Shown: in pieces, positions 1 through 64,000 of the stretch
Numbering within the stretch: the first letter of the stretch is position 1
Layout of the letters: every line of letters starts with the position of its first letter
Source: Flavobacteriaceae bacterium
GTDB taxonomy: Bacteria > Bacteroidota > Bacteroidia > Flavobacteriales > Weeksellaceae
Length of the DNA: 64,000 nt
NCBI GenBank assembly: GCA_012522185.1
Contig: JAAYKY010000037.1
Coordinates: 1 to 64,000, forward strand
Direction: 5' to 3'
The notes under the pieces: model-generated
Told to the model about the DNA's origin: nothing
The model's database searches: none
What the model saw: the letters and a program-made list of their open reading frames with translations, nothing else
Program-made: the position numbers and the translations under genes

Positions 1-180
1 ACTGGAAGATTTTCATCTTATTATCAAATCTCACAGAAAACCGTTATCTAAAATCCTTTTGCCAAAAAAGCAATTACAGAAAACTTTTACCGAACCTTTT
101 TCCGAAACCTATCGGTCTTTCCTCTTAATATCAAATTCTTAATATCAAATGCTCTGGATGACATAGTACAACTGTAAAAA

Positions 181-245
181 AAGATGTTGTCTCCCGATGC
201 CTCGGAACCGAAGCAGAAGAATGATGGTGAGGAATCTCTACAAAG
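181..245 (+). repeat. dispersed intergenic repeat, partial copy
   Basis: This segment carries the core GAAGAATGATGGTGAGGAAT preceded by TGTCTCCCGATGCCTCGG. The same core recurs near 830 and 6420, in a variant form near 6310. All copies lie between genes. Confidence 0.65.
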
Positions 246-528
246 TTCACTATGATTTTTACCATTAAGGAATTAAGAGAATTAAGTTCCAAGCTCAAAA
301 GAAGTTAGAAATTTGGGTTGTGATTTTCTTTCCCTATTTGTCCGAAATTCGAAATTAAATCATCTCATTTTTCGGTTAAAATGGGGTCTGTATTTTGGTT
401 GATTTTGAGGCTAAAAAATCGAAGTCTAAATTTCGCCGTTTTGGGGTATCGGCTTTTTGGGATATATGACGTTTTTGTCCTATTATGGCGTTTAAATGCA
501 TGTATGTCATGGTTTTTTGGGATTTTCT

Positions 529-590
529 GACTGGGAGTATACTGGGGGTTGACTGGGAGTAGACTGGGAGTATCTATGGAGTATCTATGG
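529..590 (+). repeat. short tandem repeat (GACTGGGAGT units)
   Basis: Four imperfect units of about 10-12 bases built on GACTGGGAGT are followed by two units of GTATCTATGG type. The tract is G-rich on the plus strand and lies in non-coding DNA. No function is visible. Confidence 0.6.
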
Positions 591-655
591 AATAAGGTAA
601 TATTTTTCGCCGTTTAGGGGTATTTTTGTTTTTGGGATGGGTGTTTTTTTGATGA

Positions 656-718
656 GTTTAGAGGATAGGATTTAGAGGATAGGATTTAGAGGTTAGAAGG
701 CAGAAGTTAGAAGGAAGA
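656..718 (+). repeat. degenerate heptamer tandem array 1
   Basis: Nine contiguous 7-base units of consensus close to RKTTAGA (GTTTAGA, GGATAGG, ATTTAGA, GGATAGG, ATTTAGA, GGTTAGA, AGGCAGA, AGTTAGA, AGGAAGA). The array is purine-rich and non-coding, and is followed by GTTGTGTTTTTTT. Arrays with the same period occur at 6247-6281 and 13033-13081. Confidence 0.75.
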
Positions 719-794
719 GTTGTGTTTTTTTAACCCCAAAGAGCAGGAAGGTTTTTCACTAAGGGCACAGTATCTACTGCGACGGTTTTTTTAA

Positions 795-946
795 GGGGTT
801 AGCTGTCTCCCGAAACCTCGGGGTCGAAGCAGAAGAATGATGGTGAGGAATCTCAACACGCTCCTTAGGTCCTTCCTATCGTCTGGATGACAAGGAGCTC
901 GAAGCTCGAAATACATTCTACAACACTACAATATACAATCTACAGC
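795..946 (+). repeat. dispersed intergenic repeat, long copy A
   Basis: This copy runs from AGGGGTTAGCTGTC through the GAAGAATGATGGTGAGGAAT core, a GATGACAAGGAGCTCGAAGC segment and a tail close to ACATTCTACAACACTACAA. It matches 6391-6534 almost end to end by eye. The GTCATTC-like start and GAATCTC-like middle resemble a repeat type often seen between genes in Bacteroidota. Confidence 0.75.
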
Positions 947-1166
947 AAAAAAATCCTTAACCTTCAATTAACTTTATTTCAATATTTTTTATTACTCCAA
1001 AAAACTTGAAATTCCGCTCCCAGACTGATTTTCCGATGAGTTTTATCAGGTTTTTAAAGAGGTAAAAACGAGTAAAATCCTCGAACTGCCTAAAAATTAG
1101 CTAACTAATTGCTGTACTTTAAAAAATTTGTGTACTTTCGTTACTTCCTAAAATAATCCATTTGAT

Positions 1167-1331
1167 ATGAAGAAATTCTATCAACTGCTCCGGCAGTTCA
1201 CCTCAAAAAAAGGGAAACCCATGTCTTATCGGGTCGCATTCCCTATTTATTCACTCGTATTTTACAGATTCGTAAAGAAACCACCGATGCCTTCCAAGCC
1301 ATCGGCAGTCATCCCGATTCCTGTCATTTAA
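1167..1331 (+). other. short ORF, 54 aa, doubtful (possible gene remnant)
   Basis: An ATG frame encodes 54 residues, beginning MKKFYQLLRQF and ending at a TAA near 1331. It sits 27 bases after a TACTTTCG element, so it could be transcribed. It has no recognisable domain, no hydrophobic signal core and an unusual Pro-rich end (PPMPSKPSAVIPIPVI). It may be a decayed gene start or chance. Confidence 0.2.
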
Positions 1332-1426
1332 TTGAATAAAAAACCGTATTCCCGCGATTTTCGGATCTGCAGGCAATACTCCTATTTCCAGAAAACACTT
1401 ACTGAACAATTTTAATACTCAATTTC

Positions 1427-4400
1427 ATGAAGACGAAACTTTTCAAAACAAAAGTTCTATTGCTATTCGCTGTATTTGCGATTCATCTAAACGCTCAGGC
1501 ACAACTTCGTCAGAGCCAAACAAATGCAACTCAAAGCACCGCTTTGCAACAAGCCAAGGAAAACCCGGCGGCAGACATCCATAACCCAGAAAACCAATCG
1601 CCCTTCGATGCTGTCAAAGGACTAAAGGAAGACTTAAGCAAGCGCGATGCCTTCTCCAAACATTATATCAACGAGGATGGGAGTTTTACGGCACTCATTG
1701 GCGCCGGACCGATTCATTACGAAAAAAACGGACAGTTTTTGGACATCGATCACCGCATCAGCCAAAACATGGATTCCAGTTTCCCTTTTGCCAACACCAC
1801 CAACTTGATGGAATCCTATTTTGGTGCTACAGTAGAGTACGGTGTGAAGAGCATAACCATGGAAGGTGAAGTAGTGGAATTCATGAACCCAACGATGTAT
1901 TGGGAAGTGAATGGACAAGCAATGGGCACTCAACAAGCTGCCAATACACAAGCTCAAATCCAAGCGGATAAAGCAACTTATCCAAATATTTATGGCGATA
2001 TCTCAGCCGAATACAAAGTGCTGACAGGTAAACGAGAGATGAACTACATCATCCCAAACCCAGAAGCTTTGGGCGCTGTACCTGCCGGAGCGGATTATCT
2101 GGTATTTACAGAAGATGTGGTTTTGCCTTTTGGCTGGACAAGTTCCCTTACTGAAACGGGAATTATGATCAAAGATGCAATGGGTCAAGAAATCTATTTG
2201 TATGAAAATCCTCACTCAACCGATGCCGAAAGCCATGCACTAAGAGAAGAAAATACAATCTTCGAAACTTTACAAATAGGAAATACCTTAACTATCAAAA
2301 CCAAAGTTAAAACCGAATGGTTACTAAGCAATGAAAGAGTTTTCCCGGTGATGGTGGACCCTAACATTACTGTCTACCCAAATGGTACAACTCAGCGAAC
2401 TGCTCAAATGGGATCGTCTGGAATAGGTGAATATGGCACTATCGCAGTAGGATATTTAGGCGGGTATTATAGAAGTTATGCTTCTTTCAATACTGCTTCA
2501 ATTCCAGATAACTCTTCAATAGATCAAGTAGTTTTGCATCATAATGTTGGTGGAGGACAGTTTATGTCTACTGGAACTGATGGTGGTTCTCGTGGTAGTG
2601 AAATTAGAGCTTTTTTAAATGATCCCGGAAGTTATTCTACTTGGCTAAATAGATATAATGCAGTTACTAATGCTACCAATTCTCCTACTATATACAATAC
2701 TGTACTAAATCTTGGTGTAACAGGTTGGAAGCCTGGAGTTGTTTTGGGTACTACAGCTAATACTCACCTAAAAAATGGTTTAGTGAATGATAGATTTTCT
2801 ATCGGGTATAGACCTGCAGGAAATTATAATACAACAAGTAGAAATGAATATGCACTACTTTACGGTGAAGCTCATGACAATCGACCTTATTTATTTGTTA
2901 CTTACATACCTCCATCTACTCCACCTACTTGTGCAACATTAATACATCCTGCAAACAATTCAATAGGAAGTGGAAATCAGAACCTTAGTTTATCATGGAA
3001 TGAAGTGGCAGGAGCAACTTCTTATGATTTATATTTTGGAACAACGTCCAATCCACCCTTACTTGCAAGTGATTTACAATTTACAAGTACGTTAATTAGT
3101 GATTGTTTGGATCCAAACACAAAATACTATTGGAAAGTAATTCCCAAAAACGCTTACGGTAGCCCAACTACTTGTTCAACTTGGAGTTTCACAACTGATG
3201 GAAAGCTACATATCTATCAAAATGATTGGGAAACAGCAACTACTGGATTTTTTGGAACTTCAGGAACCTCTGTTGATGGATGGTACACCAATAATAACTC
3301 AGGTAGTGGAGGTTCCTGGTCATCAGGTTATAATAATACGTGGACAGTTGGTACTGGACCTCATGCCATCAATGGAAATTCTGTTGGTGTATCTGCATTG
3401 CAAAACGGTGGTTTAGCGGGTGATTTTTTTCAGTATTGGTCAGATTTAGGAGTAATTCATAGATGGATTTACCGTCCATTTGATATGCGTGGTTTGAGAG
3501 ATATTGAAGTATCATTCAAATGGAAAGCTGGAGGAGAAGCCAATCAAGATTATGGTTCAGTCATTTCATCTATCAACGGTGGAGCAACTTGGTTGATGGA
3601 CGAACAAGGCGGTTTGTATAATGATGGTAAGTACTGGAATTCTCCTCATACAATTCGGGAACAAACTGTTTTATTTCCAGAAACCCGAAACAATCAACAG
3701 AATTTCCAACTTGGATTCAAATGGGATGACCAAAGTGGAAATGGAGTTTCTGGTGATCCTTCTTTCGTAGTAGATGACATCATCGTTAAAGCTTGTCCTT
3801 TTGAAGGAGAGATTCTTTCCGACGAAGTTGGACCGGGTATTTATGAATGGGTACCAGCAGGTAGTACGGAAACCACCCTTACGATAGATGGCTCACACCC
3901 TTGTGCGCAATTTGAATGGGAGCAGTCCATAGATGAAGGAGTAACTTGGACTGTGATAACAGGCGCTAACACCGATTCTTATACCACTCCCAATGATCTT
4001 ACTGTAAGTACTTGGTACCGATCAAGAGTCTATTTTGGAACAGGTTGTCCAGGTGTTTATCAAGAAGAACCATTTAAAGTTATTATAGAAAAATGCGAAA
4101 GTACAACTGTTTGGACATCATCGGGTTGGAGTCCATCTGTTCCTACTGTGAATACTACCAAAATTGTATTTGAAGCAGATTATAACTCAGACATTGACAC
4201 TTATCCAGTCTCTGGAGGTTTAATTGGTTGTTCAGTTGAAGTTAAAGAGGGTGTTAACGTAGTAATTGCAGCAGCTCACTCAATCACCATCGACAATGAA
4301 ATTAAGGTAGCAACTGGCGCATCTTTCACTTTGAAAGACGGTGCGAATTTGGTTCAGATCAACGACGATGCAGTCAATTCAGGAAACATCACAGTTAAAA

Positions 4401-5782
4401 AAGAATTTACTTTCTCAGCAGAAAGAAACCAATACAACTTTGTAATTTCTCCGGTTGTGGGACAGAACATCAAAGAATTGTTTGAAAATAATAATTACAA
4501 AGCACAATGGTACAATGAAACAACCAACTATTTTATTTTCTTTGAAGGTGAATATGATGAATTAGGTGGAGCAGGTATTGGTCAAGCCATTGAAGAAAAT
4601 CAGAATGGTGGTCTTGTTCAAACAGCAACTTATGAGGGAGAGCCACATAATGGAATTATAAAAGTGGATGGTCTGAGTAATGGCTATTCTCGTTACCATT
4701 TGGCTGGAAATCCTTATCCATCGCACTTAGATTTAGTGAAGTTCTATAATGAGAATAGTTCTAACATCGATTCAGATTTCAGGTTTTGGGACAATCGAGG
4801 GAATACGCAAATCACGCAACAAGGTGATGATTACGGTGGAAGTAACTATGCTTTATTCAACGCAGCTTCGAGTCCCGATGGAACTGGTACTGCTGCACCA
4901 GGAGCCGTAGGTGATGAAAAAGAACCCACAAAAGACGTAGCCGTGGGTAATGCCTTTCTGTTGAGATTATTGGCAGAGCCAGATGAAACCTCCTATACTT
5001 TTAACAATGCCCAAAGAACTATTGGTCAAGGCCAGAACTTCTTGGGTAGAAACACTACGGAAGGCAATGCTTCTTCAAGCGTTGACCGATATTGGCTGAC
5101 CATGCATACGCCAGGACAAATTTCCGTAATGAATGCTGTGGTTTATTTCGATGGAGGAAATGATGCATTTGCCAAAGACGATAGTAAAATTACAGGTGGA
5201 TCCGATGATATTTATTCGATTGTAGAAGAACATAAACTAAAAATCCAAGGAAAATCTTCTTTTGAGATCAGCGATACGATTGCCTTGGGTTACAAAGCTT
5301 TCCATGCCGGAACCCACAGCATAAATCTTTATCAGTCCGAAGGTGTATTTACCGAAGGCGTCAATATTCTTCTGATCGACAAAGCCCTCGAAATCACGCA
5401 GAACCTAAGTGCGGAAGGTTCTTATAGTTTCACCACCGAAGCGGGTGAATTCCAAGAGCGATTTATCATCGTGTACGAAGAACAAGGAACGGAAGAACCG
5501 GAGGAACCGGAAGAGCCAGATGAGCCTTTGGCCAATGTAGAAATAGAGAAAGGCGGTTTAATTGTGTACAAACATGGAAACCAAACCGTGATTTCTTCCG
5601 ACCAAGTCGATTTGTTGCAATTGGAAGTATTCAACCTCCAAGGTCAGAAATTGATGAATCGCGATAAGATTCACGCCAAGACCTATCGATTGGACAACGA
5701 GCGATTAGGGAAGCAAGCTTTGTTGTTGGTTGTTAAAACGGCAGACGGGAAAGAACATAGTTTTAAAATTTTAACACAGTAA
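1427..5782 (+). CDS. large secreted surface protein with T9SS type A sorting domain
   Basis: This 1451-residue protein begins with a signal peptide (MKTKLFKTKVLLLFAVFAIHL..AQAQ). A beta-rich middle follows, with a region at about 320-490 that resembles DNRLRE-type adhesin modules and a fibronectin type III domain at about 495-591 (SWNEVAGATSYDLYFG, then TKYYWKVIPKN). A Glu/Pro linker (EEPEEPEEPDEP, about 1355-1368) precedes a last ~80 residues shaped like a T9SS sorting domain (LEVFNLQGQKLM ... EHSFKILTQ). In this family the signal peptide directs Sec export, and the C-terminal domain directs outer-membrane secretion and surface attachment. The ligand is unknown. It is followed after 4 bases by a small membrane protein and probably forms an operon with it. 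Function beyond secretion is inference. Confidence 0.9.
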   Translation: MKTKLFKTKVLLLFAVFAIHLNAQAQLRQSQTNATQSTALQQAKENPAADIHNPENQSPFDAVKGLKEDLSKRDAFSKHYINEDGSFTALIGAGPIHYEKNGQFLDIDHRISQNMDSSFPFANTTNLMESYFGATVEYGVKSITMEGEVVEFMNPTMYWEVNGQAMGTQQAANTQAQIQADKATYPNIYGDISAEYKVLTGKREMNYIIPNPEALGAVPAGADYLVFTEDVVLPFGWTSSLTETGIMIKDAMGQEIYLYENPHSTDAESHALREENTIFETLQIGNTLTIKTKVKTEWLLSNERVFPVMVDPNITVYPNGTTQRTAQMGSSGIGEYGTIAVGYLGGYYRSYASFNTASIPDNSSIDQVVLHHNVGGGQFMSTGTDGGSRGSEIRAFLNDPGSYSTWLNRYNAVTNATNSPTIYNTVLNLGVTGWKPGVVLGTTANTHLKNGLVNDRFSIGYRPAGNYNTTSRNEYALLYGEAHDNRPYLFVTYIPPSTPPTCATLIHPANNSIGSGNQNLSLSWNEVAGATSYDLYFGTTSNPPLLASDLQFTSTLISDCLDPNTKYYWKVIPKNAYGSPTTCSTWSFTTDGKLHIYQNDWETATTGFFGTSGTSVDGWYTNNNSGSGGSWSSGYNNTWTVGTGPHAINGNSVGVSALQNGGLAGDFFQYWSDLGVIHRWIYRPFDMRGLRDIEVSFKWKAGGEANQDYGSVISSINGGATWLMDEQGGLYNDGKYWNSPHTIREQTVLFPETRNNQQNFQLGFKWDDQSGNGVSGDPSFVVDDIIVKACPFEGEILSDEVGPGIYEWVPAGSTETTLTIDGSHPCAQFEWEQSIDEGVTWTVITGANTDSYTTPNDLTVSTWYRSRVYFGTGCPGVYQEEPFKVIIEKCESTTVWTSSGWSPSVPTVNTTKIVFEADYNSDIDTYPVSGGLIGCSVEVKEGVNVVIAAAHSITIDNEIKVATGASFTLKDGANLVQINDDAVNSGNITVKKEFTFSAERNQYNFVISPVVGQNIKELFENNNYKAQWYNETTNYFIFFEGEYDELGGAGIGQAIEENQNGGLVQTATYEGEPHNGIIKVDGLSNGYSRYHLAGNPYPSHLDLVKFYNENSSNIDSDFRFWDNRGNTQITQQGDDYGGSNYALFNAASSPDGTGTAAPGAVGDEKEPTKDVAVGNAFLLRLLAEPDETSYTFNNAQRTIGQGQNFLGRNTTEGNASSSVDRYWLTMHTPGQISVMNAVVYFDGGNDAFAKDDSKITGGSDDIYSIVEEHKLKIQGKSSFEISDTIALGYKAFHAGTHSINLYQSEGVFTEGVNILLIDKALEITQNLSAEGSYSFTTEAGEFQERFIIVYEEQGTEEPEEPEEPDEPLANVEIEKGGLIVYKHGNQTVISSDQVDLLQLEVFNLQGQKLMNRDKIHAKTYRLDNERLGKQALLLVVKTADGKEHSFKILTQ

Positions 5783-5786
5783 GAAG

Positions 5787-6068
5787 ATGAAAGGAATTAC
5801 ATTTTTAATGCTATTGGTTTTTGGAATTTCACAAGCACAGTTTTTCCAATCAGAATATGAAGAACCCGTAGAAAGCGGAGGGTTTTTCTCAAGTCAATAT
5901 GAATCTTCCAATCAAGGGAATTTCCCCATTCAAGAAGATGATGTTGACCCAGGAAATCCGGGACAAAATCCGGTTCCTTTGGACGATTGGTTATTTTTAT
6001 TGCCTTTGGCAGGAGTAGGGATTGGGGTTTATTATCTCATCCGAAAAAAGAAAGAGTTTAATGTTTAG
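5787..6068 (+). CDS. small exported protein with PID-CTERM-like C-terminal anchor
   Basis: The 93-residue product has a signal peptide (MKGITFLMLLVFGISQAQ). An acidic, Gln/Asn/Gly-rich spacer contains a repeated F-F-x-S-x-Y-E pattern (FFQSEYEE, FFSSQYES). The C-terminal stretch PVPLDDWLFLLPLAGVGIGV continues into a short hydrophobic helix and ends in a basic RKKK tail. That arrangement resembles the PID-CTERM protein-sorting signal described for Bacteroidota, with PLDD in place of PID. It starts 4 bases after the T9SS surface protein, so the two are probably co-transcribed. A role as partner of that protein is inference. A terminator follows directly. Confidence 0.75.
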   Translation: MKGITFLMLLVFGISQAQFFQSEYEEPVESGGFFSSQYESSNQGNFPIQEDDVDPGNPGQNPVPLDDWLFLLPLAGVGIGVYYLIRKKKEFNV

Positions 6069-6111
6069 TAATAGTTTTTTTTGCTCTTTTGGAGTAAAAC
6101 TGACACCGATC

Positions 6112-6140
6112 AACCCGCTCCGGCGGGTTTTTTGGTTTTT
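6112..6140 (+). terminator. rho-independent terminator
   Basis: A perfect 7-bp stem AACCCGC/GCGGGTT with a TCCG loop is followed by TTTTGGTTTTT. It closes the two-gene T9SS operon. Confidence 0.85.
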
Positions 6141-6246
6141 GGGAAGGGTTCAATCTTCTTAAGGCGGACTAATGGGTAGTACTTTAGAGGGCGAAACTCG
6201 AAGCTCAAAACACATTCTACAAGAATACAATCTACATTATACAGCA

Positions 6247-6281
6247 AGTTAGAATTTAGAAGTTAGAATTTAGAAGGAAGA
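6247..6281 (+). repeat. degenerate heptamer tandem array 2
   Basis: Five 7-base units read AGTTAGA, ATTTAGA, AGTTAGA, ATTTAGA, AGGAAGA and are followed by GTTGTGT. This is the same period, unit type and downstream flank as the array at 656-718. Confidence 0.75.
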
Positions 6282-6390
6282 GTTGTGTGTTTTTTACCAG
6301 AAAGAACACGAAGAATGAGTGTGATGAATCTCCACACGCTCCTTAGATCCATCCTATCGTCCGGATGACAAGGAGCTTCGGCAGACAAGA

Positions 6391-6534
6391 AAAAAGGGGT
6401 TAGCTGTCATTCAGAACCCGAAGAATGATGGTGAGGAATCTCCACACGCTCCTTAGATCCATCCTATCGTCTGGATGACAAGGAGCTCGAAGCTCGAAAT
6501 ACATTCTACAACACTACAAAATACAGTTTACAGT
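6391..6534 (+). repeat. dispersed intergenic repeat, long copy C
   Basis: This copy matches 795-946 from AGGGGTTAGCTGTC onward, including the GAAGAATGATGGTGAGGAAT core and the GATGACAAGGAGCTCGAAGC segment. A diverged, shorter copy lies immediately before it at about 6300-6385. Confidence 0.75.
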
Positions 6535-6594
6535 AAAATAAATTCCGCTGATGGTGCAGATTTTCGCGGATTTCAAAGCTAAGAACCAAAAAAA

Positions 6595-8943
6595 TTATTG
6601 ATTAAAATCGATGGTATCGCCCTCTGTGTCCGACGTATTGACGGATTGCAGTGGATCCACGTAATCCACTACGCCTGAATAATCATAGTCAAAGGTTCCG
6701 CCCATACTTCCATAGCTATGGAAGCCTGTGAGGGAGGAACAATCCCATTTCTCATCAATGTCCGATGGTTTTTCGAATTTATCGGTTGGTAAAACGCCGA
6801 ATTCCTTTCCATTTTTATAAACACCTTGCATATAATACGACCAGATCGGCAATGCGGTTGCTGCTCCCTGTCCACGGGCAATGCCTCTGAAATGCGCAAA
6901 TCGGTCTTCGTTTCCAACCCATACTCCTGTAATTAGATTGGGTGTAATTCCTACGAACCATCCATCGGATTGGTCGTTTGTGGTTCCGGTTTTGGATGCC
7001 ACTTCACTGTTAATTCCGTAGCGTGTGCGTACCCATCGTCCGGTTCCTCGGTCGGTTACGCCTTTCATCAGGTCGATCATTGCATAAGCCACGTATTCGT
7101 TCACCACTTCCCGTGTTTCAGGTTGATAATCTTTAATGATTCTTCCGGTTTTGTCTTCAATTCGAACGATTAATTCGGGTTTGATATAAATTCCACCATT
7201 GGCAAAGGCACTCAAGGCTCCTACCATTTCATAGACTGTTAAATCTGCTGAACCTAATGCGATTGTATAATCTTTAGGGATATCACTTTCCACTCCCAGA
7301 TCCCGAGCCAATTGTATCACAGGTTCTACACCCGTTTGGGCGATGAGTCGCGCCGTAATCACGTTGGTCGAGAACGCAAGAGCCGTTCGTAAATCCTGAC
7401 TTCCTCCATATTTACCATTGGCATTTCGGGGTTTCCAATTTCCGATTTGAAACGGAGCATTTGAAACCGTATTACATGGCGTATAATTCATCTGATTGAT
7501 TGCCGTTGCATAAACAAAAGGTTTGAAAATCGAACCGACTTGTCTTCTTGCTTGTTTTACGTGGTCAAATTTGAAATAGTCCCAGTTAATCCCTCCTACC
7601 CAAGCTTTGATGGTACCATCGGTGGGATCCATCGACATCATACCGGCTTGTAAAATATGTTTGTGGTATTTGATGGAGTCCATCAGGGACATGTTTTTTC
7701 GGTATTCTACACCGTCCCATGTAAAAATCTTGACGGAATCTCTTTCTCGATTGAATTCAGCTAAAATTTCTTCTTCTGACTGCCCTTTTTCTTTGAGTTG
7801 TTTGTAATAATGCGTATTGCGCATGGCTCTTTGGAAAATCCTTTGTCTTCTCTCTTCCGATAGTCCATAAAAAGGAGCTCGACTGTTGTGTTTCTGCTCT
7901 TCGAAGAAAAGTTTCTGAATGCTTTTCAGGTGTTTGGCCACTGCATCTTCCGCTAATTTTTGCATTCGTGAATCGAGGGTTACATAGATTTTTAAACCGT
8001 CTTTGTACAAATTGTATTTCTTTCCGGTTTCTTCTTCCAAATCGTTTAGATATGCCTGGATTTCTCTTCTCAATTCATGTTTATAATAAGCTGAATAAGA
8101 TTCACTGATCGTATTGATTTCTTGTTTATCAAGTTCAATGGGTTTTGCTTTTGCGGCTTCTGCTTCGTCCTTGGTCAAGAAATCATATTTCACCATCTGA
8201 TTGAGCACCACATTTCTTTCGTGTTTGGCATCGTTTGGATTTCTCAGCGGATTGAAAGCCACCGGGTTTTTCAGCATTGCGATGAGCATCGTGGCTTCTT
8301 CCAGCGTCAAATCCTGAGTTGTGGTATTGAAATAAACTTTGGAAGCCAATTCAATTCCGTTGGCATTGTATACGAAATCGAATTTATTGAGGTACATGGC
8401 TATGATTTCTTCTTTGGTATATCGTTTTTCGAGTTCCACTGCCACGACCCATTCTTTCAGTTTTTGAATGGCTCTTCCGATGGTACTTGTTGATCGATTG
8501 ACTGTAAATAATTGTTTGGCAAGTTGTTGCGTAATCGTGCTGGCGCCTCCTGAGCCTCCTCCTGAAGTAATTGCGCGCAATGTACTCCTTGGATCAATTC
8601 CAGAATGGGAATTAAATCGAATGTCCTCACGCGCCAGAAGCGCATCGACTAAGTGTTTTGGTAAATCATCATAGGTGACGGGAATTCGTTTTTCGGTTTC
8701 AAAGCGATCGAGTAAAACTCCGTCGGCGGAATAAATTTCCGAGGAAACATAGATGTCCGGATTTTCCAGCTCTTGTACATCGGGCATTTCTCCCAGAAGT
8801 CCGTGGGAAGTTCCCCAGAAAACCAAAAAGACAGCCAGAGCTCCGGCCAGGAATAAGCCCCACAAAATGAGCATCATGCGCTTTATGGAAAAAGGCTTTG
8901 CAGGTTTTTTTGTTTTTTTTCTTGATTTATTTTGTGTACTCAT
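6595..8943 (-). CDS. mrcA: class A penicillin-binding protein 1A (transglycosylase/transpeptidase)
   Basis: This bifunctional peptidoglycan synthase has 782 residues. A basic cytoplasmic tail and one membrane helix (about 23-44) precede a GT51 glycosyltransferase domain, with catalytic Glu106 in REDIRFNSHSGID and the GGASTITQQLAKQLF motif near 132-146. The transpeptidase domain follows, with the SxxK nucleophile at Ser471 (GSIFKPF), an STN motif and KTG at 651 (KTGTTNDQSDGW). The protein polymerises and cross-links glycan strands in the periplasm. Its ATG overlaps the gldH stop by 4 bases, so it is the last gene of a ricT-gldH-PBP operon. All key motifs are intact. The choice of mrcA over another class A PBP symbol is by convention. 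Confidence 0.95.
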   Translation of the reverse strand: MSTQNKSRKKTKKPAKPFSIKRMMLILWGLFLAGALAVFLVFWGTSHGLLGEMPDVQELENPDIYVSSEIYSADGVLLDRFETEKRIPVTYDDLPKHLVDALLAREDIRFNSHSGIDPRSTLRAITSGGGSGGASTITQQLAKQLFTVNRSTSTIGRAIQKLKEWVVAVELEKRYTKEEIIAMYLNKFDFVYNANGIELASKVYFNTTTQDLTLEEATMLIAMLKNPVAFNPLRNPNDAKHERNVVLNQMVKYDFLTKDEAEAAKAKPIELDKQEINTISESYSAYYKHELRREIQAYLNDLEEETGKKYNLYKDGLKIYVTLDSRMQKLAEDAVAKHLKSIQKLFFEEQKHNSRAPFYGLSEERRQRIFQRAMRNTHYYKQLKEKGQSEEEILAEFNRERDSVKIFTWDGVEYRKNMSLMDSIKYHKHILQAGMMSMDPTDGTIKAWVGGINWDYFKFDHVKQARRQVGSIFKPFVYATAINQMNYTPCNTVSNAPFQIGNWKPRNANGKYGGSQDLRTALAFSTNVITARLIAQTGVEPVIQLARDLGVESDIPKDYTIALGSADLTVYEMVGALSAFANGGIYIKPELIVRIEDKTGRIIKDYQPETREVVNEYVAYAMIDLMKGVTDRGTGRWVRTRYGINSEVASKTGTTNDQSDGWFVGITPNLITGVWVGNEDRFAHFRGIARGQGAATALPIWSYYMQGVYKNGKEFGVLPTDKFEKPSDIDEKWDCSSLTGFHSYGSMGGTFDYDYSGVVDYVDPLQSVNTSDTEGDTIDFNQ

Positions 8944-9407
8944 TTTACATCTTTTTTGTCCACAATTAAACTTAAATCTTCAATTCCGATCAATTTGTCT
9001 TCACGCATACCGTGCCAAACTGAGAGTTTGTAAACACCGGTATCTTTTAGTGAAACGTTTTCTCGATACAAAAGGTATAATTCCTTTAAGCTATTTCCGG
9101 TTCCCACCCATTCTCCGTCTTGAAATGCAAGATAATACTGAAGTGTATCACTGTAAATTTCGCCAGTGGGCGTTATCATTTGCGTAAAAAGATAAAGGTT
9201 ACTGTAAGGATACTCGTTATTGTTTCGGCTGAGAAGATAGAAGTCATAATTACCCGAATCCTTTACTTCGACATCAAAACTCAGGGCCTGGTCTTTGTCC
9301 CAGTTGTTTTGGGTGGAGATTTGCTCCTGATAATAATGAGGCGAATCGCATTGAATAAAAACAAATGCGATTCCCAAAATCATAATCCAACTATGAATTT
9401 TCGTCAT
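8940..9407 (-). CDS. gldH: gliding motility lipoprotein GldH
   Basis: The ATG at 9407 gives a 155-residue lipoprotein with signal and lipobox MTKIHSWIMILGIAFVFIQC. Family hallmarks are the YPYSNLYLFTQ and DTLQYYLA segments, GEWVGTGNSLKE and the C-terminal MREDKLIGIEDLSLIVDKK. GldH belongs to the gliding/T9SS-associated lipoproteins of Bacteroidota; its exact mechanism is not settled. A longer open frame runs upstream to 9710 but lies inside ricT and encodes only a basic low-complexity stretch, so the lipobox start is preferred. It overlaps ricT by 17 bases and the PBP gene by 4 bases, which indicates tight translational coupling. Confidence 0.9.
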   Translation of the reverse strand: MTKIHSWIMILGIAFVFIQCDSPHYYQEQISTQNNWDKDQALSFDVEVKDSGNYDFYLLSRNNNEYPYSNLYLFTQMITPTGEIYSDTLQYYLAFQDGEWVGTGNSLKELYLLYRENVSLKDTGVYKLSVWHGMREDKLIGIEDLSLIVDKKDVK

Positions 9408-10794
9408 TTTTGTTTGGGTTATTTCGGTTGTTTCTTCTTCTTTGCTGATTCTTTTTTTCTTTGTTGGGATTGGGTTTTGCACTCCCTTGATCCGGTTTTT
9501 TCCCGCTTGTATTTTGGGGTTTGGCTTTGCCTCCTTGTTTTTTGGGATCGAATTTTCTTTTTTCGTTACGTCCCTGTTTCTCTCCCGATTGTGGCTTTGG
9601 AGAACGTTGAGTTTTTTCTGAACGTTGTGTTCTTTCCGATTTCGGTTTATTGGAATCGCGATTTGTTCTTGGTCGATTTTTTCGGTTGCGATTTCGGTTT
9701 TTCCGTTCAAACCTTTCCAATGAATTCTCTTGAATCACATCCTTGAATTCTTTTTCAACTTCTACGCTTACTTCATTGGCCAAATCTTCCAAAGAACTTG
9801 TTTTCTCTCCTTTTTTGCTGATGGCAATGAATTCTTTGGCTTGATCCAATGTGAATTTGTACCAAGTAATCCCACCTTCTACATAGGTAAACCACATTTC
9901 TCTTTTGAAAACATCGATTTTCATACAGGCGGCTTTTCCTTTCTCGGTTTCAAATGTAGTTTCCATCGATGGGAATTCGTCCAGTGCATCCAAATAAGAA
10001 TCGAGTTCGTAGTTTAGACAGCATTTCAGTTTTCCACATTGACCTGCCAGTTTTTGCGGATTGATGGACAATTGCTGATAACGTGCTGCGGCTGTATTTA
10101 CCGAACGGAAATCGGTGAGCCAAGTCGAACAACAGAGTTCACGTCCACAAGAACCAATTCCGCCTACTTTGGCGGCTTCTTGGCGGTAGCCGATTTGTTT
10201 CATTTCGATTCGAACCCCAAAGTTGGAAGCGTATTGTTTGATCAATTCCCTGAAATCGACACGGCCTTCGGCGGTATAATAAAAAATCGCTTTTATACCG
10301 TCACCCTGATATTCCACATCGGTGATTTTCATTTCCAAGCCCAAGTTAACGGCAATTCTTCTTGCGCGCATCTTGGTTTCTTGTTCTTTCTCCCGAAAAG
10401 ATTGCCAGGTTTCGATATCTTTTTCATTGGCTTTTCGATAGATTTTTCTGATTTCTTCTGAGTTTTCGGTTAGATTCTTCTTTTTCATCTGAATTCGAAC
10501 CAATTCGCCCGTCAGGGTCACTACGCCAATGTCATGTCCTGATTGAGCTTCTACGGCGACGATATCGCCCATGCTCAAAGAAAGATTATTTGTGTTTTTA
10601 TAATATTGTTTGCGATCATTTTTAAATCGGACTTCTACACAGTTAAAAGCCAGCTGTCCATTTGGAAGACGCATATTGGACAACCAATCGAAAACGGGTA
10701 ATTTCCCGCATCCTGAACTTACTCCACACGCTCCGTTATTTTTACAGCCTTTCGGCAGTCCTTTGTCCGTTGTACCACAACTTCCACATCCCAT
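9391..10794 (-). CDS. ricT: PSP1-domain protein RicT
   Basis: This 467-residue protein carries a PSP1 domain. The N-terminus is Cys-rich (MGCGSCGTTDKGLPKGC...), and the core has CGRELCCSTWL and GQCGKLKCCLNYE, which look like Fe-S or metal-binding cysteines. In Bacillus, RicT (YaaT) belongs to an Fe-S-containing complex affecting RNA processing; the role in Bacteroidota is less clear. After about residue 365 the protein becomes a basic low-complexity tail rich in Lys, Arg, Asn, Gln and Pro. The ricT-gldH-PBP gene order is common in Flavobacteriia. The tail might contact RNA, but that is inference. A -7 element at 10912-10919 probably drives the operon. Confidence 0.88.
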   Translation of the reverse strand: MGCGSCGTTDKGLPKGCKNNGACGVSSGCGKLPVFDWLSNMRLPNGQLAFNCVEVRFKNDRKQYYKNTNNLSLSMGDIVAVEAQSGHDIGVVTLTGELVRIQMKKKNLTENSEEIRKIYRKANEKDIETWQSFREKEQETKMRARRIAVNLGLEMKITDVEYQGDGIKAIFYYTAEGRVDFRELIKQYASNFGVRIEMKQIGYRQEAAKVGGIGSCGRELCCSTWLTDFRSVNTAAARYQQLSINPQKLAGQCGKLKCCLNYELDSYLDALDEFPSMETTFETEKGKAACMKIDVFKREMWFTYVEGGITWYKFTLDQAKEFIAISKKGEKTSSLEDLANEVSVEVEKEFKDVIQENSLERFERKNRNRNRKNRPRTNRDSNKPKSERTQRSEKTQRSPKPQSGEKQGRNEKRKFDPKKQGGKAKPQNTSGKKPDQGSAKPNPNKEKKNQQRRRNNRNNPNKNDENS

Positions 10795-10911
10795 ACTCTA
10801 CATTATTTCTTGGCTGTTCAAGAGATTTCTTCTCCTTTTGTGAGGTTAAAACATCTCTCTGAAAATTTTTGAATGCATTGAGCTTCTTCAATTCAGCCTA
10901 TTTACAACGCA

Positions 10912-10919
10912 CAAAGATA
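10912..10919 (-). promoter_or_regulatory. -7 element (TATCTTTG) for the ricT operon
   Basis: The minus strand reads TATCTTTG, matching the Bacteroidota TAnnTTTG consensus. It lies 117 bases upstream of the ricT ATG. No clear -33 TTG at standard spacing was confirmed. Confidence 0.55.
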
Positions 10920-10949
10920 AAAAATTTTATCCGACAGTTCGTGAAAATA

Positions 10950-11816
10950 TCAATAGCCAAAAACCTCAGTAAATGAGAAGGTTGAGTCGAGTAGAATTCC
11001 TTTTTCTGTACGGGAAACCGTGGCCAATTCACGGTAAGGATCGTGCTCAAAGAAAAATAAATACTCTTCCTGAACGGCCTTTTCCAAAAAATCAGCTTTT
11101 TCCTGCATTGTGAGCAAGGGGCGTGTGTCGTAACCCATCACATACACCAAAGGAATATGTCCGACGGTCGCTACCAAATCAGCTACATACACAATGGTCT
11201 TTCCTTTGTATCGAATGACGGGAAGCATTTGTTTGTCGGTATGTCCATCGACGAAAATAATGTCAAACCCCAGAGGTGAATCATGCAAATAATTTCCTTC
11301 GGAAGGCAGATCGATAAAATTCAAATTTCCTGATTCTTTGATGGGTAAGAAATTTTCGGGGAGGAAAGAAGCTTTTTCGCGAGGGTTGGGTTTTGTTGCC
11401 CAGTCCCAATGTGCGGAATTGCTCCAATATTTGGCGTTTTTAAATGTCAATTCGTATCCGCCGTGAGTTGCGTCCATTTGCACGGCTCCGCCACAATGGT
11501 CAAAATGAAGATGCGTCAGAAACACATCGGTCACATCTTCTTTTGTAAATCCGTATTGTGCCAATGAAGTTTCCAAATCATAATCACCCCAAAGGTCGTA
11601 GTATCCAAAGAACTTTTGGGATTGTTTGTTTCCGATGCCGCAGTCGATTAAGATGAGTCGGTCTCCGTCTTCGATGAGCAGTGCGCGCATGGCGAGTTCG
11701 ATTTTATTTTGGCCGTCGGCCGGATTGGTTTTTTGCCAAATGCTTTTGGGAATGGTTCCAAACATGGCACCGCCGTCTAATTTGAAGTTCCCGGTTTCGA
11801 TTGGGTAAAGTTTCAT
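10950..11816 (-). CDS. MBL-fold metallo-hydrolase
   Basis: This 288-residue protein has the metallo-beta-lactamase metal site THLHFDHCGG (His102, His104, Asp106, His107). Further metal-ligand candidates are GHTDKQ, the Asp of VYVADL and FFEHDPYREL near the C-terminus. It resembles YtnP/AiiA-like soluble hydrolases, which include lactonases, but the substrate cannot be told from sequence. No signal peptide is present, so it is cytoplasmic. It begins 12 bases after the GroES-like gene and is probably co-transcribed with it. Confidence 0.85.
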   Translation of the reverse strand: MKLYPIETGNFKLDGGAMFGTIPKSIWQKTNPADGQNKIELAMRALLIEDGDRLILIDCGIGNKQSQKFFGYYDLWGDYDLETSLAQYGFTKEDVTDVFLTHLHFDHCGGAVQMDATHGGYELTFKNAKYWSNSAHWDWATKPNPREKASFLPENFLPIKESGNLNFIDLPSEGNYLHDSPLGFDIIFVDGHTDKQMLPVIRYKGKTIVYVADLVATVGHIPLVYVMGYDTRPLLTMQEKADFLEKAVQEEYLFFFEHDPYRELATVSRTEKGILLDSTFSFTEVFGY

Positions 11817-11828
11817 CTATAAATTTAA

Positions 11829-12203
11829 TTAGGACAATAAATCATTCAATAAATTCTCATCGCGTTCGAGCATCAAAATACCCGACTGGGGAACAATATA
11901 ATATTTTTCTTCCTGATAAACGATTTCGAAGGCGGCTTTCAGCAGAAAAATCGCCAAGTCACCTTCGCGTACCTGAAGGGGAATGTATTTGGCTTTTTCT
12001 TCGTTCATTTTCCAGGGTTCGTCCATATCGTCATAAGAAACAGCATAGCCCGGGCCGGTTTTTACGACATATCCGGACTGGATCTCTTCTTTTTCTTTCA
12101 CGCCCGGTGGCAGGTAAAGACCTGATTTGGTTTGGTTTGTTTCGGTTTTGGGTTTGATGAGTACCCGGTCGCCTATGATGATTAGATTTTCTGATGTTTC
12201 CAT
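11829..12203 (-). CDS. GroES-like co-chaperone paralogue
   Basis: The 124-residue protein has a GroES/Cpn10-type core: IIIGDRVLIKPKTETNQTKSGLYLPP at the start and LFLLKAAFEIVYQEEKYYIVPQSGILML at the end. It carries extra acidic residues between the usual strands and at the C-terminus. True GroES is about 95 residues and adjacent to groEL; no groEL is nearby, so this is likely a divergent paralogue seen in Flavobacteriia. It lies upstream of the MBL hydrolase on the same strand. A -7 element ends only 4 bases before the ATG, suggesting a leaderless or nearly leaderless transcript. Confidence 0.8.
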   Translation of the reverse strand: METSENLIIIGDRVLIKPKTETNQTKSGLYLPPGVKEKEEIQSGYVVKTGPGYAVSYDDMDEPWKMNEEKAKYIPLQVREGDLAIFLLKAAFEIVYQEEKYYIVPQSGILMLERDENLLNDLLS

Positions 12204-12207
12204 AGGC

Positions 12208-12215
12208 CAAAATTA
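12208..12215 (-). promoter_or_regulatory. -7 element (TAATTTTG) abutting the GroES-like start codon
   Basis: The minus strand reads TAATTTTG, a full TAnnTTTG match, ending 4 bases before the ATG at 12203. Transcription would begin at about the start codon. Confidence 0.5.
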
Positions 12216-12386
12216 GGAATTTGGGAGAATAGAAAAAAGGATAAGGCGAGTTTGCGTGAGATTTGATATTATGAAGAGATTGTAATTCGCTGAGGTTTGC
12301 GTGAGGGGGTGCAGTGGATATCCTTTTCTGAACGTTGACTGAGGCTCTCGAAGTCAAAAGAGAGGAAAAGATAGGAACGAAAGACC

Positions 12387-12420
12387 CGACCCCATTGCGT
12401 AGCTTGCGGAGCAATGGGGG
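12387..12420. repeat. strong intergenic hairpin
   Basis: CCCCATTGC and GCAATGGGG form a 9-bp perfect stem around a GTAGCTTGCGGA loop. No T-tract follows on either strand, so it is probably not a simple terminator. It lies between two divergent genes, upstream of pth. Confidence 0.55.
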
Positions 12421-12441
12421 CACGCCCAAAAGAAAAAAACT

Positions 12442-12449
12442 TAAATTTG
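12442..12449 (+). promoter_or_regulatory. -7 element (TAAATTTG) abutting the pth start codon
   Basis: A TAAATTTG element matching TAnnTTTG ends 4 bases before the pth ATG at 12454. This implies a very short or absent leader. Confidence 0.5.
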
Positions 12450-12453
12450 CAGA

Positions 12454-13020
12454 ATGCAGAAATATTTAATCGTAGGGCTGGGAAACATCGGGGAGAAATA
12501 TCGCTATACGCGTCACAATGTGGGTTTTTTGGCGGTGGAAGAGTTGGTGCGGAAGATGGAAACTCAATTTGCTTCTTCGAACTTCGGGGAAGTTGCTCAG
12601 TTCAAATACAAAGCCCGGCCGGTAACGGTTTTGAAGCCGAATACGTATATGAATCTGAGTGGGGACGCGGTACGGTTTTGGATGCGAAAAGAAAATATTC
12701 CGATTGAAAATGTTTTTGTGATTACCGATGATTTGAATTTGCCATTTGGGACGATTCGGATTCGCGGAAAAGGTAGTGACGGTGGACATAACGGACTGAA
12801 GGACATACAGAATAAATTGCAAAATCAGAATTATCCGAGATTGCGTTTTGGGGTGGGAAATGAGTTTGAGCAAGGTCGGCAGGTGGATTATGTGTTGGGC
12901 GTTTGGAGTGAGGAAGAAGTGGAAAAGCTGCCGGAACGGTTGAATTTTGTGGCCGATGCGGTTTTAAGTTTTATTTTTAGTGGATTGAATAATACGATGA
13001 ATAATTTTAACGGGAAATAA
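12454..13020 (+). CDS. pth: peptidyl-tRNA hydrolase
   Basis: This 188-residue Pth releases peptidyl moieties from tRNAs dropped by stalled ribosomes. The N-terminus YLIVGLGNIGEKYRYTRHNVGF carries catalytic His21. The KPNTYMNLSG motif, the acidic pair in VITDDLNLPFG and GSDGGHNGLKDI are all intact. Length matches the bacterial family. It stands alone on the plus strand, and the ATG at 12454 fits the family N-terminus exactly. Transcription appears to start almost at the ATG. Confidence 0.95.
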   Translation: MQKYLIVGLGNIGEKYRYTRHNVGFLAVEELVRKMETQFASSNFGEVAQFKYKARPVTVLKPNTYMNLSGDAVRFWMRKENIPIENVFVITDDLNLPFGTIRIRGKGSDGGHNGLKDIQNKLQNQNYPRLRFGVGNEFEQGRQVDYVLGVWSEEEVEKLPERLNFVADAVLSFIFSGLNNTMNNFNGK

Positions 13021-13032
13021 TTCTTAGAGAAG

Positions 13033-13081
13033 AGAGAATAGAAAATAGAGGATAGAAAATAGAGGATAGAAAATAGAAGAT
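13033..13081 (+). repeat. degenerate heptamer tandem array 3
   Basis: Seven 7-base units alternate: AGAGAAT, AGAAAAT, AGAGGAT, AGAAAAT, AGAGGAT, AGAAAAT, AGAAGAT. The array follows pth and is purine-rich. Its period and unit type are shared with 656-718 and 6247-6281. Confidence 0.75.
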
Positions 13082-13089
13082 GTAGGACA

Positions 13090-13185
13090 GAAAAAAGTCT
13101 TAATACTCTGCATCAGTAGTCCGCCGGGGCGGATAACACTTACGTCTTAATACTTGATACTTCTGTCTTAATACTTTTTAGATTA
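13090..13185 (+). repeat. GTCTTAATACT intergenic motif cluster
   Basis: GTCTTAATACT occurs three times, with related ACTTGATACT between them. An inverted fragment (TATTAAGACT) recurs near 18180. All are non-coding. Confidence 0.5.
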
Positions 13186-13219
13186 TACAATCAAACAACT
13201 ATACAAAAATTAAAAGTTT

Positions 13220-13585
13220 ATGAAATCTCTTTTTTTAATGATAGCGTCTTTTTTGGTTTTGGCTTCTTGTCAGCCGAAAAATGAAACGAGTGAAATCAGT
13301 TCGGTAAATGATGTTTCGAAAATCGATTTTACGGATGAAAACGTTGTTTTACTGGATGTGAGAACGCCGGAAGAATTCCAGGAAGGAAACATACCAAATG
13401 CGGTGAATATTGATTTCAATTCGGAGGAATTTGATTCTTTGATTCAGGATTTGGATCGGGAGAAAACCTATTATGTGTACTGCCATTCGGGGAATCGAAG
13501 TACCAAGGCTTGCAGCAAATTGGAGGAAGCCGGATTTAAGAATGTAGTGAATTTAAAAGATGGTTATTCGGGTTATAAAAAGTAG
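13220..13585 (+). CDS. rhodanese-like lipoprotein
   Basis: The 121-residue product is a predicted lipoprotein (MKSLFLMIASFLVLASC lipobox) with a single rhodanese domain. LLDVRTPEEFQEGNIPNAVNID is the typical N-terminal half. The active-site loop YCHSGNRSTKAC contains the catalytic Cys88. Family members carry sulfur as a cysteine persulfide; the acceptor here is unknown. The lipobox places it in the cell envelope rather than the cytosol. It is followed 93 bases later by a short DUF3820-type gene. Confidence 0.88.
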   Translation: MKSLFLMIASFLVLASCQPKNETSEISSVNDVSKIDFTDENVVLLDVRTPEEFQEGNIPNAVNIDFNSEEFDSLIQDLDREKTYYVYCHSGNRSTKACSKLEEAGFKNVVNLKDGYSGYKK

Positions 13586-13678
13586 CCCTTCGAGAGCCTC
13601 AGGGTCCACCTTCGAGAGTAGCTATGTTAATCTTGGCGAAGAACTTTAACCTTGACAAGAAGAGATAAATAAAAAAAT

Positions 13679-13900
13679 ATGGAAGCCAATCCACAAATAC
13701 TGAAAGAACTGGTTACGCAGGAAATGCCCTTTGGGAAATACAAAGGTCGAAAGCTTTGTGATTTGCCGGTTTTTTATTTGGAATGGTTTGCGTCGAAAGG
13801 TTTTCCGCCGGGGAAACTGGGAATGCAATTGGCCACGGTTTATGAAATCAAAACCAATGGATTGGAAGAGATTTTGGAGGGGTTGAAGCGGTTAAAATAA
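13679..13900 (+). CDS. DUF3820-type small protein
   Basis: This 73-residue protein contains the pattern MPFGKYKGRKLCDLPVFYLEWF followed by a Leu-rich helix, which matches the DUF3820 family. That family resembles a region found in some exonuclease-like and quorum-regulated proteins; no activity is established. It has no signal peptide and is probably cytosolic. A strong bidirectional terminator follows at once. Confidence 0.75.
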   Translation: MEANPQILKELVTQEMPFGKYKGRKLCDLPVFYLEWFASKGFPPGKLGMQLATVYEIKTNGLEEILEGLKRLK

Positions 13901-13901
13901 A

Positions 13902-13935
13902 GCACCGGAAGTATAAGTTCCGGTGCAGGTTTTTG
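13902..13935. terminator. bidirectional rho-independent terminator
   Basis: GCACCGGAA and TTCCGGTGC form a 9-bp perfect stem with a GTATAAG loop. The plus strand continues AGGTTTTTG and the minus strand TTTATTTT. It serves the DUF3820-type gene and the convergent T9SS gene. Confidence 0.85.
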
Positions 13936-13948
13936 AACAAATCGAGTT

Positions 13949-15562
13949 TTACTTGAGAATTATTTTTTTAGTGAGAGAGGCTCCCGTTTCCGGGGTAATT
14001 CTGATGAGGTAAACTCCTTGGTTCAGGTCAGAAAGATTGAGTTTTCGGGTTGATTGTTCTTTTCGCAGTAATTTACCAGCTAAATTATAAACTTCAATTT
14101 TGTGAATTTTCTGGGTAGATTCTATATTCAGAAAACCGGTAGTGGGATTTGGGTAAACTAAAACTTCCTTTGCCTTTAAATCATTTACGCCTGCTGTCTC
14201 GTCCTCGACTATGATATTTTGTGCATAAGCTCTTGAGGTTCCTTCACGGTTTTCTGCCCAGACTGCAATGCTTTGTCCGTCAATATTTCGTGTGAAATCA
14301 TACCGCCCTTTGTTGCCCGGACTTGTGGCGATCATTTTATATTCTTCATCCCATACAAATTCTCCGTTTTCGTCCAATAGGACTACTCCCAGCTGAATGG
14401 AATTCACACCATCGCTGATTCCGTTTGAGAATAGGAACAAAGGTTTACCGTTTACCAGCTGAAGTTCACCTACGGCTACCCAATTGTCTGCATTGACGGG
14501 AAAAATATTTTTTCCAGTGTCGCCCAGCATCGGTTCTCCAGTTTCTTTATTGAACTTCTGAATGGATTGTCCGTAAAGGGATTGAATGCTATTGGTCAGG
14601 TTAGCGTTTGCCCAGATGTAATCTGAATTTGGGTCTATTGCGATTGAGGTTGTCATTTCGTAAAAGCTATCATCGTAACTGAAGTCTGCTCCATCGATTC
14701 CCCATGGCAAAGTACCGTCGGCATTTATTCTTTGCACAAAGGAGTCAAAGCGATCTCCGGTGGAGCCATAATAACCCAGATATGTTACATCACCATCTTG
14801 TAAAACGGGATAGCGTCGGTTGCTCATGGTAGTTTGGGTTGAAATCTGAATTGAATTTTCCCAAACTTCGTTTCCGTTTTCGTCAAATCTTTGTGCCCAT
14901 AAAAAGGAATTCACGCTCCAGCTTGTTGCTTTGGTGTGAATTAATGCAATGAAAGATCCGTCGGGAAGTAGTGCCAACTCACCAATTGCTGCAAATGGAT
15001 TGGCTGTATCGGGCGATGCAACTTCAAGTGGTGCGTCCCAAACTTCATTTCCTGAAGCATCGTAGCGCATGATCATTCCCATGCCCATTCCTGCCCAAGC
15101 TGCGATGGCGCCTCCGTCATTCATGGGAAGTATTTTCATGTCCCAGCCTTCATCAATTGAGATTCCGCCGGTTCCAAATAATTGTTCGCCCGACGGTGAG
15201 ATTTTATTGATATATCCTTTACTATCATTGGTTGCCGTAAATGCGATGTAGAGATTACCTTCATTATCAACTGCTTCGGAACGAACCGCTGTCCAAGAAC
15301 CATTGTCTGCTACATCATTGGCAAGGATTCCATTTGAGCCCCATTGTTGTACTCCTTCTGTATCTAGAAGTTGAACTCTCAATTTATAGCCGTCGGTTTC
15401 GTCCCAGAAAATCACATAGGTATTTCCATCGTTTGTACCAATGGATTGAATGTCTGAAGTTGTGCCTGTTGCTACTAATGTATTGGTATTATAATCCTCT
15501 GTCCATTGAGCGAAGTTTATACCTGAAATCATTATTCCTAATAAGATACTAAGTTTTTTCAT
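13949..15562 (-). CDS. T9SS-secreted protein with C-terminal sorting domain
   Basis: The ATG at 15562 gives a 537-residue protein with signal peptide MKKLSILLGIMISGINFAQ; an upstream in-frame start at 15646 would bury this signal, so it is rejected. The body has repeated beta-propeller-like segments with IDPNSDYIW, DENGNEVWENS and LDENGEFVWDEEY types. The last ~75 residues are a classical type A sorting domain (VLVYPNPTTGFLNIES ... GVYLIRITPETG ... KKIILK). It should be exported by Sec and then the type IX system to the cell surface or medium. Substrate and partner are unknown. Confidence 0.88.
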   Translation of the reverse strand: MKKLSILLGIMISGINFAQWTEDYNTNTLVATGTTSDIQSIGTNDGNTYVIFWDETDGYKLRVQLLDTEGVQQWGSNGILANDVADNGSWTAVRSEAVDNEGNLYIAFTATNDSKGYINKISPSGEQLFGTGGISIDEGWDMKILPMNDGGAIAAWAGMGMGMIMRYDASGNEVWDAPLEVASPDTANPFAAIGELALLPDGSFIALIHTKATSWSVNSFLWAQRFDENGNEVWENSIQISTQTTMSNRRYPVLQDGDVTYLGYYGSTGDRFDSFVQRINADGTLPWGIDGADFSYDDSFYEMTTSIAIDPNSDYIWANANLTNSIQSLYGQSIQKFNKETGEPMLGDTGKNIFPVNADNWVAVGELQLVNGKPLFLFSNGISDGVNSIQLGVVLLDENGEFVWDEEYKMIATSPGNKGRYDFTRNIDGQSIAVWAENREGTSRAYAQNIIVEDETAGVNDLKAKEVLVYPNPTTGFLNIESTQKIHKIEVYNLAGKLLRKEQSTRKLNLSDLNQGVYLIRITPETGASLTKKIILK

Positions 15563-15699
15563 GTTTTGAATGCTTTGTTCAAATTTCCAATTAGAAAAGA
15601 GGGCTTCAAAATTTTTCAGTATTATTTCACCACTCTTACCCTTCATTTATACCACTCATTTACCACTCAAAACCCATCAATGAATTGATTTTTAGTGAT

Positions 15700-17322
15700 T
15701 TAAAACTCAGAAAGGTATTTGCTTAAATCGATTTTGAGGTGTGTGAGTCCTAGTTTTTTCCTCAATCTAGTGCGAGTATTTTCCACAGATTTGATAGAGG
15801 TTTTGGTTAGATTAGCAATTTCTTTGGTGGTTAGGTTGAGTTTTATCAGTGCGCAAATGCGCTTATCGTGTGAATTCAAATGAGGATGGAGTTCATCGAG
15901 TTTTTCATAAAAAGATTCATAAACATTAGAAAATCTAAGTTCAAATTCCTCCCAATTATTTTGGAGGGCATTGGATTTTATTTTATTTACCAATTGATTA
16001 AGAGCCTGTTTGGTTTCAGAGAGTCGTGCTTTTGCTTGGATTTCCTTTAAATCTTTTTGGACGAGGTTGATGAGTTCATCGTGTTCGGTTTGTCGAATTG
16101 TTTTAGAGGCAAGTTCTTTGTTTTTCAATTCGAGTTCGAGTTTTAATTCTTTTTCGCGTGATTCTTTGAGTTGATTGGCGAGTTTTTCTTTTTCCAGACG
16201 GTTTCGATAGCGAATCATGAATAGGGAAAGTACGAGTAGAAGGATGGTTAGTCCGCCGATGGCCAGAAGGAGATTCATTCGTTTTCGGCTTTCATCAATT
16301 TCCAGCTGTTTTTCTCTGATTTTATAATCGTATTCGATTTTCAGTTTTTCGACATTTACGGCTTTTTCTTCTATGTTGAGATTATCTCTTACTTGGTCAT
16401 ATAAATTGAAATATTCCGCTGATTTTTTATAATTTCCTTTATGAAACTGAGCGATGGAGAGTACGCGTAGGATTTGCGCATAGATGAAATTATTTTTAGA
16501 AAGTGAAGTACTTTGGGCTTTTTCTGCAAACTCAATTGCTTTTTCATAATTTTCTGTGGTCAGGTAAAATTTCGCCCTTTCGGTATTCACCCAGGTAATA
16601 ATTCCAGGATTGGTAGATTCATTTAAAATTTCAGTGGCTTCTACAAAGTTTCTTTCTGCAAGTTCATCTTTCTTCAGCGCTGCATAGGACCTTGCCAGAT
16701 TGGTTTTGAGATGAACTCTCACGTTTAGATCTGGATCTTTTTCGATAAATTTCAATCCTTGTTGAAGAAAATACAGGGATGAATCCGGCTTTTCAATTGA
16801 GAGGTAGGCGAGCCCGATGTTGTTATAGGTTTTTCCTACCAAATCGTATTTTTCTTCTTTTTTATAATGTGGCAAAATTCCTTTGAAATAATCCAATGCT
16901 TTTTCTGGATTATTGAGTCTCGCATTGATGATTCCCAGTTTGTTTTCCAATTCAAATCGCTTCAGCTCCTTGGAGTCTTTGTAGAAATCATATTCCTTGA
17001 GCAGATAATCCAGCGCCAAGTCGAGCGCGTCCATATCGGTATAAATTTCTACAGCCCTTTCGTAAAATTCTTTCCAGGTTTTTTCGGAATTGATTTTTTG
17101 GGCTTCAGTCAAGGCAAGATTGACGTAATAAGTTGTACGGGATTTATCTTGAAACTTCAACTCCGAAGCAATTTTCAGGTTCAAATCCATGATTCTTTCC
17201 CGATTGGTTTCGCTCGCAAGACTGTCCAGAAGTGAGTTTACATTGTCTTGTGCATTCACCTTTGAGGTGAAGGTTATTACAAGAATGAAAAGATATAAAA
17301 AGCGTAGATAAAGAGTTTTCAA
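15700..17322 (-). CDS. TPR membrane protein with C-terminal LuxR-type helix-turn-helix
   Basis: This 540-residue protein begins with a signal peptide (about 1-24). A periplasmic domain of TPR-like helical repeats follows (about 100-310), then one membrane helix (about 350-370) and a Lys/Glu-rich coiled coil. The C-terminal HTH has LTTKEIANLTKTSIKSVENTRTRLRKKLGL (about 497-526), which is the LuxR/GerE recognition pattern. The topology suggests a one-component sensor in which periplasmic repeats control a membrane-tethered DNA-binding domain. The signal and target genes are unknown. It is next to a T9SS-protein gene on the same strand, but control of that gene is only a guess. Confidence 0.85.
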   Translation of the reverse strand: MKTLYLRFLYLFILVITFTSKVNAQDNVNSLLDSLASETNRERIMDLNLKIASELKFQDKSRTTYYVNLALTEAQKINSEKTWKEFYERAVEIYTDMDALDLALDYLLKEYDFYKDSKELKRFELENKLGIINARLNNPEKALDYFKGILPHYKKEEKYDLVGKTYNNIGLAYLSIEKPDSSLYFLQQGLKFIEKDPDLNVRVHLKTNLARSYAALKKDELAERNFVEATEILNESTNPGIITWVNTERAKFYLTTENYEKAIEFAEKAQSTSLSKNNFIYAQILRVLSIAQFHKGNYKKSAEYFNLYDQVRDNLNIEEKAVNVEKLKIEYDYKIREKQLEIDESRKRMNLLLAIGGLTILLLVLSLFMIRYRNRLEKEKLANQLKESREKELKLELELKNKELASKTIRQTEHDELINLVQKDLKEIQAKARLSETKQALNQLVNKIKSNALQNNWEEFELRFSNVYESFYEKLDELHPHLNSHDKRICALIKLNLTTKEIANLTKTSIKSVENTRTRLRKKLGLTHLKIDLSKYLSEF

Positions 17323-17359
17323 ATCAAAATGTCAATTTTTCGAAGTTTAAATATAGGAT

Positions 17360-17932
17360 TTATTTGTACATCGAGCTTCCATCCAAGTATTCCCAAACCT
17401 TTTCGGGGAGGAGTGGACGGATGTTTTTATTTTCTTTGATGGCATTTCGGATGAAAGTGGAAGAAATCTCCATAATCGGTGCATCGACGAATTGAAATTT
17501 CGGATGTTTCAACCATTCGCCCGGCGCGGAACCAATTCGCGGATAGACATAAACCGAATAATTTTTCAAAATCTGCTCATGATTTTTCCATTTGTGAAAT
17601 CCTTTCAGATTGTCCATCCCCATAATCAGACAGAAATCATGTTCGGGATATTTTTCTTTCAAAACCGCCAGCGTATCGATGGTATAAGAAGGTTGGGACA
17701 GCCCAAATTCGATCTTGGAAGCTTGTAGATGCGGATAATCTTCTATCGCCAAATTAACCAAATGCAAACGGTCGTAATCGTTTGCCAAAGTAGATTTTTC
17801 TTTGAACGGATTATGCGGCGAAACCACAAACCAAACCTGGTCCAAATCTGAATATTGATGAATGTGATTGGCAATGACCAAATGTCCGATGTGAATGGGA
17901 TTGAACGACCCGAAATATAAACCGATTTTCAT
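17360..17932 (-). CDS. nadD: nicotinate-nucleotide adenylyltransferase
   Basis: The 190-residue NadD joins nicotinate mononucleotide with ATP to make deamido-NAD. The nucleotidyltransferase motif GLYFGSFNPIHIGHL is at 4-18, and the family motif ISSTFIRNAIKENK is near the C-terminus. LIMGMDNLKGFHKWKNHEQIL matches the central NadD region. Length is normal. It acts in cytosolic NAD synthesis with NadK, which is encoded elsewhere in this window. Confidence 0.93.
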   Translation of the reverse strand: MKIGLYFGSFNPIHIGHLVIANHIHQYSDLDQVWFVVSPHNPFKEKSTLANDYDRLHLVNLAIEDYPHLQASKIEFGLSQPSYTIDTLAVLKEKYPEHDFCLIMGMDNLKGFHKWKNHEQILKNYSVYVYPRIGSAPGEWLKHPKFQFVDAPIMEISSTFIRNAIKENKNIRPLLPEKVWEYLDGSSMYK

Positions 17933-18257
17933 GTTTCGAAATTAGTTATTCGAAGCTCGAAGTTCGCTATTATTTTTTAATTTCTCTAAAAAACCACAGA
18001 TCTCAGTCACTATTAGATAATTTGCTTTAACCACGAAGGTCACAAAGTTTAACGCAAAGTACACAAAGAATCAATCACGCCACAAAAAATCTGCGAAAAT
18101 CCGCGATATCTGCGGGCTTTTTTTACTGTATAATGTAGATTGTATTCTTGTAAATTGTATTTCGAGCTTCGAGAGGAAAGTATTAAGACTTTTTTAAACT
18201 TTATTTAAACCCCGAAATCCGCTTTAATTCATTGTATCTGAGAGGGATAATATAGGC
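17933..18257. other. repeat-bearing intergenic region
   Basis: No gene is visible. The segment includes a CACGAAGGTCACAAAGTTTA-type stretch and an AAAATCTGCGAAAATCCGCG-type stretch, both of a kind common between Bacteroidota genes. It also holds an inverted copy of the tail of the dispersed repeat seen at 795-946 (here 18121-18175). Confidence 0.55.
18121..18175 (-). repeat. dispersed intergenic repeat, inverted partial copy
   Basis: Read on the minus strand, the segment gives CTCGAAGCTCGAAATACAAT followed by an AGAATACAATCTACATTATA tail. This matches the 3' part of the repeat at 795-946 and especially the copy at 6183-6245. Confidence 0.65.
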
Positions 18258-19949
18258 TCACAACTTCGGAATTGCCTCAATCAAATCTTTGGTGTATTGC
18301 GTGGTCGGATTTGCGTAAATTTCATCGGCATCGCCCAATTCTTTTTGTTGTCCGTGCTGCATCACCAAAAGTTGGTCGCTCATGTATTTCACAACCGCCA
18401 AATCGTGCGAAATAAAAATATAAGTCAGTCCGAATTCTTCTTTGAGATCATTCAATAAATTCAAAACCTGCGCTTGAACCGAAACATCCAAAGCCGAAAC
18501 ACTTTCGTCGCAAATGATGAATTTTGGATGGAGTGCCAGCGCTCTTGCAATCCCGATTCTTTGGCGTTGTCCGCCGGAAAATTCATGCGGATATTTCTTT
18601 AAATCCGAACGGCTCAGCCCGACTTTTTCCAACAAATCGCCGGCTCTTTTGATTCTTTCTTTTTGGTTTTTCCCAATCGAATGAACTTTCATGGGCGAAG
18701 TCAAAATTTCGCTGATATTCATTCGCGGATTCAAACTCGAATAAGGATCTTGAAAGATAATCTGAATTTCCTTTCTCAACTTTCGGACTTCTCCTTTGGA
18801 TAATTTTACAATATCTTTTCCGTGGTAAAAAATTTCGCCTTCGGTGGGTTTTTCCAGCAATAAAACCGTGCGGCTCAAAGTCGTTTTGCCGCTTCCCGAT
18901 TCGCCGACCAATCCCATTGTTTCGCCTGGATACACTTTAAAACTTACATCGTCCACCGCTTTAACCGAAACCTCTTCCTTCCCCAAAAGACTTGGTTTCG
19001 AATAAAAGTATTTCGATAGATTTTTCACTTCCAGAATGGGTGTCTGACTGTAAATTTCTTGGTGAAAAGCTTGTCGTTCTTCGGAAGTATAAATTTCCGA
19101 CTGATAATTTTCGTTCTTCAAATAATCGGCGATTGTGGGTAAATCTTTTTGTCGGATATCGAGTCTTGGGCGGCAGGCAATTAAACCTTTGGTATAATTT
19201 TCTTTCGGGTTTTCAAAAATTTCTTGCACACTTCCTTTTTCCACAATTTCGCCTTGGTACATTACCACCACTTCGTCGCAAACTTCTGCAATCACGCCCA
19301 AATCATGGGAAATAAAAATGCAACTTAGCCCGATTTCCTTTTGCAAATGCTTGATTAAATCCAGAATGGTACGTTGGACGGTTACATCGAGAGCGGTTGT
19401 GGGTTCGTCGGCGATGAGGATTTTGGGGTTGCAGCTGATGGCCATGGCGATCATGACTCTTTGTCGCTGTCCGCCGGAAAGTTCGTGCGGATACGCCTTG
19501 TAAATTCGTTCGGGATTGGGCAAAAGCACTTTTTCAAATAATTCAATTACCCGCTTTTTCGCCGCATTTTTTTCCGTTTTAAGATGCAATCGAATGGCTT
19601 CTTCCACCTGTTCGCCGCATCGAATGCTGGGATTCAGAGAAGTCATGGGTTCTTGAAAAATCATCCCAATTTCATTTCCTCGGTATTTTCTTTTTTGTTC
19701 AGGCGATAATTTCAGTAAATCAATGGGTTTCGATTCGGAATGAAATACTATTTCACTTTCGGACTGGATTTCTGCCGATTTCGGTAAAAGTCCCATCACG
19801 GCGAGTGAGGTAATTGATTTTCCTGAACCCGATTCGCCAACAACTCCAATTATTTTTCCTTTTGGAATGGAGAATGAGACCTTGTTTAGGATTTGGTTTT
19901 CCCCAAAGCGGAGCGAAAGATTTTGGATGTCTAAGATATTGGAATTCAT
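18258..19949 (-). CDS. dipeptide/oligopeptide-type ABC transporter, fused double ATPase
   Basis: This 563-residue protein contains two complete ABC ATPase domains. The first has GVVGESGSGKS, the signature LSGGQRQRVMIAMA and the Walker B region LIADEPTTALD. The second has GLVGESGSGKTTLSR, FSGGQRQRIGIARALALHP and FIICDESVSALD. Each is followed by the oligopeptide-family C-terminal extension (EIVEKGSVQEIFENP and KELGDADEIYANPTTQY). It is equivalent to a DppD-DppF or OppD-OppF fusion energising a peptide importer or a related exporter. The permease and binding-protein genes are not adjacent. Both ATP sites look intact. Confidence 0.92.
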   Translation of the reverse strand: MNSNILDIQNLSLRFGENQILNKVSFSIPKGKIIGVVGESGSGKSITSLAVMGLLPKSAEIQSESEIVFHSESKPIDLLKLSPEQKRKYRGNEIGMIFQEPMTSLNPSIRCGEQVEEAIRLHLKTEKNAAKKRVIELFEKVLLPNPERIYKAYPHELSGGQRQRVMIAMAISCNPKILIADEPTTALDVTVQRTILDLIKHLQKEIGLSCIFISHDLGVIAEVCDEVVVMYQGEIVEKGSVQEIFENPKENYTKGLIACRPRLDIRQKDLPTIADYLKNENYQSEIYTSEERQAFHQEIYSQTPILEVKNLSKYFYSKPSLLGKEEVSVKAVDDVSFKVYPGETMGLVGESGSGKTTLSRTVLLLEKPTEGEIFYHGKDIVKLSKGEVRKLRKEIQIIFQDPYSSLNPRMNISEILTSPMKVHSIGKNQKERIKRAGDLLEKVGLSRSDLKKYPHEFSGGQRQRIGIARALALHPKFIICDESVSALDVSVQAQVLNLLNDLKEEFGLTYIFISHDLAVVKYMSDQLLVMQHGQQKELGDADEIYANPTTQYTKDLIEAIPKL

Positions 19950-20160
19950 ATTTTATGAAAATAACCTTCGGGTTTCAAAGGATAAATTTCTTACAAATTA
20001 AAACAAAATTTACCTATTTGTAAATCAGGGAAAAAATTCTATTTTTGCGTTAAAGGTTTTTGATATGAAATTAATATTATTCTTTTCGTATCAAAAGTAA
20101 ACTTCGGTTTATGGGTTTCGAAAAAAAATCAAATGAAACTTGCCTTGTAAAACTCTATAA

Positions 20161-21564
20161 ATGGACGCAGACCCGTTACTATCCTTTATTTTCGCTGCCG
20201 GTGCACCCGGGGGCGCAATCATCCCGCATGATGTTTCCGTTTGGAAAATACTTCTTACAATCTTTTTGGTGCTTTTGAACGGTTTTTTCGTTGCCGCAGA
20301 GTTCGCAATCGTGAAAATTCGTTCTTCTCAAATTGATGTACGCACAGACTTGAACCCTGGAATTGCGAAAATGGCAAAACGAATCGTGAACAGTCTCGAT
20401 TCTTATTTGGCAGCCACTCAGTTGGGAATTACATTGGCTTCACTGGGACTTGGTTTCATTGGAGAATCTGCAATTTCGCCAATTATCATCAATATTTTTG
20501 ACAGTTTTGGGCTGACCGGACCTGAATGGGAGTCGGTGGCGGTCAATACGGCGATTTGGGGTGCTTTTGCGGTGATTACTGTTTTGCACATTGTATTTGG
20601 GGAATTGGCTCCGAAGTCACTTGCAATTCGTTTTCCGACCAATACGACTTTTACAATTGCCTGGCCTTTGCGGATTTTCTACGTGATTTTCAAACCGTTG
20701 ATTTGGTTGATGAATGGTTTTGCGAATTTTATTTTGCGAATCATCGGAATCAAACCGATTCATGGTTCAGAAATCCATTCGGAAGAAGAATTGAAAATGA
20801 TCATTACCGAAAGTCAGGAAGGCGGTGCCATCGAACAAACCGAGCGAGATTTGATTCAAAATGTATTTGAATTTGATGATCGTCGTGTCAATAATATTCA
20901 AACACTTCGTAAAAATGTTTCGGCGGTGGAAATCAACACCCCGGTGAAGGAAGCGATTGATTATGCTGTTAACGAAGGTTATTCGCGTTATCCGGTTTAC
21001 GAAGAAAGTTTAGACAATATCAAAGGGATTCTTTATACGAAGGATTTGATGAAGCTGATGTTGGATGAACCTGAAAATACGAGTTTCATTAATATCTTAC
21101 GTAAACCTTTGTTTATTTCGGAGAGTTCGAAGATTAAAAACATATTGAAACAATTCCAGAAAAAACGCATTCAGATGGCGGTTGTGACCAATGAGATTGG
21201 GGAATTGACTGGGATCGTAAGTATGGAGGATATTTTGGAAGAATTAGTGGGTGAAATTCAGGATGAATATGACAATGAGGATCCGATTGTGATTAACATT
21301 GGCGAAGGAATTTATTCGGTGGATGCCCATAGTAATTTGTCCGACATCAACCGTCAGTTGCCTTATCGTTTCGAGGAAAGTGAGCATTACGACACCTTGT
21401 CGGGCTTATTGGCTGAAACCTTTCCAGATCGTGAATTGAAAGCCGGTGATATTTTGGATCTGAAAGATTATCAAGTGAAAATCATCAAAATGTACCGAAA
21501 TTCAGTGGAAAGAGCGGAATTGACGCTGACGCATTTGACGGAGGAGGAAGCGGATAATGAATAA
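20161..21564 (+). CDS. CorC/HlyC-family (CNNM-type) membrane protein
   Basis: The 467-residue protein starts with a DUF21/CNNM membrane domain (about 28-215, including FFVAAEFAIVKIRSSQ and FGELAPKSLAIRFPT). A CBS-domain pair follows (about 235-355; YSRYPVYEESLDNIKGILYTKDLM, IGELTGIVSMEDILEELVGEIQDEYD). The C-terminal CorC_HlyC domain is at about 375-455. Family members are linked to magnesium or cobalt efflux and adenine-nucleotide sensing; hemolysin is a historical name. The gene stands alone and is closed by a hairpin terminator. Confidence 0.9.
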   Translation: MDADPLLSFIFAAGAPGGAIIPHDVSVWKILLTIFLVLLNGFFVAAEFAIVKIRSSQIDVRTDLNPGIAKMAKRIVNSLDSYLAATQLGITLASLGLGFIGESAISPIIINIFDSFGLTGPEWESVAVNTAIWGAFAVITVLHIVFGELAPKSLAIRFPTNTTFTIAWPLRIFYVIFKPLIWLMNGFANFILRIIGIKPIHGSEIHSEEELKMIITESQEGGAIEQTERDLIQNVFEFDDRRVNNIQTLRKNVSAVEINTPVKEAIDYAVNEGYSRYPVYEESLDNIKGILYTKDLMKLMLDEPENTSFINILRKPLFISESSKIKNILKQFQKKRIQMAVVTNEIGELTGIVSMEDILEELVGEIQDEYDNEDPIVINIGEGIYSVDAHSNLSDINRQLPYRFEESEHYDTLSGLLAETFPDRELKAGDILDLKDYQVKIIKMYRNSVERAELTLTHLTEEEADNE

Positions 21565-21591
21565 ACCCAATCGGTTGTAAAATAAAATTTA

Positions 21592-21620
21592 GCTCGGGAA
21601 GAATTCTTTCCGGGCTTTTT
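21592..21620 (+). terminator. rho-independent terminator
   Basis: GCTCGGGAA pairs with TTTCCGGGC (9 pairs, including wobble pairs), followed by TTTTT. It ends the CorC-like gene just before the convergent exonuclease stop codon. Confidence 0.75.
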
Positions 21621-22315
21621 CATTCCCTTTCCAGCAAAGTTTCATTTCGGAATTTCCGAAAAATCTGCGCCACGGTCAGCACATCTTTTTCGCAATAGGT
21701 TTTAATTCGTTCCAAATCTTTGTCTTCGTAATAAACCGAAGCAACTTGTGAGCCATCGATATCGTCTTTTGGCGTGGGAATATCGAGGACTGCGGCTAAT
21801 AAATTCAATGAAGTATAATGTTTATAATCCCCGAATTTCCAAAGTTCCATCGTATCTAAATGCGGAATTTCCCAAGGCTTTTTTCCCTGAATATTTAGTG
21901 CGGTCGGTAATTCAATTCCGTTGATGATCATTCGTCTTGCCATAAACGGAAAATCAAATTCTTTGCCGTTGTGCGCACATAAAAGAATGTCCGGTCCGAA
22001 ATATTTTCCGGACAGCATTTCATTGAATTCTTTCAAAATCTGGCTTTCGTTATCGCCGTAAAAACTTTTGATTCGGATTTTATTTTCCTCCGAAATAATT
22101 CCGCAGGAAATACAGATGATTTTCCCGAATTCGGCCAAAATTCCGGCACGTTTGCCATAGAATTCTTCGGGTGTTTCCTCTTCTCCCAATTGTCTTTCTA
22201 TTTTTTTGGTCCATAGACTTTTCCAGTCATCGGGGAGTTCATTCCAATTGGAAACTTCCGGAACGGTTTCAATGTCCAGGAAGAGGACTTTCTGCTGCGG
22301 GATTTTTTTCAACAT
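21620..22315 (-). CDS. PolB-like 3'-5' exonuclease
   Basis: This 231-residue protein has a DEDD-type exonuclease fold related to the PolB proofreading domain. Exo I is FLDIETVPE near residue 12-20, exo II is LLCAHNGKEFDFPFMARRM, and the C-terminal acidic motif is YCEKDVLTVAQIF. It would hydrolyse DNA from the 3' end in the cytosol; its cellular role is unknown. The start ATG overlaps the end of the upstream serine hydrolase gene by 47 bases, so the two are probably co-transcribed. Confidence 0.85.
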   Translation of the reverse strand: MLKKIPQQKVLFLDIETVPEVSNWNELPDDWKSLWTKKIERQLGEEETPEEFYGKRAGILAEFGKIICISCGIISEENKIRIKSFYGDNESQILKEFNEMLSGKYFGPDILLCAHNGKEFDFPFMARRMIINGIELPTALNIQGKKPWEIPHLDTMELWKFGDYKHYTSLNLLAAVLDIPTPKDDIDGSQVASVYYEDKDLERIKTYCEKDVLTVAQIFRKFRNETLLERE

Positions 22316-23519
22316 GGCTTTGAGATTTTAAGAGGTTATTTTTTTTGAGCATTTTCATGACTTCATCCACGAAATAATAAGTGTCATTGTCCAAAAACCC
22401 TTTGCCCATATTGCGGTCGTCTTTTTCGTGACCCAATCTTACGATGACCAGGTTTTCAGATGGAATGACAATGATGCGCTGTCCGAGGTGACCCATCAAT
22501 CCGTAAAAATTCGGTTCGTGTTCGTAATCCGTCCAGATGGAATAACCGTATCGGGCAGGTTCATTTTTACTAAATGCTTTATAATTGGGTGTGACCATTT
22601 TCTGAACAAAAGCCGAGTCGAGGATTTGTCTTCCGTTCCATTTTCCGTCCTGAAGCAATAGTTGACCTAATTTCGCAAAATCACGCACATTGGAATTCAA
22701 ACAACAATAGGCTTTTTCCATGCCGTCTTTTCGGTCTTTTGACCAATAAGCATCCTTTTCCATTCCCATCGGTTGCCAGAATTCTTCCTGAAGATATTGC
22801 GAAATACTGATTCCGACGGCTCTTTGGAGTACAATAGCCAGAAGTTGGGTTGTGCCTGACAAATAATTAAACCGCTTTCTGGGTTCTTCGATGAAATCCC
22901 GGTTGAGCATTTGTTTTTCGATATTGCTACCGTAATAAGCTTTGGCGGTGGGGTTTAGAGGTAAATAATAATCTTCGCTCCAGTCATAGCCTGAAGTCAT
23001 CGCCGATAAATCACCGACCGTACATTTTTGCGCGAATTCATCGTCTTTAAATTCGGGTAGAAAATCGGTGATGGGCTGGTCGAGTGATTTCACATAACCT
23101 TGTTCGATGGCTTTTCCAAGCAACATGGTTACCACCGATTTAGACATGGAAAAGGAATTGGTGTAGCTTTCGGCCGAATAATCGTCCCAATAATGTTCCC
23201 AAAGTGCTTCTCCGTCTTTGACTACAAAAAATCCGATGGATTTATAGCGTTCGAGTTCGTTTCGAAGTGTATCGCTTAGCGGAATTTGATTGTAAAGCTC
23301 ATGTTCGAACCAAGGTTGCGGGGTTTTGGAAAGTATGATGTTGTTGTCAAAATCTTTGTAGTCGTCGATGTTGGCGGTTTTATGTCCTTTTAAATAAGTC
23401 AACTGAACACCGCGGATGATGTATTGATTTCCGGTTAGATAAAGCAATCCAATGATCAATAGGATGAAAAGAATTATCCCCTGAACGGTGCGGAGCATGA
23501 TTTTTCTGAGTTTCGACAT
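22269..23519 (-). CDS. serine hydrolase of the beta-lactamase class C family
   Basis: The ATG at 23519 gives a 416-residue protein with an N-terminal membrane helix (VQGIILFILLIIGLLYLTG). The family nucleophile motif is SMSK (NSFSMSKSVVTMLLGKA), and a Tyr candidate sits in FNYLSGTTQLLAIV. A GHLGQRIIVIP segment takes the KTG/HxG place. These proteins act as esterases, peptidases or, more rarely, beta-lactamases; real antibiotic hydrolysis is not implied. It is membrane-anchored with the domain facing the periplasm. An upstream TTG at 23540 is in frame but less likely. It overlaps the exonuclease gene by 47 bases. Confidence 0.85.
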   Translation of the reverse strand: MSKLRKIMLRTVQGIILFILLIIGLLYLTGNQYIIRGVQLTYLKGHKTANIDDYKDFDNNIILSKTPQPWFEHELYNQIPLSDTLRNELERYKSIGFFVVKDGEALWEHYWDDYSAESYTNSFSMSKSVVTMLLGKAIEQGYVKSLDQPITDFLPEFKDDEFAQKCTVGDLSAMTSGYDWSEDYYLPLNPTAKAYYGSNIEKQMLNRDFIEEPRKRFNYLSGTTQLLAIVLQRAVGISISQYLQEEFWQPMGMEKDAYWSKDRKDGMEKAYCCLNSNVRDFAKLGQLLLQDGKWNGRQILDSAFVQKMVTPNYKAFSKNEPARYGYSIWTDYEHEPNFYGLMGHLGQRIIVIPSENLVIVRLGHEKDDRNMGKGFLDNDTYYFVDEVMKMLKKNNLLKSQSHVEKNPAAESPLPGH

Positions 23520-23607
23520 AGACTTTCTTATTCTACGCAATTTAGAAAATTTATGAGGGAATTAGAAGTTTTAATTTAATCTTCACATAAATTGAGAAAA
23601 TCAGTCT

Positions 23608-23615
23608 TATATTTG
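23608..23615 (+). promoter_or_regulatory. -7 element (TATATTTG) for sod
   Basis: TATATTTG, a full TAnnTTTG match, lies 37 bases before the sod ATG. A TTG at 23592-23594 is closer than usual for a -33 element. Confidence 0.55.
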
Positions 23616-23652
23616 GGTTTAGATAAGTATTAACATTTAAAAATCATATATT

Positions 23653-24249
23653 ATGGCATTTGAATTACCGAATTTACCGTATGCATTTGACGCATTGGAA
23701 CCACATATCGATGCAGAAACCATGGAAATTCACCATGGAAAACACCACAAAGCCTACACGGACAATCTTAACAAAGCAATTGAAGGTGGCGAATTAGCGA
23801 ATGCTTCGATTGAAGAAATATTGAAAACCGGCGTGGGAAATCCTGCGGTTCGTAACAACGGTGGTGGTTATTTCAACCACAATCTTTTCTGGGAAACGAT
23901 GAGCCCGAACGGAGGCGGACAGCCGACGGGCGAATTGGCTGAGGCCATTGACCAAGCTTTTGGTTCATTTGATGCTTTCAAAGAAAAATTCGCTCAGGCA
24001 GCTGCAACTCGTTTCGGATCGGGATGGGCTTGGTTGATCAAAAAAGACGGAAAACTGGAAGTGACTTCTACGCCTAATCAGGACAATCCTTTGATGCCGG
24101 TTGCAGAAGTTCAGGGAACGCCGCTTTTGGGTCTTGACGTTTGGGAACATGCCTATTATCTGAACTATCAGAACCGTCGTCCTGATTATATTTCTGCGTT
24201 TTTCAACGTGGTAAATTGGGACAAAGTAGCAGAATTGTTTAAGAAATAA
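23653..24249 (+). CDS. sodA: superoxide dismutase, Mn-type signature
   Basis: The 198-residue enzyme converts superoxide to hydrogen peroxide and oxygen. Metal ligands are His27 in MEIHHGKHH, the His of YFNHNLFWE, and the Asp and His of [10 protein letters not shown]. The PNQDNPLMP segment carries the active-site Gln at the Mn-SOD position, and the [11 protein letters not shown] segment lacks the Gln typical of Fe-SOD. Mn or cambialistic use is therefore favoured. Length is normal, and no signal peptide is present, so it is cytosolic. It appears monocistronic, with its own -7 element and terminator. Confidence 0.94.
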
Positions 24250-24317
24250 GCCTCCTCAACCTCCCGAATCAAGTTCGGGACAGGCTCTCCTAAGGAGGGA
24301 GCTTTGTGTAAAAAATA

Positions 24318-24350
24318 AGCAGGGAAATTCTCTCTGCTTTTTTTATTTTT
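24318..24350 (+). terminator. rho-independent terminator after sod
   Basis: AGCAGGGA pairs with TCTCTGCT (one wobble) and is followed by TTTTTTATTTTT. A CCTCC-rich repeat fragment lies between the sod stop and this hairpin. Confidence 0.75.
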
Positions 24351-24355
24351 ATCGA

Positions 24356-24937
24356 ATGAAACAATTGATTATTCTGCTTTCTCTCTTTCTGCTTTCTTGT
24401 CAGTCGGGTGAAGAAAATGTCCAAAATGCCATTTCGGAAAACCGAAATCCGGCTGAACTTGCCGATGGATTTGATTTTCCGGTTGGGAAGCCCGATGGTG
24501 AAGGATATTATGATGCACAGCATTTTGGAGACAATCATCATTTGGGTGAAGACTGGAACGGAACAGGTGGCGGAAATACCGATTTGGGCGATACGATTTT
24601 TTCGATTGCCAACGGAAAAGTCAGTGTAGCAAAGGATTTCAAAGGCGGTTGGGGAAATGTAATCCGGATTGTTCACGAATTTCCAAGCGGAAAAAAAGTA
24701 GAATCGCTCTATGCGCATTGCGATGAAATCTTTGTGGAAAAGAATCAATTTGTAAAGCGCGGTCAACCCATCGGGACGATTGGAACGGCAGATGGTAAAT
24801 ACCTGGCACATCTACATTTTGAAATTCGCGAAGTCGTCGGAATGCCTTTGGGCAATGGATATTCAGAAAACAAGAACGGATATGTCAATCCGTCGAAATT
24901 TATATACAGAAACCGAACAAGAGTATGGGAAAAATAA
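24356..24937 (+). CDS. M23-family peptidase lipoprotein
   Basis: This 193-residue predicted lipoprotein (MKQLIILLSLFLLSC, Cys15) carries a LytM/M23 fold. The zinc-site candidates are HHLGEDW (His and Asp), YAHCDEIF and HLHFEIREV. M23 enzymes cut peptide cross-links in peptidoglycan, while degenerate forms activate amidases; here the HxH and H-x(3)-D motifs are present, so activity is plausible. The lipobox puts it in the envelope. It overlaps folB by 13 bases and may be co-transcribed with it, although no functional link is evident. Confidence 0.88.
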   Translation: MKQLIILLSLFLLSCQSGEENVQNAISENRNPAELADGFDFPVGKPDGEGYYDAQHFGDNHHLGEDWNGTGGGNTDLGDTIFSIANGKVSVAKDFKGGWGNVIRIVHEFPSGKKVESLYAHCDEIFVEKNQFVKRGQPIGTIGTADGKYLAHLHFEIREVVGMPLGNGYSENKNGYVNPSKFIYRNRTRVWEK

Positions 24938-25281
24938 TTTTAGAAAACATTCGGATTTATTCCAATCACGGATGTTTGGACGAAGAAGCCCTGATCGGAT
25001 CCGATTATGTGGTGGATTTGGAAATCGATGCTGATTTGTCGAAATCGGCTCAGACCGATGAATTAGAGGACACGGTCGATTATGTTCATTTGAATAAAAT
25101 CGTGAAGGAAGAAGTTTCCATTCGTTCCAAATTATTGGAAAAAGTAGCCGATCGTGTTTTGCAAAGAGTTGGAAATGAAATTCCTATGGTGAGTTATGCC
25201 AAAATCAAATTATCTAAAATGAATCCTCCGATTGGTGGCAATGTAGAAAAAGTAAGCATCATTTTGGAAAAGAATTTTTAA
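24925..25281 (+). CDS. folB: dihydroneopterin aldolase
   Basis: The 118-residue FolB converts 7,8-dihydroneopterin to 6-hydroxymethyl-dihydropterin and glycolaldehyde in folate synthesis. Hallmarks are IYSNHGCLDEEALIGSDYVVDLEI at the start, the TVDYVHLNKIVKEEV segment, LLEKVADRVLQRV and the C-terminal KMNPPIGGNVEKVSIILEK, which includes the pterin-contact Lys. Length is typical. It overlaps the preceding M23 gene by 13 bases. Confidence 0.93.
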   Translation: MGKIILENIRIYSNHGCLDEEALIGSDYVVDLEIDADLSKSAQTDELEDTVDYVHLNKIVKEEVSIRSKLLEKVADRVLQRVGNEIPMVSYAKIKLSKMNPPIGGNVEKVSIILEKNF

Positions 25282-25306
25282 AGCTTCGGAATTTGTCCGA
25301 ATTTTA

Positions 25307-25314
25307 TATCTTTG
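25307..25314 (+). promoter_or_regulatory. -7 element (TATCTTTG) for tRNA-Cys
   Basis: TATCTTTG, a full TAnnTTTG match, lies 19 bases before the tRNA 5' end, leaving a short precursor leader. Confidence 0.6.
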
Positions 25315-25333
25315 CAATCCTGAATAAGGAATT

Positions 25334-25405
25334 GGTTCCGTGGCCGAGGGGCTTAGGCACAGGTCTGCAAAACCTGCTACAGCGGTTCGAATCCGCTCGG
25401 AACCT
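25334..25405 (+). tRNA. tRNA-Cys (anticodon GCA)
   Basis: The acceptor stem GGTTCCG/CGGAACC is perfect and is followed by discriminator T, the normal base for tRNA-Cys. The anticodon stem CAGGT/ACCTG encloses loop CTGCAAA with anticodon GCA at 25367-25369. The T arm has GCGGTTCGAATCCGC. The 3' CCA is not encoded. A hairpin terminator follows. Confidence 0.95.
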
Positions 25406-25413
25406 CTTTTCAT

Positions 25414-25452
25414 AACCCAATCTCATTGATTTGCAATGGGTTGGGTTTTTTT
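25414..25452 (+). terminator. rho-independent terminator after tRNA-Cys
   Basis: AACCCAA pairs with TTGGGTT and an inner CATTG pairs with CAATG around ATTTG. A run of T follows on the plus strand. Confidence 0.75.
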
Positions 25453-25467
25453 ATTTGCAAACCCTTT

Positions 25468-25803
25468 CTAAACAATTTGTAATTTCAGTCCCAAAGCACT
25501 TATAATCTGTATAAAATTAGAGACTTGTAAATCCGTTTTTCCCTGTTCTATTTTTGCAATGTAAGAACGTTCTTTTCCTATTTTATCAGCCAAATCCTGT
25601 TGAGTCCATTTTTTTTCTTTCCGTTTTTTCTTGATTAATTCTCCATAATAATATGCTAAAGCTTCTGCGTTAAAATTTTCACGTGTTGCCGAGCCAAGCT
25701 TTCCATACTTTTTGTTTAGGAAATCATTCATCGTGGGTAATTCCTGATTTAATTTTTCGACGTCTAACTTAGGACGCTTTATGAGTTTTGTTTGGTCTGC
25801 CAT
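25468..25803 (-). CDS. XRE-family antitoxin (HigA-like)
   Basis: The 111-residue protein has a C-terminal XRE helix-turn-helix, KKWTQQDLADKIGKERSYIAKIEQGKTDLQVSNFIQIISALG. It lies downstream of, and overlaps by 25 bases, a RelE/HigB-type toxin gene. That toxin-first order is typical of HigBA modules. It would bind the toxin and repress the shared promoter. The N-terminal half (LDVEKLNQELPTMNDFLNKKYG) resembles the linker seen in such antitoxins. Identification rests on the HTH and the gene pair. Confidence 0.88.
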   Translation of the reverse strand: MADQTKLIKRPKLDVEKLNQELPTMNDFLNKKYGKLGSATRENFNAEALAYYYGELIKKKRKEKKWTQQDLADKIGKERSYIAKIEQGKTDLQVSNFIQIISALGLKLQIV

Positions 25804-26123
25804 TTTTCTAAAATTTTAATCGCCTTTTTAATTTGTTTCTTATATTCTTTAGTATCCTTTTTCATGAAACCTAGGAGAAAAATTACCGCCGTTGCTTGAT
25901 TTATATTTTCATGATTGATGGTAAACAACAAGATTCTATATTCGTTATTAATTTGAATTCTTAATTCGTATAAAATTTCATTGGTTAATTTTTTCGCAAT
26001 TTTTGAATGGATGATAGGCATCGTTTCAATGATTGCAGAAACGTATTCAATTTTCTGTTTTAAATTATTTTCTGAATTATTGTAAAATTCATCAAACTCT
26101 TCTGTTTTGAAAATTGTTCTCAT
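25779..26123 (-). CDS. RelE/HigB-type toxin
   Basis: This 114-residue basic protein has the fold-level pattern of the Gp49/HigB toxins: FDEFYNNSENNLKQKIEYVSAIIET, then KKLTNEILYELRIQINNEYRILLFTI, and a C-terminal LLGFMKKDTKEYKKQIKKA helix. Family members cut mRNA at the ribosome. Overlap with the antitoxin gene supports a two-gene operon. A -7 element lies 13 bases upstream of the ATG. The module lies between tRNA-Cys and comF, a typical location for small mobile modules, but no integrase or flanking repeats are visible. Confidence 0.85.
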   Translation of the reverse strand: MRTIFKTEEFDEFYNNSENNLKQKIEYVSAIIETMPIIHSKIAKKLTNEILYELRIQINNEYRILLFTINHENINQATAVIFLLGFMKKDTKEYKKQIKKAIKILEKWQTKQNS

Positions 26124-26136
26124 GGATATTCTTTTA

Positions 26137-26144
26137 CAAATGTA
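26137..26144 (-). promoter_or_regulatory. -7 element (TACATTTG) for the higBA-type operon
   Basis: The minus strand reads TACATTTG, ending 13 bases before the toxin ATG. A second TTTTG lies upstream but at non-standard spacing. Confidence 0.5.
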
Positions 26145-26167
26145 ACGAATTAATTACAAAATGTGCA

Positions 26168-26845
26168 TCAAATTGTACACGCCATCGTCATCACAGATAT
26201 TTTCACTTTGGGAAATTTCGAATGAATTAAATTCACGCAAGTTGAAATTGTGGCGCCGGTAGTGAGTACATCATCGATCAAAATATAATGTCCATCGAGG
26301 GGAGTTTCGGTCAGTGCAAAAGCATTCTGAATGGAATTCAATCGTTTTTCACGGTTTTTAAAAACTTGGGAAGGATTGTTTTGAACTCGGATTAAAACTT
26401 CTTCGATAAGTGGGATTTCAAATTTTTCCGATAATGTCCGGGCGTAAGGTAGGACTTGATTGTAGCCGCGTTTTTTTAGTTTTTTGGGATGAATGGGAAT
26501 GGGTATAATTCCTTTGTAGTTTTGAGTTAGGATTTCGGGATTTAGTTTTTCGGCGAGAAGCTCTCCAATTTCAGGATGGTTTTCATATTTCAGGCTGTGC
26601 AGGAGTTTTTGAGTTGGATTTTCATGTCGAAAAAACAAAAGGCTATGGGCGGCGGTTGGTTTACAGAGAATTTTGAGTTTATCAAATGCAAAATTGCTTT
26701 TGTCCAGATTCCAGTGCGTAAAAGGAAGTTGGTAAGCACAATTAATACATAGCGGGTTTTCTTGGGTGATGACAGATGTGCAGTTCAGGCAACGCCTCGG
26801 GAAGAACAAATCAAAAATAGAGTGTGCGATTTTGAGTATTTCCAT
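26168..26845 (-). CDS. comF: ComF-family phosphoribosyltransferase-like protein
   Basis: This 225-residue protein starts with a four-Cys zinc ribbon (CLNCTSVITQENPLCINC) and ends with a PRTase domain carrying the PRPP loop YILIDDVLTTGATIST. The family is linked to DNA uptake in naturally competent bacteria, though it is widespread in non-competent ones. It lacks a signal peptide. The gene is preceded by a short spacer shared with the divergent queD. Confidence 0.88.
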   Translation of the reverse strand: MEILKIAHSIFDLFFPRRCLNCTSVITQENPLCINCAYQLPFTHWNLDKSNFAFDKLKILCKPTAAHSLLFFRHENPTQKLLHSLKYENHPEIGELLAEKLNPEILTQNYKGIIPIPIHPKKLKKRGYNQVLPYARTLSEKFEIPLIEEVLIRVQNNPSQVFKNREKRLNSIQNAFALTETPLDGHYILIDDVLTTGATISTCVNLIHSKFPKVKISVMTMACTI

Positions 26846-26967
26846 CTTTATTGGGTTAAGTTAGAATGAGTCGCTTCTTTACTCGCATAAATTATTCATT
26901 GTGTTTTATGTATCTTTACCACGAAATAATTTATGTCGATTTCTAATTGGTTCAGAGCCTTAAGATA

Positions 26968-27420
26968 ATGAATAAAATTCGTGTAACAAAGTCGTTTAAT
27001 TTCGAAACAGCTCATGCGCTTTATGGTTATGATGGGAAGTGTAAAAACATCCATGGTCATTCCTACAAACTTTTTGTAACGGTGCGCGGAGTTCCGATTG
27101 CAGATAATTCCAATCCGAAATTTGGGATGGTGATTGATTTTGGTGATATCAAAAAGATCGTAAGATCTGAAGTGGTCGATCGGTTTGATCATGCCATATT
27201 GCTCAATTTGAATTCTCCTCATAAGGAATTGGGTGAAAACTTGACAAAAGAAGGTCATAAAGTAATTTTCACGGACTATCAGCCTTCCTGCGAAAATATG
27301 CTGATCGATATGGTGGGATTGATTCGTCCGCATCTTGAGCCGGGCGTTGAGCTTCAGTCCATACGTCTTCACGAAACTGAAACATCATATGCTGAATGGA
27401 TAGCGGAGGACAACAAATAA
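26968..27420 (+). CDS. queD: 6-carboxytetrahydropterin synthase (QueD/PTPS family)
   Basis: The ATG at 26968 gives a 150-residue protein; an in-frame TTG at 26947 only adds a weak extension. Zinc-binding histidines are in NFETAHAL and NIHGHSYKLFV, with a candidate catalytic Cys in YDGKCKNIHGH. The central VIDFGDIKKIV and C-terminal ESIRLHETETSYAEW type segments fit the family. It would make 6-carboxytetrahydropterin for queuosine synthesis. Other queuosine genes are not adjacent. It overlaps lpxH by 25 bases. Confidence 0.9.
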   Translation: MNKIRVTKSFNFETAHALYGYDGKCKNIHGHSYKLFVTVRGVPIADNSNPKFGMVIDFGDIKKIVRSEVVDRFDHAILLNLNSPHKELGENLTKEGHKVIFTDYQPSCENMLIDMVGLIRPHLEPGVELQSIRLHETETSYAEWIAEDNK

Positions 27421-28184
27421 ATCTCCAACTTGAAGCTGGGAAAAAGGTTTACTTTGCTTCGGATCAACATTTAGGCGCTCCGAATGAGGCAGAAAGCCGT
27501 GTTCGTGAAGTTCGATTTGTCAGTTGGTTGGATGAAATCAAGGAAGACTGTCAGGTTTTGTTTCTACTGGGCGATTTATTTGATTTCTGGTATGAATACA
27601 AACAAGTGGTTCCGCGTGGATTTGTTCGCGTTTTAGGAAAACTGGCTGAACTTTCGGATTCGGGTATAAAAATTTATTTCTTTTCCGGCAATCATGATTT
27701 GTGGATGCGGGATTATCTCGAAAAAGAAATTGGTGCTGAGGTTTTTCACGACCGCAAACATTTTCAAATCAATCAAACCAAATTTTTCATTGCGCATGGC
27801 GATGGATTGGGTCCGGGCGACAAGGGCTATAAACGTATGAAGAAGTTATTTCGCAATAAGGTAGCTCGGTTTTTCTTTTCACTTTTGCATCCTGATTTTG
27901 CGGTTTGGCTTGGGATTTATATGTCGCGCAAAAACAAATTGATTTCGGGTGATGAAGATGTGAAATTCTTGGGCGAAGAAAACGAATGGTTGGCTTTGTA
28001 TGCCAAACGAAAGTTGGAACAAGAGCATTTTGATTATTTTGTGTTTGGTCATCGGCATATGCCGATGGAAATCCAGGTGGGAGTAAATTCAGTTTATACG
28101 AACCTTGGGGATTGGGTGGACCACTTTACATACGGAGTTTTTGACGGAAATAAATTGCGTTTAGAAACTCACATTGCCCAATAA
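27396..28184 (+). CDS. lpxH: UDP-2,3-diacylglucosamine diphosphatase
   Basis: The 262-residue protein is a calcineurin-like phosphoesterase of the LpxH type. Metal motifs are YFASDQHLGAP, LLGDLFDFWYEY, FSGNHDLWM, AHGDGLGPGD and FGHRHMPMEI. It hydrolyses UDP-diacylglucosamine to lipid X at the inner membrane in lipid A synthesis. It overlaps queD at the start and converges on a membrane-protein gene with a 24-base overlap at the 3' end. All metal ligands are present. Confidence 0.9.
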   Translation: MDSGGQQINLQLEAGKKVYFASDQHLGAPNEAESRVREVRFVSWLDEIKEDCQVLFLLGDLFDFWYEYKQVVPRGFVRVLGKLAELSDSGIKIYFFSGNHDLWMRDYLEKEIGAEVFHDRKHFQINQTKFFIAHGDGLGPGDKGYKRMKKLFRNKVARFFFSLLHPDFAVWLGIYMSRKNKLISGDEDVKFLGEENEWLALYAKRKLEQEHFDYFVFGHRHMPMEIQVGVNSVYTNLGDWVDHFTYGVFDGNKLRLETHIAQ

Positions 28185-29096
28185 ATCCTCGTAGATTTCC
28201 ATAATTTCAATCCGGAAATAAAATCCGGCCATAATGATCAGATAGAGCCAAAGGAGTACTTCTTTTGTTTTTTCGGACTTTCGGTACTGCGTAAATCGCG
28301 TTAAAAACAGTGCGATGGGCAATCCCAAAAAGGTCAATGTTTGGAGGTTATCGCCTCCGAAGAAAATCAGAATTCCTATCCAGTTAATGAAATAAAGGAA
28401 AGTCAGGAAATATTTATGTCGTTTGTTGATGTCCTGTGTCCCGGATTGGGAAAGGTGATCCACCCAAGAAATCAATATCAAAACTCCGATTGGGATAAGT
28501 GCCCAGAGTTTTCCTCGCCAGAAATCGAGGTAAAAAGCGTATTGATATTCTTTGAGCCAGCTGATTTCATCGGCAAGGTAAAGCAGCTGAAGTCCCAATG
28601 CCATGGGGAGTGTAAATCCGATGATAAAAAGCAAAAAACCTTTGAGGTTGAGGGATTGCATATAGATGTAAACGAAGATAAGAAATCCGGCCAGAAACAA
28701 GCTTGGTGGATAGAAAAAACTGGAAATGCTTAACAAAAATCCGATTTCGAAGAGAACTTTTTTGTTGTCGAGGCTTTGTTCAGCAACGAGAATTCTCCAA
28801 AATATGAGTGAACAGACCAGTAGGGATGCGTTCATTCTGAAGTCCTGCAAATCGGAGGAGAAGCAGAGCATCCAGATGAAAAAATACCAACTGGAGAGGC
28901 CATTGTTTTTGATAAGTGGCGTATATTGGAAAAACATGAGTGTAATCAGCATGGATATCAAAAACAGCAAAGTTGATGTAATGGGCTGCCACTCAATGGT
29001 TACGGGGTAAATTTTAAAGCAGAATAGAACTAAAAAAAGTATTCCGGGAATAATTCGTGCTAAAAAAGACTTTCCGGAGAGTAAATTTACCAACAT
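28161..29096 (-). CDS. DUF6427-type polytopic membrane protein
   Basis: This 311-residue protein is almost wholly hydrophobic, with about nine or ten membrane helices and no soluble domain. Its size, composition and position next to the DUF6341-type gene fit the DUF6427 family of Flavobacteriia. No activity is known. It is divergently transcribed from the small neighbour through overlapping promoters, and its 3' end overlaps lpxH by 24 bases. Confidence 0.75.
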   Translation of the reverse strand: MLVNLLSGKSFLARIIPGILFLVLFCFKIYPVTIEWQPITSTLLFLISMLITLMFFQYTPLIKNNGLSSWYFFIWMLCFSSDLQDFRMNASLLVCSLIFWRILVAEQSLDNKKVLFEIGFLLSISSFFYPPSLFLAGFLIFVYIYMQSLNLKGFLLFIIGFTLPMALGLQLLYLADEISWLKEYQYAFYLDFWRGKLWALIPIGVLILISWVDHLSQSGTQDINKRHKYFLTFLYFINWIGILIFFGGDNLQTLTFLGLPIALFLTRFTQYRKSEKTKEVLLWLYLIIMAGFYFRIEIMEIYEDLLGNVSF

Positions 29097-29101
29097 TTTT
29101 A

Positions 29102-29130
29102 TAACTTTGTCCCTTAAAGAAACAAAGATA
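29102..29130. promoter_or_regulatory. interlocked divergent promoters (TAACTTTG / TATCTTTG)
   Basis: Plus strand TAACTTTG at 29102-29109 precedes the ATG at 29130. Minus strand TATCTTTG at 29130-29123 precedes the ATG at 29096. Both match TAnnTTTG, and each promoter's transcribed region runs through the other's -7 element. The two genes are only 33 bases apart. Confidence 0.65.
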
Positions 29131-29321
29131 TGGGTTTAATTACAGATATATTATTTGGATTTGCAAATTTGTGTAAATGGTTATTTGAGAATACCCTTGT
29201 TCCGATTGGTTATTATTTTGACTGGATTTTGTTCATCGTTGCGATTGCGATGTTGGGCTGGTGGTTGACAAAGCTTATGTACTTCGGGAACGACAATGAG
29301 AAGGACTACGAGGGCTGGTAG
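29130..29321 (+). CDS. DUF6341-type small membrane protein
   Basis: The 63-residue protein has two hydrophobic stretches (about 3-30 and 32-50) and a charged, acidic C-terminus (FGNDNEKDYEGW). It resembles the DUF6341 family of small Flavobacteriia membrane proteins and lies in the expected neighbourhood beside a DUF6427-type gene. Its role is unknown. A rho-independent terminator follows. Confidence 0.8.
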   Translation: MGLITDILFGFANLCKWLFENTLVPIGYYFDWILFIVAIAMLGWWLTKLMYFGNDNEKDYEGW

Positions 29322-29359
29322 TCCATCCGTTTTATTTAGAAATTAAGTTCTTTATATAT

Positions 29360-29396
29360 CCTGTAAAGGAAAGTTATTTTCTTTACAGGTTTTTTT
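29360..29396 (+). terminator. rho-independent terminator
   Basis: CCTGTAAAG and CTTTACAGG form a 9-bp perfect stem, followed by seven T residues. It separates the small membrane protein gene from the convergent polysaccharide locus. Confidence 0.85.
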
Positions 29397-29427
29397 GTGG
29401 ACTAAATCCATCAGTTGTTTGATAGGC

Positions 29428-30689
29428 TTATGCTTTGTATTTTCTTAAATACAAGAGTATAGTTAGGTAAAACACTAAGTATATAAAACTTGCACTTATT
29501 GAAAAGACCAATAACGCATTGAAAAAACTTTGGTTTTTATAGCCTATATAGACTCCTAAAAAATTTGATAACAACAATCCAATATTCATCCATAATGAAA
29601 ATTGGTTTTTGTTAATCACAATTGCAATTTGTGAAACAGGGCTTACAAAGCTTCTTATAGCAACCCAAGACGAAATCGTTAATAGATAAAGGGATAGATC
29701 GGGCCACTCATCGGGTGAGTAGAACATTTCTAAAAAGTAAATTCCAATGGTATTGATAAAAACTAAGTAGGCAAGGTAGATCATTCCGCTGTATGCTGAA
29801 ACTTTTAATGTTAGCCCCATTAGTTTAGATGGTTCTGTCCTGAATAATTGAGCGGATCTCTGGAAGTACACTTTTGAGAATGCATTAAATAATAAAACCA
29901 TGGGTGTTGCTAAAATTTTAATAGCCAAAGCAAAAACCCCCGATTTCAATTTGATTAAAATAGATGGCGGCCAAAATGATAAATAAGTTATTGGCCAAGG
30001 TATTTATAGACTCCGATGGGAATGCATATTTGAGGATAACTAGATTTTCATGTATTAAGATCTTGGAGTCTGAATAATCAAATTGAAGGTTTCGGGTATT
30101 GGTGATTTTAAAATAATATACGATTGAGATTATCACACCAATCAGGTGGCCTAAAATCAATCCATAAAACCCTCGGTCATCGGGTAGTAAAAAATAAAAC
30201 AAACATTGAAAGAAAATGGCTGTAATTGTACTTAGGATTAATCCTACCGATATGGCATTGAAAAACTTTAGTTTGGTAAACAAGGCATTTTGGATCAGCA
30301 CCCAAGATGAGGCTAAACTCCCAGCTAAAACAATGAGCCAGAAATTGATAGGCATTGTTTCACCTTCACCAGCAAGGGAAATCAAGAAAGCAAAAAAACT
30401 AATCAGCAAACTTCCAAATATGCTTAGTACAATCAGAAACTTATAAAAATTCATGACTCTTCCCAAGCCTTTGGTGATCACCAAAACATTTTCTAGTCTC
30501 AAAGTCGATATGATGGATATAATTCCTATATATCCAATAAATACATTATAAATTCCATAATTCTCCGCTCCATAATATTTGGAAAGAAATAATCCGAAAA
30601 CTGCCCACACCAATTTGGATATTACCCCACCTGTTAGAATAGAGAGAACGCCTTTTGCACTAGTTGTTTTGAACTTACTAAGTAAGCAT
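29428..30689 (-). pseudogene. frameshifted polysaccharide flippase (Wzx/oligosaccharide flippase family)
   Basis: Two adjacent frames (29918-30613 and 29428-29949) together make one flippase of about 420 residues with some 12 helices. The upstream part ends FNQIEIGGFCFGY-stop. Removing one G from the G5 run at 29937-29941 (minus strand) restores IGVFALAIKI and joins the two. Neither fragment begins with ATG. A second lesion is likely at the start: the only nearby ATG (30689) is out of frame, and losing one base after it would give M-L-L-S-K-F-K in frame. The gene follows the sugar transferase directly. Function may be supplied by the intact flippase at 41223-42632. Confidence 0.8.
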
Positions 30690-30699
30690 TGATGAGGTC

Positions 30700-32100
30700 T
30701 TAAATTGCATTTTTATCGCCCAAAATCATTTTTACAGTTGTTCGGGCAATGATTGTGAGGTCAAGCCAAAAAGACCAATTCTTCACATAAAACACATCGG
30801 CACGGATGCGCAATTCCATATCATGATCAGAATTTACTTCTCCTCGGTAGCCTCTGATTTGCGCCAATCCCGTGATACCGGGTTTCACATAATGGCGTAA
30901 AGTATATTTTTTGATGATGTTGGAATAATATTCATCTTGGGTGACCATATGCGGTCGCGGTCCCACAACTGACATTTCGCCCTTCAGTACATTGAAAAAT
31001 TGAGGCAACTCGTCTAAGCTGGATTTGCGCAGGAATTTTCCGATATTGGTGATTCTTGCGTCGCCTTTGACTGTCGCTTTTTTGTCATTGTCACTGCTGG
31101 GTCGCATAGAGCGAAACTTCAGACAATTAAAATACTTGCCTTGTAAACCATTTCTTCTTTGTTTATAAAGAACAGGAAGTCCGGAATCGATGATTATCAA
31201 CAGTGCAATAATGGGATAAAGCCATGATAAAATCCCGACGATGACAATGATCGAAAACAAAACGTCAAAAATCCGTTTGTAGGTTTGGTTCCAAACACCA
31301 TCCAAAGGATAATGACTCAAAGTGAAAATGGGAAAAGTATCGTAATACTTTATATCGTAGGACTCGTACTGCTGTAAATAGGGTTGAGGGATGAACTCAA
31401 AAGGTATGTAGTTTTTTTCTGCCAGGTCAATCACCTCTTTTATCAAGTTCTTGTCTAAATCGCTAAACATGGCAATATAAAGGAGTTCAATTTTTTGGTT
31501 TTTGATGAGTTCCTTAAACCGCTCAAAACTGTATTTCTCCTCGTTGGCTTCAGTTGGTTCTTTTACGAGAAAGGACAAAATCCGATAATCTTTTAGTTTT
31601 TCGGTCAATAACTCAACAAAAGACCCGGAATTATCGTTTTTCCCAACCACCACCACATTTTTTTTGAGATTCTTTCCGGATTTTTCTTTGTTTTTTTTCA
31701 GAAGCCAAGCAATTCCTCGGGAAATGAAGAGGTAGGTGGTTAGTATAGCAATGAAACAAATTGATTCTTCATTTGTATATAGATAATCGGTTTTGATGCC
31801 TGATACAGCAAAAACAACTAAGGAAAAAAGAAAAACCTGGAAAATAATTTTCTTAACCCGCTCTGAAAAATAAGTAACAAGTCCGTAAAATTTAATTTGT
31901 TGCGAAATCAATAGCCAAGATAAAATAAACAACCCCAATGATTTATATTGAGAATAGGTGAAAATCCAGAGTCCGTCCAGGTTTTTTGGTACAGTTGGGA
32001 TATGGATCCAGAGGAAAGTATAAAATAGAAATACAATGACCAATAAGTCCAGTAAAAGCTTTAATAGTTTGTAAAAGGGATTATTATGATTATCAGACAT
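30700..32100 (-). CDS. polyprenyl-phosphate sugar phosphotransferase (initiating transferase)
   Basis: This 466-residue protein has four or five N-terminal membrane helices, a CoA-binding-like middle and a C-terminal bacterial sugar transferase domain (about 268-466). Family motifs are KRIFDVLFSI, LPVLYKQRRNG, FNCLKFRSMR, GKFLRKSSLDELPQFFNVLKG, MSVVGPRPHM and YVKPGITGLAQIRGYRGEV. Such enzymes load the first sugar-1-phosphate onto undecaprenyl phosphate at the inner membrane, starting O-antigen, capsule or exopolysaccharide repeat units. The sugar is unknown. A -7 element lies about 46 bases upstream of the ATG. Confidence 0.92.
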   Translation of the reverse strand: MSDNHNNPFYKLLKLLLDLLVIVFLFYTFLWIHIPTVPKNLDGLWIFTYSQYKSLGLFILSWLLISQQIKFYGLVTYFSERVKKIIFQVFLFSLVVFAVSGIKTDYLYTNEESICFIAILTTYLFISRGIAWLLKKNKEKSGKNLKKNVVVVGKNDNSGSFVELLTEKLKDYRILSFLVKEPTEANEEKYSFERFKELIKNQKIELLYIAMFSDLDKNLIKEVIDLAEKNYIPFEFIPQPYLQQYESYDIKYYDTFPIFTLSHYPLDGVWNQTYKRIFDVLFSIIVIVGILSWLYPIIALLIIIDSGLPVLYKQRRNGLQGKYFNCLKFRSMRPSSDNDKKATVKGDARITNIGKFLRKSSLDELPQFFNVLKGEMSVVGPRPHMVTQDEYYSNIIKKYTLRHYVKPGITGLAQIRGYRGEVNSDHDMELRIRADVFYVKNWSFWLDLTIIARTTVKMILGDKNAI

Positions 32101-32145
32101 GTGTATTATTATTTCTAAATACTGTTGTATCTAAAAAATGATTCA

Positions 32146-32153
32146 CAAATATA
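32146..32153 (-). promoter_or_regulatory. -7 element (TATATTTG) for the sugar transferase
   Basis: The minus strand reads TATATTTG, a full TAnnTTTG match, 45 bases upstream of the ATG at 32100. Confidence 0.55.
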
Positions 32154-32223
32154 ATGGATTTGGAACAATGAAAATCGGAATAAAAACTATATTACATTAA
32201 ATTTGTTGATTAAAATCGGTTAG

Positions 32224-33348
32224 ATGTCAAAAATTAAGGTTTTACACGTTTTACACGCTGTAGGGGGAGTAGATGTTTATTTAAGGTTAATTACAAGGAA
32301 TATAAACTCAGATAAATTTGAATTAGTAGTGGTACACGGTACGACTGATACTGATAAAACTTATTTTGATAAAAAAAATAACGTATTAAAAGAGTTTAAA
32401 ATTCCCATAAACCGTGATATAAACATTATCAAAGATTTAAAATGCATATACCAACTCATAAGGATAATTAAAAAAGAAAAACCAGATCTCATTCATGCTC
32501 ATAGTGCAAAAGGAGGGATAATAGCAAGAGCTGCTGCTGTTTTTTTTTCTACAAAAGTTTTTTACACTCCTCATGCTTTTTCTTATCTCAGTGCTGAATG
32601 TGAAAAGAAAAAAAAGTTGTACCTCTTGATTGAGAAATTTTTCAAGTTGCCCAATGTTACAATTCTAGCTACTTCAAAATCAGAAGCGAAAAGGGCTATA
32701 TCAGAAGTGGGATTTAGAGAAAAAAATGTGAAAATTTTTGAAAATTGTATTAATCCTATCTCGGTGAGCCAAAAAAACAACCCACTTAAATTTGAGTTGC
32801 CAAAAAGATTTATCAGTTCAGTTGGCAGACCATCGTTTCAGAAAAACATCGAAGCAATGGTTGAAGTATTTAAATCGGTTAATAATAAATTGCCAGATGT
32901 GCATCTTATATTAATGGGGGTGGGTTTTTACGCACCCAATGTTGATAGGGTAAAAAGCCTTCTAAAGAAATATAATTTGGAAGATAAATTTATCATGTTA
33001 CCTTGGATTAGTCAAGAAGAAATTTATACGATAATAAATCAATCCGAATTATACATTTCGACATCCAGATATGAGGGATTGCCTTATTCGGTAATTGAGA
33101 GTTTAGCTCTCGGAAAAGCATGCGTGGTATCAGACTGCGATGGAAACCGTGATTTAGTAACAAATCATGAAAATGGATTTGTCATTGGGCAAGAAAAAAT
33201 GGAATATGAGATGCCAGAAGCAATTCTGAAAATTTTAACGAATAAAACCTTAAAAGAGCAATTTGAGCGAAATTCTCTGCAAAGGTTTGATATGGAGCAT
33301 AATATTTTATTACGGATTGAAGATTTGGAAGAAGTATACTTGAAATAA
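32224..33348 (+). CDS. glycosyltransferase family 4 protein
   Basis: The 374-residue GT-B enzyme begins VLHVLHAVGGVDVYLRLITRN, a family N-terminus. HAHSAKGGIIARAAAV and YTPHAFSYLSA lie in the acceptor domain. The donor-site E-x7-E motif is in YEGLPYSVIESLALGKACVVSDCDGNRDLV, and GRPSFQKNIEAMVEVF is the nucleotide-binding region. It would add one sugar to a lipid-linked repeat unit in the cytoplasm. It is on the plus strand, unlike most genes of the locus, and is markedly AT-rich together with the next gene, which suggests separate acquisition. Confidence 0.9.
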   Translation: MSKIKVLHVLHAVGGVDVYLRLITRNINSDKFELVVVHGTTDTDKTYFDKKNNVLKEFKIPINRDINIIKDLKCIYQLIRIIKKEKPDLIHAHSAKGGIIARAAAVFFSTKVFYTPHAFSYLSAECEKKKKLYLLIEKFFKLPNVTILATSKSEAKRAISEVGFREKNVKIFENCINPISVSQKNNPLKFELPKRFISSVGRPSFQKNIEAMVEVFKSVNNKLPDVHLILMGVGFYAPNVDRVKSLLKKYNLEDKFIMLPWISQEEIYTIINQSELYISTSRYEGLPYSVIESLALGKACVVSDCDGNRDLVTNHENGFVIGQEKMEYEMPEAILKILTNKTLKEQFERNSLQRFDMEHNILLRIEDLEEVYLK

Positions 33349-33383
33349 ATTATCTACATTTAAAAGTCTTAAACTTAATTCTT

Positions 33384-35393
33384 ATGAAAAAACATCATTT
33401 ATTTACAGGCTTTCTTTTTATCATGTTTTCTATTTGTAGTTGCTATAATGATGATTTTTTGGTGAAAAATACTAAAGAGTCGATTTTAAAGAACGATTTT
33501 TCGGGTAAGAACTTAAATAATAATTTATGCGGTCATAATAGGTATAAATATGATTATCCTAAACCTAGCTTCAGAGTAGAACAAAAAGATAATTTTATGT
33601 GGGGTATTAATGGACACTCTATTAGACCTGAATACCCAGGTTATGAAAATCAGTATCGTAAGTTTAGCTTAGAAGAGGAGATAAACTTTCTAAATGAGCT
33701 AAACGTTGGCATTTATCGAATTGACTTACATTTAAAAGGGTCAAGTATGTATAACGAAAGACATCAAGATCTGGAAGATTTTTTAGTGGCTTTAGACGCA
33801 TTTAGTAATATACAGCTTCTTTGTGTACTAGAGTCAGTTGAATGGAGGCATGACCCTGTAGTGTACGATGAGGTTGGCAGTAATTGGAATTATGGATTAT
33901 TGTTAAACTACTTAAATTCGAATAATCCTTTAGGCAGTACATATATAAAAACACTACCAACTTGGAATTATTATTATAACATTTCAAAAGCTGCAGGATT
34001 ATATTTTGGGAGTGAATTTGGTGATCGGATGGAATTTTATAATATTGGTAATGAATTAGCTTTGAACCTAGTGAAAAATTATTATGACATCAATAATACA
34101 ATAGATAATGACATACAACACTTTTTTCTAAATTATAAAGGTGATGAAATGTCTGATTTTTTCTTGAACGAAGAAATGGCTAAAAGAACAATTGCTACTT
34201 TAGCTTTTGTGAATGGTCTAATTGATGGAATACAACAATCAGATCCTGATAATAACGCGAAATTTATTATTAATGAAACCAATTTGAATTTTGGCTATTT
34301 TAAATTATTGAATTACGTAAATACAGAGTATGACATTATTGGATGGAATTGGTATTTTGGTGAAAAATTTAATTCACCAAATTCTCAGTTACAAGGAATG
34401 AATGCTTATCAAAATTTAATTTCTTTAGGAAATCAACCTATCTGGATAATTGAGGCTAATAAAAGGCATGGAAATTTAGATGGTGACAATTCCGACGAAA
34501 TTAGAACTTTAATGGAAATCATGTATAATACGCCTAGAGTTGAGGGTTTTTTAATTTATGAATTAATTGATAGTGAGTACATAGGAGAGCCTTATGAAAA
34601 CTATTATGGTTTACTAACAACTCCTATAAATAATTTATGGGGATATAAACCGGCCTTTAATACTTTTAGATTTTCAATTGAGGAGTTTCAATACGGATAC
34701 CATGACTTTGCTTATTCATATTATTTGAAATATAAGGGAGAAGATAGAAATTTAATCGATGACTCACATGTTGATATTTGGGCAGGAAATATGAATGAGA
34801 CTAATATTAGCTCGAGTCTTGATATGAGGATTAAAGAAGATTGTGAGTTTCAGCTTAATAATTGGTTTTATCACTTTTTAGACAGAAATATTGATACAAA
34901 TGGTCGAAATTTTTATAAGTCAAAAATTATAAATGAAAATGTAGATTTTGAGTGGGTCATAGCGCACATTATCTCTTCAGATGAATTCTATAATAAATCT
35001 TTAAATCAAAGCTATAATTCAAACCCACTTTTAAGCAATTCCATAAAATTTATACGTCATGCGTACATGAAACTTTTGAATAGACTCCCAGATAGTGATG
35101 AAATTTCTAATTTGATTAGTTCTTACCCAAATTTAGCCAATAATAGAAATGATAGAAGGCTTTTAGCTCAAATTAGAGTGATGGCTAAGGAAGAATATAA
35201 AGAAAAAATTATCAAAGAAAATTTTTGGACGTATTTGGATAGAAATATTTTAGATGAACCCACCAGCTATCAATATCATATGGATAATTATCAAAACCAA
35301 AAAGCACACATCAAAACACTTCTGATGAGCGATGAGTTTTGGAGAAAGTCGGTGGTCAGAGGTTATTGTTACAGGCAAAATAATCAACCTTGA
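33384..35393 (+). CDS. predicted GH-A clan glycosidase lipoprotein with DUF4214-like repeats
   Basis: This 669-residue protein starts with a lipoprotein signal (LFIMFSICSC). A TIM-barrel glycosidase-like domain spans about 70-440: MWGINGHSIRP (strand 1), IYRIDLHL (2), FYNIGNELAL with candidate acid/base Glu224 (4), YDIIGWNWYFG (6), PIWIIEANKRHG with candidate nucleophile Glu357 (7) and GFLIYELIDSEY (8). The last ~180 residues hold three repeats ending SSDEFYNKS, AKEEYKEKI and MSDEFWRKS, which resemble DUF4214 modules. It is a paralogue of 42829-44502. By analogy with PslG, it may trim or release the locus polysaccharide; that is inference. AT-rich; converges on the next gene with no gap. Confidence 0.75.
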   Translation: MKKHHLFTGFLFIMFSICSCYNDDFLVKNTKESILKNDFSGKNLNNNLCGHNRYKYDYPKPSFRVEQKDNFMWGINGHSIRPEYPGYENQYRKFSLEEEINFLNELNVGIYRIDLHLKGSSMYNERHQDLEDFLVALDAFSNIQLLCVLESVEWRHDPVVYDEVGSNWNYGLLLNYLNSNNPLGSTYIKTLPTWNYYYNISKAAGLYFGSEFGDRMEFYNIGNELALNLVKNYYDINNTIDNDIQHFFLNYKGDEMSDFFLNEEMAKRTIATLAFVNGLIDGIQQSDPDNNAKFIINETNLNFGYFKLLNYVNTEYDIIGWNWYFGEKFNSPNSQLQGMNAYQNLISLGNQPIWIIEANKRHGNLDGDNSDEIRTLMEIMYNTPRVEGFLIYELIDSEYIGEPYENYYGLLTTPINNLWGYKPAFNTFRFSIEEFQYGYHDFAYSYYLKYKGEDRNLIDDSHVDIWAGNMNETNISSSLDMRIKEDCEFQLNNWFYHFLDRNIDTNGRNFYKSKIINENVDFEWVIAHIISSDEFYNKSLNQSYNSNPLLSNSIKFIRHAYMKLLNRLPDSDEISNLISSYPNLANNRNDRRLLAQIRVMAKEEYKEKIIKENFWTYLDRNILDEPTSYQYHMDNYQNQKAHIKTLLMSDEFWRKSVVRGYCYRQNNQP

Positions 35394-36440
35394 TTATTTA
35401 GATGTTCCAAGAATGTGATTAATGAATGATTTAGCCGACTTTTCCCAACCAAATCTATCCGCATTTTCAAATCCTTTTTTAACTAGTGATTTTCGAAGAT
35501 TTTCATCTGATATCAATTTTTCAATCGAACTTTGAATGGATTCAGTTTCAAAAGGATCACAATACAAAACGCTGTCTTCATAGACTTCCGGAAGACAAGT
35601 TATTTCTGATACAATCGCCGGACATCCGCATTTCTGGGCTTCCATTGGCGGAATCCCAAAGCCTTCAAATAGCGAAGGATAAAGAAATATTTTCGCACGG
35701 TTGTAATAATTGATCAACTCAACGTCAGATAAGTATCCCGTAAAAATAATTCGCTCTTCCTTTTTGAATTTCTCCAAATCCGGATTGGAAAAGGATTTCA
35801 TTTTATCTCCTATGATGACCAGTTTGTAATCGGTTTTGACGTTTAAAAATGCTTCAATGGCGCGTTTCATATTTTTCCGAGGATCCAAGGAGGAAACCAT
35901 CAAGATAAAATCTTCTTTTTCAAGATTTAAATTTTGAAAGCGCTCACTTGCTGATGCATATACAACCTCTACTTTTTCGGGAGAGAGTTTATAGTTTTTG
36001 ACAATATCCTTTTTGGAGTATTGGCTTACGGTAAAAACTTTTTTAGCATTTCTGGCATTTCGGGGAAGCAGGAGATTATAAGCTCTGCCGAAGTTTTTGG
36101 AAAACCATTCGGGATGGTGCAGATAGGCCAAATCGTGGATATATAAAATTTTATGCGAATAAGAAACGGGTGAAATTCCTGAGAAATTAACCAAAAGCGG
36201 GTTGCCGTTTTTTTTCAGAAAGAACGGCAATTCCAATTGCTCCCAAAGATTTCCACGGAGTTTGCCCCATTTTTCAAATCTTAAATGGCTGAGTTCTTCC
36301 ACCATAACTGCATCTTTTGGTCCCACGAGAACTATTTCATGGACTCCCAAATGCGTAGGCAAATGTTTACAGAGTTCAATCGAATACCGATGAACGCCGG
36401 TCAGTTTTTGGGAGAGGAATTTGGCATTTATGACAATCAT
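35394..36440 (-). CDS. glycosyltransferase family 1/4 protein
   Basis: This 348-residue GT-B enzyme has LYIHDLAYLHHPEWFSKNFG and VFTVSQYSKKDIVKNY in the N-terminal domain. SSLDPRKNMKRAIEAF and the donor motif PSLFEGFGIPPMEAQKCGCPAIVSEITCLPEV lie in the C-terminal domain. The EGFGIPPMEA signature is common in mannosyl/rhamnosyl-type transferases, but the sugar cannot be assigned. It overlaps the upstream O-antigen ligase-like gene by 4 bases, so the two are translationally coupled. It is followed with no gap by the convergent glycosidase gene. Confidence 0.9.
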   Translation of the reverse strand: MIVINAKFLSQKLTGVHRYSIELCKHLPTHLGVHEIVLVGPKDAVMVEELSHLRFEKWGKLRGNLWEQLELPFFLKKNGNPLLVNFSGISPVSYSHKILYIHDLAYLHHPEWFSKNFGRAYNLLLPRNARNAKKVFTVSQYSKKDIVKNYKLSPEKVEVVYASASERFQNLNLEKEDFILMVSSLDPRKNMKRAIEAFLNVKTDYKLVIIGDKMKSFSNPDLEKFKKEERIIFTGYLSDVELINYYNRAKIFLYPSLFEGFGIPPMEAQKCGCPAIVSEITCLPEVYEDSVLYCDPFETESIQSSIEKLISDENLRKSLVKKGFENADRFGWEKSAKSFINHILGTSK

Positions 36441-37753
36441 TTCTTTTCTGATTTGAAGAACAATAAAAAATATCCTATGACGGCAAAGTACATAATTCCG
36501 TCTGATCTTACCAATACATTTTCGGTCAGAAACAAAATGGCGGAAGAACTGAGAAAGAATATCGCAGTTCCATGGTTTCGTTTTACAGAGAGGACAATCA
36601 GATAAATCATCATCCCAATGAAACTTAAAAGCCCTATAATGCCCGTGGCCGTCGCAAAGAATAAATATTGATTGTGGTTATTGTAGGTATCCCAAGTGTA
36701 GATAATCGCTCCGATTTTCTCATCGTAACACTGATCCAATTTATCTTGCACATCGCCCGCACCCACACCGAGTAGCCAGTTGGATTTGAAAACCTCCGTG
36801 GAGCAATACAAACTGCCGAGCCGCACATTTGTGGAATTAAAAAGCAGAGGGTCATTTCCGCTTTCCGGGATGGAAAGTTTATTTTCGATGACCTCATTAA
36901 CTCTTAGTTGGAGATTTGGAACGATTTGGTAAAGCAGAAACCCGATTAGTAAAGCAGAAACCATCGTGCCCAAAATAAATTTAGGTTTTCTGACTTTCAG
37001 AATGAGAACAAAAAGAGCCGATGCCAAAAAGGCAAGTAAAGGCGCTCTCACCGAAATATAGGCAAGCCAGGCAAACATGGAAATTCCAAGGATTGTTGCC
37101 AGGATTTTTAGCCCGATTTTTTGTTTTTTATCAAATAAGAACTCACCGATGAGAAACAAACTAAATAAAATATAAATGCCCAGATAGGTGCTGTGTGTAC
37201 CGGATGTTTCTTCGATAAATACTTTGAACCTTCGGTATTTAATTTCGGCTTCTTTTTCTTTGGTAATGGTTTCGGGAGTTAGTCCGTTGTATTGATATTC
37301 GATATCGGAAAAGGGGCGATTTAGATAGTCGAAATGATTAAAGGTTTGGATAAATGAATAGGCGACAATGGAAAATGTAGCCAATACAAATATTGTTTTG
37401 CCAATTTTGAGAAGTCTTTCCGTTAATAAGTTTCTGCATAGATAGAACAATACCGGACAAAGGATCAAGGGTAAAATTCGAACGATCAAATCGCCGCCCC
37501 GTTTTTGGTTTTCGGTATAAAGCAATGAGAAAGCCAAAAGAAGAAAAGGAAGTGTTATGATAATCAATTGCGGAATCTTCTTCTTTTCAAACTTTATCTC
37601 CTTTCGGTTTAGAATCAGGTACAAGATAGCTGCAAAGACCCAGACGCCCATAGCAATGCTTCTTACCGCAAAAGGGAGAATGGGGAAGCTCAGCAATAAT
37701 AAAATTGAGCCTTGGAGTAAAAGTTGAGTTTTAGTCTTATCGATTGCGCTCAT
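36437..37753 (-). CDS. O-antigen ligase/polymerase family membrane protein
   Basis: This 438-residue protein has about 11-12 membrane helices. A large periplasmic loop holds GVGAGDVQDKLDQCYDEK and TYNNHNQYLFFATATGIIGL, the His-containing signature of the Wzy_C/O-antigen ligase family. GTHSTYLGIYILFS is a second conserved patch. It would either ligate polysaccharide to lipid A core (WaaL) or polymerise repeat units (Wzy). The ATG at 37753 is preferred to an in-frame TTG at 37759. It overlaps the next membrane protein gene by 17 bases. Confidence 0.85.
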   Translation of the reverse strand: MSAIDKTKTQLLLQGSILLLLSFPILPFAVRSIAMGVWVFAAILYLILNRKEIKFEKKKIPQLIIITLPFLLLAFSLLYTENQKRGGDLIVRILPLILCPVLFYLCRNLLTERLLKIGKTIFVLATFSIVAYSFIQTFNHFDYLNRPFSDIEYQYNGLTPETITKEKEAEIKYRRFKVFIEETSGTHSTYLGIYILFSLFLIGEFLFDKKQKIGLKILATILGISMFAWLAYISVRAPLLAFLASALFVLILKVRKPKFILGTMVSALLIGFLLYQIVPNLQLRVNEVIENKLSIPESGNDPLLFNSTNVRLGSLYCSTEVFKSNWLLGVGAGDVQDKLDQCYDEKIGAIIYTWDTYNNHNQYLFFATATGIIGLLSFIGMMIYLIVLSVKRNHGTAIFFLSSSAILFLTENVLVRSDGIMYFAVIGYFLLFFKSEKK

Positions 37754-38918
37754 CTTCAAGTATTCTATAATTTAGGAATAGCAGAGGATATAGACTCAGG
37801 AAAACCAGACTTTGTGTAAGTGTGATAAACAAGCCTGAAATGAGGAATGCAATCGTTATAAATACTAGGTCATTTTTGTAGCGTGTTTTTTCGTAGAAAA
37901 AGAAAATGACCAGGATAACCCCAATTATCCCAATAGAAAAAATTAAAAACAGCCAGTAATTATCGATAACATTAATAAACCCATCCATAGCACTCGCCAG
38001 TCCCACGCTCCCAATTGCACCTCCATAAATAAAGTTGAAATCAATCTCCATCAGTTCATTCCAAAAATCAAATCGCATATAAAGTGACTTTATATCAAAG
38101 AGTCCATATCTTAATAAAGCAACAATCAAAACTGGAATCAGTAATAATCCGTATAAAACGAACTTCTGAAATCTTTTACTGGAAGACATTCCTAGTAGTA
38201 AGTAATAAAGGATCAATACCAAATAAACACTTCGTGTAAAGCACAATGCCACCAAAATCAAGCTTATGTAAGAAATGTATTTGAACTTTTTGTGGTCTTT
38301 CAATAAGAAAAAGGAAATCAAACCGAAATGGCCCAAAGCGGCGGATTCACCAATCAATGCAGGAACTCTGTATAGTTTCATAAAAGAAACCCCTACAAAA
38401 TCAGAGAATTTAAATTTATATTCTTTGTGAATTCCCCAAAAGGATTCCCCAACCAAAATTCTTGTATATTCACTCCAGCCTACGAAGAAAACCAAGACTG
38501 TAAAGAAAATATTCAAGAAAACGAGAATTAATATCATTTTCTGAATTAAATTCCATTGCTTATAAGATATTTTTACCTGGTTGAATATATAAATCAATAA
38601 AAATAATAAAAACACTTCCCGAAAGGCAATATAGCCAGACTCCATACCAGTTGCATTTTGATATAGGAAAACAGAGCAAATAGAAAAATAGAAAAATAGC
38701 AAAAAGTCAATCTGAGAAACCTTGAAGGAACCCGTTAATACTTTTACTATGATAAAATAAAAGAAAATAAAAGCAACCGAAAATGGCTGTACGTAAGATT
38801 TCATTTTCCATATCTCACCACCAAATAGTTTAAAAAAATTAAACGTAAGAATTCCCTGTGTGGATAAAACCAACAGAAAGATTCCTATGAATAAAAAGTT
38901 TTTTAAATTAAAACTCAA
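37737..38918 (-). CDS. polytopic membrane protein, probable Wzy-type polymerase
   Basis: The 393-residue protein has about 10-11 hydrophobic helices and no soluble domain. A periplasmic loop near residues 270-320 (FNFIYGGAIGSVGLASAMDG followed by VIDNYWLFLIFSIG) resembles the polymerase loop in Wzy proteins, where a D-N-x-x-L pattern is common. The frame opens with TTG (38918), because the stop upstream leaves no ATG before the first helix. Its neighbour downstream looks ligase-like, so this one is a candidate polymerase. Assignment is by topology and context only. Confidence 0.7.
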   Translation of the reverse strand: MSFNLKNFLFIGIFLLVLSTQGILTFNFFKLFGGEIWKMKSYVQPFSVAFIFFYFIIVKVLTGSFKVSQIDFLLFFYFSICSVFLYQNATGMESGYIAFREVFLLFLLIYIFNQVKISYKQWNLIQKMILILVFLNIFFTVLVFFVGWSEYTRILVGESFWGIHKEYKFKFSDFVGVSFMKLYRVPALIGESAALGHFGLISFFLLKDHKKFKYISYISLILVALCFTRSVYLVLILYYLLLGMSSSKRFQKFVLYGLLLIPVLIVALLRYGLFDIKSLYMRFDFWNELMEIDFNFIYGGAIGSVGLASAMDGFINVIDNYWLFLIFSIGIIGVILVIFFFYEKTRYKNDLVFITIAFLISGLFITLTQSLVFLSLYPLLFLNYRILEDERNR

Positions 38919-38995
38919 TTTTTTTACTTTTTAATGACAGTCAGCAAAGTAAATAATTTATTTATATATAATAGGCGAAAAAAGCAGAATGATTT

Positions 38996-40168
38996 TCAAA
39001 CATCCAAACCACCAATTATTTTTAAGTAATTCTTTTTCATTGCTTTGATGTTAAAATCTTTTTTTATCCGATGATAAGCAGCTTGTCCGATTTTATCTTT
39101 TTCATTTTCGCTCAAAGCAGAAGCATCTAGAAGGGCTTTCTTGAGAGCAGAGTCTGAATCAGCTTCATATACTATTCCGACTTCATCTGAGTTTACAATC
39201 TCCTTGCTCCCGCCCACATTCGAAACTAATACGGTTTTTTTATAGGCCATACCTTCCAAAATGGTAGTCCCCAATGGTTCACTGCCATCATGGGATGAGT
39301 TATTGATTAAAAAGTCAATGGCATTATAATAAGCTGATATGTTGGTCAGAAAACCCGTAAAAATAATATTATTGTATTTCGAGCCTTCCTTGACACAGTC
39401 TTGAAAATAGGGATCTTGTTCGAAAAGTGGAGCTCCGGCAATTAATAACGTATAATCGGGCTGGTTTCCAAATTCTTCCCCAAAAACTTTAATGAGACGT
39501 AAAACTCCTTTTCTGGGGACGATTTGCCCCATTATGCCAAAAACATTCGCTTGTTGTGAAATTGCAAATTTACCTCTGAATTCTGAATTCATTTTATCAT
39601 CAATAGAGATGAAATCTAAATCTAGACCGTTATACAATATTTCAATTTTAGGATGTAACTTTTCTGGGAATTTTTCAAGCACGGCTTTCGAAACCACCAG
39701 AGTTTTATGAAAAAAAGTCACCATTTTCGGGGCAATTTTCATCATAAGCTTAGATCCAGCATAATCCAAATCGTGGTCGCTCCAAATCCATTTTAGTTTT
39801 GGTTTTATTAACCGCGTGATTAATAGAGAGGGAAATAGATAAATTGATGGAACCAGTGTGTTACAATGCACAACATCTACATTTTTCTTAAATATAAACC
39901 TCAAAACAAAAAGATTGATTTTCAGCATATTTTCTATCAGATTGTAGAGGACAGAAAGCTTTGGGGAATTATCTTTATATAGTTTTCTCAGATTTTGATT
40001 AAGGATTAATTCATAGGTTAATTTTTCTCTTTTTAATTGATCAGCATATTTTCCCGGAGCCATTAGTAAGTACGAATTTGATTCCGGGATATTGCGAACC
40101 AGCCTTTCGATTACAAATTCTGCCCCGGAAGCTTTTTCTCCTCCAAATACAAATAGTATTTTTTTCAT
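38996..40168 (-). CDS. glycosyltransferase family 4 protein
   Basis: The 390-residue GT-B enzyme begins KILFVFGGEKASGAEFVIERLVRNI. Further motifs are WIWSDHDLDYAGSK, GIMGQIVPRKGVLRLIKVFGEEF and the donor motif SSHDGSEPLGTTILEGMAYKKTVLVSNVGGSKEIV. It lacks a signal peptide and would act at the cytoplasmic face of the inner membrane. It overlaps the pyruvyl transferase gene by 4 bases. The sugar is unknown. Confidence 0.9.
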   Translation of the reverse strand: MKKILFVFGGEKASGAEFVIERLVRNIPESNSYLLMAPGKYADQLKREKLTYELILNQNLRKLYKDNSPKLSVLYNLIENMLKINLFVLRFIFKKNVDVVHCNTLVPSIYLFPSLLITRLIKPKLKWIWSDHDLDYAGSKLMMKIAPKMVTFFHKTLVVSKAVLEKFPEKLHPKIEILYNGLDLDFISIDDKMNSEFRGKFAISQQANVFGIMGQIVPRKGVLRLIKVFGEEFGNQPDYTLLIAGAPLFEQDPYFQDCVKEGSKYNNIIFTGFLTNISAYYNAIDFLINNSSHDGSEPLGTTILEGMAYKKTVLVSNVGGSKEIVNSDEVGIVYEADSDSALKKALLDASALSENEKDKIGQAAYHRIKKDFNIKAMKKNYLKIIGGLDV

Positions 40169-41145
40169 TTTGTCGATTGAATGAATCTTTGCACTTTCTC
40201 AATTAGAGATTCAGCGTACATTTTATGCTTATCCGCATTTTTTATCTGATCGGGAGAGGAAAATGATTTCGAAGATCTGATTTTATTCTTGTTTACATAA
40301 ATGATATTGTCAAATAACTCCAAAATTCCATCAAGTCGGCTATTGTGTTCTTCATTTTCACGTTGGCTATGGATATAAATGACGGGCGTTCCCATCCCTA
40401 AACAGGGGAGCGCACAATGAATTCGACTGGTAATGACTACCTTAGCTCTTGCGTACCTTTTCAAAAGTTCTTCTGCCTGCTTAAAATATTCTTCATGATT
40501 GTATTTTGAAGGGATTTTTTCGATTTGGGTAGTAACCGAAAAGTTGTTCAGAAAAGCAGATGACAATACGTCCTTGTATCGATTTTGGATTTTCTTTTTT
40601 GTTAAATTTTCATTAAACCCAAAACCAAGAATTCTTCGTAGTTTTCGAATTATTTTGCCAAATAGATTTTCATAAATATAAGGATCAGCAAAAATAATTT
40701 CTCCCGAACTTTCTTCTGTCGCATATTCATTTCCCAATGTAAGTGTCATGCAATTGGAGAAATAAGCATCAACCCCACGGTCGTTCAAAAGTTTTGCTGT
40801 ACGAGAGTCCCGACAACCAATCGGCTGGTGTTGCTTCAGATATTCTAGGCTATTCTCACTTAGTAAAATATGTTCAGCCTTACTATTGATATGAAATGAG
40901 ACAAATAATGGATTAATTTTGGGATGTGGTGGCCAGTTATTTCCATGCATATACCAACCGTTCATAATGCAATTTACTTCTTCCTGAATGGCTTCATTTA
41001 AATGCTCTCGCTCCAGATATGCATCAACCTGAGGAAGGAATTGTTTAGCCGCAAGGCTTTGAACATAATCACCCAAATTCACTTCATTATTTGCTTCGGC
41101 TCTGAATTTTGAAAAGTCATAAACAAGCAAAGCATATTTTTGCAT
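40165..41145 (-). CDS. polysaccharide pyruvyl transferase family protein
   Basis: This 326-residue protein matches the PS_pyruv_trans family. An N-terminal NLGDYVQSLAAKQFLP patch, QPIGCRDSRTAKLLNDRGVDAYFSNCMTLTLG and the C-terminal ARAKVVITSRIHCALPCLGMGTPVIYI are typical. Family members add pyruvate ketals to sugars from phosphoenolpyruvate; some have other transfer roles. A pyruvate-decorated, negatively charged surface glycan is a reasonable inference. In T9SS bacteria such a sugar might matter for A-LPS, but that is not shown here. ATG at 41145 is preferred over GTG at 41154. Confidence 0.87.
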   Translation of the reverse strand: MQKYALLVYDFSKFRAEANNEVNLGDYVQSLAAKQFLPQVDAYLEREHLNEAIQEEVNCIMNGWYMHGNNWPPHPKINPLFVSFHINSKAEHILLSENSLEYLKQHQPIGCRDSRTAKLLNDRGVDAYFSNCMTLTLGNEYATEESSGEIIFADPYIYENLFGKIIRKLRRILGFGFNENLTKKKIQNRYKDVLSSAFLNNFSVTTQIEKIPSKYNHEEYFKQAEELLKRYARAKVVITSRIHCALPCLGMGTPVIYIHSQRENEEHNSRLDGILELFDNIIYVNKNKIRSSKSFSSPDQIKNADKHKMYAESLIEKVQRFIQSTK

Positions 41146-41222
41146 ATTTTTCACGGAATACTAAATTTAGAACGTAAAACTATTAAATTAATATGGAATA
41201 GAAAGAAAACGAATACTCAAAA

Positions 41223-42632
41223 TCATTTCAGATACCGTATAGGAATGTATTTCGTGGTTGCTGAAATAAGGAATTTAATAAGATTCTGGTTGAAAATCCA
41301 AAACAATATAATCGAAGTTAAACCCATCAGTAAATCAATCAAAAACATCTCTAAATGGGTCAGAAAAAAATACAGAAATGAGATGGTATTCAATAACAGA
41401 AAAGTCTTCCAGTTCAGAGATTTGCCCACGCCTGATTTTCTTAATCTCAAAATCCAGATCAAAATAAAACCAAGCAAAGTTCCGATTGTCGGTGCATAAA
41501 GTCCTATCTGATTGATGAATAAGTAACACACTGCTACATTCAAAATGCTTCCGTAGATGGTAGTAGTAAAAATCTCTCTGGTTTTTTTGGCACCCAAATA
41601 ATTGGCGCCTAAAAAAGCTGCAAAAGATGAATATACCACTCCCAAATACAAAATGGGCATGTATTTCCAGCTTTCGGAAAAATCACTTCCAAAAAAGTTC
41701 TGCACCACAAAACGTGAAACAGGAATTAGTAAAAGTGCTGTGCAAATCTGAAACCTCATAAAAGCATCAAATATCTTTTGATAGAATTTTTCTTTCTCTT
41801 TCGAATCCTGTATTTGTATTGCCTGATCCTGCCAGGCAAGCATAAAAATTGAATTGATGATGAGTATGATAGATGGGAAACGAATAGCCACGGCAAAAAT
41901 TCCGTTGTCCTCTAATCCGAGATTCCCTAAAATGATAAAACGATTTACTTCATTAATCAGCCACCAACTAATGGTATTCGGTATCAAAGGCCAAGAATAA
42001 AGTAATAATTCCCTGATGAATTTTCGGTCAAACTTCTTAAAGGATAAAAACTTAAAAAGATTGATTTTAAAAACAATAAACAAAACTGAAACTAAGTTGG
42101 CTATCAACATGGAAATTAGCAATCCCTCAAGTTTCATTTTTAAAACGATGATAAATAGGACACTGAAAGCAAAGAGTAAAACACTGTTGAGAATGCTTGA
42201 TCCTGCATAAAGTTTATTTTTTCCTAAACCTCGCACTGTTTGCTGTAGAAAAGGAAAAACGCAATAAAGAATGAAAATCAGAAATATATAATTCAGATAT
42301 TCAAGTTTTGTTTGATTTCGAAACAGAATAAACAAAAGTGTCGATAGTACAATCCCAAAACCTAAAACCAAAACACCATTTGATATGATTTTGGATTGAT
42401 TTTCACCCTCTTTTGTGTCCAATAACCACCTGTAAACCGATTCAGATATCTGAAGAGTTAACAAGGGTGTTAACAGCATCAGCGAGGTAAGAATCAAGTC
42501 ATAGTATCCTACTTCTTCTCTGTTTAAGTAAAAAGAATAAATAGGTAAAAGTACAAATGTCAGCACCCTGGAACCTAAATTCCCGACTGTATAAATCAGT
42601 GTGTTTTTTAGTAATGATTGGGTATGGGACAT
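41223..42632 (-). CDS. oligosaccharide flippase family protein (Wzx-like)
   Basis: The 469-residue protein has about 12-14 membrane helices in the polysaccharide-biosynthesis/MATE-like flippase pattern. The N-terminus LLKNTLIYTVGNLGSRVLTFVLLPIYSFYLNREEVGYYDL is characteristic, and SWPLIPNTISWWLINEVNRFIILGNLG marks the middle. It would flip lipid-linked repeat units across the inner membrane for polymerisation. This is the only intact flippase in the locus, since the one at 29428-30689 is frameshifted. Confidence 0.9.
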   Translation of the reverse strand: MSHTQSLLKNTLIYTVGNLGSRVLTFVLLPIYSFYLNREEVGYYDLILTSLMLLTPLLTLQISESVYRWLLDTKEGENQSKIISNGVLVLGFGIVLSTLLFILFRNQTKLEYLNYIFLIFILYCVFPFLQQTVRGLGKNKLYAGSSILNSVLLFAFSVLFIIVLKMKLEGLLISMLIANLVSVLFIVFKINLFKFLSFKKFDRKFIRELLLYSWPLIPNTISWWLINEVNRFIILGNLGLEDNGIFAVAIRFPSIILIINSIFMLAWQDQAIQIQDSKEKEKFYQKIFDAFMRFQICTALLLIPVSRFVVQNFFGSDFSESWKYMPILYLGVVYSSFAAFLGANYLGAKKTREIFTTTIYGSILNVAVCYLFINQIGLYAPTIGTLLGFILIWILRLRKSGVGKSLNWKTFLLLNTISFLYFFLTHLEMFLIDLLMGLTSIILFWIFNQNLIKFLISATTKYIPIRYLK

Positions 42633-42774
42633 TTTGTTTATTGGAAATACAAAGAAACGAATAATTTATTCTTTTTAATTAAGGTAACTTTAGAGAAAGA
42701 TTTTTATCTGAAACGGGAAAACTTCTACGAACTTATTCAGGAATAATAATTATTTATAAATTTAAACACTCAAG

Positions 42775-42782
42775 TACTTTCG
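42775..42782 (+). promoter_or_regulatory. -7-like element (TACTTTCG) for the 42829 lipoprotein gene
   Basis: TACTTTCG differs from TAnnTTTG at one position and lies 46 bases before the ATG at 42829. The same octamer occurs at 1133-1140. Confidence 0.4.
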
Positions 42783-42828
42783 AACCAGAGTTGAAACGCT
42801 TTAATAAAAAGAATTAAATAATTTAAAA

Positions 42829-44502
42829 ATGTGCTTACAAAAATTAATAATGCCCATTAGCATTAGTATATTAACTATTTCCTGCACAACACATATGAGC
42901 TTAAGTGGTACTTCGGAGTCTGACCGAATGCACAGAGCTGTTTCAAAAGAAGTATTATATGGTGTTAACGGCCATTCCGTTCGTGTCAACAGAGGTGAAT
43001 ATATTTCTCAGTATAATCAGTTTTCCATAAAGGAGCAAGTGGATTTGTTGAAAAAATTAGGCGTTAGCATTTATCGAACCGATATTTATTTTAACGAAAC
43101 AGGTTTTTTTAACGGGCCGGATTCACCTGAAAAATTTGAAGATTTGGTTAGATTGGCTAAAGAAGCAGAGATTCAAGTGCTTCCACTTCTCTCCACTTAC
43201 CCATGGATGAAAGCCTACGATGATCCTACTGAGCCTTTTCTGATTGGGAGTGACTGGAATTATCTGGAATTAATCAAGCAATTAAATAATTTGGATTCAG
43301 TCGCACAAAAGCATATAAAATCATTGGATATTTGGCAACATTATCACAAAAGAGGATTTCAAAGCGGTGAACTTTTTGCGGCTACTTATGGAAAGGATTT
43401 GGTGTATTACAATACTGGAAATGAAATTGCTTATTATATTTCAAAAATGTATCCGCATCCTTTGAACCCCGTACCCAACCCAACGCCAGAGCAAACAGAA
43501 GCCTTTTTTATTGAAACTTTCCGAGGAGATGAGATTTCTTCTTTCTTTTCCACGGAAGAGCACGCCAGAAGGACCCTAGCAAGTGCGGCTTATATCAGCG
43601 GTCTGATCGATGGTGTCAAATCCAAAGACGGCGATGCCAAATGCGTCATCAGCGAAGGGAAGATTAACTTTGGTTATTTCAAATTTCTGGACTTTATGGA
43701 GGTGAAATACGATATTATCGGTTGGAATTGGTACGAAGGTAATTTCAACCAGCGCAATTATAAACTGCATGGTTTGAATGTGTACGAGGAGTTGAGTAAA
43801 TTGGCAAAAGGAAAACCTATCTGGATTACCGAAATGAACCGTTTTGCTGGAAGCAGAAATTATTCCGGCGAATCTGTGTATGCAGCCGAGATTGAACAAG
43901 CTAACCTTATTTATCAACATTTGGATAAATACAGCTCATTACCAAATGTTCAAGCTGTTTTCGTGTACGAACTAATCGACCAAGAATATAAGTTCGAAAC
44001 CCGGTGGGAAGATTATTATGGTTTAATTACATCTCCTTTTCCAAATAAATCTTCTGCTAAAATAAAACCCGCATTTGACATGTATAGATATGCCATACAA
44101 GAATTGAATCATGGGAAAGAAGATTATATATTTGCGGTGCTAAATTTTTTCATCAAGCAACCTGCTGAATTAGATACTCATATGGAAAGCATTTCTTATT
44201 CGGGAAAAACAATCAATGATGAAGCCTGGCTTAATGAAGTCACACTAAATCTCGGAAACGATATAAAATGGCTAGCTCCTGAGTATCAAATTTCAAAAGA
44301 AGATCTGAATCAGTTTGTAGCTAGAATTTATAAAGAGTTAATGAATCAAACGGCAAACAAAAGCACAGTCAGAACTCTGAAGCGCCGGTTAAGAAAACTC
44401 TCTCCTCGGGAATGGTTGGTTGAATTATTTCTTTCCGAAGAATTTAAAAGAAACGCAATTTGGTCAGGTTATGAAAGAAGAACAAGCTTCTCTCGTCCCT
44501 GA
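42829..44502 (+). CDS. predicted GH-A clan glycosidase lipoprotein with a DUF4214-like repeat
   Basis: The 557-residue paralogue of 33384-35393 has a lipobox (SISILTISC). Its barrel motifs are YGVNGHSVRVNRG, IYRTDIYF, YYNTGNEIAYYI with candidate acid/base Glu199, YDIIGWNWYEG, PIWITEMNRFAG with candidate nucleophile Glu335 and AVFVYELIDQEYK. The spacing of the two Glu residues (136) is close to the paralogue's (133). One C-terminal DUF4214-like repeat (about 493-550) ends LSEEFKRNA, against three in the longer protein. It lies on the plus strand between the flippase and the Wzz-like gene. A periplasmic or outer-membrane polysaccharide-cleaving role is inferred from fold, lipobox and locus. Confidence 0.75.
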   Translation: MCLQKLIMPISISILTISCTTHMSLSGTSESDRMHRAVSKEVLYGVNGHSVRVNRGEYISQYNQFSIKEQVDLLKKLGVSIYRTDIYFNETGFFNGPDSPEKFEDLVRLAKEAEIQVLPLLSTYPWMKAYDDPTEPFLIGSDWNYLELIKQLNNLDSVAQKHIKSLDIWQHYHKRGFQSGELFAATYGKDLVYYNTGNEIAYYISKMYPHPLNPVPNPTPEQTEAFFIETFRGDEISSFFSTEEHARRTLASAAYISGLIDGVKSKDGDAKCVISEGKINFGYFKFLDFMEVKYDIIGWNWYEGNFNQRNYKLHGLNVYEELSKLAKGKPIWITEMNRFAGSRNYSGESVYAAEIEQANLIYQHLDKYSSLPNVQAVFVYELIDQEYKFETRWEDYYGLITSPFPNKSSAKIKPAFDMYRYAIQELNHGKEDYIFAVLNFFIKQPAELDTHMESISYSGKTINDEAWLNEVTLNLGNDIKWLAPEYQISKEDLNQFVARIYKELMNQTANKSTVRTLKRRLRKLSPREWLVELFLSEEFKRNAIWSGYERRTSFSRP

Positions 44503-44512
44503 CTATCCTCTT

Positions 44513-45436
44513 TTAATTATGATTGCCTGACTTATAAGTTTCATAACGACTTGCCAATCTTTTTAGACAAACTACACCAAAGAATCCAAATATAAGAAGC
44601 AGTGGCAAAATGTATTTGTAAGTTATTTGGCTCTCACGGATATTGAGAATCCTAGAAGTATCGTAAATAACTTTTTGTTGTTCCAACTGGATAATTTTAT
44701 GTCGGCTTAAATCCTCAGCAATATTTTTTTTCACACTTACCAACTCATTAAGTTCTGAATAATTATCAATATTGACTTCTCCAGCACGTGATTCAGATGT
44801 AGAAAATTTCCCCAATATATTATTGATGTTATCTATACTTAAGTTCAGTTCATCAATAGTCTTGGAAGTGTTTTCAATTTCTACTTTTTGGCGATTTAAA
44901 AAATAAGGATCTTCATTTAATTTTGAGAGAAACTGATTTACAGCAAGGTTCGCATCCTCTACTTCATTAGTATAAATCGTCAACAAATGGTAACGATAGT
45001 ATTGCTCTACACCTGCATTTTTTTCATACTTAGCAAAAGCAACATTGCTCAGACTGAACTGCTTGATCAATTCCATATTTTGATATCTCTCCTTTACAAA
45101 CTCATATACATTAATAATAGGTTCAATTTCAACTTTCTCAATTAAGGCATTTTTATAAGTCATTCCATCAACATATTCATACAAATAAGGTGTACTTCCA
45201 TAGTTCGGAACCACAATTATTTCATGACGATATCTCTCAGTTTTAAGTGAATCCAATAAATAGCCTCCTCCTATACCTACTGCCAAAAGAATTAAAAGAA
45301 TTACGATGTTTCTTTTAGCAAATAAGATAAGTCTATAAAAGTAAAAACCAATCCGGTCAATTAACTTCCCAATTTTTTTAATCAAATAAAATAAATCAAC
45401 GTCCTTTTCTGTTGAGTTGCCCGAATTTTGATTCAT
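44513..45436 (-). CDS. Wzz-like chain-length determinant protein
   Basis: The 307-residue protein has a membrane helix near each end (about 43-62, NIVILLILLAVGIGGGYLL; about 273-293). A periplasmic domain between them ends in a helical, coiled-coil-prone stretch (TSKTIDELNLSIDNINNILGKF). This is the polysaccharide co-polymerase topology, although the usual Pro-rich motif before the second helix is not obvious. It would set polymer length with the Wzy-type polymerase. No cytoplasmic tyrosine-kinase domain is present. Confidence 0.78.
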   Translation of the reverse strand: MNQNSGNSTEKDVDLFYLIKKIGKLIDRIGFYFYRLILFAKRNIVILLILLAVGIGGGYLLDSLKTERYRHEIIVVPNYGSTPYLYEYVDGMTYKNALIEKVEIEPIINVYEFVKERYQNMELIKQFSLSNVAFAKYEKNAGVEQYYRYHLLTIYTNEVEDANLAVNQFLSKLNEDPYFLNRQKVEIENTSKTIDELNLSIDNINNILGKFSTSESRAGEVNIDNYSELNELVSVKKNIAEDLSRHKIIQLEQQKVIYDTSRILNIRESQITYKYILPLLLIFGFFGVVCLKRLASRYETYKSGNHN

Positions 45437-45519
45437 AAGTACCTTTTTTTGACTTTAATTAATAAGTGCGTAAATATAGTTAAAAAATAAAATTGATATT
45501 TGAAATTTAATTGAACTAC

Positions 45520-46299
45520 TCACCCCAACACACTCCACATCGGTCGTTTGGCCGGTGTCGGGTACTCAGAAGTCGGAATGGGATTGATTTTGGTTTTGAA
45601 ACCGTTCTCCCGAGCGATTTTCTGGGCAAATTCATACCAAGACATCTGCTCAGGACCCGAAAAATGACGAATTCCATAGTCCTCGTCATTCGAAAGAATG
45701 AGTTGATGAATATAAGCTGCTAGGTCATTGGCATCCGTGGGTTTACCAATCTGATCTGAAACCACATTGAGTTCCTCACGTTCCGCCATCAAACGCATCA
45801 TCGTCGTATAAAAGTTTTTACCGTATTGGGAATACACCCAAGAGGTACGAATGACAATGGTTTTCAGGTTTTTCTCCAAAGCCCAACGTTCACCTTCTAA
45901 TTTGGATTTCCCGTACACATTGATCGGGTTGGTTGAATCGTCTGGAAGATAAGGTTCAGAACTTTCACCATCAAAAACATAATCTGTGGAGATATGAATC
46001 AAGATAGCGTTTTGCTCGTTGCATTCTTCCGCGAGGTGCTTGACCGCATCTGCATTGGCTTTGAACGCATTCTCGGCATCCGATTCTGCTTGATCCACGG
46101 CGGTATAAGCTGCACAGTTAATGCAAAAATCAATTTGATTGCTAAAAAAGAAGGTTTCTACAATCTCCTTTTTGGAAACATCCAGACGGGCGCGATCCAT
46201 GAATAAAAATTGAAATTCAGGATGGGGATTTTCGTTTACATAATCCTGTAAACATCTTCCCAATTGTCCGTTTGCGCCTGTTACCAAAACTGTTTTCAT
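45520..46299 (-). CDS. rfbD: dTDP-4-dehydrorhamnose reductase, C-terminally short
   Basis: This 259-residue RmlD/RfbD has the NAD(P)-binding TGANGQLG at the start, HISTDYVFDG, the catalytic YGKSK and TSWVYSQYGKNF. The frame stops at TPAKRPMWSVLG, where the usual protein continues about 25-35 residues (a SVLD-type segment and a terminal helix). The 83 bases that follow show no continuation in any frame. The enzyme makes dTDP-L-rhamnose. Whether the short form works is unknown. It overlaps rfbC by 4 bases; rfbA and rfbB are not in the window. Confidence 0.88.
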   Translation of the reverse strand: MKTVLVTGANGQLGRCLQDYVNENPHPEFQFLFMDRARLDVSKKEIVETFFFSNQIDFCINCAAYTAVDQAESDAENAFKANADAVKHLAEECNEQNAILIHISTDYVFDGESSEPYLPDDSTNPINVYGKSKLEGERWALEKNLKTIVIRTSWVYSQYGKNFYTTMMRLMAEREELNVVSDQIGKPTDANDLAAYIHQLILSNDEDYGIRHFSGPEQMSWYEFAQKIARENGFKTKINPIPTSEYPTPAKRPMWSVLG

Positions 46300-46847
46300 G
46301 AAACCGGAATTAATTCTTTAAAACTTTGTGCTTTTTCGTCTTTTTCCGATAAAATCATCCGTTCGCGAGGAATTTGCCAGTCAATATTTAAATCAGAATC
46401 CAAGGGATTCACACCGTCTTCCGAATCTTTATCGTAAAAAGCATCGCATTTATAATAGACGATTGCCTCCTCGCTCAAAACTGAAAATCCATGAAGAAAT
46501 CCTGCCGGAATAAATAATTGCTTTTTATTTTCTTCGTTTAATTCAATCGAAAAATGCGCTCCAAAAGTCGGTGAATCCTTACGAACATCCACCGCCACAT
46601 CGAGTATGCTTCCTTTCAGTACACGCACCATTTTGGACTGAGCAAAACTTCCACGTTGCATATGCAGACCCCGAACAACGCCGTATTTGGATTTGGATTC
46701 ATTGTCTTGTACAAACTTGATTTCCACTCCGGTTTCTTCCTGGAACTTTCCTTGGTGATAGCTTTCAAAGAAATAACCTCTTTCGTCTTGCCATAGTTTG
46801 GGTTCGATGAGAAAACATCCTTTGAGACGGGTTTCTGTTATTTTCAT
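46296..46847 (-). CDS. rfbC: dTDP-4-dehydrorhamnose 3,5-epimerase
   Basis: The 183-residue cupin-fold epimerase shows YFFESYHQGKFQEETG, FVQDNESKSKYGVVRGLHMQRG (active-site His), MVRVLKGSILDVAVDVRKDSPTFG and YYKCDAFYDKDSEDGVNPLDSDLNIDW. It converts dTDP-4-keto-6-deoxyglucose to the L-lyxo form in rhamnose synthesis. It overlaps rfbD by 4 bases. A TAAATTCG element (46871-46864, minus strand) lies 16 bases before the ATG and may drive the pair. Confidence 0.93.
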   Translation of the reverse strand: MKITETRLKGCFLIEPKLWQDERGYFFESYHQGKFQEETGVEIKFVQDNESKSKYGVVRGLHMQRGSFAQSKMVRVLKGSILDVAVDVRKDSPTFGAHFSIELNEENKKQLFIPAGFLHGFSVLSEEAIVYYKCDAFYDKDSEDGVNPLDSDLNIDWQIPRERMILSEKDEKAQSFKELIPVS

Positions 46848-46869
46848 TTTTTTGAATAAAGTTCGAATT

Positions 46870-46905
46870 TAAAAAGAAAAAGCCGCTTTTGAAACAAAAA
46901 CGGCT
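46870..46905 (-). terminator. rho-independent terminator of the bamA-ompH operon
   Basis: On the minus strand AGCCG-T-TTTTG pairs with CAAAA-G-CGGCT around TTT, followed by TTTTCTTTTT. It lies just after the second ompH stop codon and overlaps the rfbC promoter region. Confidence 0.8.
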
Positions 46906-46928
46906 GATAAGTTAATAGGAATCTGAAT

Positions 46929-47447
46929 TTAGTTGATGCCTAAATCTTTTTTCACATCGGAAGTAATATCTACTCCGTTTGAATAAAGCAAAAGAGATTT
47001 CTCCATTACATATTTCAAACCTTTGGCAGCTGCTACTTTATTGATTGAGTTTTTAACTTTGTCTTCAATAGGTTTCAACAAAGCATTTTCTCTTTCACCC
47101 AATTCTTGTGCTGCAGCTTGCTGGTAAGTTACCAAAGCTTGTTGTTTGGTCATATACTCTTGCTGTTGAGCTTCCAATTGAGGCATCATACCTTGAATCT
47201 CAGCCTGAGATTTCCCTTCGGTTTTGGCTTGTACATCACGCTCAATTGCCAAAAGCGCTTCTTGTTGCTTTCTGATTTCAGTTTGGTGCTTTTCTACCAA
47301 TGCGTCCAGCTGTTTGTCAGCATTTGCCTTTTCAGGGAAAGTAGATAAAACTTCTTCTACATTCACAACTCCAAAATCCTGTGCGGAAATCGAAAGGCTT
47401 CCAAAAAATATCAAAGCAAAAGCAGCAAATAATTTTAAATTTTTCAT
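46929..47447 (-). CDS. OmpH/Skp-family periplasmic chaperone (second copy)
   Basis: This 172-residue protein has a signal peptide (MKNLKLFAAFALIFFGSLSISAQ) and the OmpH coiled-coil body rich in Gln, Lys, Ala and Glu (KHQTEIRKQQEALLAIERDVQAK). FGVVNVEEVLSTFPE and the C-terminal AAAKGLKYVMEKSLLLYSN type regions are typical. Skp-like proteins hold unfolded outer-membrane proteins for BamA. It is the last gene of the bamA operon and is followed by a terminator. Confidence 0.9.
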   Translation of the reverse strand: MKNLKLFAAFALIFFGSLSISAQDFGVVNVEEVLSTFPEKANADKQLDALVEKHQTEIRKQQEALLAIERDVQAKTEGKSQAEIQGMMPQLEAQQQEYMTKQQALVTYQQAAAQELGERENALLKPIEDKVKNSINKVAAAKGLKYVMEKSLLLYSNGVDITSDVKKDLGIN

Positions 47448-47484
47448 TTCTTGATATAATTAATTTAATAGGTTATTTTAATAT

Positions 47485-48168
47485 TTAACGACTTTTGGCA
47501 CCCGTACCAATTTGTTGTTGTTGTTTTTGTTGGGTTTGTTTTTGTTGAGTTTGATTTTTCGAACTTGTATTTGAATTTCGGTTGTTGGAAGTATTTGCTC
47601 TTCCGCTCGATCCGCTATTGCTTGAACTTGTATTCGAATTGTCCAATGCGTTGGGATTTAGTTGCAATAAAACTTCGCGACTGATGTCAAACCTCGGGTC
47701 AGTATAAACCATAATCAAATCACTTCCTTTGTCGAAAACAAATCCATAATTCCTTCTTTCAGCAACGGTCTTAACCGCAATCCAAATCTGATCTTGAATG
47801 GGTTTTACCAATGATTTTCTCAGTTTGATCAAATCACCGTCTTGACCGTATCTTTTTTCTTGAATTTGTTTGATTTCTCTTAATTCACGATCGATTTCTT
47901 CTTGTTCTTTTCGGATTTGCTCTTCCGTCAAAAGAACTTTTTCATTCAGGAAATCGGCCTGCCTCTTATTGACGCGCTCCTGTCGGTTTTGGATCTCACG
48001 GTTCCATTGTTCAGTTTGCGTTTTCAGCATTTGCTGAGCATCATTATAAGAAGGAAGATTCTCTAATATATAATCCGTATCCACATAGCCAAAACGCTGT
48101 GCGCTCAAAGGAAGGGCCAGAATGCAAATCATGAATGTCAGGATTAAATTTCTCATACGCTTGTCCAT
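47485..48168 (-). CDS. OmpH/Skp-family periplasmic chaperone (first copy)
   Basis: The 227-residue protein has a signal peptide (ending PLSAQ) and an OmpH domain: FGYVDTDYILENLPSYNDAQQML, a charged coiled coil, then AVKTVAERRNYGFVFDKGSDLIMVYT. A low-complexity tail of Ser, Asn, Thr and Gln (about 178-227) is absent from the second copy. It lies between bamA and the other ompH on the same strand. It probably chaperones outer-membrane proteins; the tail's function is unknown. Confidence 0.9.
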   Translation of the reverse strand: MDKRMRNLILTFMICILALPLSAQRFGYVDTDYILENLPSYNDAQQMLKTQTEQWNREIQNRQERVNKRQADFLNEKVLLTEEQIRKEQEEIDRELREIKQIQEKRYGQDGDLIKLRKSLVKPIQDQIWIAVKTVAERRNYGFVFDKGSDLIMVYTDPRFDISREVLLQLNPNALDNSNTSSSNSGSSGRANTSNNRNSNTSSKNQTQQKQTQQKQQQQIGTGAKSR

Positions 48169-48211
48169 TTAGCTAAAATTATGCCATAAAGATTCTACAA
48201 AAATACATTTT

Positions 48212-50773
48212 TTAAAATTGCTGACCAATAATAAAATGGGTCTGCCATCCAGAGGGTTCATTGCTGTAAATGGTGTTGTCAAATCCATATCCGAAATCAA
48301 ATCCAAGCATACCAAATGCCGACATGAAAATACGAACGCCCACTCCCGCAGATCTCTTTAACTCAAAGGGTTTGAAGTCTTTGGTGTCCAACCAAGTATT
48401 TCCTGCTTCAAGGAATCCAAGTGCAAAGATTTTGGCTTGTTGTCCCATCGTAATCGGATAACGCAATTCCAGTGTAAATTTATCATATACACTTCCTCCA
48501 CCTGTTGGGGTGATGTCTTGTGAGGTTCCTCCCGATTGAGTTGAGTCATCGTATCCTCTCAAAGGGATGATCTCTCTTCCGTCAAAACGGTTGCCCATCA
48601 ATCCGGTTCCTCCTAAATAAAAACGTTCAAATGGGATCGTTCCTACTTTGCTGTTATAAGTTCCCAAATACCCGAATTCACCTCCGATTTTCAGTACCAA
48701 TTTCCCAGCCAATTCTTTGTACCAGTAGGCTCTTGCTTTTACTTTGTAGTATTCCAACCATTTGAATTTTTCCACATCACTCATGGTCGAATAATCTTTG
48801 TCGTTTAATAAGGAATAAGGCGGGGTAACCGAAAGTGATACGCTCATTTCGGAACCGTTCTGAGGGAAAATTGGATCCGGCCCGGCCGAATTACGGGTCA
48901 ATCCTATGGTGTAATTGATGTTATTGGAAACTCCTTCTTCGTAACGGTTCTCACCAAAAGTCATCGCAAAATTGTCGAAATCATATCGTTGATAAGACAA
49001 AGCATGTGACAATCGGAACCAGTCATCAGGCCAAGTAAGTAACTTACTCAAACCAATCGTTGCTCCCAAAATATTGAGTCGGGAATCTACTCCATAATAG
49101 TCACGGTAACTATAACGCGAATAATAAACCGATGTGGACAATGCCGTAGGTCGTTTTCCGCCAATCCAAGGTTCGGTAAACGAGAAACTAAAGTTCTGAT
49201 AACCTCTACCTGCTTGTGCACGAAGTGATAAAGATTGTCCATCTCCCATCGGAACGGGTTTCCAAGCGTCTTTCTTGAATAAATTTCTCACCGAAAAGTT
49301 CCCAAAGGTCAATCCCAAAGTTCCCAAGAAAGTTCCTGCTCCATATCCTCCCTGAAGTTCTACCTGACTCGAGCTTTTGTGGACTAATTCCCAATTCAAA
49401 TCCACTGAGTTGGTTTCCGGGTCGGGCTGAATATCGGGGTTGATTTGTGTCGGCTCAAAATAACCCAAAGCGGCAAGTTCATACAGAGTTCTTTTGATTT
49501 CTGTTTTGGAAAATAAATCTCCAGGCTTGGTTCGCAACTCACGGGCAATCACGTGGTCATAAGTTACATCGTTTCCACTAAAAGTAACACGATTATAAGA
49601 AGCCGGCTCACCTTCCATGATTTTGATTTCCAAGTCGATGGTGTCGTTCTTTACATTTTTCTCAATCGGAAACATTTGTGCAAACAAATACCCACGGTCC
49701 ATGTACAAAGTCTGAATGTCATCGTCTTTTTCGGATCCGCTGATTTTCTTTTGAATGCCCACCGCATCGTATCGATCTCCTTCCTGATAAGAAAAGATCC
49801 TTTCCAAAATCTCCGTAGAGAAAACTGAATTTCCAGTGAAACTAACTTCACCGAGGTAGTAAGGACGACCTTCTTCTACTTGGATGTTGATAGCTATGTT
49901 TTTTGGATTGACACGAATCACTGTATCGGATACGATTTTCGCATCGCGAAACCCAATGGATTTGTACTCTTCCACTAATTTTTTTAAGTCTTCCTCGTAT
50001 TTATGAGGGATGAATTTGGAGGTTTTGAAAACGTTAATTGACTTTTTGTTGGTGTTTTTCATTGCTTTTCTTCGAAGCTGACCGTCTCTCAACTCTTCAT
50101 TTCCTTCAAAATCAATTCTTTGAATTTTAACTCTTTCTCCCCGATCTACATTTATGACAAGATTTACTTTCGAAGGATCGTCTTCTTGTCTTTTTTCGAT
50201 GAATTCTACTTTTGTATCCGGATAACCCTTTTCCAAGAAGTGGTTTCGGATGGAATTACGAACCTGATTTTTTAGATTACTCGTGATTTTTATTCCCGGA
50301 TTTAAATTATGTTCCTTGATGAAGTCTTCTCTTTTTCCTTTTTTAACTCCAGTGAAAGTCGGTTCAACCAATTCGGGAAGTCCCACCAAATGAAGTCTAA
50401 GGTAGATTTTATCACCTTCGGTTTTTACTACATATAAATCGACATCTGAGAAGAGATTTTGTTTCCAAAGTTTCTTCAACGCATTATTGATTTTTGTACC
50501 TGGAATTTCCAGTGTTTCGCCCATTCGAAGTCCCACAAATCGCATGATTTGATTTTTGGTAAATCGGGTTTCGCCACTGATTTCGAGATCAGCAAGCATA
50601 TAAGTCTGCGGATTTACGTATCCTGCTTCGGATATATCAGGCAAAGCTTGAGGTTCGGGCAGCAATTGCACAGAATCCATTACGACAGAATCTCTCACTA
50701 CGGTCAAGGAATCTTCCTGCGCAAAAATAAGTCCACTCAGGGTTAAAAATAAAGCAGCATATAAATTCCTCAT
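48212..50773 (-). CDS. bamA: outer membrane protein assembly factor BamA
   Basis: BamA inserts beta-barrel proteins into the outer membrane. The ATG at 50773 gives 853 residues with signal peptide MRNLYAALFLTLSGLIFAQ; an in-frame ATG at 50791 adds six residues and is also possible, whereas longer starts lie inside uppS. Five POTRA domains are readable in the N-terminal half, with EGRPYYLGEVSFTGNSVFS and EGEPASYNRVTFSGNDV. The 16-strand barrel follows and ends in Phe (HFIIGQQF). The gene lies in the operon between uppS and the two ompH copies. Confidence 0.93.
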   Translation of the reverse strand: MRNLYAALFLTLSGLIFAQEDSLTVVRDSVVMDSVQLLPEPQALPDISEAGYVNPQTYMLADLEISGETRFTKNQIMRFVGLRMGETLEIPGTKINNALKKLWKQNLFSDVDLYVVKTEGDKIYLRLHLVGLPELVEPTFTGVKKGKREDFIKEHNLNPGIKITSNLKNQVRNSIRNHFLEKGYPDTKVEFIEKRQEDDPSKVNLVINVDRGERVKIQRIDFEGNEELRDGQLRRKAMKNTNKKSINVFKTSKFIPHKYEEDLKKLVEEYKSIGFRDAKIVSDTVIRVNPKNIAINIQVEEGRPYYLGEVSFTGNSVFSTEILERIFSYQEGDRYDAVGIQKKISGSEKDDDIQTLYMDRGYLFAQMFPIEKNVKNDTIDLEIKIMEGEPASYNRVTFSGNDVTYDHVIARELRTKPGDLFSKTEIKRTLYELAALGYFEPTQINPDIQPDPETNSVDLNWELVHKSSSQVELQGGYGAGTFLGTLGLTFGNFSVRNLFKKDAWKPVPMGDGQSLSLRAQAGRGYQNFSFSFTEPWIGGKRPTALSTSVYYSRYSYRDYYGVDSRLNILGATIGLSKLLTWPDDWFRLSHALSYQRYDFDNFAMTFGENRYEEGVSNNINYTIGLTRNSAGPDPIFPQNGSEMSVSLSVTPPYSLLNDKDYSTMSDVEKFKWLEYYKVKARAYWYKELAGKLVLKIGGEFGYLGTYNSKVGTIPFERFYLGGTGLMGNRFDGREIIPLRGYDDSTQSGGTSQDITPTGGGSVYDKFTLELRYPITMGQQAKIFALGFLEAGNTWLDTKDFKPFELKRSAGVGVRIFMSAFGMLGFDFGYGFDNTIYSNEPSGWQTHFIIGQQF

Positions 50774-50798
50774 AATCAATCTTTTTCGCATATCTCTT

Positions 50799-51551
50799 CT
50801 ATTCTGTTTTGATCTGTTCCCCGGTTTTGCCGTACCTTCTTTCTCTTTCTGCATAACTTCTGATGGCTTCCATAAAATGCTCCTTCCTGAAATCAGGCCA
50901 GAGGACATCTGTGAAATATAATTCAGAATAGGCTATTTGCCAAAGTAAAAAATTACTGATACGACATTCTCCACTCGTGCGGATCATCAAATCCACCGGG
51001 GGAATATCCTGTGTATATAAATTTTGTTCAAATAATCTGTTGTCAATATCTTTTGGATCGAGCTTTCCAGATTTCACCTCTTCTGAAATTTGCCGTACAG
51101 CCCGTAAGATTTCAGCTTGTGATCCATAGTTCAAAGCAATGATTAAAGTTGCTTTGGTATTGTTTTTCGTTAATTCAAGCGCTTTGTTCAGTGGTGTCTT
51201 TACGTAGTCCGGCAAAGCTTCTATTTCTCCAATTACCGACAAACGTATTCCTTTTTCATAAAGTTCCCGGATTTCCGAATTGATGGTACGGGCAAGGAGT
51301 TTCATCAAAAAAGACACTTCGCGTTTGGGGCGATTCCAGTTTTCAGTCGAAAAAGCAAACAAGGTCAGATAAGGAATCCCTAAATCCCCGCATATTTCAA
51401 TGGCTTCTCGAACAGATTTAACTGCATTTTGATGCCCGAAACTACGGTCAAGTCCTTGTTTTTTTGCCCAACGACCGTTGCCATCCATGATAATGGCGAC
51501 ATGTTCAGGAAGGCTTGACGGATGGGTAGTATCTGTAATGATTTGATTCAT
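50799..51551 (-). CDS. uppS: undecaprenyl diphosphate synthase
   Basis: The 250-residue cis-prenyltransferase makes the C55 lipid carrier for peptidoglycan and surface polysaccharides. Motifs are HVAIIMDGNGRWAKKQG with catalytic Asp23, FGHQNAVKSVREAIEIC, LTLFAFSTENWNRPKREVSFLM, and DLMIRTSGECRISNFLLWQIAYSELYF. The sequence is intact and of normal length. It starts 6 bases after the DUF6089 stop codon and precedes bamA. Confidence 0.95.
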   Translation of the reverse strand: MNQIITDTTHPSSLPEHVAIIMDGNGRWAKKQGLDRSFGHQNAVKSVREAIEICGDLGIPYLTLFAFSTENWNRPKREVSFLMKLLARTINSEIRELYEKGIRLSVIGEIEALPDYVKTPLNKALELTKNNTKATLIIALNYGSQAEILRAVRQISEEVKSGKLDPKDIDNRLFEQNLYTQDIPPVDLMIRTSGECRISNFLLWQIAYSELYFTDVLWPDFRKEHFMEAIRSYAERERRYGKTGEQIKTE

Positions 51552-51557
51552 GAAAGA

Positions 51558-52394
51558 TTAATCACAATAACATGGAGGTCTTCCGAAGGTATATGTCAAT
51601 GTTATACCTGTAAAGACGTACCAATCATGGTTAGACATATTTCCAACCTGACGGGATTTTATGATGTTTGAATTTAATTGATTGACAGCATCCTCGTTTA
51701 ATCCAGGCTCTGTGTTGAAATTGAAATCAGACTCACTGGCAAAACTATGATCTAAATTATCAGTTTGCGTATATCGGAAACCTACTTCCGCTGAAATCAC
51801 AAAGTTACCTCGGTATTTTAGTTTATATCCGGCACCAAAAGGAACGGTGAAATTCGTTTCTTTCTCAGTTCTTGTTGTAATATCTGTTTGAATGATATCC
51901 GGGTCTATGATTACACCGTTGGGATCTCTCGCAAATGAATTGTCCACATTATAAAGAAGCTTGTCATACATAAAAGCTCCAACTCCGGCAAAAATATAAG
52001 GCGAATGTTTTTTTCCGTGTTCGTCGTTTATATCGAAAAAATTATATTCCAAAACCAAAGAACCTTCGATGATGTTGTTCTTAAAGGCATAATTTCTTTC
52101 TCTTTTATAATACTCGGGTGCCGATGCATCTGCTCCTACCACACGACTGAAAATCCCATTGAAACGCACACCCATATAGGGATTGAAATTAAACCGATAA
52201 ATCGCTCCCACTGCAAATGGGATTCTGTCTCCCAATGAATTGGATCCGTAAGAAACGGGCAAAGGGTTGATATAATTGGTTCTCCCTATATCACCTATGA
52301 CGTTTGCGCCACCAGCAAAGATTCCGACTTCATGTCTTTGCGCAATCGACAAAGTGAAAAAAAGCCCCAGTGTTAAGATAAGTAGATTCTTCAT
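51558..52394 (-). CDS. DUF6089-type outer membrane beta-barrel protein
   Basis: This 278-residue protein has a signal peptide (MKNLLILTLGLFFTLSIAQ) and alternating amphipathic strands typical of a small beta-barrel. RHEVGIFAGGANVIGDIGRTNYINP at the start and FTGITLTYTFGRPPCYCD at the end fit the DUF6089 family, which is usually found next to uppS-bamA in Flavobacteriia. Its function is not established; the location suggests outer-membrane biogenesis or structure. Confidence 0.85.
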   Translation of the reverse strand: MKNLLILTLGLFFTLSIAQRHEVGIFAGGANVIGDIGRTNYINPLPVSYGSNSLGDRIPFAVGAIYRFNFNPYMGVRFNGIFSRVVGADASAPEYYKRERNYAFKNNIIEGSLVLEYNFFDINDEHGKKHSPYIFAGVGAFMYDKLLYNVDNSFARDPNGVIIDPDIIQTDITTRTEKETNFTVPFGAGYKLKYRGNFVISAEVGFRYTQTDNLDHSFASESDFNFNTEPGLNEDAVNQLNSNIIKSRQVGNMSNHDWYVFTGITLTYTFGRPPCYCD

Positions 52395-52537
52395 ATTATT
52401 TTATAAGAACGTATGTGCAAAAAATTCAACGGCAAATTACCAAAAATGTTGCACATTTTTTCTAATAAGGGACAAATATAATCAAATCTGTCGGCTGACT
52501 ATATCCTTTAACAAAAATTATGAAAATTAAAAATGAT

Positions 52538-53416
52538 TTAATTACGCTTGTCAGATCCCCAAAACATTTTGTCACGCAAGGTCATAAGATAAGTTTTGTC
52601 ACGAGGCTCTACAATGTAAAGTCGAAATCCTGCTTTTTTTAACTGTAATTTCACATTTGTGGACAAGGGCAAGTTACGTGCATCAAGCGATAAAAAGTAT
52701 TCATCCACTCGGCTGATGATTTTTAAATCCAGTACCGAATCATCTGAAATCATATAAGGACGTACGTTTAAATTATGAGGCGCAATGGCCGTAATGATAA
52801 AGGTGTTGTTTTCGGGATGAACAATCGGACCACCACAGCTGAGCGAATAACCCGTTGATCCAGTCGGCGTTGACACAATCAAACCATCGGCCCAATAGGA
52901 ATTCAAAAACTCTCCGTTGACATAAACTTCCACCGTAATCATACTCGTGGTTTCCCTCCGGGTCACCGTGATTTCATTCAAAGCAAAGGGATGTTCGATT
53001 TCTACATCCTCCGAATCTACCTCAATCAGCGAACGACTGCTTATTTTATAATTCCCGGTGAATATATTGCCCAAACTTTCAAACAAATACTCAATGTTTA
53101 TCGTCGCCAAAAAACCCAAACGACCCGTGTTTACACCTACAATCGGTATGTTTTTATCTTGAATCAAAGTGGCAGCATTCAAAATCGTACCATCTCCTCC
53201 AAAAGTGAAAAACAAATCAATCGAATCCTGCAAATCCTCATAAGAGGTGAAAGTTTCTTCTGATTTCAAATCAAGCGCTAATTCATTACGCAAAATCGAA
53301 CGAAAATCCTTTTCTATGGTGTATTTAATATTTCGCTGACCGAGTTCTTCAAAAAACTGAACAAAAGAATCTCTTTGATCCAACGAAACTTTCAAACCAT
53401 ATATCGCTACTTTCAT
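52538..53416 (-). CDS. nadK: NAD kinase
   Basis: The 292-residue enzyme phosphorylates NAD to NADP. Signature motifs are TFGGDGTILNAATLI (GGDG), VGVNTGRLGFLA, the ALNEITVTRRETTSMI region and STPTGSTGYSLSCGGPIVHPENN. No catalytic residue appears missing. It begins 9 bases after the CBS-protein stop codon, and DUF6089 follows after a 143-base gap. It complements nadD in the NAD pathway, although the two are not linked. Confidence 0.94.
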   Translation of the reverse strand: MKVAIYGLKVSLDQRDSFVQFFEELGQRNIKYTIEKDFRSILRNELALDLKSEETFTSYEDLQDSIDLFFTFGGDGTILNAATLIQDKNIPIVGVNTGRLGFLATINIEYLFESLGNIFTGNYKISSRSLIEVDSEDVEIEHPFALNEITVTRRETTSMITVEVYVNGEFLNSYWADGLIVSTPTGSTGYSLSCGGPIVHPENNTFIITAIAPHNLNVRPYMISDDSVLDLKIISRVDEYFLSLDARNLPLSTNVKLQLKKAGFRLYIVEPRDKTYLMTLRDKMFWGSDKRN

Positions 53417-53425
53417 TTATCTCAA

Positions 53426-54082
53426 TTAAATATCCAAATATTTCATCAGCATATCCAGTCGGTCTTTCATCAAATCCTCTTTTTCATCATTAAAAAACTT
53501 AAAAAGAACCGTATAATTGAACCGCTCAAAGGTTTCTCCTACCGAAGCGATGTTTTCTGTAATTAACTTCAAAGCAATCTGGATTTTATCTCCCTCATAA
53601 CCCACCACAAACAATCCAATAATCCGAGCATTATTACTTTCTGCAATTTTCGCAATCTCACTGATTGAAAATTGTTTTTGAGAAACCTCCACAATCATAA
53701 TGGAACCCGGCTCCGAAATAAAGGGCATGGCCGAAAGTCCTGAAAAAACATCGTCCATCATCAACATACCTATATAGTGCATTTCCGCATTCAGAACCAC
53801 CAAAACATTGGTGTCATGGTTGTTAAAGTGCTGAATGGCGTCAAGCAAGGAACTGTTTTCTGTCAAATAGAAAAATTCGTTGAAATCCCTGAGCTCGGCA
53901 ATAGTAGTTTCCGTACCGTGCTCTTCCAAAGTTTCCCGTGAAATCATTCCTGTGAAGTTCAAGCCTTCAAAAACAGGAATATGCGTCAGACTAAATTCGC
54001 GCAACAATCCTAGACCATGCGAAACATCTTGTTTGAGCTTGGGAGGAATGAAATCTTTGTTTATATAGTCAGTTACCAACAT
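53426..54082 (-). CDS. CBS-domain protein
   Basis: The ATG at 54082 gives 218 residues; an upstream TTG at 54091 falls inside the promoter. A CBS pair occupies about 1-125 (LVTDYINKDFIPPKLKQDVSHGL, LLDAIQHFNNHDTNVLVVLNAEMHYIGMLMMDDV). A C-terminal ACT-like region follows (GSIMIVEVSQKQFSISEIAKIAESNNARIIGLFV). CBS pairs bind adenine nucleotides, so a regulatory role is likely. It is the first gene of the nadK cluster. The -7 element ends six bases before the ATG. Confidence 0.83.
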   Translation of the reverse strand: MLVTDYINKDFIPPKLKQDVSHGLGLLREFSLTHIPVFEGLNFTGMISRETLEEHGTETTIAELRDFNEFFYLTENSSLLDAIQHFNNHDTNVLVVLNAEMHYIGMLMMDDVFSGLSAMPFISEPGSIMIVEVSQKQFSISEIAKIAESNNARIIGLFVVGYEGDKIQIALKLITENIASVGETFERFNYTVLFKFFNDEKEDLMKDRLDMLMKYLDI

Positions 54083-54088
54083 TTTGTA

Positions 54089-54096
54089 CAAATGTA
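54089..54096 (-). promoter_or_regulatory. -7 element (TACATTTG) abutting the CBS-protein start codon
   Basis: The minus strand reads TACATTTG and ends 6 bases before the ATG at 54082, leaving almost no leader. Confidence 0.5.
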
Positions 54097-54130
54097 GAAA
54101 TTAGAACTTAGATATAAGTGATTAGAATTA
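54096..54130 (+). repeat. weak heptamer array 4
   Basis: Five degenerate 7-base units (AGAAATT, AGAACTT, AGATATA, AGTGATT, AGAATTA) share the period and the TTAGA theme of the arrays at 656, 6247 and 13033. The match is weaker. Confidence 0.4.
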
Positions 54131-54217
54131 GAAACTTTGTTCAATAGTGGAATTCAATGCTTTTCTCATTTTTTCTTCCTATTAAACTCCCTCGCCTTGA
54201 TGGAGGTTAAGAGAGGC

Positions 54218-55594
54218 TTACTTCTTCTTCAACTTCACCGTGAAATGTCTCAAAATCTCAGGTTCCCAAACAATTTCATATCCCGATCTGATTTCATTTC
54301 GTCTTTCGTAAACATTTTTCAGTGCGGCTGCGATGTAATCCATGTGTTTGTACGAATAAACCTTTCTCGGAATTGCCAATCGCAATAATTCCAGTTTCGG
54401 GAAACGGTCTTCTCTTGTTTCGGGATCGCGGTCGGCCAATAAAGTTCCGATTTCCACGCCTCGAACGCCGCCTTCTTTGTACAGTTCAATGCCCAAGGTC
54501 TGCGCCGGATATTCCGCACGGGGAACATTCGGTAAAAATTTCAAGGCATCCACGAAAACCGCATGGCCGCCAATCGGTTGCTGAACCGGAATTCCGTATT
54601 CCATCAGCTTCTTTCCTAAATATTCAACCTGATGAATTCTCGCTTGCAAATAAGGATATTCGGTGGACTCCATCAATCCCTGCGCCAACGCGCCCAAATC
54701 ACGTCCGGCCAAACCGCCATAGGTAATGTATCCTTCATAAATAATCCCAAAATTCCCGCAAGTCCGAAAAAGTTCTTCATCGCGCATCGCCAAAAGTCCG
54801 CCGATGTTTACCAATCCGTCTTTTTTGGCCGACATCGTAAATCCGGCACCGTAAGAAAACATTTCTTTTACAATTTCCTTGATGGATTTATCTTTATAAT
54901 TCGCTTCACGCTCTTTGATGAAATAAGCGTTTTCGGCAAATCGCGCTGCATCAAAAAATACAGGAATTCCATATTGGTCGGACAATTCCTTCACCGCTTT
55001 TATATTTTCCATCGAAACGGGTTGTCCGCCCGATGAATTACAGGTAACCGTAATCAGACAAAGTGGAATTTGCTCTTTGGAATGTGTTTTATAAACTTCT
55101 TCTAATTTATTCAAATCAATATTTCCCTTGAAAGGATGCAAATCATCGATGTCAAAAGCTTCCTCAATCGTACAATCAATCGCATGGGCTTTACGAAATT
55201 CTATGTGGCCTTTGGTCGTGTCGAAATGCGAATTTCCCGGTACAACCATTCCTTCTTTCAACAAAGCGCTGAACAAAATATTTTCCGCTGCACGTCCCTG
55301 ATGAGTCGGTAAAAAATAAGGAAAACCAAGCGTGTCCTGGATGACTTTTTGAAGTTTCAAATAAGATTGTGAACCCGCATAACTTTCGTCGCCGAGCATC
55401 ATTTCTGCCCATTGTTTGTCAGACATCGAACCGGTTCCGCTATCGGTCAAAAGGTCAATGTAAACTTTGTCACTCGATAAATTGAAAAGATTAAATCCGG
55501 CTTCTTCGATCCATTTTTCTCTTTCTTCACGACTTGATGTGAAGATTTCTTCCGTCATTTTGATTTTATAAGGCTCCGCCCAGGGTAATTCCAT
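54218..55594 (-). CDS. tnaA: tryptophanase
   Basis: This 458-residue PLP enzyme cleaves tryptophan to indole, pyruvate and ammonia. The PLP Lys is the second Lys of MSAKKDG (Lys258). Family patches are YIDLLTDSGTGSMSDKQWAEMM, PTHQGRAAENILF, FFDAARFAENAYFIKEREA and ITYGGLAGRD. HFDTTKGH and RGVEIGTLLADRDPETRE match tryptophanase better than the related tyrosine phenol-lyase (which has TTRYH at the first site). Length is normal. Indole production is therefore predicted for the organism. No transporter gene is adjacent. Confidence 0.92.
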   Translation of the reverse strand: MELPWAEPYKIKMTEEIFTSSREEREKWIEEAGFNLFNLSSDKVYIDLLTDSGTGSMSDKQWAEMMLGDESYAGSQSYLKLQKVIQDTLGFPYFLPTHQGRAAENILFSALLKEGMVVPGNSHFDTTKGHIEFRKAHAIDCTIEEAFDIDDLHPFKGNIDLNKLEEVYKTHSKEQIPLCLITVTCNSSGGQPVSMENIKAVKELSDQYGIPVFFDAARFAENAYFIKEREANYKDKSIKEIVKEMFSYGAGFTMSAKKDGLVNIGGLLAMRDEELFRTCGNFGIIYEGYITYGGLAGRDLGALAQGLMESTEYPYLQARIHQVEYLGKKLMEYGIPVQQPIGGHAVFVDALKFLPNVPRAEYPAQTLGIELYKEGGVRGVEIGTLLADRDPETREDRFPKLELLRLAIPRKVYSYKHMDYIAAALKNVYERRNEIRSGYEIVWEPEILRHFTVKLKKK

Positions 55595-55636
55595 TTCTGT
55601 ATTTTTTTGCTTGCTAAATTTATAAAGTTTTTCTGA

Positions 55637-56308
55637 CTAGGGTTTTTTCTTCGCACCGGTCATAAATTCCTTCAAATAAAAAGGTTCAAAGTAGGCAACA
55701 TCTTCAAATAATTTTTCTTCAAATTTCTTTTCGGCCAGTTCTATCATATTTTTGGCGGAAGGATGTAAATTATCGATGAACTCCACAGTTGGCAAATTCA
55801 AAATCGATTTGCTTTTTTCCACGCCGTCGCCTACAAATACAATTTTTTGATCGGCCAATTCCTGAAAAGAATTTTCATCAAGAATTTTGGCTTCAATTTC
55901 CGAAATCATTTGGCCTGAAGTATCAAAAATAGCGGTGTAAACCTCCATTCTTCGCGCATCAATCATCGGAATAATCAAATCAAAACCTTTATTGATTTGG
56001 CTTTGCGCCAGAATTTCCAAGGAATTCAAGGAAAGCATCGGAATATTCAGTCCAAAGCAAAATCCTTTGGCCGCCGAAACGCCGATTCGTAATCCCGTAT
56101 AACTTCCCGGACCTTTGGAAACGCAGACTGCATCGATTTCGTTCAGAGAAATTTCAGCTCCTTCCAGTGCCCAATTCACAAACTGATGTAATTTTTCGGA
56201 ATGACCGTAATTTTCATCGTATTCTTCGCAGAGGCAAAGCAATTCGCCATTTCGTGAAATTGCGACTGAACAGTTTTTGGTGGAGGTTTCGAGATGAAGA
56301 ATGGTCAT
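55637..56308 (-). CDS. tsaB: tRNA threonylcarbamoyladenosine synthesis protein TsaB
   Basis: The 223-residue ASKHA-fold protein shows ILHLETSTKNCSVAISRNGELL, the conserved VCVSKGPGSYTGLRIGVSAAKG and LNSLEILAQS. TsaB is the dimerising scaffold for TsaD in making the t6A modification of ANN-decoding tRNAs. It lacks the TsaD metal-binding region, as expected. A TAAATTTG element (56353-56346, minus strand) lies 37 bases upstream. Confidence 0.92.
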   Translation of the reverse strand: MTILHLETSTKNCSVAISRNGELLCLCEEYDENYGHSEKLHQFVNWALEGAEISLNEIDAVCVSKGPGSYTGLRIGVSAAKGFCFGLNIPMLSLNSLEILAQSQINKGFDLIIPMIDARRMEVYTAIFDTSGQMISEIEAKILDENSFQELADQKIVFVGDGVEKSKSILNLPTVEFIDNLHPSAKNMIELAEKKFEEKLFEDVAYFEPFYLKEFMTGAKKKP

Positions 56309-56345
56309 CTTTTAATTTTTATAATTGTCTAATTCGGTGGTGCGA

Positions 56346-56353
56346 CAAATTTA
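56346..56353 (-). promoter_or_regulatory. -7 element (TAAATTTG) for tsaB
   Basis: The minus strand reads TAAATTTG, a full TAnnTTTG match, 37 bases before the tsaB ATG. Confidence 0.5.
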
Positions 56354-56423
56354 GACAGAAAAACTAACCGAATAGGAGAAATTACTCATAAATGTCTTTT
56401 CGAATTAATTTTCTAGAACATAG

Positions 56424-56457
56424 TTCCCCTCCTTTGGAGGGGTTAGGGGAGGCTTAT
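56424..56457. repeat. CCCCTCC hairpin repeat downstream of tolC-type gene
   Basis: CCCCTCC and GGAGGGG form a 7-bp stem around TTT, followed by TTAGGGGAGGCTT. Related CCTCC/GGAGG fragments lie at 54187-54218 and 24250-24300. No T-tract follows, so it is an intergenic repeat rather than a clear terminator. Confidence 0.55.
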
Positions 56458-56459
56458 AT

Positions 56460-57782
56460 TTATTCCAACCCTTCCGTCAGTGGCCGTCCAGCGTAAAAAT
56501 CGAGCACTTTCATTCGGAAAATAAAGTTGTATTTGGCTTGTGCCATTTGGGACTGAGCTGTTACAAGGTTGTTTTGAGCGATGTTTAAATCGTAAATATT
56601 TATTTTTCCTGCTTCGAAACTTCTTTGGGCAAAATCAGCTGAAATTTCACTTGAACGTACGCTTTCTTTGGCGGCTTCAAAAGCTTGGTAAGAAGAATTG
56701 GCATTGAAATAAGCTTCTTGCACGTTTTCACGAATGATTTGCTTTTGTTGTTCCATTGTATTCTGCGCAAGGGACTCTGAGATTTTCGCTTTTTGAACGT
56801 TTAATTTGTTATTGAATTTTTCAAAAATCGGGATGTTGACACTCAGCCCAAAAACATTGGTGATATTGTCATGCCATTGACTTAGCCAAGCTTCGGTTTC
56901 GAGTCCTTTATTGAAATATTCCGCATAATTGGTTCCCAAATTATAAGTTCCGGTGATGGTGGGTTTAAATCCGGTTTCAGCAATTTCTATATCGGTAGTT
57001 GCTACTTCCAAATCCGTTTCTGCCTTTTTCACGGCCGGTTGTTGGGCATAAGCCGTTTGAACGACTTCCTCCAAATCATAAAGCCCCAGACTGATGTCAT
57101 CGGGGACATTCACGATTTCAACATCAAATTCCCGGTAATCAGGTAGTTGAAGCAAAGTGGCTAAATTAAACAAAGCTCTTTCCACTTCGATTTTCGCATC
57201 GGCCAGATTTTTCTTTTCCTGTGCTACATTGGCTTCGGCTTGGACTAAATCTGCACGTGCGATACTTCCTGCATCAAATAATTTTTGCGAACGATCCAGT
57301 TGTTGCTCCATAATGCTGAGGTTTCCCTCGGCGATTTCAAGTAATTCTCGACTCAACATCACATTTAAATAATAATTAACAACCATAAGTGAAATATCGT
57401 TGATGACCGATTCCGTTTGGTACTTGGAGGATTCCACCAAAAGCGAAGCTCTTTCCTTGTTTAAATTTAAAAGTCCACCATTGTAAATCGTGATCGATGA
57501 GTTGAGCCCGAGGCTGTTTGAATATTGCTGATACCCTTTATTGATCATGGGATGATTGGATCCGATGGTCAGGGAGTTATCGAAATAGCCCGAAGCGGTA
57601 GGTAGCCATTGATTGCCAGCATATTCCAAATCTTTGGCTGATAAATCTTCGTTGATACGACTTTGTAAAACGTTTAAATTATTTTCTGTTGCATAGGTTA
57701 CGGCTTCCAGCAAACTCCATTTTTTTTGGGCGGAAACCAAGCCCATGCTCAAGGAAAATAAGAATAGAAAAAGTTTTTTCAT
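56460..57782 (-). CDS. TolC-family outer membrane efflux protein
   Basis: The ATG at 57782 gives 440 residues with signal peptide MKKLFLFLFSLSMGLVSAQ; an upstream in-frame start at 57809 is rejected. Two OEP-type halves are visible: SRINEDLSAKDLEYAGNQWLPTASGYFDNS and later TTDIEIAETGFKPTITGTYNLG. Long Gln/Ala/Glu-rich helices (QSQKLFDAGSIARADLVQAEANVAQEKKNL and SFEAGKINIYDLNIAQNNLVTAQSQMAQ) follow each half. It forms an outer-membrane channel for a tripartite exporter, but no inner-membrane pump or adaptor gene is adjacent in this window. Confidence 0.9.
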   Translation of the reverse strand: MKKLFLFLFSLSMGLVSAQKKWSLLEAVTYATENNLNVLQSRINEDLSAKDLEYAGNQWLPTASGYFDNSLTIGSNHPMINKGYQQYSNSLGLNSSITIYNGGLLNLNKERASLLVESSKYQTESVINDISLMVVNYYLNVMLSRELLEIAEGNLSIMEQQLDRSQKLFDAGSIARADLVQAEANVAQEKKNLADAKIEVERALFNLATLLQLPDYREFDVEIVNVPDDISLGLYDLEEVVQTAYAQQPAVKKAETDLEVATTDIEIAETGFKPTITGTYNLGTNYAEYFNKGLETEAWLSQWHDNITNVFGLSVNIPIFEKFNNKLNVQKAKISESLAQNTMEQQKQIIRENVQEAYFNANSSYQAFEAAKESVRSSEISADFAQRSFEAGKINIYDLNIAQNNLVTAQSQMAQAKYNFIFRMKVLDFYAGRPLTEGLE

Positions 57783-57880
57783 AATTACATTGACTATAGA
57801 ATTTGTCAAGAGTTATTCCAAATTGTTACACAAAACTACAAACATTTGATTTGGATAAATAAACTTAAAGATTCTTCAAT

Positions 57881-57888
57881 TATATTCG
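57881..57888 (+). promoter_or_regulatory. -7-like element (TATATTCG) for the RimB-RimK gene
   Basis: TATATTCG lies 15 bases before the GTG start at 57904 and differs from TAnnTTTG at one position. Confidence 0.4.
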
Positions 57889-57903
57889 TAAAAAAATTAA
57901 ATC

Positions 57904-59298
57904 GTGATAAAAGACAAAATGGTAGCGGGTAGTGAAGAGTGGGTGGCGCTTCCCGACTTGAATTTGCCAACCATCAAAGTCCGGGTGGATAGTGGCGCTA
58001 AGACTTCTGCTCTTCATGCCGTTAATATATTTCCTTTTCAGCGCAATGGTGAAAGTTGGGTCTCCTTTGATGTGCATCCACTCCAATTCGATGGGAAACA
58101 TGTGGTGCATTGTGAAGCTCCCGTTCTCGATCGGCGCACTATCAAAAGCTCAACCGGAACAAGAGAAACCCGATACGTCATCAAAACCATTTTAAAAGTG
58201 GGAGAGAATGCTTGGGAAATTGAGGTTACGCTTGCCAATCGTGACTCTATGGGTTATAGGATGTTGCTTGGACGAGAGGCGATGAAAGGAAAGATGTTGG
58301 TGGATCCGGAAAGTAGTTTTCTTTTTGGGGAACTGGATAAAGAAGAAGCTGCGCAATTCTATACACGCAAAATTGACAATGTAGAAGGACTGAAAATCGG
58401 ACTTCTTGCGAGCAATCCTGATTTGTACAGCAACCAAAGACTTATCGAAGCTGGAGAGCAAAGGGGGCATCAGATTGAATTTTTTAACATCAGCCAATGT
58501 TATATAAAACTGGACGCCAAAACCCCGGAAGTGCATTATCGGGGCGGAAGGATCTTAAACGAACTCGATGCGGTGATTCCTCGAATTCGTCCGAGCATGA
58601 CTTTTTATGGTTGTGCGCTCACGCGTCAATTTGAATCCTTGGGTGTCTATGCCTTGAATAATTCGGCGGCGATCACCCATTCGAGGGATAAATTATATTC
58701 ATTACAACTTTTATTGAACCACGGACTCGATATTCCGATAACAGGATTTGCTAATTCCCCACTCGACACCAATGATTTAATCAAGATGGTGGGTGGTTCG
58801 CCTTTGATCGTAAAACTTTTGGAAGGAACACAAGGAAAAGGTGTGGTTTTGGCCGAGACCAAAAAAGCGGCCGAATCGGTGATCAATGCTTTTAAGAGCT
58901 TGAATGCCAATATCTTGGTTCAGGAATTCATTCGAGAAGCCAATGGGAAGGATCTTCGTTGTTTTGTCATCAACGGCAAAGTGGTGGCAGCCATGCAAAG
59001 GGAAGCGCCTCCGGGTGAATTCCGTGCGAACATCCATTTAGGTGGAACGGGATCCATTGTGAAGATCACGAAGGAAGAACGAAAATTAGCGATTGCAGCG
59101 GCCAAAGCCATGGGATTGGATGTAGCAGGAGTTGATATCATCCGTTCGGCCAAAGGTCCTTTGTTATTGGAAGTGAATTCATCACCCGGATTGGAGGGAA
59201 TCGAAGGCGCAACCGGAAAGGACATCGCTCATGAAATGATCAAATCCATTGAAAGTAACGTAGCAAAAAGGTACACCAGAAAAGCAAGGAGAGTATAG
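57904..59298 (+). CDS. rimK: RimB-RimK fusion: retropepsin-like domain plus ATP-grasp glutamate ligase
   Basis: This 464-residue protein joins two domains. Residues about 5-145 match the ATP-dependent zinc protease/RimB family ([28 protein letters not shown], with Asp in [11 protein letters not shown], and [10 protein letters not shown]). Residues about 160-455 are an S6 glutamate ligase-type ATP-grasp ([68 protein letters not shown]). RimK adds glutamates to ribosomal protein S6; RimB-type domains are proposed to counteract such systems, so the fusion may couple making and trimming. The start is GTG (57904); an ATG at 57919 is an alternative. Confidence 0.85.
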
Positions 59299-59374
59299 AA
59301 GCGAGGTGTTTGGGGAGTGTTATAATTTTCAGAATAACTTTTTAACTTATACAGTTAGTGGGATACTACTGGAA

Positions 59375-60565
59375 TTATTTTTTAAGGATAATTGATTGGG
59401 ATTTTTTATCATAAACATAGTTTACAATATTTCCGTTAATTATTAAGTTGAGAGCTTCATCTATAACATTTAAGGGCGCTATGAACCATTCTCTTGGTGT
59501 GTAGCGCTCATTTTCTGGATTATATAAATCTATATCCAAGCATACCTCAGCAAAAAATCGATGTATAAGCTTTTCAAAATTATGAGTTGTCATATTGAAA
59601 CACTTATACGAAGCAATTAATTCTACTTCGTCAAATAAATAAGTTGCTTCTTTTTGGGCATTTTTTATTCTCTCATTTACTGGTTTTGTTGAAAACCCTA
59701 TTTTATATAAGTTATTGATATTACTGATTAGCGGATTTTTGGACTTCGATTTTAAGATATAAATCCATCCTGACTCTCGTTCTTCCATTACAACCCCTGA
59801 ATTCTTTATAAGTTCTTTCTCAATGCCTTCATCTGAATTCGTTACAAGTTTACCGTTTTTTAAAATGGCTTTGCCCAAAGACCTGAAAAGCATATTTGAT
59901 ATAGTACCATTTTCAAAGATTGTAATGGTACGACCATCAATTCTTACTCCATCTTTCTCCTTAACAACCTCTTCTGCCTTTGAAACTTCTAAATAGCATA
60001 ACATTCCATCAACTAAATAAAAATTCCCTTCTTTTAAGTTTTTCTCTGCATTTTTAAATTCTGCAAACTTTCTTTTTCCTTCTTTCAGTTCTTTATGAAC
60101 CTTTTTAAACATTAATTCATATTTCTGAAAGTCTTTCTCGGATAGTGATTTGCGTTGAGCTATATAATCTGCTTTTTCGCGGGTAGTGTTTTCAGAAACA
60201 TATTTGAAATCAAAAATAGAAGTATCTCCTTCAGAATCCAAAATTGATAACACATCATCATTGAGTACATCGTCTATGGAAGTATATTTAGTTTTATATT
60301 CTCCAAGTAAATTGTAACGGTCAAATGGTTTTAGAACGCCTTTTCTTTCCTCATTGGATTTGAATTCATTTAGTCGGGAAAAAAGTGTGTATTCCGACAT
60401 AGAATTTTTAGACGGTTCTCGCTGATATTTCTCAAAAAACTCATTAATTTCTTCAAAAGAGTCAATTAATCTATCCTCATCTGATTTAAGTGTAGATTGG
60501 TTTTTTTCGGAGTCCAATAATCCAAAATCATCATTTTCAAATATTTCATCTAAACTCTTAGGCAT
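59375..60565 (-). CDS. GIY-YIG nuclease-like protein (T5orf172-type domain)
   Basis: The 396-residue protein has an unrecognised acidic N-terminal half and a C-terminal GIY-YIG-like domain (about 266-370). GWIYILKSKSKNP takes the place of the GIY strand, NLYKIGFSTKPVNERIKNAQKE is the YIG/Arg region, and FEKLIHRFFAEV and PREWFIAP supply the family His and Trp-Phe patches. This pattern fits T5orf172 domains. Residues 32-70 carry a motif that also occurs at the end of the helicase. The start overlaps the helicase gene by 8 bases. A DNA-cutting partner of the helicase in defence is likely but not shown. The gene is AT-rich compared with rimK next door. Confidence 0.8.
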   Translation of the reverse strand: MPKSLDEIFENDDFGLLDSEKNQSTLKSDEDRLIDSFEEINEFFEKYQREPSKNSMSEYTLFSRLNEFKSNEERKGVLKPFDRYNLLGEYKTKYTSIDDVLNDDVLSILDSEGDTSIFDFKYVSENTTREKADYIAQRKSLSEKDFQKYELMFKKVHKELKEGKRKFAEFKNAEKNLKEGNFYLVDGMLCYLEVSKAEEVVKEKDGVRIDGRTITIFENGTISNMLFRSLGKAILKNGKLVTNSDEGIEKELIKNSGVVMEERESGWIYILKSKSKNPLISNINNLYKIGFSTKPVNERIKNAQKEATYLFDEVELIASYKCFNMTTHNFEKLIHRFFAEVCLDIDLYNPENERYTPREWFIAPLNVIDEALNLIINGNIVNYVYDKKSQSIILKK

Positions 60566-62552
60566 TTTGATCTCTTTTCCTTTTTGCTTCTTGTAAAAAT
60601 AATAAAGCTTGTGCTAATCTTTGTTCTTTTGGTTCATGAGAATTTATATTAGGCTTTGTTCCTGTACTTTTAACCCAATCATTTATTTTTGGCCAAAGAA
60701 TAATGGCTTCTTCTTCGGTCATTTCAATTTTAGTAATATTTATTGCATCCTGAATAGACTTTAAAGTAGTCGTTGTAACATTCTTAGAAAGAATCTCAAA
60801 AGCTTTTTGAAAAGGGTTAATAGTGTCAATTAAATCGATGTTAATGTCATCTATATTAACAAAACTTCCTGCCATTTTTATAAACTTTTTAGAGCCATGC
60901 TCTTCAACTTCTCCATTCTTGATTACAGAATCCACTACTACATATTGTCTCACCGCTTCTACTTCATCATCAGTTAAATCGGGATAGACCTCACGGATGA
61001 TTTTTGGAATTAAAACTGTATTGATTACTTCGGGTTCCAAATTTCCTGGCATAGCTTTTATCATTGTATCGTCTTGTAAAATCCTTGCCTTTAAATCATT
61101 TAAGTCACTCTCAATTATATCTTTTGCCCTTTGGGATGTTGCTTTTTTAAATCCTCTTATTTTTATAGTATTCTCTCCGTCTTCATCACTATCTAAATCA
61201 TCATCATCATCCATTGGTTTAAACTTAAAATTCGGAGCTAATACTTGTTCCATTAATAAGGAAGCCGTTATTGCTTTCAGCATATTATTTACAGCAATTG
61301 TAACATCATCTTCCACGGCATCAGGTTGCGCAATTAGGTTGGTAAATTGAGCGTGTTTTTTATTATCGCTGTCTCTTGTAGCTCTTCCAATTATTTGAAT
61401 GATTTCCGTTAGCGAACTTCTATAGCCAATGGTCAAAGCATGTTGGCAATAAGGCCAATCGAAGCCTTCCTTGGCCATTCCGAGTGCAATAATGATATCT
61501 ATGTCCTCGGGAGATTTAACGCCTCTTAAATACGCTACAATCTTGTCTCTGTCTCGGGGATTGTCATTAACTAAATCAGCAATTTTTAATATTTTTCCTG
61601 ACCTTTTGCTTTTTACAAAACAAACCCCTGTTTCTGTGTCTTGGTATTCAAACTCTCCCAAGCAGTCCATTATATGACTTACTTCTTCCAACTTTTCTTT
61701 GGAAGACTCTGCCGAATTTACATTGGGAATATGGATGATGGTTTTTAGGTTTTCATCAAGGATTTCTTCGAGTGCTGACATTCCACGTTCCTCATCAAAT
61801 TTGTAATATCTACCTCTGTAAAAATGATAACCTATCCCCAAGGATTTCAAATATTCATAGCCGTTTAATTGGTCATAATAATTATAGGTGACTTTTATAA
61901 ATTTAGCTTCGTCTTCAGGAAGCAAAACAGGAATGCTGTCGCCCCGAAAATAGGAGCCTGTCATAGCTACCAAATGGGCAGAGCTTTTCTCCATGATGTT
62001 TCTAATCACATTGCCCAAAATATTTGCTCCATCAGCTGAAACATGGTGGAACTCATCAATTGCAACCAAACAATCATTTAAGTCGGTAGGACTAATTCCT
62101 TCAAAAGCAAATCTCAAAGTTGCATGAGTACATATTAGAATTTTTTCATCGGTTTTTAAAAACTCTTTAAAAGATTTGACTTTAGAAACTTCATTTCCAA
62201 TTGTACATAAATTATATCTCGGGTTTATATTCCAATCTTCAAAAAAGCCATATTTCTTTAATTCTGTTGGTGCAAATGAATTTCCAATTGAACGTTCAGG
62301 AACTGCTACAATCACTTTTTTAATCCCTTGATTTTTCAACTTATCCAAGGCAATAAACATCAAGGCTCTGGATTTACCTGAAGCAGGTGGCGCTTTTAAT
62401 AATAAATATTTAGCTGATCTTGCTTCAAAAGCTTTGGCTTGCATTTCACGCATCCCTAATTCGTTGGTAGATTTACTTTTTCCTGTTTGAGCATAAGTAA
62501 CATTGACCAGATTTATGGGTTTTTTGTATTCTGAATTATTTTCGTTTTCCAT
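60558..62552 (-). CDS. superfamily 2 DEAD/DEAH-box helicase
   Basis: The 664-residue protein has Walker A APPASGKSRALMF (Lys60), a THATLRFAF motif, the DEFH box (Asp166-His169, LVAIDEFHHV), motif III VAMTGSYFRG and motif VI QIIGRATRD (386-393). KEGFDWPYCQHAL is the conserved patch before motif VI. An Asp/Glu-rich linker (DDDDDLDSDEDGE, about 445-458) precedes a helical C-terminal part. It resembles the helicases of restriction- and defence-type operons. It is co-transcribed with the GIY-YIG gene, which it overlaps by 8 bases. Upstream is a repeat-filled spacer. Confidence 0.88.
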   Translation of the reverse strand: MENENNSEYKKPINLVNVTYAQTGKSKSTNELGMREMQAKAFEARSAKYLLLKAPPASGKSRALMFIALDKLKNQGIKKVIVAVPERSIGNSFAPTELKKYGFFEDWNINPRYNLCTIGNEVSKVKSFKEFLKTDEKILICTHATLRFAFEGISPTDLNDCLVAIDEFHHVSADGANILGNVIRNIMEKSSAHLVAMTGSYFRGDSIPVLLPEDEAKFIKVTYNYYDQLNGYEYLKSLGIGYHFYRGRYYKFDEERGMSALEEILDENLKTIIHIPNVNSAESSKEKLEEVSHIMDCLGEFEYQDTETGVCFVKSKRSGKILKIADLVNDNPRDRDKIVAYLRGVKSPEDIDIIIALGMAKEGFDWPYCQHALTIGYRSSLTEIIQIIGRATRDSDNKKHAQFTNLIAQPDAVEDDVTIAVNNMLKAITASLLMEQVLAPNFKFKPMDDDDDLDSDEDGENTIKIRGFKKATSQRAKDIIESDLNDLKARILQDDTMIKAMPGNLEPEVINTVLIPKIIREVYPDLTDDEVEAVRQYVVVDSVIKNGEVEEHGSKKFIKMAGSFVNIDDINIDLIDTINPFQKAFEILSKNVTTTTLKSIQDAINITKIEMTEEEAIILWPKINDWVKSTGTKPNINSHEPKEQRLAQALLFLQEAKRKRDQNA

Positions 62553-62937
62553 TTTATTTTGGTTAAGCTTAAATTATAAGTTTTAGTATTCTAATTCAGT
62601 TTATATATAGAATTAGTTAATCTTAATACCTCTATAGGGTGGATTATATAGGAGTATATCTAAAGATTCGTCTAAATTCCGTCTAAACATGTCTAAATTA
62701 TTTTTAACTATATGTTTTTAGACATAGATATATTCTTCATTTAGAATGCCAACAATATTTTATTCGTCTAAAAACACGTCTAACCACGTCTAATTATTTT
62801 CAGGTAATATCCAACCTTATCAACATTTACTATTTGTCCTGACCTTCTTAATATTTGTAAATTGTTTTTTATTTTATTTTTCCAAACCTTGTCTAAAATT
62901 ATTTTATTAGGAGTATTTTACACAATGAATTGGATTA
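62553..62937. other. AT-rich spacer upstream of the helicase operon
   Basis: No gene is visible. The spacer separates the Doc gene stop from the helicase start on the same strand. It contains the GTCTAA iteron-like array described separately, and otherwise AT-rich sequence with no clear TAnnTTTG element near the helicase ATG. Confidence 0.65.
62657..62897 (+). repeat. iteron-like NGTCTAA array with 10-12 base phasing
   Basis: CGTCTAAA or close variants start at 62657 (TATCTAAA), 62669, 62680 and 62690, then at 62765, 62777 and 62787, and once more at 62890. An inverted copy (TTTAGACA) is at 62717-62724. Steps within clusters are 12, 11, 10 and 12, 10 bases, about one helical turn. The two main triplets repeat with a 96-97 base offset. 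No protein frame explains the pattern. Confidence 0.8.
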
Positions 62938-63366
62938 CTACATTAAAGCAATAGCGACTTTAAATCTCAACTCTTCAGAAAACTCTGCTTTATACAGTAT
63001 TTCGCATATAATTTCATGTAATAATTCTTTGTCAATTTTGTTATCTGCTACATATAATGCAACATTCTCCATTTCTTGAATATATTTTGTTACAATAAAG
63101 TCAGCTCCATTTATTTCAAGAAAATAAGCAGACAAACTTATTGAAGATCTTTTATTTCCATCATTAAAGGCATGATTTTTATTAATTGAAAAAAACAGGT
63201 GACATAACTTATCTTCAAGGTTTGGATAATACAAATCATTCTGAATATGTTCTAAAACACTTTCTAGTAAACCTTGATTTAATATGCCTTTTCTTCCTCC
63301 CGAATGTTCGATTATATAATTCTGAACTTCAAGTGCGTGTACCACGTCAAAATACTTGAACTCCAT
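62938..63366 (-). CDS. doc: Doc-type Fic-fold toxin
   Basis: This 142-residue protein has the Fic-family motif HAFNDGNKRS at 65-74 (His65, Asp69, Asn71, Lys72, Arg73), close to the Doc form H-x-F-x-D-x-N-K-R. An N-terminal GGRKGILNQGLLESVLEH patch is also typical of death-on-curing toxins. Doc phosphorylates elongation factor Tu and is normally neutralised by a short Phd antitoxin. No Phd-size gene is present. Instead a much larger unrecognised gene ends 2 bases upstream and is its probable operon partner. Confidence 0.87.
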   Translation of the reverse strand: MEFKYFDVVHALEVQNYIIEHSGGRKGILNQGLLESVLEHIQNDLYYPNLEDKLCHLFFSINKNHAFNDGNKRSSISLSAYFLEINGADFIVTKYIQEMENVALYVADNKIDKELLHEIICEILYKAEFSEELRFKVAIALM

Positions 63367-63368
63367 AA

Positions 63369-64000
63369 CTACCTATTTTTTAATCGTTTGAAAACCTCTA
63401 TGTTTTCGTCAATTCTATCTTGTAGAGATTTACTATGTTCCCCTAAAAACTTTTGATAGTCGTTTGGCGAAATACTTTGAATGTATTTTTCTAGCCTTTT
63501 ATGTATAACATCTCTAAACCCATAATCCCTTGATGCCATTTTTATTCTAGCATCTTCTAATTGAGGAATCCAAAACCGTTGTTGAGTAAACGAATTTATT
63601 AATTCATTTAGTTCTAAAGGTGTTAATTTTTTTCCAAGCTCTTTATACTTGGTTTCCATTGCATCGGCAATTCCAATCTCAAAGGAAGCTATAAGCTTCA
63701 AGACTTCCGCATACATTGTTTCTCTGGCATTTTCCTTTTCTTCGAGTTTTAGTATTTGTTTGTATTCAAAGGCGTTTTCATGAAATATGGCTTGATATAT
63801 TGCATCGGTGTAAATGCTATACTTAGCATTTCCCATATCTAAGTATTTATTTAAAGCACTTGTAAACTCTTTTCGATATTGAGGCTCTCTTAAAATAGCA
63901 ACAAAATATTCCTCATCTCTTTGATTGATATATTTTGTTTGTCCACCTATTTTTTGATGTAAACTATCTAGGACAATGTCTAAAATCGTACTCCTTATTG
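63369..64000 (-). CDS. unrecognised protein upstream of doc, truncated by the window end
   Basis: The frame is open from 63369 to the window edge, giving at least 210 residues, with no start inside required: codons upstream of the ATG at 63836 continue in frame (DSLHQKIGGQTKYINQRDEEY ... FTSALNKYLDMGNAKYS). The visible part is charged and helical (LKLEEKENARETMYAEVLKLIASFEIGIADAM, WIPQLEDARIKMASRDYGFRDVIHKRLEKYI). I do not recognise the family. Its tight 2-base link to doc suggests it is part of the toxin unit, perhaps a non-canonical antitoxin. The N-terminus is missing. Confidence 0.7.
   Translation of the reverse strand, partial: IRSTILDIVLDSLHQKIGGQTKYINQRDEEYFVAILREPQYRKEFTSALNKYLDMGNAKYSIYTDAIYQAIFHENAFEYKQILKLEEKENARETMYAEVLKLIASFEIGIADAMETKYKELGKKLTPLELNELINSFTQQRFWIPQLEDARIKMASRDYGFRDVIHKRLEKYIQSISPNDYQKFLGEHSKSLQDRIDENIEVFKRLKNR

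Follow-up and report, generated by a model that had tools for sequence, protein, structure and literature searches.

One-turn direct repeats in a DnmA-YeeB-YeeC-type operon are probably the orphaned operators of a lost AlbA_2-family regulator

C proteins, which belong to type II restriction systems, have short operators and are small HTH proteins rather than AlbA_2 proteins; the WYL-domain regulators of the CapW/BrxR type have inverted-repeat operators. Operon-encoded control of restriction systems is already known: C proteins delay restriction relative to methylation (e.g. PMC3874152), and CapW/BrxR-type regulators are encoded beside diverse defence systems (PMC9122601, PMC9122589). Direct repeats one helical turn apart form the Apl sites of phage 186 (PMC7498355), and BldC multimerises cooperatively when it binds direct repeats (PMC5859096). 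The DnmA-YeeB-YeeC cluster, with an MmeI-like methyltransferase, a helicase and a T5orf172/GIY-YIG protein, is inactive in Bacillus subtilis and protective in Vibrio crassostreae, according to the available text of PMC9973331, where no regulator or operator array is described for it.

The window (the whole 64-kb stretch of DNA analysed here) and the adjoining part of its contig carry, in minus-strand order, an MmeI-family methyltransferase, PDC-M59A, Fic/Doc, an array of short repeats, a DEAD/ResIII helicase and a T5orf172 protein (Table 1). By their Pfam domains, these genes are a DnmA-YeeB-YeeC restriction-type operon, with methyltransferase, SF2 helicase and T5orf172 protein on the same strand and in the same order; restriction or anti-phage activity is predicted. 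Unlike the cluster in the available text of PMC9973331, the operon has a slot with exchangeable genes and an array. No small HTH controller gene of the type II C-protein kind was found between methyltransferase and helicase.

Table 1 Genes, repeats and candidate regulatory features at the array, in minus-strand order
Feature	Position	Strand	Remark
MmeI-type methyltransferase	contig 64584-67271	-	five MmeI domains
RhuM-like protein, PDC-M59A (PADLOC), 357 aa	63369..64000 in window; contig 63369-64442	-	start beyond window
Fic/Doc protein, PDC-M59B (PADLOC)	62938..63366	-	current slot occupant
C-terminal winged-helix remnant (recognition helix + wing) of AlbA_2 regulator, stop-to-stop	62783..62917	-	profile E = 3.1e-5
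Putative operator cluster B	62766..62793	-	GTCTAA at 62766, 62778, 62788; 96-97 bp from cluster A
Candidate Bacteroidota-type promoter TTG-N19-TATCTATG	62723..62752	-	between clusters A and B
Inverted copy (TTAGAC on +)	62718..62723	+	between clusters A and B
Putative operator cluster A (helicase-proximal)	62658..62696	-	GTCTAA at 62670, 62681, 62691; degenerate ATCTAA at 62658
YeeB-like DEAD/ResIII helicase	60558..62552	-	first gene presumably under array control
YeeC-like T5orf172 (GIY-YIG) protein	59375..60565	-	

The original prediction had listed eight direct copies and one inverted copy of NGTCTAA in this intergenic region. Seven exact direct copies of GTCTAA on the plus strand and the single inverted copy were recovered, while the eighth direct copy proved degenerate. 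The seventh exact copy, at 62891, probably does not serve as an operator; it falls within the gene remnant described below and encodes Leu-Asp there. Recounting reproduced the predicted geometry, with spacings of 11 and 10 bp in one cluster and 12 and 10 bp in the other, and offsets of 96, 97 and 97 bp between the two triplets. On the operon strand, cluster A reads TTTAGAC. GTCTAA by itself occurred about as often as by chance in the window (28 observed vs 23.9 expected), but it was extremely clustered: the 385-bp intergenic region held seven same-strand copies, and no dinucleotide shuffle among 20,000 had more than three. Pairs at 9-13 bp numbered four, a value reached in none of the 20,000 shuffles, and there was no such pair elsewhere in the 64 kb. 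The array is also the sole occurrence of TTTAGAC-N2-8-TTTAGAC in the whole 2.55 Mb genome assembly. A search of Rfam gave no match.

The Bacteroidota promoter consensus is TAnnTTTG, and the candidate TATCTATG element between the clusters has one mismatch to it. A near-consensus Bacteroidota promoter may tentatively be placed there; the pattern was absent between the clusters in most other TTTAGAC loci checked. Two-cluster layouts similar to that of the window were seen in L171, L184 and L028.

Relatives of the helicase were collected from 296 genomes of the family and, in a species-wide genome collection, as its 80 best loci. What lies between methyltransferase and helicase varies: this slot may be empty or filled by Fic, HigBA-like, RhuM/Doc, AlbA_2 regulator or other genes. 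One-turn TTTAGAC repeats were present in only 7 of the 90 homologous loci, so the slot, rather than the helicase, is where the array belongs. Helicase relatives up to 84% identical mostly lacked it. Of the seven loci, three (L136, L142, L171) hold an AlbA_2 gene between methyltransferase and helicase; L132 is cut upstream, and L140, L028 and the window have no AlbA_2 gene. A weaker array in L029 fell below the threshold used for this count. In L028, L029 and L140, which have TTTAGAC arrays and no AlbA_2 gene, a profile search found no C-terminal remnant. The original prediction had counted an absence of phased repeats from homologous operons against itself, and most homologues do lack them, in our interpretation because the array goes with a regulator that can be exchanged, and not with the helicase. 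Across the 296 family genomes, tandem TTTAGAC occurred at 69 places, mostly as scattered singles. Among the tandem places that were fetched, the window alone had a dense cluster, and one place (G262) was later found to lie behind an AlbA_2 regulator.

The regulator in the slot of L136 contains SLFN_AlbA_2 and HATPase_c_4 domains. The C-terminus of its AlphaFold model consists of three helices and a beta-hairpin, predicting a winged helix with a pLDDT of about 90; the model is of moderate confidence elsewhere (mean pLDDT 69). Its best structural match was 3LMM (DIP2311), one of the Schlafen AlbA_2/HATPase_c_4 proteins (COG2865), with the same domains as the presumed regulator; 3LMM is annotated as uncharacterised, and no operator is described for it in the open-access literature searched. 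More generally, we found no description of AlbA_2, COG2865 or HATPase_c_4 regulators with operators in open-access full-text literature.

In the helicase operons of L136, L171 and L142, TTTAGAC arrays come immediately after intact AlbA_2 regulators. The order is the same in L197 and L198, and in L184 and L192 regulator and array stand ahead of other genes; the L192 place was recovered independently by the DNA pattern alone. In total, TTTAGAC arrays followed AlbA_2/HATPase_c_4 genes with a winged helix in six loci of one C-terminal class and in one more distant locus. Relatives of the regulator from the 296 family genomes and 395 genomes of the phylum often carried arrays directly behind the gene, with different motifs: TGTTAGAACTT about ten times (L183), TTAAGAGAAG many times (L201), TTAGAAGAGA (L200), TTTAAACAC (L185), TTTAGTCGCG (L211) and TTTAGAC (L184, L197, L198). 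We propose direct repeats at 10-12 bp directly behind the regulator gene as the mark of this class; they were found in L136, L171, L197 and others, and in the window behind the remnant only.

Within 180 bp behind the stop codons of 44 non-redundant regulators, 260 hexamer repeats at 10-12 bp were counted in 44 windows, compared to 20 in 85 control windows. This is about 25-fold more direct repeats at ~11 bp than in the controls. As the controls were placed further downstream and often in coding sequence, intergenic composition could give part of the contrast. Composition alone would not yield the peak at 10-12 bp, where spacings of 10, 11 and 12 bp gave 62, 73 and 125 repeats behind regulators and 3, 4 and 13 in the 85 controls. 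Further peaks behind regulators appeared at 20-24 bp. Some AlbA_2 regulators (549-aa class, L131, L134) had no array, and no regulator relative was found on viral contigs. The genes that follow regulator and array include an HSDR_N protein and a DNA methylase (weak match) and, by eye only, PglZ-like and RNase R-like genes. In several genomes (L185-L190), regulator and array stand directly ahead of a gene that looks like RNase R, which is not a defence gene.

At the level of sequence, the array motif tracked the C-terminal domain of the regulator. Array similarity correlated with C-terminal identity (Mantel p = 4e-4), with a modest effect once the protein body was taken into account (partial Mantel p = 0.0016, partial rho 0.21). 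With leave-one-out C-terminal profiles, the six members of the TTTAGAC class occupied ranks 1-6 of 58 regulators, a result to be read with the proviso that the class was chosen by its arrays, for which leaving one out corrects only in part. The next 13 regulators had no phased TTTAGAC, and the one further array, of L192 with the motif TTTAGACAAAC, lay outside the class at rank 20 of 58.

A trace of such a regulator is present in the window. The minus strand between Doc and the array can be translated as NTPNKIILDKVWKNKIKNNLQILRRSGQIVNVDKVGYYLKIIRRG, ending at a stop codon. Among slot proteins its best match was the C-terminus of the L136 regulator, followed by weaker matches to those of L171 and L142, both of which have TTTAGAC arrays, amid other matches at chance level. 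When a profile of six such C-termini was built with the window left out, the remnant ranked first among all six-frame segments of the 64 kb (Table 1; next E = 0.17), over a short match of about 25 residues. The 45-aa remnant alone retrieved nothing useful from Pfam or PDB. In L193/L194, the order is intact regulator, TTAGGAAAG-type array, fragment like the L192 C-terminus, TTTAGACAAAC array; to judge from the sequences, a replaced regulator has left a scar of this kind there too. An intact AlbA_2/HATPase_c_4 gene is absent from the window, and the genome has no homologue at E <= 1e-20. Its only other AlbA_2 gene (G000:C19:41835; L227 1486-3148) is frameshifted into two overlapping frames; its class has no TTTAGAC arrays.

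We estimate a probability of roughly three in four that the array is the orphaned operator array of a lost AlbA_2/HATPase_c_4 (COG2865-like) regulator with a C-terminal winged helix, whose slot has been refilled by RhuM/Doc. It is very probable that the repeats served as docking sites for a DNA-binding regulator of this restriction-type phage-defence operon and that this regulator has been lost. The original prediction of an operator for the defence operon is thereby supported, with a different presumed binder: neither Doc nor the helicase/nuclease but the lost regulator. AlbA_2 regulators fill the slot between methyltransferase and restriction genes in some DnmA-YeeB-YeeC operons, and elsewhere lie just upstream of restriction genes. 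Their subunits may load side by side along one DNA face, with one subunit to each helical turn; BldC and Apl offer a model for such action, although these proteins are unrelated to the presumed regulator. The two loaded clusters, about 97 bp or nine turns apart, would flank the promoter of the helicase and nuclease genes in a promoter-sized gap. Bound there, the regulator would restrain helicase and nuclease relative to expression of the methyltransferase, a control resembling that by C proteins and, in being encoded beside defence genes, that by CapW/BrxR-type regulators, which are of a different protein family. In the window, the regulator gene would then have been lost, leaving its winged-helix end and its operators beside RhuM/Doc. 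Since the regulator is gone from this genome, the operon is predicted to be released from AlbA_2 control, or to be under another.

It is unlikely that the repeats are operators of the present neighbours, the RhuM-like protein and Doc, or of some other host regulator currently controlling the helicase genes. Both neighbours adjoin the array, the RhuM-like protein may by eye have an N-terminal HTH, and the TTTAGAC arrays of L028, L029 and L140 stand beside other slot genes. However, phased TTTAGAC is absent where RhuM/Doc pairs fill this slot in L137, L156 and L157, TTTAGAC is missing from close Fic relatives of L028, and in the window's operon it does not occur between the RhuM and methyltransferase genes. 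A role as replication origin or as transfer site, both also raised in the original prediction, or as integration site of a mobile element is very improbable even though one-turn direct repeats look like iterons and the slot is a hotspot of gene exchange. Arrays of the same class, including equivalent ones with other motifs, lie behind AlbA_2 regulators in chromosomal settings ahead of several different genes, restriction genes included, and no replication initiator or relaxase was recognised in the general annotation of the genes around the array. Hardly credible at all is recognition of the repeats by the helicase/nuclease, again an earlier proposal, or by the MmeI-type methyltransferase: the array adjoins these genes, yet most homologous helicase operons do without it, and TTTAGAC arrays also occur behind regulators ahead of other genes (L184, L192).

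Beyond this operon, it seems fairly probable that AlbA_2/HATPase_c_4 regulators and their ~11-bp direct-repeat arrays are exchangeable cassettes controlling many bacterial restriction and defence operons, that motif and winged helix co-evolve, and that scars of C-terminal fragment and array record past regulators. The scars suggest that defence operons swap regulators. The regulator-array cassette is undescribed in the open-access literature searched. It would give a large uncharacterised family related to the animal Schlafens a testable DNA target and a role, as repressor of restriction genes, and pairs of winged helix and operator form a natural set from which to read out a possible recognition code.

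Several further features of the homologous loci were noted. The helicases of L028-L031, L036 and L037 have about 145 extra N-terminal residues, ASCH-like by eye, which the window helicase does not have. In L174, 528 bp upstream of the helicase and between methyltransferase and helicase, there is a near-identical direct repeat of more than 100 bases with GTCCC(T/A)ACGGGAC palindromes. In the operon slot of L167, 80 bp upstream of the helicase, three tandem TTGCGACAAAC units at 11 bp lie behind the gene of a Fic protein for which an HTH is predicted. As binders of the array in the window, RhuM/Doc were rejected because the same pair occurs elsewhere without it, and Fic was rejected because its close orthologues have their own TTTGTTTACAA-like upstream repeats and no TTTAGAC. 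Fic genes with a C-terminal winged helix (L070-L078, L091-L093) are flanked by arrays of their own, TTTGTTTACAA-like upstream and TGCACAA or ATGTTACAAAAATTGTAACAT with a period of ~40 bp downstream, which suggests a second family of regulator-array pairs.
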